Below are positions 1 through 34,241 of a stretch of DNA of 34,241 nucleotides, in pieces. Positions within the stretch are counted from its first letter, which is position 1. Every line of letters begins with the position of its first letter. The notes under the pieces are model-generated. The model ran no database searches and was not told the origin of the DNA. It saw only the letters and a program-made list of their open reading frames with translations. The position numbers and the translations under genes are program-made. This DNA is from Prochlorococcus sp. AG-418-O03 (GTDB taxonomy: Bacteria; Cyanobacteriota; Cyanobacteriia; PCC-6307; Cyanobiaceae). The stretch lies in NCBI GenBank assembly GCA_003213855.1, contig QCMJ01000010.1, positions 1 through 34,241 of the forward strand, given 5' to 3'.

Positions 1-2075
1 TTGTTATCCAAAAAATAATCAGCTTCTTTTTTTATTATGGAAAAATCATAGTCTTCTGAGGTAGTTAAGCTGAATCCAAAATCATTAGCAGTAATACTAA
101 ATGTAGATTGTTTTAATTTTGCCAATCTCAAAGCCCATAAAAATGCAATTCCTTCATTTACAAATTTGCCATCAAGTGTAAAAACAAAAATATTTGATAA
201 ATCCTTGGTTTTATATATTTCTATAAGTAATTCATCTTTCTTTGGAATATTTGAAAGAACTTTTTGTTTCTTCAATATTGGGCGTAATGATCTTATTTCA
301 GGATTTAAGTAATCATAATTGTCTAGTTGATTGCATATATCAATTTCTTTTCTCAAACTTTTACAAAGTAGATCAGAAATTGCCATTTGACCTCCAACCC
401 ATGCAGGAATAAGAGAACTCTTTTTTGTCGATTTTTTAACGTATAAAATCATATCTCTTATTCTTATAAATTGAAGCATTTTACCGGCAAAGTAAAATGT
501 ATCTCCTGGATTTAATTTTGAAGCAAAATTTTCCTCTAAATTACCTAAGGATTTACCTTTCAAATATTTAACATTCACAAATTTGTCACTTGTAATTGTC
601 CCAATATTGAACTTATGCATTCTTATTAATGATTTGTCCTTTACAAAATATTTAAAGTTTTCATTATTATTTTGTGATTCTTCTTTAACTATCTTTTTAT
701 ATTTTGGGTATGCTTTAAGACATTTTCCTCCATATTCTAAAAAGTCAAGACACCAATTCCAATCTTGATCTTTTAAGTTTCTATAACTCCAGCAATTTTT
801 AATTCTTTCTTTTTCAATTTTCGGATCAAAGCCATTTCCACATGCCAAACTTATTAGATGTTGTAAAAGCACATCATAAGATAATTCAGGAAGTCTAATT
901 TCCTCAGATATACCGCTTTTTATTATTCTTCTCATTGCACTAATCTCTAATAACTCTAAAGAATTAGTAGGCATAAAAATTATTTTTGATTTTCCACCTG
1001 GTCTATGAGCACTTCTTCCCGCTCTTTGGATAAGTCTAGCTAAATTCTTTGCACTACCAATTTGAACTATTTGATCTACAGGTTGGAAGTCAACTCCCAA
1101 ATCTAACGAGCTGGTGCAGACTACCCATTTTATTAATCCGTCTTTAACCCCTTCTTCAACTTTTTTTCTATCTTCCTTATCGAGGGAGCCGTGATGAAGC
1201 GCGATTTGGTCTTCCATCTCTGGCAGAAAAAATTTAAGACACTGATACCATCTTTCAGATTGATTTCTTGTATTGGTGAATAATAAGGTGCTTTTATTTT
1301 TATCTAGGATTTTTAAAAGTGAAGAATGACTTCTGATTCCTAGATGGCCACTCCATGGAAAGGTCGTTTCCTCCTCTGGTAAAACGCTTATAATTTCTAT
1401 TTCTTTTTGAATATTTGTACTTATAATTTTGGGTTTAATGCCGCTCATCCCAACTATTGCTCTTGCTGCTTCTTCAATATTTCCAATAGTGGCAGACATT
1501 GCCCAAATTTGTAAATTTTTTATATTACCTCTTAGCCAACTTAAAGATAACTCGCACTGGTTTCCTCTTTTACTACCCATCAATTCATGCCATTCGTCAA
1601 TAATTATTGATGACAACTCCTTGAACAGATTATTAGATTCTTTATTAGAAAGTAAAAGAGATAATGACTCTGGAGTGGTAATAAGAATATTAGGTGGTTT
1701 AGCTAGTTGCTTTTTCTTTTCATATGGGGTTGTATCCCCGTTCCTAATTTCAACAGTGATTTCTTTATTAAAATGTAAAGCTGCTAATTGTATGGAATTT
1801 TTTAGATCTCTACTTAGTGCTTTTAAAGGCGTTATTAATAATATTTGCACACTTTTATTATTTTTGGGATCTTCTATCTGTGATAAAGGTCCCATTAATG
1901 CAGCGTAAGTTTTGCCGCATCCAGTAGGAACTTGTATTATTCCGTTTTCCCCATTTAAAAATGCTTTCCAAGATTCTATTTGGTACGGTAATGGCTTCCA
2001 TCCATTTGAGAAGAAAAACTCTTTAATTTTAGAAATTAAATAATTTGGTTTAATATTTTGCCTAATATTTTTCAT
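1..2075 (-). CDS. Lhr-type DEXH-box DNA helicase of the ligase-associated repair cluster (partial, C-terminus off window)
   Basis: This is a superfamily 2 ATP-dependent DNA helicase of the Lhr type, likely unwinding damaged DNA together with the ligase and exonuclease encoded just upstream. About 691 codons are visible and open to the left edge, so roughly the last hundred or more residues are missing. Visible motifs are a Q-like segment near residue 31 (PYQIESW), Walker A PTGCGKT (50-56), motif II DEWH (about 160-163) and motif VI QRAGRSAHRPGGK (from about residue 350); the HRPGG form is typical of Lhr-like proteins. The start is ATG at 2075, which overlaps the ligase stop in an ATGA, implying translational coupling. 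The family call is firm; its in vivo role is inferred from gene-cluster studies of Lhr, ligase, exonuclease and phosphoesterase in other bacteria. Confidence 0.9.
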   Translation of the reverse strand, partial: MKNIRQNIKPNYLISKIKEFFFSNGWKPLPYQIESWKAFLNGENGIIQVPTGCGKTYAALMGPLSQIEDPKNNKSVQILLITPLKALSRDLKNSIQLAALHFNKEITVEIRNGDTTPYEKKKQLAKPPNILITTPESLSLLLSNKESNNLFKELSSIIIDEWHELMGSKRGNQCELSLSWLRGNIKNLQIWAMSATIGNIEEAARAIVGMSGIKPKIISTNIQKEIEIISVLPEEETTFPWSGHLGIRSHSSLLKILDKNKSTLLFTNTRNQSERWYQCLKFFLPEMEDQIALHHGSLDKEDRKKVEEGVKDGLIKWVVCTSSLDLGVDFQPVDQIVQIGSAKNLARLIQRAGRSAHRPGGKSKIIFMPTNSLELLEISAMRRIIKSGISEEIRLPELSYDVLLQHLISLACGNGFDPKIEKERIKNCWSYRNLKDQDWNWCLDFLEYGGKCLKAYPKYKKIVKEESQNNNENFKYFVKDKSLIRMHKFNIGTITSDKFVNVKYLKGKSLGNLEENFASKLNPGDTFYFAGKMLQFIRIRDMILYVKKSTKKSSLIPAWVGGQMAISDLLCKSLRKEIDICNQLDNYDYLNPEIRSLRPILKKQKVLSNIPKKDELLIEIYKTKDLSNIFVFTLDGKFVNEGIAFLWALRLAKLKQSTFSITANDFGFSLTTSEDYDFSIIKKEADYFLDN

Positions 2076-3712
2076 GATATTTTTTTCATCAGTTTATAAG
2101 CATTCTCTAGACTATCTGCATCATGGATGTTTTTATCTTTTCTCCATTTTGTTATTCTTGGAAATCTTACTGCTATGCCAGACTTATGACGTTTTGAAAT
2201 TTGTATTTTCTCAAAAGATATTTCGAATACCATTTCTGGTTTTAACGATCGAACAGGACCAAATTTTTCTATTGTATTTTTCCTTATCCATTTATCTAGC
2301 TCTTTAATCTCAATATTCGTTAAACCAGAATATGCACTTGCAAATTTAATTAATTCTTGGTCTTTCCATAATGCAAAACTGTAATCTGTATAAAGACCAG
2401 CTCTTCTACCGCTACCGCCCTTAGCGTAAATTAGAACAGCATCCAGTTGCATAGGATCAACTTTATATTTCCACCAAATACCTTTTTTTCTACCAGAGGA
2501 GTATATAGAAGTCTTTTTCTTAATTATTAATCCTTCAGTATTATTTTCTCGAGATTTTTCTTTATAAGTTAAAGCATCAGGCCAATCTTTAGGAAGGATT
2601 AAATCACATATTTTGAAAATATCAGAGATATTATTCTCAGTTTTATTTTGCCATTTTGAAAAATATTTTTCTAACTCAATTCTTCTATTTTTTAATTTTA
2701 TTTCTCTTATATCTCTTCCATTAATCTCTAAAAGATCATAAGCAATAAAAATAATTGGATATTTTATTTGGATTGATCTAGTAGGAGATTTTCTATTTAT
2801 TCTTTTTTGAAGTAAAGAAAAATCACAGGCAATTTGTTCTTTAAAATTCCAAACTAATAATTCCCCATCAAGAACAAAATCATCTTTTATATGAGACATT
2901 TTCTCTACTAATTCTGGGAAAGATTCATTGACCAATTCTTGTCCTCTTGTCCATAACGAAACATTGCCTGATCTTTTAATTAATTGCATCCTTATACCGT
3001 CGTATTTCCATTCAAATTGAAAATCATTTATTGAATGTTTGAAGATTTTATCTTCAATAGTATTTGCTAGAAGAAATGGATATGGTTTGGAATTTAACTC
3101 TTGAAGATTAATATTCTTGTTTACTAAAAATTTATATGAATCAATTGAAGGCTCGAAATTCCCCATCAACCTATGGGAAATAATCTCTTCATCAATATTA
3201 ATTAGTTTTGATATTGATTTTGTGATTAATCCAATAGAGACTCCTACTCTAAAAGTTCCTGTAAGAATTTTATTGAAAATTAGATGGTTATCTTCAGGTA
3301 ATGTTTCCCACATATTTTTAATTTTAAAATTTTTCTCCTCCTCATTAAGTTTTGATAAATCAGGTATTGTTTTGCTTAGTAATTCATTGAGACTTATATT
3401 TGAAAATTTCTTTTTTCTGGAAGTACTTTTATTTTTAAGTAATAACGTTATTACCTCAGCAGAATCACCAACTTTTAAATAACATGTATCAATTAACCAT
3501 TCAGGATATTCATATATTTGAGAAAAAAGATTTTTCAAATATCTTCCACTAATAAATCTCCTATTACTTTTTCCTGTCAGTAAATATATTGCCCATGAAT
3601 TATCTATTGGATCATTTGATAAAAAATAATTCTTTAAAACTTCAATTTTATTATTTGTACTGTTACTTGAATCTAAATCTACAAATAATTCTGAAAAATT
3701 TTTTAAGCTCAT
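2072..3712 (-). CDS. ATP-dependent DNA ligase (ligase-associated DNA damage response type)
   Basis: Seals nicks in DNA through a ligase-AMP intermediate, separate from the essential NAD-dependent LigA. At 546 residues it carries an N-terminal helical DNA-binding domain (about 1-210), a nucleotidyltransferase core and a C-terminal OB domain. The adenylation motif is KYDG with the acceptor lysine near residue 236; also visible are AYDLLEINGRDIRE (motif III region), EGLIIKKK (motif IV) and WWKYK (motif V). The gene begins 2 nt after the exonuclease stop and its TGA overlaps the helicase ATG, so all three are one translational unit. The length and context match the ligase of the Lhr-Lig-Exo clusters rather than viral or Ku-associated ligases; no Ku gene is visible here. 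Confidence 0.93.
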   Translation of the reverse strand: MSLKNFSELFVDLDSSNSTNNKIEVLKNYFLSNDPIDNSWAIYLLTGKSNRRFISGRYLKNLFSQIYEYPEWLIDTCYLKVGDSAEVITLLLKNKSTSRKKKFSNISLNELLSKTIPDLSKLNEEEKNFKIKNMWETLPEDNHLIFNKILTGTFRVGVSIGLITKSISKLINIDEEIISHRLMGNFEPSIDSYKFLVNKNINLQELNSKPYPFLLANTIEDKIFKHSINDFQFEWKYDGIRMQLIKRSGNVSLWTRGQELVNESFPELVEKMSHIKDDFVLDGELLVWNFKEQIACDFSLLQKRINRKSPTRSIQIKYPIIFIAYDLLEINGRDIREIKLKNRRIELEKYFSKWQNKTENNISDIFKICDLILPKDWPDALTYKEKSRENNTEGLIIKKKTSIYSSGRKKGIWWKYKVDPMQLDAVLIYAKGGSGRRAGLYTDYSFALWKDQELIKFASAYSGLTNIEIKELDKWIRKNTIEKFGPVRSLKPEMVFEISFEKIQISKRHKSGIAVRFPRITKWRKDKNIHDADSLENAYKLMKKIS

Positions 3713-3714
3713 AT

Positions 3715-4701
3715 TTATTTACCGAAGAAAAGAACATTTATTGATTCCTTCTCTCTTAAATATTTGGTTAAGGCTTCACTATCTCCATGATGAAAAAATA
3801 CATTTTTTGCTTCAGACTTTTTTACTACTTCCAGTATTCCATCCCAATCTGCATGATCAGAGATTGGGAACCCCTTGTCATATCCAGATCTTTTTCTTAG
3901 AGCTCTTATTGACATCCATCCACTCGCAAAAGCTGTTTGAATATTTTTGAAATTTTTTAGATAAGAGCCCTTACTTAAAGATGGCGGTAATAATATTAGA
4001 TTTCCTTTGAGTTCATCAATCTTTTTTTTATTTTCGATTTTTATAGTATCTTTAATATCAATTCCAAGTTTTTTATAACTATTGTTCATTTTATGAATAC
4101 TGCCATGGGAATAAATATTGCCTTTAAAATTTGTTTGACTAATTTCGTTTAACAATCTCTGAGCTTTTCCAAGTGAATAGCAAAAAAGTAAAGAAGTTTT
4201 TTCTGGTGAATTAGTTATCCATTTTGAAATATCATTTGCTATTTTTTTTGATTCATCCCACTTAAATATTGGTAAACCAAAAGTACATTCGCTTATTAAA
4301 TAATCAGTTTTTACTATTTCATATTGTTTGCAAGTCGCATCTTTTTGAAGCTTAAAGTCACCTGAAATCAGCCATTTTTCTTCAGCAAAAATAAACCTTA
4401 TTTGACTAGATCCAAGGATGTGGCCGGATGGATGAAAAGAAATATTAATGCCATTTATCTTAAATACTTCTCCATATTCAAAAGTCTTAATTTTGATATT
4501 ATCTCCAACTCTTTCTTTAAGAAGTATCGCAGTTTCCTTAGTAGAGATATATTCTTCACAGCCAAATGTAAAGTGATCAAAATGAGCATGAGTTATTAAT
4601 GCCTTTTTTACTGGCTTGCTTGGATCAATCCAAATATCAGCAAGTTCACAATAAAGATTTCCATCTTTATATCTAATTAAATATTCTTGTTTAGTTCTCA
4701 A
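3715..4701 (-). CDS. Ligase-associated exonuclease, metallo-beta-lactamase/beta-CASP fold
   Basis: A 328-residue predicted metal-dependent DNA exonuclease of the SNM1/Pso2-like branch of the metallo-beta-lactamase superfamily. The metal-binding motif HAHFDH is at residues 38-43; later metal-ligand and beta-CASP motifs are visible as HPSGHILGSSQ, LISGDFK and SDHADW. It is the first gene of the exonuclease-ligase-helicase unit, ending 2 nt before the ligase start. The preceding gene on the same strand ends 35 nt upstream of this start, so it may share a transcript. In characterised clusters the orthologous Exo is a manganese-dependent nuclease; that activity is inferred here. A role in RNA processing (CPSF-like) is less likely because of the fixed ligase and helicase neighbours. 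Confidence 0.9.
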   Translation of the reverse strand: MRTKQEYLIRYKDGNLYCELADIWIDPSKPVKKALITHAHFDHFTFGCEEYISTKETAILLKERVGDNIKIKTFEYGEVFKINGINISFHPSGHILGSSQIRFIFAEEKWLISGDFKLQKDATCKQYEIVKTDYLISECTFGLPIFKWDESKKIANDISKWITNSPEKTSLLFCYSLGKAQRLLNEISQTNFKGNIYSHGSIHKMNNSYKKLGIDIKDTIKIENKKKIDELKGNLILLPPSLSKGSYLKNFKNIQTAFASGWMSIRALRKRSGYDKGFPISDHADWDGILEVVKKSEAKNVFFHHGDSEALTKYLREKESINVLFFGK

Positions 4702-4736
4702 AACTACATCTCTTACAATGAAGTTAATTTAGCTAA

Positions 4737-5150
4737 TTATGCCCAAGCTTGTTTTGATAAAGCTATGGCTGAAATTGCTAGTAATGCAATAACTACAAAT
4801 TTGTTACTCCAATTAATCATGAATGAACTAATTTTGTTAAAAGAAACTCTATTAGATGACACAATATTTTTCTGATTCAGAATGTGATAATTTTCATTAT
4901 TTTTTAAGTAATTTAAATTTTTAATCTCATTTATTAATTTAGATTCGCAAGTTGAGAGTTGTTCTACCTGATTTAGTAAATCAATATCTTCTGGTCTTAA
5001 TAAAGAATTTAATTCTTTAATTTGTCTTTCGTTTTTCGCAAGAAATTCATTAACTATTTCATCTGTTGCTAATCCCTTCTTTAAATTTAAAAGAATATCA
5101 TCTCTTTCCCAAGATTTTTCAAGAGAATTTAAAATTTCACTTATGCTCAT
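4737..5150 (-). CDS. Predicted tail-anchored membrane protein, unknown function
   Basis: Not recognised. The 137-residue product has a mostly helical, charged N-terminal part (about 1-105) and one hydrophobic segment at about 113-132 (FVVIALLAISAIAL), followed by only a handful of residues, ending KQAWA. This predicts a C-tail anchor with the bulk of the protein in the cytoplasm. A cysteine lies near residue 69 (STCESK). It is encoded 35 nt upstream of the exonuclease on the same strand, so co-transcription with the repair genes is possible, but nothing in the sequence ties its function to DNA repair. ATG start; the reading frame has normal AT-rich codon use and no overlapping competitor gene. 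Confidence 0.75.
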   Translation of the reverse strand: MSISEILNSLEKSWERDDILLNLKKGLATDEIVNEFLAKNERQIKELNSLLRPEDIDLLNQVEQLSTCESKLINEIKNLNYLKNNENYHILNQKNIVSSNRVSFNKISSFMINWSNKFVVIALLAISAIALSKQAWA

Positions 5151-5234
5151 TTTAAGTATTTTTACTTATGATAATTTATTATTTTTTTCTTCTGTGGATT
5201 ATTCCTCTAAGTAATTAGAAAAAATTATTTTTAT

Positions 5235-5516
5235 TTAAGATTTACGAATAAGTCTGTTTGCAAAATATCTTATCTTAACCTTTTCTGCAATTTTTTTAGA
5301 ACTGCTTTTGGTTTTAACTTTTTTTAAATTGATCACTTCATCTGAAACATTTTTGCCAGTTTCAAAATAACTTTTAATTTTTTCTAATTCTTCTTCATTT
5401 AATCTTTTTGTCGCACCTTTTGCGGTGATTCCAAGTTTCTTGCACGCTAGTAATATTCTATTACTTTCGACATTAAGATCTTTGGCAATACTGAAAATAG
5501 GAGTGTTGATAGACAT
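5235..5516 (-). CDS. Stand-alone IF2 N-terminal-like domain protein
   Basis: A 93-residue protein whose first half resembles the IF2_N domain found in repeated copies at the N-terminus of bacterial translation initiation factor IF-2: the pattern IFSIAKDLNVESNRIL followed by KKLGITAKGATKRLNEEE matches that family's short helical fold. No GTPase domain follows. The second half (about 55-93) is lysine-rich and strongly basic, ending in KIRYFANRLIRKS, suggesting nucleic-acid or ribosome contact. It is on the same strand as the repair cassette, 84 nt before the tail-anchored protein gene. It is not a truncated infB in any obvious way, since no rest of infB is nearby. The domain call is fairly firm; the function is unknown. 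Confidence 0.78.
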   Translation of the reverse strand: MSINTPIFSIAKDLNVESNRILLACKKLGITAKGATKRLNEEELEKIKSYFETGKNVSDEVINLKKVKTKSSSKKIAEKVKIRYFANRLIRKS

Positions 5517-5612
5517 TATTTTCTTTACTATGTAATTTATTATTTATAGTATATTTATAATTTATAAATTAAATATATTTTTAACTATTATTAATTTCAA
5601 AAACTTTTTTAA

Positions 5613-6932
5613 TTAGGCTACTTCATCTTCGAAATTATTTAAATCATTAAACTTTTTCTTCATGGTTGGGTTATTTTTAGTTAATTTCTTTACTGTCAAA
5701 TCTTGAGATTTGCTGTCAGCAGATAAAAGATGTTTTTTTGAGAGAACTAAAGCCTCCTTAGTTTTTTGTAAATGAGTTATTGATTTATCAATTTCTGAAA
5801 TTGCATCATTAAATCTATCTTGGGCAAGTGAAACATTTTTACCAACTGCATTTTTGAATTGCTCAAGAGTACTTTCAAAATTAGTTATGTCAAAATTCTC
5901 ACGTTTCATCAAATCAATTTGTGATTTGTATTTTAAGGTTTCCATAGATGCATTTCTTAGCAGAGAAATAATGGGTAAGAAAAATTGAGGTCTTATGACA
6001 TACATTTTTGGGAATCTATGAGAAACATCTACTATGCCAGCATTATATAGTTCACTATCTGGTTCTAGAAGGGATACGAGAACTGCATATTCACAAGATT
6101 TTTGTCTTCTATCTTTATCTAATTCTTTTAAAAAATCTTCGTTTTTTCTTTTATTAGTTCCATTTAAACTTTCATTCTTCATCTCGAACATTATAGATAC
6201 CACTTCAGTTTTATTTTCATCAAATTCTCTAAATATATAGTCCCCTTTACTTCCAGAAGTGGCATCGTTATCCTTTTCGAAATATGAGTTTTTAAACGCA
6301 GAAGCACGATTCAGATTGAATTGGGTTTCGCAATGGATTTCTAATGTCTCTCCTATCATCTTTGTAGATAATCTGGATTTCATTTCTCTTAACTCCTGAA
6401 TAGTCAGGTCCCTTTCACTAATTTTGCTTTTAAACTTTTCTTCAATTAATTTTTCATTAATTGAATGTTCAAGGCTCATCTTTTCAATATAATTTGTTAA
6501 TGATGAGTTTTCTTTTTCTAAATTAGTAACAGCTTCACTAACTTTGTTTTTTAAAGATAATTCTGAAATTAAAGACTGATTTTTAATTTCATCCTTTAAC
6601 TTGATTAATTCATTATTCAGTGAATTAATTTTATTTGTTGCTTGATTTTTTAAATCATTAAGAGCATTTGTTTTCTTTTCTTCAGCTATTTTTAATTTGG
6701 ATTCAAGAGTTTGGATTTCAGACTCTTTAATACGATTTTGCTCTATTAGCTGTATTTTTAACTCTCGTTTTAAGATTTCCAAAGCTTTTTTATTATCTTC
6801 TTCAGCCAGAATAAGTCTTTCTTTTATTTGTTTGTTAAATTCCTCGTCTTTTATCTGAAGAAGTATTTCTTCAAAGCTGCTGGGATCAATTCGGAAAGTT
6901 TTGCCGCATGAAGGACATTTAATATCTTTCAT
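5613..6932 (-). CDS. DUF2130 coiled-coil protein
   Basis: A 439-residue protein with an N-terminal CPSC pair (C6, C9) in a short zinc-ribbon-like segment, a long charged coiled coil (about 25-190, rich in K, E, L and N), and then the conserved DUF2130 region (about 195-385) with phrases such as MKSRLSTKMIGETLEIHCE, GSKGDYIF and FEMKNE. The D/E...K pattern in this core recalls a restriction-endonuclease-like fold, but I cannot confirm catalysis. A second helical segment follows (about 350-400). DUF2130 proteins are widespread in bacteria and poorly characterised. The gene stands alone, with 131 nt upstream holding a short AT-rich palindrome and 96 nt downstream. ATG start. Confidence 0.85.
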   Translation of the reverse strand: MKDIKCPSCGKTFRIDPSSFEEILLQIKDEEFNKQIKERLILAEEDNKKALEILKRELKIQLIEQNRIKESEIQTLESKLKIAEEKKTNALNDLKNQATNKINSLNNELIKLKDEIKNQSLISELSLKNKVSEAVTNLEKENSSLTNYIEKMSLEHSINEKLIEEKFKSKISERDLTIQELREMKSRLSTKMIGETLEIHCETQFNLNRASAFKNSYFEKDNDATSGSKGDYIFREFDENKTEVVSIMFEMKNESLNGTNKRKNEDFLKELDKDRRQKSCEYAVLVSLLEPDSELYNAGIVDVSHRFPKMYVIRPQFFLPIISLLRNASMETLKYKSQIDLMKRENFDITNFESTLEQFKNAVGKNVSLAQDRFNDAISEIDKSITHLQKTKEALVLSKKHLLSADSKSQDLTVKKLTKNNPTMKKKFNDLNNFEDEVA

Positions 6933-6985
6933 TTTTTAATTACAAAATTAATATTAGAAAGGATTTAATATTCGAATTATGCAAA

Positions 6986-7000
6986 AAGAATATTATTCTT
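6986..7000. repeat. 15-bp AT-rich palindrome upstream of the DUF2130 gene
   Basis: AAGAATATTATTCTT is a perfect 7-bp inverted repeat around one base, and the half-site AAGAATA recurs at 7005-7011 after GACT. It lies about 55 nt upstream of the DUF2130 start, where an operator could sit. In DNA this AT-rich, such short palindromes arise by chance, so the regulatory reading is weak. Confidence 0.25.
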
Positions 7001-7063
7001 GACTAAGAATAAACAATGATTCAATGTTATGCATTAAAAAATCAAAAAATTACTCAATAAAGG

Positions 7064-7432
7064 TCATATTAATCCTGATTCCTTAAGAATATTTATTTTA
7101 TTTGCTAATTCAATATCTGCAGAAGAGATTGAGCGGTCTAAAGTTTTGTGAGTTGACACAGTATATCCACTATCATCAACAAATTCGTCTTCAGTATTTT
7201 TTAAGTGGGCATTCTCATTATGGAGATCTTTAAAATTATCCGACTTGAATATATTTGACTTATTAATATTACTATATCCAAAATTCGCAATTCCTCTGGC
7301 ATCTAATGCTTCCTCAACTAATATTCCAACTACCTTAGATCTACTTATAGATTCGCTCTTTGATATTTCATCAATAATTTCAAGTACTCTTTTTCTAGGG
7401 AGATACCCTATTCTTTTAACTTTATTTTCCAT
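7064..7432 (-). CDS. Small protein with ribbon-helix-helix-like N-terminus
   Basis: A 122-residue protein. The N-terminal 50 residues (KRIGYLPRKRVLEIIDEISKS, then SISRSKVVGILVEEAL) show the strand-helix-turn-helix pattern of CopG/Arc-type ribbon-helix-helix proteins, with the typical S-x-S-K-V before the second helix. The remaining 70 residues are polar, low in complexity and without a recognised domain. A DNA-binding regulator is therefore plausible but unproven. No toxin gene is adjacent in a typical antitoxin-toxin arrangement: the same-strand neighbour downstream is DUF2130, and upstream is a divergent gap. ATG start; the 85 nt to the next candidate ORF on the plus strand could hold divergent promoters. 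Confidence 0.7.
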   Translation of the reverse strand: MENKVKRIGYLPRKRVLEIIDEISKSESISRSKVVGILVEEALDARGIANFGYSNINKSNIFKSDNFKDLHNENAHLKNTEDEFVDDSGYTVSTHKTLDRSISSADIELANKINILKESGLI

Positions 7433-7517
7433 GAGTCTTTACATATGTCAATATTGTAACACTTCTGTCAAATTAAATCAGATTTTGACTAATAGCACTT
7501 ATTTATAAATTTAAATA

Positions 7518-7649
7518 ATGAGATTAAAGTATACTTTTAAAGAATACTCATACAAAGTTATTTCTAAAATAGTCATAAGGATAGCTTTATATGCTTTTTC
7601 TAATTACTCTTTCAGATTGGATCGAACTTCTGAGATTTTCTTAATTTAA
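7518..7649 (+). CDS. Candidate small ORF, 43 codons
   Basis: An ATG-to-TAA frame of 43 residues starting MRLKYTFKEYSYKV, basic and aromatic, with a weakly hydrophobic middle (VISKIVIRIALYAF). It ends 11 nt before the next plus-strand gene, which would suit a two-gene transcript. No homologue is recognised and no clear ribosome binding site is visible, so it may be chance in a 228-nt leader region. Confidence 0.3.
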   Translation: MRLKYTFKEYSYKVISKIVIRIALYAFSNYSFRLDRTSEIFLI

Positions 7650-7660
7650 TTCCAAATATT

Positions 7661-7864
7661 ATGAAAAATAAACTATATAATAATGCTGATAGTTTCGCAA
7701 TGTCATTCGATGAGGAATGGGAAAATATTGATTGTGATGATATACGATTAAAGATAGATAAGGTATTTGAACTTTTATCAGACCACCCTTTTTTAATATC
7801 TAATCCAAAAAATGCTAGAAATATGGCTGAATTTAGGATATTTTCATTAAAAAAATTTAAATAA
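7661..7864 (+). CDS. Hypothetical small acidic protein (67 aa)
   Basis: Not recognised. The 67-residue product starts MKNKLYNNADSFAMSFDEEW, is acidic in its first two thirds and ends in a basic KKFK tail. No signal peptide or membrane segment is visible. The central part (DDIRLKIDKVFELLSDHP) should form an amphipathic helix. The composition looks protein-like rather than random for such AT-rich DNA (tryptophan, histidine, several prolines), which supports it being real. It is followed by a very AT-rich convergent gap with the minus-strand gene at 7922-8095. Confidence 0.6.
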   Translation: MKNKLYNNADSFAMSFDEEWENIDCDDIRLKIDKVFELLSDHPFLISNPKNARNMAEFRIFSLKKFK

Positions 7865-7921
7865 TTATTTTTAAATTTTATTTAAATTAATTATTTAAAA
7901 TTAATCTTAATTATTAAAGAT

Positions 7922-8095
7922 TTAAATAGTTGGTGCATTAAAAAATCCCTTACTGTATAAAAATATTATTATGCCAATAATTGGACCAATCCCAAAAACA
8001 AAAAGAACTAATTTTGCAGAATTTTTTGTTTGACCTAATTTTTGATCTTTAAAATTTGAATTAGTTTGATTTTTTTTTGATTTTTTCTTTTTCAT
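7922..8095 (-). CDS. Small single-span membrane protein (57 aa)
   Basis: A 57-residue ATG-to-TAA frame read directly from the sequence. A lysine-rich N-terminus (MKKKKSKKNQ) is followed by a polar linker and one strong hydrophobic segment at about 28-47 (KLVLFVFGIGPIIGIIIFLY), then a short tail ending NAPTI. The positive-inside rule predicts a cytoplasmic N-terminus. The GIGPIIG stretch and the clean charge layout argue for a real gene. The function is unknown. It faces the plus-strand gene at 8230 across a 134-nt divergent region that contains a good -10 element. Confidence 0.6.
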   Translation of the reverse strand: MKKKKSKKNQTNSNFKDQKLGQTKNSAKLVLFVFGIGPIIGIIIFLYSKGFFNAPTI

Positions 8096-8203
8096 GAAGG
8101 ATATATTACTACAAAGCGACTTTAGAAGATTTTGATATGTTATTGAGTTTGAAATAATTTTTTAATTTACAAAAATGATATGAGAGTCAAAAAGACCATA
8201 TTG

Positions 8204-8209
8204 TATAAT
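8204..8209 (+). promoter_or_regulatory. Predicted -10 element for the 8230 gene
   Basis: TATAAT matches the sigma-70 consensus exactly and lies 20 nt before the ATG at 8230, giving a predicted leader of about 14 nt that contains AAGGAAAT, one of the few recognisable ribosome binding sites in this window. No good -35 is visible, which is common in this lineage. Confidence 0.5.
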
Positions 8210-8229
8210 GTAAAGAATATAAAGGAAAT

Positions 8230-8427
8230 ATGAGTGCTACCAAGAGAGAGGAAGTATGTTCTCACCTTAGATATATAAGGTTAGAACTTAGAGAGATGCA
8301 TCAAATGCTTATCAAAGAAGATTTGTTGCCTGATCTTAATGAAGCAAAGGAAGTAATCGCACAGCTTGATGCTTTATTGGATTTATTATCAGAAAAAAGA
8401 GTAACGAAAATAAAAAGCCAATTTTGA
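8230..8427 (+). CDS. Hypothetical small helical protein (65 aa)
   Basis: Not recognised. The 65-residue product (MSATKREEVCSHLRYIRL...) is predicted to be almost entirely helical with heptad-like leucine spacing, suggesting a helical hairpin or dimer. It has one cysteine at residue 10 and no membrane segment. It has the best transcription and translation signals of the small genes here (exact TATAAT at 8204 and AAGGA 5 nt before the ATG), implying strong expression. Its 3' end faces the minus-strand gene at 8452 with 24 nt between them. Confidence 0.72.
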   Translation: MSATKREEVCSHLRYIRLELREMHQMLIKEDLLPDLNEAKEVIAQLDALLDLLSEKRVTKIKSQF

Positions 8428-8451
8428 GAACTTTCGGTTAATTTTAATATA

Positions 8452-8646
8452 TTAAAGATAATTTGTAGCTGATTCTATTTTTTTTCTATTATCGTGCATC
8501 TGTTCTAATTTATTATAAATTTCTTTAATTTGGATTTGTATTAGATCGGTCGAATTTATATTGCTTAACGCATCTAATGTTGATAGAAGGCTTTCTTTGG
8601 CTTCAATTAAATGTCTACATTCTTTACTGCCTGCTTCGTATGACAT
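8452..8646 (-). CDS. Hypothetical small helical protein (64 aa)
   Basis: Not recognised. A 64-residue, mostly helical protein starting MSYEAGSKECRHLIEAKES. It shares size, helical character and an early cysteine with the convergent neighbour at 8230-8427, but I see no clear sequence identity between them. The region LIQIQIKEIYNKLEQMHDNRKK has coiled-coil spacing. No signal peptide or membrane segment is present. ATG start, with 143 nt of divergent intergenic DNA before the plus-strand gene at 8790. Confidence 0.65.
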   Translation of the reverse strand: MSYEAGSKECRHLIEAKESLLSTLDALSNINSTDLIQIQIKEIYNKLEQMHDNRKKIESATNYL

Positions 8647-8789
8647 AGGATTTTTATGAACGATATTATTATCTCAAATATATTAAAAATTCTTCAGTAT
8701 TGCTTGATACTCTTATTAAATGAACGCTTATTATTGTAATTTTCTATACAGAATAAGACATTATTTTCACTAAGATTTAATAAAAACTT

Positions 8790-8972
8790 ATGCAAGAAAA
8801 CTCCAATGATTATAAATTCTGTATTAAGTTGGCCTTGGACAATGCAAAAAAAAGAATTAACTTACTAGATAATTCTGATAAAAAGTGTGTCCTAGAAGAA
8901 TATAAGGAATGGATTAATGATGGTTTAAATAAGCATACGGTTTTACTACTAAGAGATGATCCGATCATCTAA
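8790..8972 (+). CDS. Hypothetical small protein (60 aa)
   Basis: Not recognised. A 60-residue soluble protein starting MQENSNDYKFCIKLALDNAKKR, with alternating basic and acidic helices and a C-terminal HTVLLLRDDPII. The mix of Trp, Cys, His and Pro residues makes a random open frame less likely. The gene converges on a tiny minus-strand membrane-protein ORF 21 nt downstream. Confidence 0.6.
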   Translation: MQENSNDYKFCIKLALDNAKKRINLLDNSDKKCVLEEYKEWINDGLNKHTVLLLRDDPII

Positions 8973-8993
8973 GAATGTATTTGAAAATATTTT

Positions 8994-9089
8994 TTAGTTC
9001 TTTGTACTAGAAGTAACCCTAAATAAAAAATAAAGACTTCCAATAAATATAATTGCCAAGATAACAGTTAATGAAGAAAAGTTATCCAT
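8994..9089 (-). CDS. Candidate 31-residue single-span membrane protein
   Basis: An ATG-to-TAA frame of 31 residues: a short polar start (MDNFSS), a hydrophobic span (LTVILAIIFIGSLYFLF) and a polar tail (RVTSSTKN). The size and layout are those of the low-mass single-helix subunits of photosystems, cytochrome b6f and NDH-1 in cyanobacteria, but the sequence does not match any that I know (PetN, PetM, PetG, PetL, PsbM, PsbX, PsaM). It could also be a regulatory microprotein. Nothing else occupies this interval. Confidence 0.45.
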   Translation of the reverse strand: MDNFSSLTVILAIIFIGSLYFLFRVTSSTKN

Positions 9090-9148
9090 ATCTTTGTAAA
9101 TTATAAAATTTATTTAAATATAGCAGTTAACTTAAATAAGTCCTGCAT

Positions 9149-9277
9149 TCAGTTTTCTTTGAAAAGAGAAAGAATAAATTTATTCAAACTTTCTTTTTCT
9201 AAAAATATTTTTTTATTCTTATAGGTTTTTAATTTCTTAAAAATTAAATCAACTATGTGTTCTGATTTTGAATTCAT
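9149..9277 (-). CDS. Candidate small basic protein (42 aa)
   Basis: A 42-residue ATG-to-TGA frame starting MNSKSEHIVDLIFKKLKTYK, lysine-rich and probably helical. It begins 9 nt after the stop of the lipoprotein gene on the same strand, a spacing typical of a co-translated pair. No homologue is recognised and it is short, so confidence is limited. Confidence 0.4.
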   Translation of the reverse strand: MNSKSEHIVDLIFKKLKTYKNKKIFLEKESLNKFILSLFKEN

Positions 9278-9286
9278 ATATTAAAT

Positions 9287-9637
9287 TTATTTTTCCAATA
9301 AATAAATTTTCTCTTCTCCTATTTTATCTGGCTGTGTTATTTTACATCCTTTATCTTTTTCCATATTACAATCTTTTGTGGCAGGAACAGATTTCCATGT
9401 GCAAATTTTTTCTTGGGAATCTTCTTTTAAAATATTCCATCCATCATCTAAGTATTCTGAAATACCATCCTCCCCACAAGAAAACTTTATTTCAATTCTT
9501 TTCTTTTCTGAATTAGGATTCTCTTCATTATTTTTTTCCAAATTTTTTATGGGATACTCTTTATTAGTTGATGTTTTACAAGAAATTAAGAAAATTGCAA
9601 TTAGAATTATCAATGGAAATTGTTTTATTATTTTCAT
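9287..9637 (-). CDS. Predicted small lipoprotein
   Basis: A 116-residue protein with a lipoprotein signal: basic start (MKIIKQ), hydrophobic core (FPLIILIAIFLI) and lipobox LISC with the lipidated cysteine at residue 20. The mature part is polar and charged with further cysteines near residues 74, 99, 109 and 117-equivalent positions in the DGISEYLDDGWNI and CTWKSVPATKDC region, which could form disulfides in the periplasm. No domain is recognised. It is followed on the same strand, 9 nt later, by a 42-codon ORF. Family and function are unknown; export and lipidation are inferred from the signal. Confidence 0.72.
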   Translation of the reverse strand: MKIIKQFPLIILIAIFLISCKTSTNKEYPIKNLEKNNEENPNSEKKRIEIKFSCGEDGISEYLDDGWNILKEDSQEKICTWKSVPATKDCNMEKDKGCKITQPDKIGEEKIYLLEK

Positions 9638-9678
9638 TTTTTTAACTTTTTATGACTCTATATTATTTAAATTATAGT

Positions 9679-9855
9679 TTATTTTGATTCTATTAATTTT
9701 AATAGTTTATCCATTTTATTCATCAAGTCTTTTACATCATCTGCCTTTGGTAATATTAATTCTTCCGTAACTTCTAAATGCATTTTCTTTAAGTTTTGCC
9801 TCAAATCTTTTAAATGCATTTTTACGTTTTCTTTCTTTTGTTTAATATCAGTCAT
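9679..9855 (-). CDS. Hypothetical small coiled-coil protein (58 aa)
   Basis: A 58-residue ATG-to-TAA frame read from the sequence, starting MTDIKQKKENVKMHLKDLRQ. It is helical and highly charged, with leucine and methionine at heptad-like positions on both sides of a single proline (LILPKADD), so two helices are likely. No membrane segment or known domain. It is upstream of the lipoprotein gene on the same strand with a 41-nt gap, so the two may be co-transcribed. Confidence 0.5.
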   Translation of the reverse strand: MTDIKQKKENVKMHLKDLRQNLKKMHLEVTEELILPKADDVKDLMNKMDKLLKLIESK

Positions 9856-9935
9856 AGGAATAAGATTTAAATTTTATTAAAATTAAAATTACATAATAAT
9901 ATTGAGATCCTTATTTATAGAGAAAAAATCAAAAT

Positions 9936-10013
9936 TTAATTTTTTAGATTTTCTATTTCATAGATTTCTTCGCCACCATAACAAAAATTTGTAGATATCA
10001 TTTTTATTTCCAT
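9936..10013 (-). CDS. Very short candidate ORF (25 aa)
   Basis: An ATG-to-TAA frame of 25 residues (MEIKMISTNFCYGGEEIYEI...), starting 14 nt after the end of the same-strand gene at 10028. The CYGGEE motif looks protein-like, but the length is too short to separate from chance. Confidence 0.2.
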   Translation of the reverse strand: MEIKMISTNFCYGGEEIYEIENLKN

Positions 10014-10027
10014 ATTATTGATTCCGA

Positions 10028-10372
10028 TTATATTTTTATTTTAATAATATAATTTTTTGCAATCGCTTCACAATCTAATTTATTTTTTGCATGTTTAATA
10101 ACTGGATAAAAATATGCCAATGTAGTAATTACAAACAAAAATATTATTATTGATTTGTTTTCATTTTTAATAAATTCTTTAGATGTTTTTTGGGCTTTTA
10201 ATATTTTTATTAGTAATTTATCTGGTAATCCTATTTGAACAAATAATAACTCCACCCACCATGGAAGATCCTTATCTTTCTTTTTCTTAAAGTTTTCGGA
10301 AGTATTCATTTTCTTGGCTTCATAGTTTTGGTTTCTAACTTCTTTAGGATTAGTTGTTTCTTTTTTACTCAT
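10028..10372 (-). CDS. Hypothetical single-span membrane protein (114 aa)
   Basis: Not recognised. The 114-residue product has a polar, lysine-rich N-terminus (about 1-35), a Trp-rich short segment DLPWWVELLFVQIGLP (about 35-50) that may lie at the membrane surface, and one transmembrane span at about 74-92 (SIIIFLFVITTLAYFYPVI). The tail is basic with one cysteine (LDCEAIAKNYI). The PWWVELLFVQIGLPD phrase is the most conserved-looking part. ATG start; the 128-nt gap to the divergent gene at 10501 should hold both promoters. Confidence 0.68.
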   Translation of the reverse strand: MSKKETTNPKEVRNQNYEAKKMNTSENFKKKKDKDLPWWVELLFVQIGLPDKLLIKILKAQKTSKEFIKNENKSIIIFLFVITTLAYFYPVIKHAKNKLDCEAIAKNYIIKIKI

Positions 10373-10500
10373 ATCATCTAATGATTTATTTGGAATGTAG
10401 AGGTTTTATTTTGATTTGGAAACTATATTTTTATTTTATAAGTTTTAATTTAATTTATCTATGAATTTGAGTATTGTTAATTTGTATTTAAAAATTTTAA

Positions 10501-10770
10501 ATGGCAAAAAAAAGAAGGAAGTTAAATAAAGATTTTGAGAAAAAAATATATTCATCAAAAAAAAATGTCGAATTAGTACTGGCAAAAATCTATGATATCG
10601 ATGATGAAGACATACAAAAAGAATATATGAGTGCTTTTAACAAAGTCGTTTACTTATATGATGAATTAAAAGAAGATTACGAACGACAAGGATTTTCTGA
10701 TAATTCTGAAGAACTTCTCACAAGCTACAAAAATGCTTTTAATCTTTTCGAATCAGAATTTGAAATTTAA
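10501..10770 (+). CDS. Hypothetical small acidic protein (89 aa)
   Basis: Not recognised. The 89-residue product has a basic N-terminal tail (MAKKRRKLNKDFEKK) and an acidic, helical remainder ending FESEFEI. The charge polarity suggests binding to nucleic acid or to an acidic partner through the tail. No signal peptide or membrane segment. It converges on the minus-strand secreted-protein gene at 10784 with 13 nt between stops, leaving no room for a separate terminator. Confidence 0.65.
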   Translation: MAKKRRKLNKDFEKKIYSSKKNVELVLAKIYDIDDEDIQKEYMSAFNKVVYLYDELKEDYERQGFSDNSEELLTSYKNAFNLFESEFEI

Positions 10771-10783
10771 ATTCAATTTCTAA

Positions 10784-10990
10784 TTACCTTTTGTAAGTTG
10801 TTACAGGTATTTCAATTCGCTTTCCTTCTTGGAGATCAGATCTTTTCTCTTGTAATTTTTTGATGCATAAGGATGTCCTTTTCTCCTTTTTGCAAAATTT
10901 TTTTATTTGGAAGTCAGTAAGTGAGAATGATTCATTACAAAATGAAAAAAAGGCCAATAAAAACATAGAAAAATTTAACACCAATTTCAT
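10784..10990 (-). CDS. Small predicted secreted protein (68 aa)
   Basis: A 68-residue protein with a Sec signal peptide: MKLVLNFSMFLLAFFSFC with likely cleavage around residue 22-24 (ESFS-LT). The mature part of about 45 residues is basic and has two cysteines (KKFCKKEKRTSLCIKK) that could form one disulfide, plus a C-terminal EIPVTTYKR. Function unknown. It is followed 40 nt upstream on the same strand by the DUF2103-like gene, which may share its transcript. Confidence 0.65.
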   Translation of the reverse strand: MKLVLNFSMFLLAFFSFCNESFSLTDFQIKKFCKKEKRTSLCIKKLQEKRSDLQEGKRIEIPVTTYKR

Positions 10991-11030
10991 TTGTTCTCTC
11001 CTGACTATTTTCTAATTTTCTTTAATTTAA

Positions 11031-11309
11031 TTACTTTCTATTATAAATATCTATAATTTGTTTCAATTCATCTTTACTTAAGTCTGTTGAAATAAAAACT
11101 TCTTGGGCTGTTTTACCCTTTCTTGCTATTGCTTTATATCCGTTTATAGTTTTCACTGATAATCTAATTATCAAATTAGAAGACCTTCCCCTGGCTCTTG
11201 AAATGGCAGCTGGAGTTATTGTCTTGATATTAATGTTCAGTGCTAATTTTTTGAGTATCGGAATTAGACCTTCTATATTTGTACTATGATTTAAAACTAA
11301 TCTTCCCAA
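11031..11309 (-). CDS. DUF2103-like small protein
   Basis: A 92-residue basic protein starting MGRLVLNHSTNIEGLIPILK, with ITPAAISRARGRSSNLIIRL and GYKAIARKGKTAQEVFI. These phrases match, from memory, the cyanobacterial DUF2103 family, sometimes annotated as a predicted metal-binding protein; the only evident candidate ligand here is the histidine in NHST. The R/K-rich beta-strand pattern could also bind nucleic acid. It is divergent from petN with 115 nt between them. The function is not established. Confidence 0.72.
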   Translation of the reverse strand: MGRLVLNHSTNIEGLIPILKKLALNINIKTITPAAISRARGRSSNLIIRLSVKTINGYKAIARKGKTAQEVFISTDLSKDELKQIIDIYNRK

Positions 11310-11424
11310 TTCACATTTATATTCATTCTATTGAAAAAATTTTGTTTCTGAGAAATTAACTTTAGCTTTAAAATGAATAAAAATTTTGAAGTTCTGTTAT
11401 ATTAATATTAGCGATTCAAATTTA

Positions 11425-11526
11425 ATGATCTTTCAAATAGGTTGGGCAGCATTGGCTGCAATTTTTACTTTTTCAATTGCCATGGTTGTTTGGGGAAGAA
11501 ATGGGGACGGATCTATTGACATATGA
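11425..11526 (+). CDS. petN: Cytochrome b6f complex subunit PetN
   Basis: The 33-residue product starts [20 protein letters not shown] and ends [10 protein letters not shown], which is the characteristic PetN sequence: one transmembrane helix (about 4-23) and the conserved VWGRNGDGS tail. PetN is a small subunit VIII-type component of the cytochrome b6f complex in the thylakoid membrane and is needed for complex stability. The length equals the family norm. Its TGA overlaps the ATG of the next small membrane-protein gene in an ATGA, so the two are probably translated together. Promoter candidates lie in the 115-nt divergent region, including TATATT near 11399. Confidence 0.95.
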
Positions 11527-11663
11527 TTTCATTTTTAACTTATGAAGTCTATTTAAGTAAATTTCTTATATTAACATCGTTTGTTTTACTCATATTCATA
11601 ACATTAGCTGTAATTTATATTTCCTATGTCTCTTGGAAAGATAAAAAAAGATTAAAAAAATAG
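11523..11663 (+). CDS. Small membrane protein translationally coupled to petN (46 aa)
   Basis: A 46-residue frame whose ATG overlaps the petN stop by 4 nt (ATGA). The layout is a short N-terminus ([13 protein letters not shown]), one long hydrophobic segment at about 14-35 ([20 protein letters not shown]) and a basic tail ([10 protein letters not shown]) predicting a cytoplasmic C-terminus. No known b6f subunit (PetG, PetL, PetM) matches from memory. The coupling implies similar synthesis rates to PetN, so an associated or assembly role is possible but inferred only from position. It converges on thf1, with 6 nt between the stops. Confidence 0.65.
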
Positions 11664-11669
11664 ATATTA

Positions 11670-12278
11670 TTATTTTTGGTCTTTTTTCTTATCCTTAATT
11701 CTGAGCTCTTCAATTAATTCTTTTGCTTGTTCCATTTTTGATATGCTGCTTTTGTAAATTCCAATATCTTTTTCTGCTTTATTAGAAGATAAGCTTAACC
11801 TCTCAAAAATATCAGAGGTAATTTTATTTTTATCTGATTCATTTTTCTCTTTGAAATCTTGGGAGTTTGAAATTAATATATATATACCTAAGTTCAAAAT
11901 CCTTGAGGGATAAAGTTTAGAATTGCTTTTTTCTATTAATAATTTCAAAATATCTTTAGATGCTTTATCATTGAATTCCTTTTGAAATTTTTGAGATATT
12001 TCATTAATTTCCTTTGCTTCAAAATTTGTAGAACTGCATAAAGATTCAAAAAGTAGATCCAAGTTTTTTTCAGGTTGATATCCCTTCATTAATTCTTTGA
12101 ATGTTTCGGTGAGGCCGATACAAAAGAGATAATCTTGCGTAAATTCATTTTGATGGTTTAGAAGATTGAGTTCGACAAGCATTTCATCAACTATTCTTTT
12201 ATATAAACCAGGAATGACGTAAGGGAATTTTTCATGAAATACCTTTTTGCTATCTGAAACAGTCAATTTTTCTTTCAA
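11670..12278 (-). CDS. thf1: Thf1/Psb29, photosystem II biogenesis and FtsH-associated protein
   Basis: Thf1 (Psb29) is a helical protein needed for PSII repair and, in Synechocystis, associates with and stabilises FtsH2/FtsH3-type proteases. The family core is visible: TVSDSKKVFHEKFPYVIPGLY, VDEMLVELNLL, LFCIGLTETFKELMKGYQPE and the C-terminal coiled coil ISKMEQAKELIEELR. I choose the TTG at 12278 (MKEKLTVSDSK..., 202 residues) because family members begin a few residues before TVSD; an in-frame ATG at 12323 would add 15 residues not expected in the family. It diverges from clpP, with 80 nt between starts on this choice and only 35 nt if ATG is used. Confidence 0.9.
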   Translation of the reverse strand: MKEKLTVSDSKKVFHEKFPYVIPGLYKRIVDEMLVELNLLNHQNEFTQDYLFCIGLTETFKELMKGYQPEKNLDLLFESLCSSTNFEAKEINEISQKFQKEFNDKASKDILKLLIEKSNSKLYPSRILNLGIYILISNSQDFKEKNESDKNKITSDIFERLSLSSNKAEKDIGIYKSSISKMEQAKELIEELRIKDKKKDQK

Positions 12279-12358
12279 TTTTTTATATGTAAACCTTAAT
12301 AAGGTTAGCGTATGTTGACTCAATATCGTTAATATCTAATAAACAGATAAATATTATT

Positions 12359-12946
12359 ATGATCCCTTTAGTGTTAGAAGAATCTGGTGGTAGTGAAAGA
12401 GTCTTTGATATTTATTCGAGACTTTTAAGAGAGAGAATAATCTTTTTGGGAGAACAAGTTACTAGTGAAACTGCTAATAGAATTGTTGCTCAATTATTGT
12501 TCCTTGAAGCAGAGGATCCAGATAAGGACATTTATATGTATATAAATTCACCAGGCGGATCCGTCTATGATGGATTGGGTATCTTTGACACAATGCAGCA
12601 TGTAAAGCCTGACATTCATACAGTTTGTGTAGGTCTTGCAGCTAGTATGGGTGCATTTTTGCTTGCGGCAGGCACTAAAGGTAAAAGAAGCAGCCTTAGA
12701 CATTCAAGAATAATGATTCATCAACCACTTGGTGGTGCTAGGGGACAAGCCAGTGATATAAGAATTCAAGCAGATGAGATTCTGTTCTTAAAAGAGCGAC
12801 TTAATACTGAATTATCAGAGAGAACTGGAAAGGATTATGACACTATCAAAGAGGATACTGATAGAGATTTTTATATGTCACCCAATGAAGCTGTTGAGTA
12901 CGGTTTAATTGATTTGGTATTAGATAAGAAACCTATTAAAGTCTAG
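12359..12946 (+). CDS. clpP: ATP-dependent Clp protease proteolytic subunit
   Basis: A 195-residue serine protease subunit that forms the Clp degradation chamber. The catalytic triad is present: Ser96 in LAASMGAF, His121 in MIHQPLGG and Asp170 in DTDRDFY; the oxyanion-region SPGGSV is at 64-69. Length and motifs are complete, so this is an active ClpP rather than a ClpR. The product may pair with other Clp subunits encoded elsewhere. It diverges from thf1, and its TAG stop overlaps the ftsH stop on the other strand within CTAG, a convergent overlap of 4 nt. The start is ATG at 12359 after a very short AT-rich spacer. Confidence 0.95.
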
Positions 12947-14856
12947 CCTAGTAATTGAGGCGTTCTTTCTTTCTCGGGGATTTTGGTGAATTTGGAAAGA
13001 ATACTTACAAATTCATCTCCGTCTAGTGTTTCTTTTTCGATTAATAAGTCAACTATCTTATCCATAGCTTCTCTATTTTTGCTCACTATATCGTAAGTTT
13101 CTTTGTAGCACTCTTTTACCATTACTCTTACACTTTCATCTATTTGTTTAGAAATTGAATCAGAAACTTCACTCCTTGTCATTAAATCTCTACCGACAAA
13201 TACTTCTTGATTGCCACTTTCTAAAGCTATCGGTCCTAAATTACTCATTCCAAATCTAGTAACCATTTGGCGTGCCATTGAAGCAACTTGTTGGAAATCA
13301 CCTCCCGCTCCTGTTGTAATCTCACCTTCTCCAAAAACTACATCTTCAGCAGCTCTTCCTCCTAAAGCACCCATTATTCTCGCTTTTAGTTGAGCCCTGC
13401 TCACAAGGGTTTGTTCATCGTCTGGGGTAAACCAAGTTAATCCTTTAGCCTGACCTCTTGGAATAACGGTCACTTTTTGAACAGGATCATGTGCTTTCAC
13501 AAGTGAGCCTATAAGAGCATGGCCAACTTCGTGATAAGCAATTAATCTCTTACTTCTTCCATCTGTTAACGGAGAACCTTCCATTCCTGCGACAATCCTA
13601 TCTACAGAGTCATCAATTTCTGAAATACTAATAGAGTCTTTTCTCCTCCTTGCTGTTAATATGGCAGCCTCATTTAATAAATTTGCTAAATCTGCTCCAG
13701 TAAACCCCGGTGTTCTTCTCGCAATGCTTTCGAGTGTTAAATCCTCTTGAAGTTTCTTATTCCTGGCGTGAACTTCCAATATTGATAGTCTGCCCTTAAT
13801 ATCAGGTGCGTCTACAGTTACTTGTCTATCAAATCTGCCCGGTCTCATTAGAGCTGAATCAAGTACATCAGGTCTGTTTGTGGCTGCAATTATTATTATC
13901 CCACTATTACCTTCGAAGCCGTCCATTTCAGTGAGTAATTGGTTGAGAGTTTGTTCTCTCTCATCATTTCCTCCACCAATACCTGCACCTCTTTGCCTTC
14001 CGACAGCATCAATTTCATCAATAAAAATTAAACAAGGACTATTCTCTTTAGCTCTTTTGAATAGGTCTCTTACTCTACTAGCACCAACACCAACAAACAT
14101 CTCAACAAATTCAGAACCAGATAGTGAGAAAAATGGTACACCTGCTTCACCTGCAATTGCTTTTGCTAAGAGGGTTTTACCAGTTCCTGGAGGGCCAACT
14201 AATAGGACACCTTTAGGAATCCTTGCTCCAACAGAAGTGAATTTTTCTGGCTTTTTTAGAAAAGTGACAACTTCTTGCAAATCCTGCTTTGCTTCATTAA
14301 CACCTGCAACATCATCGAAAACAACTCCTGTTTCGGCTTCCATTGCAAACCTTGCCTTTGTTTTTCCAAACTGCATTGCTTGGCCAGGACCTCCAGGCAT
14401 ACCATTTGACCTCCTTGCTAACAAAATTAAACCTCCAATTAAGATAGCTGGGAAGAGTAAATTACCCAAAATTCCTAATGCAGGAGGAGCTGTTTTAATT
14501 GGATGAACATCAAAACTGATCCCCTCATTCTTTAAGATATTTATAAGTTCTGGTGTTAAGCCGGGAAGATCTACACGTAACCTTTGAACTTTATTATCTA
14601 AATCTGAATCTATTGTCTCTATAACTGCATTTCTGCCTCCCTCAAAAATATCAACAGATGTAACCCTTCCTGAATTAATGTAATCTAAAAATCTGCCGTA
14701 ACTAACTCTTGCTACCGCAGAATTTCTTGGTGCAACAGTAGTCCCATTAGATTTCAGCGAATCAACATTGCTCGAAGATAAAAATTGGTATGAAAGTGCT
14801 ATTACTAAAAGTATAGGTAAAGCCCATAAAATTAATGTTTTAAATTTCTGATTCAT
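12943..14856 (-). CDS. ftsH: ATP-dependent zinc metalloprotease FtsH
   Basis: A 637-residue membrane AAA+ protease. Order: transmembrane helix 1 (about 8-25), a lumenal/periplasmic domain (about 26-126), transmembrane helix 2 (about 127-147), AAA+ core with Walker A GPPGTGKT (221-228), Walker B LIFIDEID (276-283) and second region of homology with TNRPDVLD...RPGRFDR, then the protease domain with zinc site HEVGH (442-446) and third ligand Asp520 in GAGGDF. All catalytic parts are intact. In cyanobacteria FtsH hexamers remove photodamaged D1 from photosystem II. Adjacent thf1 encodes a known FtsH partner and divergent sipA a high-light signalling factor. ATG start, 107 nt from sipA. Confidence 0.97.
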
Positions 14857-14907
14857 TAATTTGTAGAAAGTTAATTCTAAGATTGTAGACTGAATCAGTG
14901 CATTTCG

Positions 14908-14938
14908 TTGATATTTTCTCTAACTTTATGCTTATACT
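14908..14938 (+). promoter_or_regulatory. Predicted sipA promoter
   Basis: TTGATA (14908-14913) and TATACT (14933-14938) are spaced by 19 nt, somewhat long for sigma-70, and end 25 nt before the sipA ATG. They lie in the 107-nt divergent ftsH-sipA region, so the ftsH promoter on the other strand must overlap or abut them. Confidence 0.4.
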
Positions 14939-14963
14939 ACTCTTGAATGTATCCAATTTATAA

Positions 14964-15173
14964 ATGAAATTTGAGATAAACGATAAGGTTAAGTTGATTG
15001 CGCCAGTCTCTTACTTAAAGACTTCAGATAACATGCCTATGTTAAGACCACCTGATCTAGTGGCAATTGATGAAATTGGGGAAATTCTATCAATCAAATC
15101 CCCAGATACTGTTGAAGTAAAGTTTAGAAGAGGTTCGTTTTTAATCGATATTGATAAGATTGAGAAAAACTAA
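14964..15173 (+). CDS. sipA: SipA, NblS-interacting regulatory protein (DUF3148)
   Basis: A 69-residue SH3-like beta protein of the DUF3148/SipA family. The hallmark YLKTSDNMPMLRPPDLV is at about 18-34 and VKFRRGSFLI at about 52-61. SipA binds the histidine kinase NblS in Synechococcus and Bacillus-type assays and modulates the NblS-RpaB response to high light and stress; the plant relative CRR42 acts in NDH complex assembly. The length matches the family. It is divergent from ftsH, which suggests shared light control, though no RpaB HLR1 site is evident to me. It converges on the M16 pair with 6 nt between stops. Confidence 0.85.
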   Translation: MKFEINDKVKLIAPVSYLKTSDNMPMLRPPDLVAIDEIGEILSIKSPDTVEVKFRRGSFLIDIDKIEKN

Positions 15174-15179
15174 ACTAAC

Positions 15180-16397
15180 TTAGAAGTTTTTCTTCCACCT
15201 ATTAGAAATTTCTAAACATATTTTTTCATTTCCAGAAATACTCAGAAAAGGTTTTGAAAGATATTTCTTAGTTAATTTAAGAATATCTAACGAAGATATT
15301 TCCTTTATTTTTGAATTTAAATCGATCTCAGAAATTGGTGAAATACCATAACTAATTAATTGTATTTTTCTCTGTAAAATTTCATCTAGTGATTGCCTAC
15401 CTATTAGATAAGAACCTTTTAGTTTTTCTTTTGCTAAAAGAATTTCAGCATCAGTCAAAGGTTTAAAAAGTAAATTTTTCCATAGTGTTGACAAAAGTTC
15501 AAAAGCAAAAAGTGCTTGCTTATTAGATACGGATAAATAAATTAAAAATGGAGCATTCCCACTCCTAATAGGATAATAAACACCTAAATCGTAAGTTATA
15601 CCGTGTTTTTCTCTAAAAAGTTTAAATAAAGCTGCGCTCATTCCATAAGATAAATATGACTCCAAAACCTTAAGTGGCAAATAATCACTACTTCTTCTCG
15701 AGCAAGTTTGGTTCCCCATCATTATTATTGTTTGATTTGAATCATTATTATTTAAATCAAATCTATTGTTAGGACTTAAATCGTGATTTATAGTTCTTGA
15801 TTTTTCTTTAAAGGGGTTTTTTTCTAATGTTTCTATACTTACTCCATTTATTTCATAATTATTTGAAATTAAATACTTATCTCGACTTTTGAAATTTTTA
15901 AACTCAAGCAAAACATCTTCATAAGTAATCTTTGAGACATCATTTGCATTGCCAATTGTATTAAAGGCATAAGGATGATTTGAGTAAACAATTCTTCTCC
16001 AGTTTTCAAAACAGATATTAAATGGATTCTCTTTTTCTTTTTTTATAAAATTAATTGAGGATTTTTTTACTTTTTGAAATTCAATTTTTAAGAGAGTTGG
16101 TTTATTAATTATTAAGTCTAATAAAGGGAATAATTTGCTGAAATGTTCATTTAGGGATTTAATGCTTATTGAAATACCATCTTCAAATACTTCTTGATTT
16201 AATTCTGCTCCATAGGATTCAATATACTCCGAGAGAGCGAAATTATTGAAACCCTCACATCCTCTCGTAAGTAATGAACTAAGGATCTTGTTTATACCTT
16301 TTTTACCAACACTATCAACATCACTGCCTCCTTTAATCCAAATTGAAGCAGTTGAAAAATTCCTTTTTTTATTATTTAAAAAATATCTTTTTAACAT
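15180..16397 (-). CDS. M16 family peptidase-like protein lacking the zinc motif
   Basis: A 405-residue member of the M16 (insulinase/processing peptidase) family. The position of the catalytic HxxEH in the partner protein is replaced here (INKILSSLLTRGC at about 34-46), so it cannot bind the catalytic zinc. The C-terminal half holds family phrases such as KLFREKHGITYDLGVYYP and AKEKLKGSYLIGRQSL. In heterodimeric M16 enzymes (PPP-like), such an inactive subunit supplies substrate-binding residues. Its start overlaps the end of the active subunit by 7 nt, supporting obligatory pairing. Substrate unknown. Confidence 0.88.
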   Translation of the reverse strand: MLKRYFLNNKKRNFSTASIWIKGGSDVDSVGKKGINKILSSLLTRGCEGFNNFALSEYIESYGAELNQEVFEDGISISIKSLNEHFSKLFPLLDLIINKPTLLKIEFQKVKKSSINFIKKEKENPFNICFENWRRIVYSNHPYAFNTIGNANDVSKITYEDVLLEFKNFKSRDKYLISNNYEINGVSIETLEKNPFKEKSRTINHDLSPNNRFDLNNNDSNQTIIMMGNQTCSRRSSDYLPLKVLESYLSYGMSAALFKLFREKHGITYDLGVYYPIRSGNAPFLIYLSVSNKQALFAFELLSTLWKNLLFKPLTDAEILLAKEKLKGSYLIGRQSLDEILQRKIQLISYGISPISEIDLNSKIKEISSLDILKLTKKYLSKPFLSISGNEKICLEISNRWKKNF

Positions 16398-17641
16398 TTA
16401 TCAGGGGATGCAACTAAAGTGAATTTTTCTCCACGGATATATTTTGTAATCTTTGTGAAGTTATCCAAGTCATACCAATATTTTAAATGACTCTCTAAAT
16501 TATTGATTGAAGATTTTCTCCCCCAAAGAAGCTCATTTCCAAAGAATGAAGAGATTTGTGTAGATGTCTCTAAATTAAATATATAATTACTTTTCACAAT
16601 ATTTATTGCTTTTTTTAATTCATCCAAATCCAAGGCTTCACAATTTGAGATCTCTTCTATTGTTTTATTAATTTGCTTTTCTACTAAATCTATATCTTTG
16701 AACTCACAACTTGCTTCTAGTATAAATAATCCGCCTAATTCTCCAGCATTTACATCTACATATACCGATTCAACAAGATTACTATCCTCTTTTAAAATTT
16801 TAACTAATCTGCTGTTTCTTCCAACAGATAGTATTGATGCTAATATCTCAAGTCCAATAATATTTTTTTGATCATTTAGGTTTGGGATAAACCAAGCCAT
16901 AAATATTCTTGAAAACTCTAAATTATCAAACTTAACTGACTCTTTACCATTCCTAATTTTTAAAGAAGGTTTATTTTTTAGATTTATTAAATTTGGACTT
17001 TTTTTAATGCCAGATAGATCACTTTTTTCAAAAATTTTATAAATTTCTTCAGAGAGATTCCCCGCAATTGCGATACAAATTTTTTCGGTAGTGTAATGTT
17101 TGCTATGAAATTTCACAAGGTCATTTATCTCTAAGTTTTTAATACTATCTTCATTTCCCAAAATCGAATTGGCATAATTCGGACTTAACCAAACCCTTTT
17201 CAGAAAATAATTAAATAATCTTTCTTCAGGCTGATCATTTTGTTGTTTTATTTCATCAATAACTACCCCTTTCTCTTTTATAAATTCATCAGGATTAAAA
17301 TCTGGAGCAACGACAATATTTGTCAAAAGAGCAAGTGATTCTTTAAAGTTACTGGGTGGAACTAAGACATGGTAATGTACATCATCATAACCTGTTGAAG
17401 CGTTACTTAATCCGCCTAGTGATTCAATTCTATGGTCAAACTCACCTGGCATTATTTTGTTAGATCCTTTAAAAATCATATGTTCTAGAAAATGAGCAGT
17501 GCCGTTTTTATCAACATCCTCAAATGAAGAACCTGCTTTGCACCAAATATCAATGCTTATTAGCGGCAATTCTTTATTATCCACAAACACACATCTAGTT
17601 TTGCTTGAATGGGTGTAGTAGTAAACATCTCCTACGTTCAT
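16391..17641 (-). CDS. M16 family zinc peptidase, catalytic subunit
   Basis: A 416-residue processing-peptidase-like enzyme. The inverted zinc motif is HFLEH (His50, Glu53, His54), and the third ligand is Glu130 in VVIDEIKQ, at the usual spacing of about 76 residues. The second domain lacks catalytic residues, as normal. It most likely forms a heterodimer with the zinc-less partner encoded immediately downstream (7-nt overlap), degrading peptides or processing proteins; the substrate and compartment cannot be read from the sequence, and I see no export signal. It diverges from pcyA, with 41 nt between start codons. ATG start. Confidence 0.92.
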   Translation of the reverse strand: MNVGDVYYYTHSSKTRCVFVDNKELPLISIDIWCKAGSSFEDVDKNGTAHFLEHMIFKGSNKIMPGEFDHRIESLGGLSNASTGYDDVHYHVLVPPSNFKESLALLTNIVVAPDFNPDEFIKEKGVVIDEIKQQNDQPEERLFNYFLKRVWLSPNYANSILGNEDSIKNLEINDLVKFHSKHYTTEKICIAIAGNLSEEIYKIFEKSDLSGIKKSPNLINLKNKPSLKIRNGKESVKFDNLEFSRIFMAWFIPNLNDQKNIIGLEILASILSVGRNSRLVKILKEDSNLVESVYVDVNAGELGGLFILEASCEFKDIDLVEKQINKTIEEISNCEALDLDELKKAINIVKSNYIFNLETSTQISSFFGNELLWGRKSSINNLESHLKYWYDLDNFTKITKYIRGEKFTLVASPDKC

Positions 17642-17658
17642 TTCGGTTCTCTCTTTAA

Positions 17659-18407
<749 letters not shown>

Positions 18408-18408
<1 letters not shown>

Positions 18409-19322
18409 TGAAATTAAAAATATTAAAAAATTTATTTATTTATTTTTTATTATTTACACCAATATCTCTTGGGGTTATTTCCTGTTCAGGAAATAATAAA
18501 TCTAGTTCAAAATTTCAAGAGGAAATAACTTCAGATTTCATACCTCCTATTACAGCTGTTGCCGCACTAGGTCAACTTTCTCCTTCGGGAGAGATTAGGC
18601 AATTGGCAGCTCCAATTAGTCAGTTTGGCTCTTCCCCCCGAATTGTCGAAATTTTAGTAAATGAAGGAGATTTCGTAAAAAAAGGTGATATCCTCGCAAT
18701 TTTTGAAAATGGAGAAAAATTAATTGCTGATCTTGAAAGAAATGAAAATCTAATTAATACTATTAACGAAGAAATTACCCTAAAGAAAGATCAAATTCAA
18801 AGGTATGAGTTAGCTTTAAGCAAAGATGCTTATTCTTTTGTGGAGTTTTCACAAAGAAAAGATGAATTATTAAAATTGCAAAAACAGAAAATAAACCTTA
18901 TCGGAGATCAAAAAAATATCAAGATAGATCTATTTAATTCAAAACTAAGAAGCCCAATTGATGGTTTTATTCTTGGAATAAATAAGAGAGTTGGTGAGAG
19001 GCCTCAAAATGAAGGGATTTTGGATATTGGTTCTAGTCAAAAAATGGAAGCTTTGATAGAGGTTTATGAATCTGACATCGATAGAGTCTTTATCTCTCAG
19101 AATGTTGAATTGAGTAGCGAGAATGGCGGATTCCAAAAAAATCTTAAGGGAAAGGTGATTAGGATTAGTCCTCAGGTAAAACAAAGAAAAGTTTTATCGA
19201 CTGATCCAACAGGTGATGCTGATTCGCGAATTATCGAGGTACTTGTAAAACTAGATCAAGATTCTATAGATATCGTTCAAAACTATGCAGGAATGAAAGT
19301 AATTGCAAAATTTATTCCCTAA
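18408..19322 (+). CDS. devB: DevB-like membrane fusion protein (HlyD family)
   Basis: The 304-residue periplasmic adaptor of a DevBCA-type ABC exporter. It has a signal or anchor segment (about 8-24) with a lipobox-like VISC at residues 23-26, a lipoyl/barrel-sandwich half (ILVNEGDFVKKGDILAIFENG), a coiled-coil hairpin (about 100-165, e.g. NEEITLKKDQIQRYEL) and a second half with LRSPIDGFILGINKRVGE. I start it at ATG 18408, overlapping the pcyA stop in TAATG; an earlier in-frame ATG (18366) inside pcyA would add 14 residues before the signal. The stop overlaps devC the same way. Family firm; substrate unknown. Confidence 0.88.
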
Positions 19323-20494
19323 TGAATTTTTCTTTTTTTAAATTTAGAAAAATACCTTTAGCTTGGTTGTTATTAACTAGGCAACCATTAAGGCTAGCAG
19401 TTGCCATAGCGGGAATAAGTTTTGCAGGTATTTTGATGTTTATGCAATTAGGTTTTAGAGATGGTTTATTTGACACGAGTGTAACTATTCATAAACTTCT
19501 TGATGCAGATCTTGTTTTGATAAGTCCCAGATCAAAAAGTTCTATAAGCATGAGTGGATTCCCAAAAAGAAGGCTAATTCAAACTCTTGCGGTAGAAAAT
19601 GTTGAAAAAACTGCTCCCGTTAATCTAAATTATTTACTTTGGAGAAATCCCGAAAATCTTAAAACTAGATCAATACTTGCATTAGGTTTTAATCCCTCCG
19701 ATTCACTTCTTTTAGATGAGGGATTCTCAAAGAAAGCTTATAAATTGAGAAATCCATCAAGAGTTCTTTTTGACAAACTATCTAGACCCGAATTTGGACC
19801 TATTGAAGAATGGTTTTTATCTGAAAAAAAAGTTGAGACTGAGGTTGCTGGGAAAAGAGTAATTGTTGAGGGCCTTGTGGAGTTAGGACCATCTTTTGGT
19901 GCAGATGGTAATTTGATAACTAGTCGAGAAACCTTCTTAAGACTTTTTCCTGCTAATCCTCCTGGCAGTATAGAAATTGGTTTGGTAAAGCTAAAAAAAG
20001 GATCTGATCCTGAATTGATTTCAAGGATATTAAATAACTCACTCCCAAATGATGTTAAAGTTCTTACAAAAAAACAATTTATAGAATTTGAAAAGAATTA
20101 TTGGAAAAATAGCACTGCAATAGGTTTTATATTTAGTTTAGGAGCCTTGATGGGTTTTGTTGTAGGGTGTGTGGTCGTTTATCAAATTCTTTATAGTGAC
20201 GTTACAGATCACCTCCCAGAGTACGCCACCTTATTGGCCATGGGGTATAGACTTAAGTCCCTTTTCTTGGTCGTAGCTAGAGAGGGTTTTTTGTTGGCAT
20301 TGTTTGGCTATTTACCTGCTTATTTCTCTGGTCAAATACTTTACTCAGTTATAAGAAGTTCTACTAAACTTCCAATAATAATGGACGCAGATAAAACAAT
20401 TTTAATTTTCGTATTGGTTTTAGTTATGTGTATGGGGTCCGCCGCTGTAGCGATGCGTAAATTAGTTGATGCTGATCCTGCGGAAATTTTTTAA
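19322..20494 (+). CDS. devC: DevC-like ABC transporter permease
   Basis: A 390-residue permease of the FtsX/MacB fold: one transmembrane helix near the N-terminus (about 26-46), a large extracytoplasmic domain (about 50-260) and three C-terminal helices (around 262-285, 315-345 and 360-380). LAWLLLTRQPLRLAVAIAG and the cytoplasmic loop near PEYATLLAMGY match the DevC family. In Anabaena, DevBCA with TolC exports heterocyst glycolipids; a unicellular picocyanobacterium must use it for another lipid or amphiphile. Its ATG overlaps the devB stop in TAATG, and devA begins 13 nt after its stop. Confidence 0.9.
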   Translation: MNFSFFKFRKIPLAWLLLTRQPLRLAVAIAGISFAGILMFMQLGFRDGLFDTSVTIHKLLDADLVLISPRSKSSISMSGFPKRRLIQTLAVENVEKTAPVNLNYLLWRNPENLKTRSILALGFNPSDSLLLDEGFSKKAYKLRNPSRVLFDKLSRPEFGPIEEWFLSEKKVETEVAGKRVIVEGLVELGPSFGADGNLITSRETFLRLFPANPPGSIEIGLVKLKKGSDPELISRILNNSLPNDVKVLTKKQFIEFEKNYWKNSTAIGFIFSLGALMGFVVGCVVVYQILYSDVTDHLPEYATLLAMGYRLKSLFLVVAREGFLLALFGYLPAYFSGQILYSVIRSSTKLPIIMDADKTILIFVLVLVMCMGSAAVAMRKLVDADPAEIF

Positions 20495-20507
20495 GAATTA
20501 ATGATAA

Positions 20508-21236
20508 ATGGTTAAAGCTAATAAATCAAAAAATAATGTTAAAAACCTTAAAACAGTCTCAATAAATAATTTGAGTCACTTTTATGGGAAAAATGAGAAT
20601 AAAAAACAAGTTCTTAATGACGTTAATCTAAATATTGATAAAGGAGAGTTGGTTCTTTTAAAAGGACCTTCTGGATGTGGTAAAACGACTCTTTTAACAT
20701 TAATTGGTGCCTTGAGAACCTGTCAAAGTGGAGATTTAACTGTATTAAATAATCAGTTAAATGGAGCATCAAGGAAAACGCGTCAGATTCTTAGAAGAAG
20801 TATTGGAATGATTTTTCAAGGTCACAATCTTCTGAGATGTTTAACAGCAGAACAAAATGTCCAGATGGGCGCCGATTTAATAAAAGGTTTAACATATTTG
20901 CAAAGACGTGAAATAGCACGGAATTGGTTGTCAGCAGTAGGATTAGAAGAACATCATAAAAAATTGCCAAATGACTTGTCTGGTGGGCAGAAACAGAGAG
21001 TAGCAATTGCTCGAGCTTTATCGGCTAACCCAAAACTTTTATTAGCTGATGAGCCCACTTCTGCTTTAGATAGCGTCACAGGAAGAGAAATAGTAACACT
21101 TTTAAGAAAACTAGCAAAAGAACAAAATTGTTCTGTACTTATGGTGACGCATGATCCAAGAATTTCTGATATGGCTGATAGAATATTAAATATGGAAGAT
21201 GGTAAAATATATAGTGCTCATAGTGAGCTAATATAA
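20508..21236 (+). CDS. devA: DevA-like ABC transporter ATPase
   Basis: A 242-residue ABC ATPase of the MacB/LolD class that powers the DevBC exporter. Walker A GPSGCGKTT is at 53-61, the signature LSGGQKQR starts near 157, Walker B LLLADE follows near 178-183 with PTSALD, and the H-loop is MVTHDPR. The N-terminal 14 residues are lysine- and asparagine-rich and extend beyond the usual start; ATG at 20508 is the first in the frame. A small basic-protein gene starts 18 nt downstream and may be part of the same transcript. Confidence 0.93.
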   Translation: MVKANKSKNNVKNLKTVSINNLSHFYGKNENKKQVLNDVNLNIDKGELVLLKGPSGCGKTTLLTLIGALRTCQSGDLTVLNNQLNGASRKTRQILRRSIGMIFQGHNLLRCLTAEQNVQMGADLIKGLTYLQRREIARNWLSAVGLEEHHKKLPNDLSGGQKQRVAIARALSANPKLLLADEPTSALDSVTGREIVTLLRKLAKEQNCSVLMVTHDPRISDMADRILNMEDGKIYSAHSELI

Positions 21237-21254
21237 TTAAAAGTTAAAAGTTTC

Positions 21255-21404
21255 ATGTCTAAGAGAAGGAATTTAAAAAAAGAAAAGCAGGAACGTAATC
21301 GAGCCTATGCTAGAAAATTCAAAAAAAGGAAATTAAGAACTGATGGAAGACCTGATGGTGGAAACGTTACTGGTACAGCAAATAACGGCGGTGCAGCTGA
21401 TTAG
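21255..21404 (+). CDS. Small highly basic protein (49 aa)
   Basis: A 49-residue ATG-to-TAG frame. The first 28 residues are almost continuously basic (MSKRRNLKKEKQERNRAYAR, then KFKKRKLR), and the last 20 are a flexible Gly/Asn/Ala tail (DGRPDGGNVTGTANNGGAAD). The composition resembles small RNA- or ribosome-binding proteins, but I do not recognise the family. It lies 18 nt after devA on the same strand. The GC content of the tail is higher than its surroundings, which supports protein-level selection and a real gene. Confidence 0.65.
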   Translation: MSKRRNLKKEKQERNRAYARKFKKRKLRTDGRPDGGNVTGTANNGGAAD

Positions 21405-21465
21405 TTAATATCTTTTATTTTTATCTTTTGGAATTCAATATATTATGCATATTTAAGACATAATC

Positions 21466-22374
21466 ATGAATGTAAGTATTGTTATACCGACTTACAATAG
21501 ATTACCTATACTAGAGAAATGTCTCTTTGCGCTTGAGAATCAAAAATTAAATACAAATATCAGTAATTATGAAGTAATAGTAGTTGATGATGGATCAACT
21601 GATGGGACAACCTCATGGATAAATAAAAACAAAGCTAATCTCCCACACGTTATTCTATTTCAGCAAGAACATGGAGGGCCTGCACTTGGAAGAAATCTGG
21701 GAGTAATTAAATCAAAATATGAAATTATTATATTCATTGATAGTGATCTTATTGTTTTAGATAATTTTATAAATTGCCACGTAGAAAAATTACTTGCCTC
21801 TTGGAGAAAAAATGATAAAAAATGTTTTACCTATGGCTCGGTAGTCAATACATCTAATTTTCTAAATCCTCAGAGCGAAAAACATAAAATAATAGACACT
21901 TCTTTTGCTTACTTTGCTACTGGGAATGTTGCGATATCAAAAGAATTAATTTTAAGTGTGGGATTATTTGATACTTCTTTTAGTCTTTACGGTTGGGAAG
22001 ATTTAGAACTTGGAGAAAGATTAAAAAAAATTGGGACAAAATTAATTAAATGTCCAAATGCAGTAGGTTATCATTGGCATCCGCAATTTAATTGCGAGCA
22101 AATAGATTCATTAATAGCTCAAGAAAAAGAGAGAGCAAAAATGGCTTTAGTATTTTATAAGAAACATCCAAATTTAAGAGTCAGATTTATGATTCAATTA
22201 ACTCCTCTTCATAATTTACTTTGGCAAATTCTTTGCTTGGGAGGACTAATAAGTGTTGATAGAATCCTTCCTTTATTAAAATTCCTAGTAAATACAAGAA
22301 GAAATAGACTTGCACTTGAGATACTTAGAATCCCTCTAAATATGATTTACATTAAACAGTTAATCAAATCATGA
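21466..22374 (+). CDS. Family 2 glycosyltransferase
   Basis: A 302-residue inverting glycosyltransferase with a GT-A fold. Visible are VSIVIPTYNR at the start, the nucleotide-binding DDGSTDGT (41-48), a DSD metal-binding motif near 92-94, GGPALGRNLGV before it, and the GWEDLELGERL acceptor-side/catalytic segment near 176-186. The C-terminal part (about 225-300) has hydrophobic stretches (NLLWQILCLGGLISV) that may attach it to the membrane. The donor and acceptor cannot be told; cell-surface polysaccharide or glycolipid synthesis is the usual role. It stands between the small basic protein and rpsB. Confidence 0.9.
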   Translation: MNVSIVIPTYNRLPILEKCLFALENQKLNTNISNYEVIVVDDGSTDGTTSWINKNKANLPHVILFQQEHGGPALGRNLGVIKSKYEIIIFIDSDLIVLDNFINCHVEKLLASWRKNDKKCFTYGSVVNTSNFLNPQSEKHKIIDTSFAYFATGNVAISKELILSVGLFDTSFSLYGWEDLELGERLKKIGTKLIKCPNAVGYHWHPQFNCEQIDSLIAQEKERAKMALVFYKKHPNLRVRFMIQLTPLHNLLWQILCLGGLISVDRILPLLKFLVNTRRNRLALEILRIPLNMIYIKQLIKS

Positions 22375-22419
22375 TAAAAAACTTTTAGAAATACCCATCA
22401 CTTGCTAAAGTAGTTGAAA

Positions 22420-22425
22420 TAAAAT
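22420..22425 (+). promoter_or_regulatory. Possible -10 element of rpsB
   Basis: TAAAAT lies 11 nt after the TTG of AGTTGAAA and just upstream of the structured leader. If used, transcription would start near 22431-22433, so the leader would consist almost wholly of the predicted pseudoknot. No convincing -35 is present. Confidence 0.3.
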
Positions 22426-22430
22426 CCACA

Positions 22431-22494
22431 CATCTGGCAGTTTCGGGTGATTTATTAACATTAATTCCCCGTCAGATGGAGGCTAACCCGAAAC
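22431..22494 (+). promoter_or_regulatory. Predicted structured leader (pseudoknot) of rpsB-tsf
   Basis: Two inverted repeats interleave. Stem 1 is CATCTGGC (22431-22438) with GTCAGATG (22471-22478), 8 bp with one G-U pair. Stem 2 is GTTTCGGGT (22440-22448) with ACCCGAAAC (22486-22494), a perfect 9 bp. The order a-b-a'-b' is that of an H-type pseudoknot with loops of 1, 22 and 7 nt. GGAGG (22478-22482), the only strong Shine-Dalgarno match here, abuts stem 1 and is 24 nt from the ATG, with the stem 2 strand in between. A T-run (22496-22501) follows stem 2. S2 autoregulates rpsB-tsf in E. coli through its leader; an analogous role here is inferred. Confidence 0.6.
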
Positions 22495-22506
22495 CTTTTT
22501 TAAATT

Positions 22507-23211
22507 ATGGCTGTTGTATCACTATCAGAAATGATGGAAGCTGGTGCTCATTTTGGGCATCAAACTAGACGTTGGAACCCCAAGATGTCTAAGTATATAT
22601 ATTGCGCGAGAAATGGAGTTCATATTATTGATCTTGTGAAAACAGCATTGTGTATGAACAATGCTTATAAATGGACGAGAAACGCAGCAAAAAGCGGTAA
22701 ACGTTTCCTATTTGTCGGTACAAAAAAACAAGCATCAGATGTAGTAGCTCAGGAAGCTACACGCTGTGGAGCTGCATATGTAAATCAAAGATGGCTTGGA
22801 GGAATGTTGACTAATTGGACAACAATGAAAGCTAGGATTGAAAGATTAAAGGATCTAGAAAGAATGGAAAGTAGTGGCTCAATAGCAATGAGGCCTAAAA
22901 AAGAAGCTGCAGTATTAAGAAGAGAACTTGAAAGATTACAAAAATACTTAGGTGGACTTAAGGGTATGAGAAGATTACCAGATGTAGTTGTATTGGTTGA
23001 TCAAAGAAGAGAATCTAATGCAGTATTAGAAGCTAGAAAATTAGATATCTCATTAGTATCAATGCTGGATACAAATTGCGATCCGGATTTGTGTGAAGTT
23101 CCAATTCCTTGTAACGATGATGCCGTTAGATCTGTGCAACTTATTTTAGGAAGACTTGCAGATGCCATAAATGAGGGTAGAAAGGGCTCTAATGCCGAAA
23201 GAAAAAATTAA
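22507..23211 (+). CDS. rpsB: 30S ribosomal protein S2
   Basis: The 234-residue S2 protein, essential in the small ribosomal subunit near the platform and S1 site. Family phrases are present from the start: [68 protein letters not shown] and the [17 protein letters not shown] segment. Length is normal for cyanobacteria. It is the first gene of an rpsB-tsf operon, with tsf starting 44 nt after its stop. Its leader carries the interleaved stems described separately, and the ATG at 22507 lacks a close Shine-Dalgarno. Confidence 0.98.
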
Positions 23212-23255
23212 ATTACAATTTAAAACTTACTATTCACTATTTTTTATTATTTCAA

Positions 23256-23912
23256 ATGGGAAACATTACAGCAAAACTTGTAAAAGATCTTAGAGACAAA
23301 ACTGGTGCAGGAATGATGGACTGCAAAAAAGCTCTTAACGAAACTGGAGGAAATCTTGATAAAGCTTTGGAATGGTTAAGAAAGAAAGGCATAGCTAGTG
23401 CTGAAAAGAAATCGGGAAGAGTAGCTGCCGAAGGGTCAATTGGTAGTTATATACATACTGGATCAAGAGTCGGAGTTTTACTAGAGTTAAATTGTGAAAC
23501 TGATTTCGTTGCTAGAGGTGATTTATTCCAATCTTTGTTGAAGGATGTCTCAATGCAAGTAGCAGCATGTCCAAATGTCGAGTATGTATCAATTGATGAA
23601 ATACCAGAAGATGTTGTGGAAAAAGAAAAGCAGATTGAAATGGGTAGGGATGATTTGTCGGGGAAACCAGAACAGATTAAAGAAAAAATAGTTGAAGGTA
23701 GAATAGCAAAAAGACTTAATGAGCTTGTTTTGCTTTCACAACCCTACATTAAAGATAGTTCTCTAACAGTTGAGGATCTTGTTAAACAAGCAGCTGCAAA
23801 AATTGGGGAAAATATCAAAGTAAGACGCTTTACAAGATATACATTAGGTGAAGGTATTGAAATAAAGCAGATGGACTTTGCTGAAGAGGTTGCATCAATC
23901 CAAAAAAACTAG
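23256..23912 (+). CDS. tsf: Elongation factor Ts
   Basis: The 218-residue nucleotide exchange factor for EF-Tu. The N-terminal UBA-like domain carries [18 protein letters not shown], and the core has [13 protein letters not shown], the EF-Tu-contacting motif. The protein is of the short cyanobacterial/chloroplast form, with only one core subdomain after the N-terminal domain, compared with about 280 residues in E. coli. Conserved end: [11 protein letters not shown]. It is co-transcribed with rpsB. The next gene starts a few bases after its TAG, so transcription probably continues into the unknown gene and recG. Confidence 0.97.
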
Positions 23913-23916
23913 TCAC

Positions 23917-25002
23917 TTGAATGATTTGAATAATTTCAATAATTACATAGATATAGATAAAATTAATTCTCAACTAGAGAAAGCAGACATACAAAAAAGA
24001 ATATTAACTAGAAATATGTATAGGGAATATGAACTTTATCTTAATCAAGTAAGAGATTTACTTTTCATCTCTGTAGAAAAAGGCCTTAATCAAATATATA
24101 GTTATCCAACAATTAATGATAATTTCTTAAATAAAAATGAATTAATTAGTCTTTTTGAAAAAAAAATAAGGAAATTAATATTCATGAATTTGCCCTTTTT
24201 AACCGTAGAACAATTAAAGATAAATGAAATTGAAAAAAATATAAATAAGGAAATTAACTTTACTATTTTTGATAGTTCCACAAAAACAAAGAATGATCAA
24301 AAAGAAAAATTGCAATATGAAGATGGTTTTCAATTAAAAGAACCCACTCAGTTGGAAATTAGTAAAGACTTTTTAAATACTTCTGAATATTATCAAGCTC
24401 ATAATTATGAGAAATTCGTATCACTTGATTTAGATAATAACGACCATAATAATTATTTATCTAAAAGTAATATTTTTGAAAATTTAGGAGTTGAAAAACA
24501 ATTGATTTCCTCCCTAATTGAATTAATAGGAGAAGAAAAGGAGGAAAAACCAAGGCATTCAGAAAAAGAAAATATCAATCAAATAGATAATTTGCCAAAA
24601 AATCACATTCTTAACAATTTTGATTTAATAGACAAGTCATTGAAAAATTTACTATTAAATCTTTCATATAATATTAACCAAGAATTATTCAAGGCAAAGC
24701 TAATAAAAAAGATGATATCTAAAGATTCCTTTTATTACTTAGCAGGCAAAAATTTTATGATAAAACATCCATATCCTTTTGTTATTAATTTCGAATTACC
24801 CTTAAATGGGTCATCATTTAACGGCAATAATTTTCCTAGCATTATTTTCTTCAATATATCTACTGTTGAGTTAGAGTTTAAAAATTTAAACCTTTCTATT
24901 CAAAGGAACAAAATAAATGATCTAAAAAATCAATTTCAGCATTTGATTAAAAAAGAGACATATTGGAGGCAAAAAGAAATAACTTTGAATAAGATACATT
25001 GA
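23917..25002 (+). CDS. Conserved hypothetical protein between tsf and recG (361 aa)
   Basis: Not recognised. A large hydrophilic protein, helical at its start (LEKADIQKRILTRNMYREYELYLNQVRDLL without interruption), with a very asparagine- and lysine-rich middle (about 110-240) that is probably unstructured, and a more ordered end (NFMIKHPYPFVINFELPLNG, IIFFNISTVELEF). No membrane segment. The open frame begins inside tsf at 23878, but I choose TTG at 23917, 4 nt after the tsf stop; the first in-frame ATG is about 100 nt further. The gene sits between tsf and recG with 22 nt before recG, so it is probably in that operon. Confidence 0.7.
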   Translation: MNDLNNFNNYIDIDKINSQLEKADIQKRILTRNMYREYELYLNQVRDLLFISVEKGLNQIYSYPTINDNFLNKNELISLFEKKIRKLIFMNLPFLTVEQLKINEIEKNINKEINFTIFDSSTKTKNDQKEKLQYEDGFQLKEPTQLEISKDFLNTSEYYQAHNYEKFVSLDLDNNDHNNYLSKSNIFENLGVEKQLISSLIELIGEEKEEKPRHSEKENINQIDNLPKNHILNNFDLIDKSLKNLLLNLSYNINQELFKAKLIKKMISKDSFYYLAGKNFMIKHPYPFVINFELPLNGSSFNGNNFPSIIFFNISTVELEFKNLNLSIQRNKINDLKNQFQHLIKKETYWRQKEITLNKIH

Positions 25003-25024
25003 AAAAATAACTCTTTTTTCAAAT

Positions 25025-27481
25025 GTGACTATTAGCGGAAATAATAATAAAATAATTAAAGATTGGATAAGACCTCTTCAAAAATCTCTTACTATTGAAT
25101 TTGAAAACAAATTTATTAATACATTAGGAAGAGAAAAATATTTTAATGATTATTTGCATGAATCATTAAAAAAACTGGATAATCTAAATCTCTCAGACGA
25201 ATATTTAAGGATATTTTATGAATTTTCTAAAAAATATAATGAATATAATAAATTAGATGAAAATCAAAGAAAAAGGTTAATTATAGATACAAGAAAAAAT
25301 CTTTATAAATTAGTTAAAACTCTAGAAATAGAAAGTTCTAATAATATTTCTAATAATGTTTTTCTCAATAAAGCTGATTCAAGTTTGTCTTTCGATTCAG
25401 ATATTTCATTAATAAAAAATGTAGGAAAAGTTTATAAAAATAAGCTTAATGAATTAGGGATATTTCACATAAAAGATCTAATTAATTATTTCCCACGAAC
25501 ATATCTAGACTATACGAATAGAGTCAAGATAATAAATTTAAAACCAGATTATTTATACACGTGCATCGCAAACGTTAAAAGATTTTATATTCATAAGAGT
25601 AAAAAAAATAGTAATTTATCAATAATGAATATTTTAGTTTCTGATGAAACGTCTTCAATAAAGGTTACAAAATTTTTTTTAGGAAGAAGATTTAGATCTT
25701 ACTCCTTCTTCACGTCTCAAAAATCTTTGTATATTCCTGGGACCAAATTAGCAATTTCCGGTAAGGTTAAATTGACGGAGTATGGCAAAACTTTTGTAGA
25801 TCCGCAGATTGAAATTCTTAAGGATAACAATGATAATTTTAATTTCTCAGGCAAAATATTACCCTTGTATTCATTAGGTGAAGCATTATCAAATATGAAT
25901 TTTATAAAACTTATGAAAAAGGTACTAATTTATTCAAAGCAATATCCAGAAATTTTAAATAAGAAGCAACTTGATTCATTATCTTTATTGTCAAAAGAAG
26001 AGTCGTTGATTAATATTCATTTTCCACCAACTCAACAGGCACTTATTGAGTCAAAAAAACGTTTGGTTTTTGATGAATTATTCCTACTACAAATAAAGTT
26101 CCTACTTAGAAAAAGAAAGACAAATAAAAATATAACTTCCCAACAAATACCTCAAAAGAAATCCTTATTAAAAGAATTTTTAAATACTTTTCCTTTTGAA
26201 TTAACAAAATCTCAAGAGAATGTATTAAATGAAATTAAGAAAGATTTATCTAATCCCGTACCAATGTCTAGATTGCTTCAGGGAGATGTGGGAAGCGGTA
26301 AAACCATAATTGCAATAGCGTCTCTTTTACTTGTCATTGAAAAAAACCTGCAAGGTGCATTTATGGTCCCAACTGAGGTATTGGCAGAACAGCATTATAA
26401 AAATTTATTGAAATATTTGAACCCCCTTTTAGTTTCTGTGGAACTACTTACTGGAAATACTCCTCAAAAAAAGAGAAAAGAAATTTTCTCAAATTTGAAC
26501 AATGGTTTAGTTGATATCCTCGTAGGTACTCATGCATTATTTGAGGATAAAGTCATCTTTAATGCATTAGGGATGGTCGTGATTGATGAACAACATAGAT
26601 TTGGAGTTACTCAAAGAAATAGATTATTAAATAAAGGAGAAAATACTAACTTGTTATCAATGACAGCAACACCAATTCCAAGAACTCTTGCGCTTTCTAT
26701 TTATGGTGATTTAGATGTGAGTCAAATTACAGAACTCCCTCCTGGGAGAGTTCCTATAACAACAAAAATAATTTCAGAAGATGATTTAACTAACTTGTTC
26801 AAGATTGTTGAAGATGAGATTAAGAAGGGAAAGCAAGCTTATGTGATTTTGCCACTTATAGAAGATTCAGAAAAAATGAATTTAAGCTCCGCAAAGAAAA
26901 CATTCAAATATTTATCAGAAGAGGTCTTTTTTAACAAAAAAGTTGGATTATTGCATGGCAAATTAAGTTCACAAGAAAAGAATGAAGTAATTAATTCTTT
27001 TTTAAAGAATGAAATTAATATATTGGTCTCAACCACAGTAATTGAGGTTGGCATTGATGTGCCTAACGCCACAATTATGATTATTTATAATTCGGACAGA
27101 TTTGGATTGTCCCAGCTACATCAATTAAGGGGGAGAGTTGGTAGAGGATCAACAAAATCTTTTTGTTATCTGGTAACCCCTGATAAAAATGGATTAGAAA
27201 ATAAACGACTTTGTGTTTTGCAAAAATCTAATGATGGCTTTTATATTGCTGAAAAGGACTTGGAGCTTAGAGGACCAGGCCAGATTTTAGGATATAGACA
27301 ATCCGGCTTGCCTGATTTTGTATTGGACAATTTACCTAACAATAAATTTCTTATTGATAAGGCTCGTGAAGAGGCTATTAAGGTTGTTAGTGATGATCCT
27401 GATTTAAAAGAAAATATTGTTTTAAGGAATATACTTGTTGATAATTCTGATAATAAATTCATTCATGATTTCTTAAATTGA
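25025..27481 (+). CDS. recG: ATP-dependent DNA helicase RecG
   Basis: An 818-residue branch-migration helicase that reverses stalled replication forks. An N-terminal extension (about 1-110), common in cyanobacterial RecG, precedes the wedge/OB domain (DLINYFPRTYLDYTN at about 150). Helicase motifs follow: GDVGSGKT near 419-426, VIDEQHRFGVTQR near 518-530, SMTATPIPRTLAL near 545, and QLRGRVGRGS near 699-708. The motif set is complete. The start is GTG at 25025; the overlapping ATG at 25023 is in another frame and stops at once. The extension suggests the full N-terminus is real. Confidence 0.95.
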   Translation: MTISGNNNKIIKDWIRPLQKSLTIEFENKFINTLGREKYFNDYLHESLKKLDNLNLSDEYLRIFYEFSKKYNEYNKLDENQRKRLIIDTRKNLYKLVKTLEIESSNNISNNVFLNKADSSLSFDSDISLIKNVGKVYKNKLNELGIFHIKDLINYFPRTYLDYTNRVKIINLKPDYLYTCIANVKRFYIHKSKKNSNLSIMNILVSDETSSIKVTKFFLGRRFRSYSFFTSQKSLYIPGTKLAISGKVKLTEYGKTFVDPQIEILKDNNDNFNFSGKILPLYSLGEALSNMNFIKLMKKVLIYSKQYPEILNKKQLDSLSLLSKEESLINIHFPPTQQALIESKKRLVFDELFLLQIKFLLRKRKTNKNITSQQIPQKKSLLKEFLNTFPFELTKSQENVLNEIKKDLSNPVPMSRLLQGDVGSGKTIIAIASLLLVIEKNLQGAFMVPTEVLAEQHYKNLLKYLNPLLVSVELLTGNTPQKKRKEIFSNLNNGLVDILVGTHALFEDKVIFNALGMVVIDEQHRFGVTQRNRLLNKGENTNLLSMTATPIPRTLALSIYGDLDVSQITELPPGRVPITTKIISEDDLTNLFKIVEDEIKKGKQAYVILPLIEDSEKMNLSSAKKTFKYLSEEVFFNKKVGLLHGKLSSQEKNEVINSFLKNEINILVSTTVIEVGIDVPNATIMIIYNSDRFGLSQLHQLRGRVGRGSTKSFCYLVTPDKNGLENKRLCVLQKSNDGFYIAEKDLELRGPGQILGYRQSGLPDFVLDNLPNNKFLIDKAREEAIKVVSDDPDLKENIVLRNILVDNSDNKFIHDFLN

Positions 27482-27538
27482 AAACTATCATTGTAATTTT
27501 TGATATATATGCCACTATAAATCAATTGCAAATTTCAA

Positions 27539-28222
27539 TTGAAAATTTGGAATAAAATACCAATTAAAGATAATGGAGATAAATTAATAGCTATACCTAG
27601 CTGTCTAAAGTTTTTAGATCCACACCCTTACTTTCATTTGGGAGCACCTTACAAAGATAATACTTCTATTTGGAAATTAAGGGAGGAGGTCATAAATAGA
27701 TTAGTAAAAGTAAATGATTATTTGATATCAAAGAGTAGCTTTAACCTTTTAATTTATGACAGTTGGCGACCTTTAGAAGTCCAGGAATTTATGTTTAAAA
27801 GGGCATTTTTATTGGAGTGTGAAAAATCCGAAATTAATATTTCTTTTGAAAATATAAAATCTCATCCATCCATTTTAAAAAAAGTTGAAAAATTTTGGGC
27901 ATATCCTTCTTATGACTCTAGGTGTCCTCCCCCTCATTCAACTGGGGGTGCATTGGATGTTTGTTTATCAGATAAAGACGGAAATCTTGTTGAAATGGGA
28001 AGCATGGTTGATCAAATGGATGAGACCTCAAATCCTTATTTTTATGCAAGCATAATGAATGAAGAAGCGAATATTTGGAATAGTAGAAGAAATTTATTAA
28101 GGGAAATTATGACTAAATTCGGATTTGCTCAACATCCTAATGAATGGTGGCATTTTAGTTATGGTGATCAATTATGGGCTTGGAAAAATAAAAAAGCAAA
28201 TGCCCTTTATGGAAAAATTTAA
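27539..28222 (+). CDS. D-alanyl-D-alanine dipeptidase, VanX/DdpX type (M15)
   Basis: A 227-residue zinc dipeptidase of family M15D, predicted to split D-Ala-D-Ala. The zinc and catalytic residues are visible: His133 and Asp140 in PHSTGGALD, Glu202 and His205 in EWWHFSYG, with the transition-state arginine in SWRPLEVQ (Arg77). No signal peptide is seen, so it is probably cytoplasmic and acts in peptidoglycan peptide recycling; there are no vanA/vanH-like genes nearby that would suggest glycopeptide resistance. The start is TTG at 27539, the only usable start after the in-frame stop at 27518. It converges on the sulfite reductase gene with 3 nt between them. Confidence 0.9.
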   Translation: MKIWNKIPIKDNGDKLIAIPSCLKFLDPHPYFHLGAPYKDNTSIWKLREEVINRLVKVNDYLISKSSFNLLIYDSWRPLEVQEFMFKRAFLLECEKSEINISFENIKSHPSILKKVEKFWAYPSYDSRCPPPHSTGGALDVCLSDKDGNLVEMGSMVDQMDETSNPYFYASIMNEEANIWNSRRNLLREIMTKFGFAQHPNEWWHFSYGDQLWAWKNKKANALYGKI

Positions 28223-28225
28223 ATT

Positions 28226-30013
28226 CTATTGAGTTTTATTCAGTAAATTCAATATATAATTTTCATCTTGAGTATTTATAAAATCTCCGAAATCCAAATC
28301 TAAATTAGTCTTCCAATTATCAAATAATGGTTGAAGAGTTTTTTCTAAATCATTAAGTTCCATTTTTTGTAAAAATGGTTTAGCAAGCCTTTGTAGATTT
28401 TTACTTCCCCCCAACCATAATTGGTATTTGTTTTGCCCACTTCCAACAAGTGCTAATTCGGCCATATAAGGCCTTGTACATCCATTCGGACATCCTGTCA
28501 TTCTGAATAATATTGTCTTTTGTATTTTTAGATCTAATAGTAAATTTTCAATCCTTTTTAATACATCAGGTAATATTCTTTCAGCTTCAGTCATTGCAAG
28601 ACCACAAAGTGGTAAAGCAGGACAAGCTAATGCGTGTCTTTGTATTTCATTAATGTTTTCTAAATTTTCGTATCCAATTTTTGATAGAGATTTTTGAATT
28701 TCACCTTTGTTTTTATTGGCGATATTACAAAGTAAAATATCTTGGTTAGGTGTGAGTCTTAAATCTAAATTATATTTTTTAACAATATTTGTGATGGTAT
28801 TCTTCTTCTCTCCAGATAATCTTCCTGATAATAGTGGTAAACCTACGAAATAGGAGGTTTTATTTTGTTGATGCCAACCTAGGTAATCAATAAGAACCTT
28901 ATCAGGTTCTTTTCTGATTCTTTTAATTTCTTTTTTGAAATACTTATCAGAAAGTATCTTTTTGAACCATTTAATACCTTTTCTATGAAGAAGATATTTC
29001 ATTCTCGAATTTTTTCTTGATTTTCTATCACCATAATCTCTTTGAATAGCGACAATGCTTTGTATTAATTCATAAACATCAGGTTCTTCAACATATCCAA
29101 GTGGATCTGCAATTCTGGCAAATGTCTCTTCATTATTATGTGTGCGACCCATACCGCCTCCTATATAGAAGTTGCACCCTTCTAAGTTTCCATCTTTAGA
29201 GGTAAAGGCAACTATTCCTATGTCATTGGTAAGAAGATCAACAGAATTGTCCCCAGGAACTGTAACAGCACATTTGAATTTTCTCGGTAAGTAAGTTGAA
29301 CCATAGAGAGGCTCATCTTTTATCCCGCTAAAAACATTATCATTGAATTGGAGCTTTCTAATTGCTTCAATATCTTTGTCAGGCTTTATGGTGTACTCTA
29401 AATCTCCATCAGCCCAAAGCTCTAAAAAAGTGCCTTGGCCAGCGATTGGGGTAAGAAGATCTGCAACTTTTTTTGCCAATGCTCTTGCAATATTATAGTC
29501 TGGCGAATCAAATGGAGCCGCAGGGGCCATAACGTTTCTATTTATGTCTCCACATGCAGCTAATGTGGAGCCCATTGAATTTACTATTGTTTGAATTACT
29601 TCCTTTAGGTTCTCCTTTCTAATTCCATGCATTTGAAAGGCTTGTCTTGTAGTGGCCCTAAGTGTTCCATTACCTAGCTTTTCAGATAATTCATCTAATG
29701 CTAAAAATAATTTCCCTGGGACTTCACCGCCCGGATTTCTTAACCTAAGCATCATTTGCCAATCTTTACTTTTGCCAGGCCTCCTATTTTCCCTGTTATC
29801 TTGTTGATAACTACCATGAAATTTTAATAATTGAACTGCATCGTTGGTAAAATGATCGCTCTCATTGACTAATTCCGTAGCAAGTGGTTCTTTAAGAAAT
29901 TGGCTACTTTTTTTGAAATTTTCAAATTTAGAAACTTCTAGTCCATTTGCCAAACAAACAGTTTCTTCCTTGGCAGAATCTTTTTTCTTTTTTACTTTTT
30001 CAATCTTGATCAA
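28226..30013 (-). CDS. sir: Ferredoxin-sulfite reductase
   Basis: A 595-residue siroheme and [4Fe-4S] enzyme that reduces sulfite to sulfide with six electrons from ferredoxin in assimilatory sulfur metabolism. The cluster/siroheme cysteines are in CPALPLC and CPNGC, separated by about 40 residues. Other conserved parts are RNPGGEVPGKLFLALDEL, LRATTRQAFQMHGI, LAACGDINRNVMAP and YIGGGMGRTHNNEETFAR. The arginine and lysine-rich sulfite-binding residues and absence of nitrite-reductase neighbours favour Sir over NirA. The only start after the in-frame stop at 30035-30037 is TTG at 30013. It is divergent from glyS with 87 nt between. Confidence 0.9.
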   Translation of the reverse strand: MIKIEKVKKKKDSAKEETVCLANGLEVSKFENFKKSSQFLKEPLATELVNESDHFTNDAVQLLKFHGSYQQDNRENRRPGKSKDWQMMLRLRNPGGEVPGKLFLALDELSEKLGNGTLRATTRQAFQMHGIRKENLKEVIQTIVNSMGSTLAACGDINRNVMAPAAPFDSPDYNIARALAKKVADLLTPIAGQGTFLELWADGDLEYTIKPDKDIEAIRKLQFNDNVFSGIKDEPLYGSTYLPRKFKCAVTVPGDNSVDLLTNDIGIVAFTSKDGNLEGCNFYIGGGMGRTHNNEETFARIADPLGYVEEPDVYELIQSIVAIQRDYGDRKSRKNSRMKYLLHRKGIKWFKKILSDKYFKKEIKRIRKEPDKVLIDYLGWHQQNKTSYFVGLPLLSGRLSGEKKNTITNIVKKYNLDLRLTPNQDILLCNIANKNKGEIQKSLSKIGYENLENINEIQRHALACPALPLCGLAMTEAERILPDVLKRIENLLLDLKIQKTILFRMTGCPNGCTRPYMAELALVGSGQNKYQLWLGGSKNLQRLAKPFLQKMELNDLEKTLQPLFDNWKTNLDLDFGDFINTQDENYILNLLNKTQ

Positions 30014-30100
30014 AGGACCAAAAAATATCTCTTTTTATACATTAGCGAAAAGCTTATTTAACTGGTAGTAAATTATAGTAAGTGAAGTCATAATTTTTTC

Positions 30101-32263
30101 TTGTCTAAATATTTACTTGAGATAGGAACAGAAGAGTTGCCCGCGAAATTTTCTCATTCTGTTCTAGAGCAATTTAAATCTCTAATTGAATTTGAATTGC
30201 ATAAAAAGTTAATCAAATTCGAACATATAGTTGTTACTTCCACTCCAAGGAGGATAGTTCTAATTCTCGAGGGTTTAGTTGATTATTCAGAAGATAAGAT
30301 AATAGAAAGAAAAGGGCCTAAAGCAAATTCAGCTTATTTAAATGGATGTCCTACTAATGCTGCTTTAGGATTTGCTAATAGCTTAGATATAGATGTATGT
30401 GAGCTAGAAATAAAAAATACAGAAAAGGGTGATTTTGTATTTGGAAAGAAAATTGAGAAAGGACTATCAACAAAAATTTCCTTGTCTTCGATTATCCCAA
30501 AATTAGTAAAGAGTCTTCAAGGCCCTCGATTTATGAAATGGGGAGCCGGGAACATAAAATTTTCAAGACCTATTAGGTGGATTGCCTCTATTTATAATGA
30601 TGAAATTCTTGATTTTGACTTTGATGAATGTGATCCAAAGATCAAAATAAGTAATAAAACAAAAAGTCATAGGCTAATCAATGAAGTTTTAGAAGTTCAT
30701 AATCCTGACGAATTTTTTGAATTATTGAAACGAAATAGAGTAATAGCTATTCGAAAAGAAAGAAAAGAAAAAATTGAAAGTTTAATAAATCAGGCATCTA
30801 AATCTTTAAATCTGAAACCTGACCTTTCTGAGGCATTACTAAATGAACTAACTGATTTAGTTGAATGGCCAGACTTAATTATTGGCAAATTTAGCGATGA
30901 ATTTCTTGATCTTCCGGTAGAAGTTCTCTCAACAGTAATGAAAAGTCATCAGAGATACGTTCCTCTTTTATTGAAAAACAAAAGTTTTTCTAAACTAGAT
31001 TTAAGCTCTGAAAAAAATATCAGTACAACTTTCTTCGTTATTTCTAATGGCCTTGAAGAATCAAATAATAATATTGCCAAAGGTAATGTGAAAGTATTGA
31101 GGGCAAGGTTTTCAGATGCAAAGTTTTTCGTACAAACTGACAAAAAAGTTGCTGCAATCGAAAGAAATGAAAAACTTAAATCTGTTTCCTATTTTAAAGG
31201 ACTTGGAAATATATTTCAGAGGGTAGAGAGAATAGAGGAAATTACTAAAAAAATTCTTAAATTTTTAAATGATAAGTCTTTAGAAGAAAAAAAAATAATA
31301 GAAGTTGCTAAATATTGTAAAAACGACTTATGTAGCGAAATTGTTTTCGAATTCCCTGAGCTGCAAGGAATAATGGGTGGTAAATATCTTAAATATGAGG
31401 GATTTAGTGAGGATGTTTGCTTGGCTGTCGCTGAGCATTATTTACCTTCTTTTTATAAAGATGCTTTACCCTCCACAAAATATGGTGCAATAGTTTCTAT
31501 AGCAGATAAGGTCGAAACTTTAATAAGTATATTTATTTCTGGTAAACGTCCCAGTGGATCATCTGATCCTTATGCCTTGAGAAGAAATTTGAATGGAGTG
31601 ATTAAAATAATTTGGGCTTATGAACTTGATTTACCTTTAGATAAATTATTTAACGAACTTATTGATTTTTGGGAAATGGCATTTCCGAATTTAAACTTCT
31701 CAAGAGAAACAGTATTTAATGATTTAAATGAATTTTTAGTTCAAAGAATTGTTAGTCATCTAGAAGAAATATCACTAAGTAAAGAATTAATAAAGGCCGT
31801 TTGCTCTTCTGATGAATTATCTCAAAAAAGAGTATTGAATATTGTTGATCTTAAAAATAGGATTAAATCTATTATGAATTTTAACGAAAAGGAAAATTTT
31901 GTTGAAATCCAGAAGGTAATTACAAGGGTAAGCAAATTAGCTAAAAACAGTGATCTTTCAAAAGACGTTCTCTCAACAAGAGATTATGTAAACACAAAAC
32001 TTTTTGAAAAAGATTGTGAATTGAAAGTTTTTGAATTTATTGGAGAATTAGAAAAACTTTTTTCGGAAGGTTATGGCAATTATTTGGAACTACTAAATTT
32101 GTTTGAGAGCAATGTAAACACTATCGAAGATTTATTTGATAATGAAAATGGAGTCCTAATAATGTCAGAGGATTTAAAAATAAGAAATAATAGACTCAAT
32201 TTGTTGAGCTTAATTAGAAATTATTCTCTAAAAATAGCCGACTTTACACTTTTGAACTCTTAA
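30101..32263 (+). CDS. glyS: Glycyl-tRNA synthetase beta subunit
   Basis: The 720-residue beta chain of the bacterial alpha2-beta2 glycyl-tRNA synthetase, contributing tRNA recognition. The hallmark LLEIGTEELPAKF is at residues 5-17; RRIVLILEGL, GNIKFSRPIRWI, VMKSHQRYVPL and the HD-like segment FPELQGIMGGKYLKYEG also match. The C-terminal anticodon-binding part (about 590-700) is present. The start is TTG at 30101, placed exactly before the family's conserved N-terminus. The alpha subunit gene glyQ is not in the window. Its last 20 nt overlap the end of chlP on the opposite strand. Confidence 0.95.
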   Translation: MSKYLLEIGTEELPAKFSHSVLEQFKSLIEFELHKKLIKFEHIVVTSTPRRIVLILEGLVDYSEDKIIERKGPKANSAYLNGCPTNAALGFANSLDIDVCELEIKNTEKGDFVFGKKIEKGLSTKISLSSIIPKLVKSLQGPRFMKWGAGNIKFSRPIRWIASIYNDEILDFDFDECDPKIKISNKTKSHRLINEVLEVHNPDEFFELLKRNRVIAIRKERKEKIESLINQASKSLNLKPDLSEALLNELTDLVEWPDLIIGKFSDEFLDLPVEVLSTVMKSHQRYVPLLLKNKSFSKLDLSSEKNISTTFFVISNGLEESNNNIAKGNVKVLRARFSDAKFFVQTDKKVAAIERNEKLKSVSYFKGLGNIFQRVERIEEITKKILKFLNDKSLEEKKIIEVAKYCKNDLCSEIVFEFPELQGIMGGKYLKYEGFSEDVCLAVAEHYLPSFYKDALPSTKYGAIVSIADKVETLISIFISGKRPSGSSDPYALRRNLNGVIKIIWAYELDLPLDKLFNELIDFWEMAFPNLNFSRETVFNDLNEFLVQRIVSHLEEISLSKELIKAVCSSDELSQKRVLNIVDLKNRIKSIMNFNEKENFVEIQKVITRVSKLAKNSDLSKDVLSTRDYVNTKLFEKDCELKVFEFIGELEKLFSEGYGNYLELLNLFESNVNTIEDLFDNENGVLIMSEDLKIRNNRLNLLSLIRNYSLKIADFTLLNS

Positions 32264-33584
32264 CTTTAATGCCTCCCTTTATTGAATAATTTTCTAACAT
32301 TTTTTCTACTTCTTTATTTTCCCTAACAGCACTATCAACGGGTTTATATTTTAGAGGTGCTAAGGCTTTCCCTCTTAAAATCGAACCAAGTGTAAGCATT
32401 GTAATTTTAAGTTGCTGTAATGGTTTCATTGCGACAACTCTTTTGTATAAGTAACTATCAAAAGTAAGTCTTTGTACATCCATGTCATCACACATCTCAA
32501 CAAAAGCTTCTCTTGCAGAATCATTTCTGTAGAAAATATTTTGAAGGATTTCTAGCACTTTATAAGTTGTGCCATATTTTTTATCCCATTTTTTAAGATA
32601 GTTTTTTAAATCTTTTTCTGATGGAATTACTTGACCGTTTTTTGATGCTTCAACAATTTCTTCAGCACACATTCTTCCGCTTTTTGCAGCAAAATAGATG
32701 CCCTCTCCAGAACTTTTTGTAACATAACCAGCTGCATCACCAACCAATGCCATTCTCCCAACTACTCTTCTTGGCCTTGGATGCTCAGGAATAGGGTGAG
32801 CTTCTACCTTTATTACTTCACCATTAACAAGTCTTTTCTTTGCCCTATTCCTTACACCCTCTTGAAGTCCTTTAATTAATGACTGATTCTTTTGCATGGT
32901 TCCAGTGCCTACAGCAACATGATCATATTTAGGAAATACCCACCCATAAAAATCTGGAGAAACATCGGTTCCGACATACATTTCAGCAAGATCTTCGTAG
33001 TAACTCATTTCTTCTTTAGGCAATTTAATTCTTTCCTGAAATGCTATTGCAACTTTGTAATCTCCTGCATCCATTGCTTTTGCGACTCTGCTATTGGCTC
33101 CATCAGCTCCGATCAAAAGGTCAACAGTAAGCTCTTTGAGTTCCCCTTTTTTATCTCCATTAGCAAAATCTGAATAGGAAAGCTTATATGGCCCTTGATT
33201 ATTGTCGCCAGTATCAATAGAAGTAACTAATCCATTTATTAATGTAGCACCAAGATCTGACGCTCTGTTGCGCATAAAGGCATCCATAACTTCCCTTCTA
33301 CACATCCCAATAAACTCATTATCACTTTTCCCATAAACTCTATCTAAACTTATATCTACCTCTCTATTTGATGGAGATATCATTCTCATATGCCTTACTT
33401 TTCTATCAATAATTGACTCAGGCAAATCAAATTCTTCGACCATGCAAAGTGGAATTGCTCCTCCACATGGTTTTGCATTATCTAATTTTCTCTCGAAGAG
33501 CCAAGTTTTTATCCCAGCTTTAGCAAGTATTTCTGCAGCACATGAACCACTTGGACCTCCACCAATAACCGCTACTCTCAACAT
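32244..33584 (-). CDS. chlP: Geranylgeranyl reductase ChlP
   Basis: A 446-residue FAD-dependent reductase that saturates the geranylgeranyl chain to phytyl for (divinyl) chlorophyll and tocopherol. The N-terminal dinucleotide fold is VAVIGGGPSGSCAAEIL (4-20), followed by ERKLDNAKPCGGAIPLCM, a signature of the ChlP/BchP family; the second FAD contact is MALVGDAAGYVTKSSGEGI at around 280. The length is normal. ATG start. It is divergent from the VanY-like gene (113 nt) and overlaps glyS tail to tail by 20 nt. Confidence 0.95.
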   Translation of the reverse strand: MLRVAVIGGGPSGSCAAEILAKAGIKTWLFERKLDNAKPCGGAIPLCMVEEFDLPESIIDRKVRHMRMISPSNREVDISLDRVYGKSDNEFIGMCRREVMDAFMRNRASDLGATLINGLVTSIDTGDNNQGPYKLSYSDFANGDKKGELKELTVDLLIGADGANSRVAKAMDAGDYKVAIAFQERIKLPKEEMSYYEDLAEMYVGTDVSPDFYGWVFPKYDHVAVGTGTMQKNQSLIKGLQEGVRNRAKKRLVNGEVIKVEAHPIPEHPRPRRVVGRMALVGDAAGYVTKSSGEGIYFAAKSGRMCAEEIVEASKNGQVIPSEKDLKNYLKKWDKKYGTTYKVLEILQNIFYRNDSAREAFVEMCDDMDVQRLTFDSYLYKRVVAMKPLQQLKITMLTLGSILRGKALAPLKYKPVDSAVRENKEVEKMLENYSIKGGIKVKSSKV

Positions 33585-33697
33585 ATGAAAAAAAAATAAT
33601 ACTGTATATAAAAACTACATCTTTTTTGCTTATAAAAGTGCATTTCGTAAAATAATAGTTAATATCGAAATATGTTTTCCAGTTTCATCTATAAATA

Positions 33698-34241
33698 TTG
33701 GAACAAAACAAAGATTTAAATCAAATTGATATAACTCTAGCCAAAAGAATCTACATAAATAATTCCAACTCAATATTATTTAAAAAATTATTAATTTTTT
33801 CTCCTTTTCTTTTACTTCTTTTTTCTTATGCTGCATTGCAGTTGATTAGAAATATAGAACAAATCCCTTTTGTCAATCTCAATTTTCAGGTTGAGAAAAA
33901 TCAAGATAATAGAATTTTGGGCCATTTACCCTATGCGGAAATTCCTAACGAGAAATTAGTTTTAATAGAGCCCAATATTGAAGTTCATATTGACATGCGT
34001 GATTCTTTATTGAATATGAGAAAAGAAGCGAAAAAAGATGGGATATATTTAGTCTTCTTAAGTGGTTATAGATCAATAAATTTGCAAAAAGAAATCTTCT
34101 ATTCTCTAAAATCTTTTAGAAATCAAGAAGCGGCCGAAAGAGCTAGAGTTTCAGCCCCCCCTGGATATTCTGAACATAGTACTGGTTTTGCAATTGATAT
34201 TGGTGATGCGACTCAAAGAGAAACAGACTTTGAGACCGAAT
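33698..34241 (+). CDS. D-alanyl-D-alanine carboxypeptidase, VanY type (M15B), partial
   Basis: The first 181 codons of a membrane-anchored zinc carboxypeptidase; the right edge of the window cuts it. The start is TTG at 33698, 6 nt after an in-frame TAA. An N-terminal cytoplasmic stretch of about 29 residues is followed by a membrane anchor (about 32-50, LLIFSPFLLLLFSYAAL), a linker, and the catalytic domain with the YRS motif (LSGYRSINLQ) and the zinc motif SEHSTGFAIDIGD, giving the first His and Asp ligands; the second histidine lies beyond the edge. It should trim the terminal D-Ala from peptidoglycan stem peptides in the periplasm. Confidence 0.87.
   Translation, partial: MEQNKDLNQIDITLAKRIYINNSNSILFKKLLIFSPFLLLLFSYAALQLIRNIEQIPFVNLNFQVEKNQDNRILGHLPYAEIPNEKLVLIEPNIEVHIDMRDSLLNMRKEAKKDGIYLVFLSGYRSINLQKEIFYSLKSFRNQEAAERARVSAPPGYSEHSTGFAIDIGDATQRETDFETE

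Follow-up and report, generated by a model that had tools for sequence, protein, structure and literature searches.

A conserved pseudoknot pairing of the known rpsB motif in the rpsB-tsf leader of Prochlorococcus

Introduction

In E. coli, ribosomal protein uS2 in excess represses translation of rpsB-tsf by way of the mRNA leader, and bS1 is needed for this repression. The Shine-Dalgarno (SD) sequence and the start codon are not contained in the operator, and the mechanism is described as unclear in the review that summarizes this work (PMC10931766). An annotated RNA, t44 (Rfam family RF00127), is located just upstream of E. coli rpsB. An 'rpsB motif', together with its pseudoknot, was described in 2009 from Proteobacteria, Cyanobacteria and some Firmicutes (Meyer et al. 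2009, PMC2704228). Marine cyanobacteria had been screened before that, and conserved structures were reported ahead of several ribosomal protein operons; rpsB is not among the operons named in the portion of that report available to us (PMC1242208). A literature search of titles and the beginnings of abstracts, covering few subscription papers, returned no paper on a cyanobacterial S2 leader beyond these two.

Here, we report on the rpsB leader in a 34,241-nucleotide stretch of Prochlorococcus DNA (the window), which is contig 10 of a 1.31-Mb assembly that is 80.6% complete. A preliminary description of this DNA proposed a pseudoknot in the rpsB leader and knew of no described cyanobacterial equivalent. 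The latter statement has to be withdrawn, as the 2009 paper names Cyanobacteria as carriers of the same pseudoknot (PMC2704228). The element is of a known kind, and its occurrence in Cyanobacteria was already in print.

Materials and Methods

Upstream regions of rpsB (59 loci and 140 stretches) were taken from genomes that belong to the window's genus, family, class or phylum; loci were picked by their rpsB match, and not every match was included. Alignment A1 comprises 94 of the 199 loci, with 18 from the genus, 13 from other genera of the family and 63 from other families. Rows were admitted by an anchor parse that demanded GGGTG, ACCC and a P1 of no fewer than 5 bp. Outside A1 are 11 loci that the parse missed (L060, L150-L157, L159, L198), four that it parsed wrongly or doubtfully (L076, L086, L094, L158), loci that repeat a motif, and loci with a P3 region of more than 50 nt. 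Leader counts refer to distinct leaders (127 from the genus, 24 from other genera of the family and 83 from other families) and used a regular expression for the 3' core that was widened after the sequences had been seen. For the estimate of chance, two stems were required to cross, each with at least 8 bp, at least four G-C pairs and at most one G-U pair.

Results

Features of the rpsB locus are collected in Table 1. RpsB matches were found in 80 of 101 genomes of the genus, its own genome included, and rounded identity to many named Prochlorococcus records is 100%. The downstream open reading frame is presumably tsf, a name that we assign from its sequence and position. Upstream of the leader, an extended -10 pattern predicts a transcription start at about 22418 (22417-22419). 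The pattern TGnTAnnnT is present 115 to 60 nt before the ATG in all 127 genus leaders, in 1 of 24 from other genera of the family and in 54 of 83 from other families; a consensus promoter scan, which requires a -35 hexamer, did not list the element. The preliminary description had held that a start downstream of 22440 would refute the pseudoknot, and the start predicted from sequence lies upstream of that position. A literature search that led to PMC5607370 yielded no mapped start for rpsB.

Table 1. Positions of features in and around the rpsB leader of the window
Feature	Sequence	Position	Strand	Basis or remark
Extended -10-like element	TGCTAAAGT	22403-22411	+	Sequence pattern
Conserved 5' flank, just 5' of P1	CACA	22427-22430	+	
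Stem 1 (P1), 5' strand	CATCTGGC	22431-22438	+	Sequence; alignment support
Loop 1 (1 nt)		22439		
Stem 2 (pseudoknot helix), 5' strand	GTTTCGGGT, also written GUUUCGGGU	22440-22448	+	
Loop 2 (22 nt), P3 region, variable		22449-22470	+	Fold prediction
Stem 1 (P1), 3' strand	GTCAGATG	22471-22478	+	Sequence; alignment support
Loop 3 (7 nt), linker	GAGGCUA	22479-22485	+	Columns at least 90% conserved in A1; GAGG common with E. coli t44
Stem 2 (pseudoknot helix), 3' strand	ACCCGAAAC	22486-22494	+	
T-run, between pseudoknot and start codon		22496-22501	+	Nearly genus-restricted
rpsB (ribosomal protein uS2), 234 aa		22507-23211	+	Open reading frame; ATG 22507-22509
tsf (elongation factor Ts), next gene; presumed		23256-23912	+	Open reading frame

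The preliminary description reported an 8-bp stem and a perfect 9-bp stem that cross in the order a-b-a'-b', and the sequence confirms both, stem 1 including one G-U pair and stem 2 having no mismatch. This crossing arrangement is far beyond chance. Not one of 5000 dinucleotide shuffles of 22418-22506 contained a crossing pair at our thresholds, and at least one single stem of that quality appeared in 174 of a separate 5000 shuffles. When the window was tiled into 6832 stretches of 89 nt (step 10, both strands), three contained a crossing pair, all of them covering the rpsB leader. Nested folding of the leader is unremarkable (z -1.19, with 23 of 200 shuffles folding equally well or better), the folding program being blind to the crossing stem. 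Three of the four columns of the 5' flank are at least 90% conserved in A1, and most relatives have CGCA at this location. At most a weak helix is predicted in the P3 region by single-sequence folding of the window, and the length of this region in relatives ranges from 15 nt to more than 100 nt. At L060, L147 and L114 it has grown to approximately 90-150 nt, with P1 and the crossing strands retained.

P1 and the crossing helix are conserved and covarying, directly before rpsB-tsf. A covariance model, R1, built from cyanobacterial leaders alone, detected the motif in all 189 loci of the same class with 30.6 to 76.6 bits; 94 of these loci are rows of the model, the window among them, and 95 are not. 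In the window's own genome R1 gave one strong match of 65.8 bits, to a leader that is itself a row of the model, and the next match scored 12.5. The motif is mostly undetected outside the class, as eight of the ten loci from other classes of the phylum had no R1 match up to E 10; L150 gave a modest match (17.5 bits) and L157 a weak one (8.2 bits, E 0.28). Four loci from these other classes with weak or no R1 match (L154, L156, L157 and L159) have in common a block resembling GTTTAACCCGTAGTAC, located ahead of the SD within 50 nt of rpsB; this block is possibly a diverged S2 leader.

Across the 94 rows of A1, all seven counted pairs of P1 show changes of both partners that preserve the pairing, and 98.2% of P1 cells are paired. 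Eight pairs were counted in the crossing helix, with 94.5% of cells paired: the four core pairs (GGGU/ACCC) are invariant, three edge pairs are double-changed and one varies by loss alone. Invariance of the core is in part a product of the anchor-based choice of rows, and the core therefore contributes no covariation. The double changes arose in separate families, at pair 24-105 (U-A in f19), pair 23-106 (A-U in f18) and pair 21-108 (A-U in f7, f11 and f28). Unpaired rows number 26 at pair 21-108, 11 at pair 22-107 and 47 at pair 17-109, the ninth and outermost. Over 16 pairs and 94 rows, 93.4% of cells are paired versus 84.8% in shuffles, there are 175 double-changed cells versus 42.3, and the covariation score is 0.329 versus 0.167; a one-column slide of the 3' strands brings pairing down to 46.2-53.8%. 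The anchor requirements of the parse bias the percentages paired upward and affect the double changes and the slide control less. RNAalifold, which is unable to draw pseudoknots, recovers P1 unaided. The comparison across relatives that the preliminary description had called for thus shows compensatory changes in both stems, and neither stem is lost in the class-level loci.

The pairing of the pseudoknot is conserved in the window's leader, and its formation is predicted. The two stems might instead be mutually exclusive folds of a switch, given that their energies are similar when each is enforced singly (-17.1 and -16.2 kcal/mol) and that loop 1 is a single nucleotide. With such a loop the full 9-bp crossing helix looks sterically tight, and the forming of all nine pairs is doubtful. 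However, limiting stem 2 to 7 bp leaves 3 nt in loop 1, which we judge to be workable. Furthermore, the two helices are retained jointly across the aligned families, and the published model of the rpsB motif draws them as one pseudoknot (PMC2704228). We consider a switch improbable.

A transcription attenuator would be a different reading of stem 2, in which this stem and the T-run would form an intrinsic terminator in competition with stem 1. As in an intrinsic terminator, a GC-containing stem, here of 9 bp, is followed by a T-run, and stem 2 forced alone is nearly as stable as stem 1. Unlike in an intrinsic terminator, the loop of the hairpin would be 37 nt, and the U-run after the stem is hardly present outside the genus: a four-T run is found in 106 of 127 genus leaders, but in none of 24 from other genera of the family and in 1 of 83 from other families, where a crossing helix is kept. 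The T-run also fits the A+T richness that is general to the genus. The preliminary description had pointed to a terminator-like hairpin at this site; the T-run and the 37-nt loop are present, but the terminator role is rejected on account of the loop and of a T-run that occurs in 1 of 107 leaders outside the genus, and we regard attenuation as highly improbable. A terminator scan that was limited to loops of 3-8 nt, and was therefore blind to the stem 2 hairpin, listed a 7-pair hairpin at 22431-22449, with 0.2 expected.

The conserved pseudoknot pairing corresponds closely to the rpsB motif as published (PMC2704228). In both, the element lies before rpsB and has P1 and a pseudoknot that joins a junction strand to the sequence extending 3' of P1. 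P2, missing or no longer than 3 bp in Cyanobacteria, is absent from the window, where 1 nt separates P1 from the crossing strand. The motif also has a P3 helix, for which folding of the window predicts a weak helix in 22449-22470. The published pseudoknot has 5 predicted base pairs, whereas the window's family can form nine.

Comparison with t44 extends these parallels. The window and t44 have in common the position before rpsB, the CACA flank, an 8-bp P1, the GAGG linker and the crossing GGGU/ACCC helix, in the order CACA-P1-GGGU(G)-P3-P1'-GAGG-linker-AACCC. They differ in that E. coli has approximately 12 nt between P1 and the crossing strand, compared to 1 nt in the window, and in pair 24-105, next to the core, that is G-C in E. 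coli and C-G in the window as read by eye. Searched against 16 loci, R1 finds E. coli t44 with 18.9 bits (E 0.00017). In the opposite direction, the Rfam t44 model aligns exactly on the window's leader, its CACA, P1 and GAGG linker included, but the score of 24.9 bits (E 0.0054) is below the gathering cut-off of 44, so that Rfam misses this leader and we dropped a formal filing as RF00127. None of 17 other cyanobacterial rpsB leaders reached the t44 cut-off, compared to 83.5 bits for the E. coli control, and no family of Rfam release 15 reached its cut-off in any of these 17 leaders or in that of the window. A glutamine riboswitch (RF01739, 43.3 bits) was detected in another cyanobacterium at L065:349-405 (+), a few hundred bases from rpsB.

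Leaders of the window's family, whose other genera we take to be Synechococcus-like, differ from those of other families in their SD content. Past the crossing strand, 2-8 nt beyond its ACCC, an SD-like tetramer begins ahead of the ATG in all 83 distinct leaders from other families, versus none of 151 from the window's family (127 from the genus and 24 from other genera). A lack of SD that is specific to rpsB was considered and rejected: among the window's 20 ATG-started open reading frames of 150 aa or more, none has GGAG, GAGG or AGGA at -18 to -4; yet the rpsB leaders of the two groups are different. Prochlorococcus has been described as likely not reliant on SD sites (PMC5607370). The crossing helix differs as well. 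Nine crossing pairs are possible in all 31 family rows of A1 (28 entirely Watson-Crick and three with one G-U pair), compared to 6-8 bp in 71 of 85 loci from other families, of which eight have 9 bp, five have fewer and one is a misparse.

Discussion

The leader described here is very probably the known rpsB motif as it occurs in Prochlorococcus, a t44-type S2 leader through which uS2 would repress rpsB-tsf. That S2 binds the Prochlorococcus leader is what we infer by analogy with E. coli. On the same analogy, uS2 in excess over 30S subunits would bind the folded leader, probably together with bS1, and would block initiation of rpsB translation, with tsf lowered too. The likely physical step is stabilization of the crossing helix, the 3' strand of which ends 12 nt before the AUG. 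The knot could block landing of the 30S subunit directly, as opposed to terminating transcription. Given this distance of 12 nt and the adjoining SD in other families, the knot probably occludes the landing place of the 30S subunit; since the E. coli operator contains neither SD nor start codon and its mechanism is unclear, such occlusion is a guess.

An element at the 5' end that passively enhances translation or stabilizes the mRNA, and does not sense S2, would also be compatible with a predicted RNA 5' end just upstream of the motif, and our literature search found no binding or reporter data on the S2 leader of a cyanobacterium. Against a passive element, the motif precedes rpsB in every one of the 189 class-level loci, albeit loci chosen by rpsB, and is the one strong match in its own genome. 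In addition, CACA, GAGG and the pseudoknot recur in the E. coli leader by which S2 represses rpsB. We give a passive role little credence, and favor control by S2.

Within this S2-controlled class, the window's family, that would be Prochlorococcus and the Synechococcus-like genera, may now carry an SD-free variant of the leader, with a crossing helix of up to 9 bp versus the usual 6-8 and repression that does not involve masking of an SD. We put this forward tentatively and consider it rather unlikely. In such a variant, repression would perhaps come from S2 and S1 bound as a complex to the knot and to the tract downstream of it.

The crossing stems of the preliminary description are borne out as a conserved pseudoknot pairing with compensatory changes, equivalent to the S2-controlled leader of E. 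coli, and now have a place in a known family. Cyanobacterial S2 leaders go uncalled at the cut-offs of Rfam 15 despite the 2009 description, which constitutes an annotation gap. The division between leaders that have an SD and those that do not offers a clean comparison for how S2 blocks its own translation. If the SD-free variant is real, it would be a natural test of S2 repression where no SD exists.
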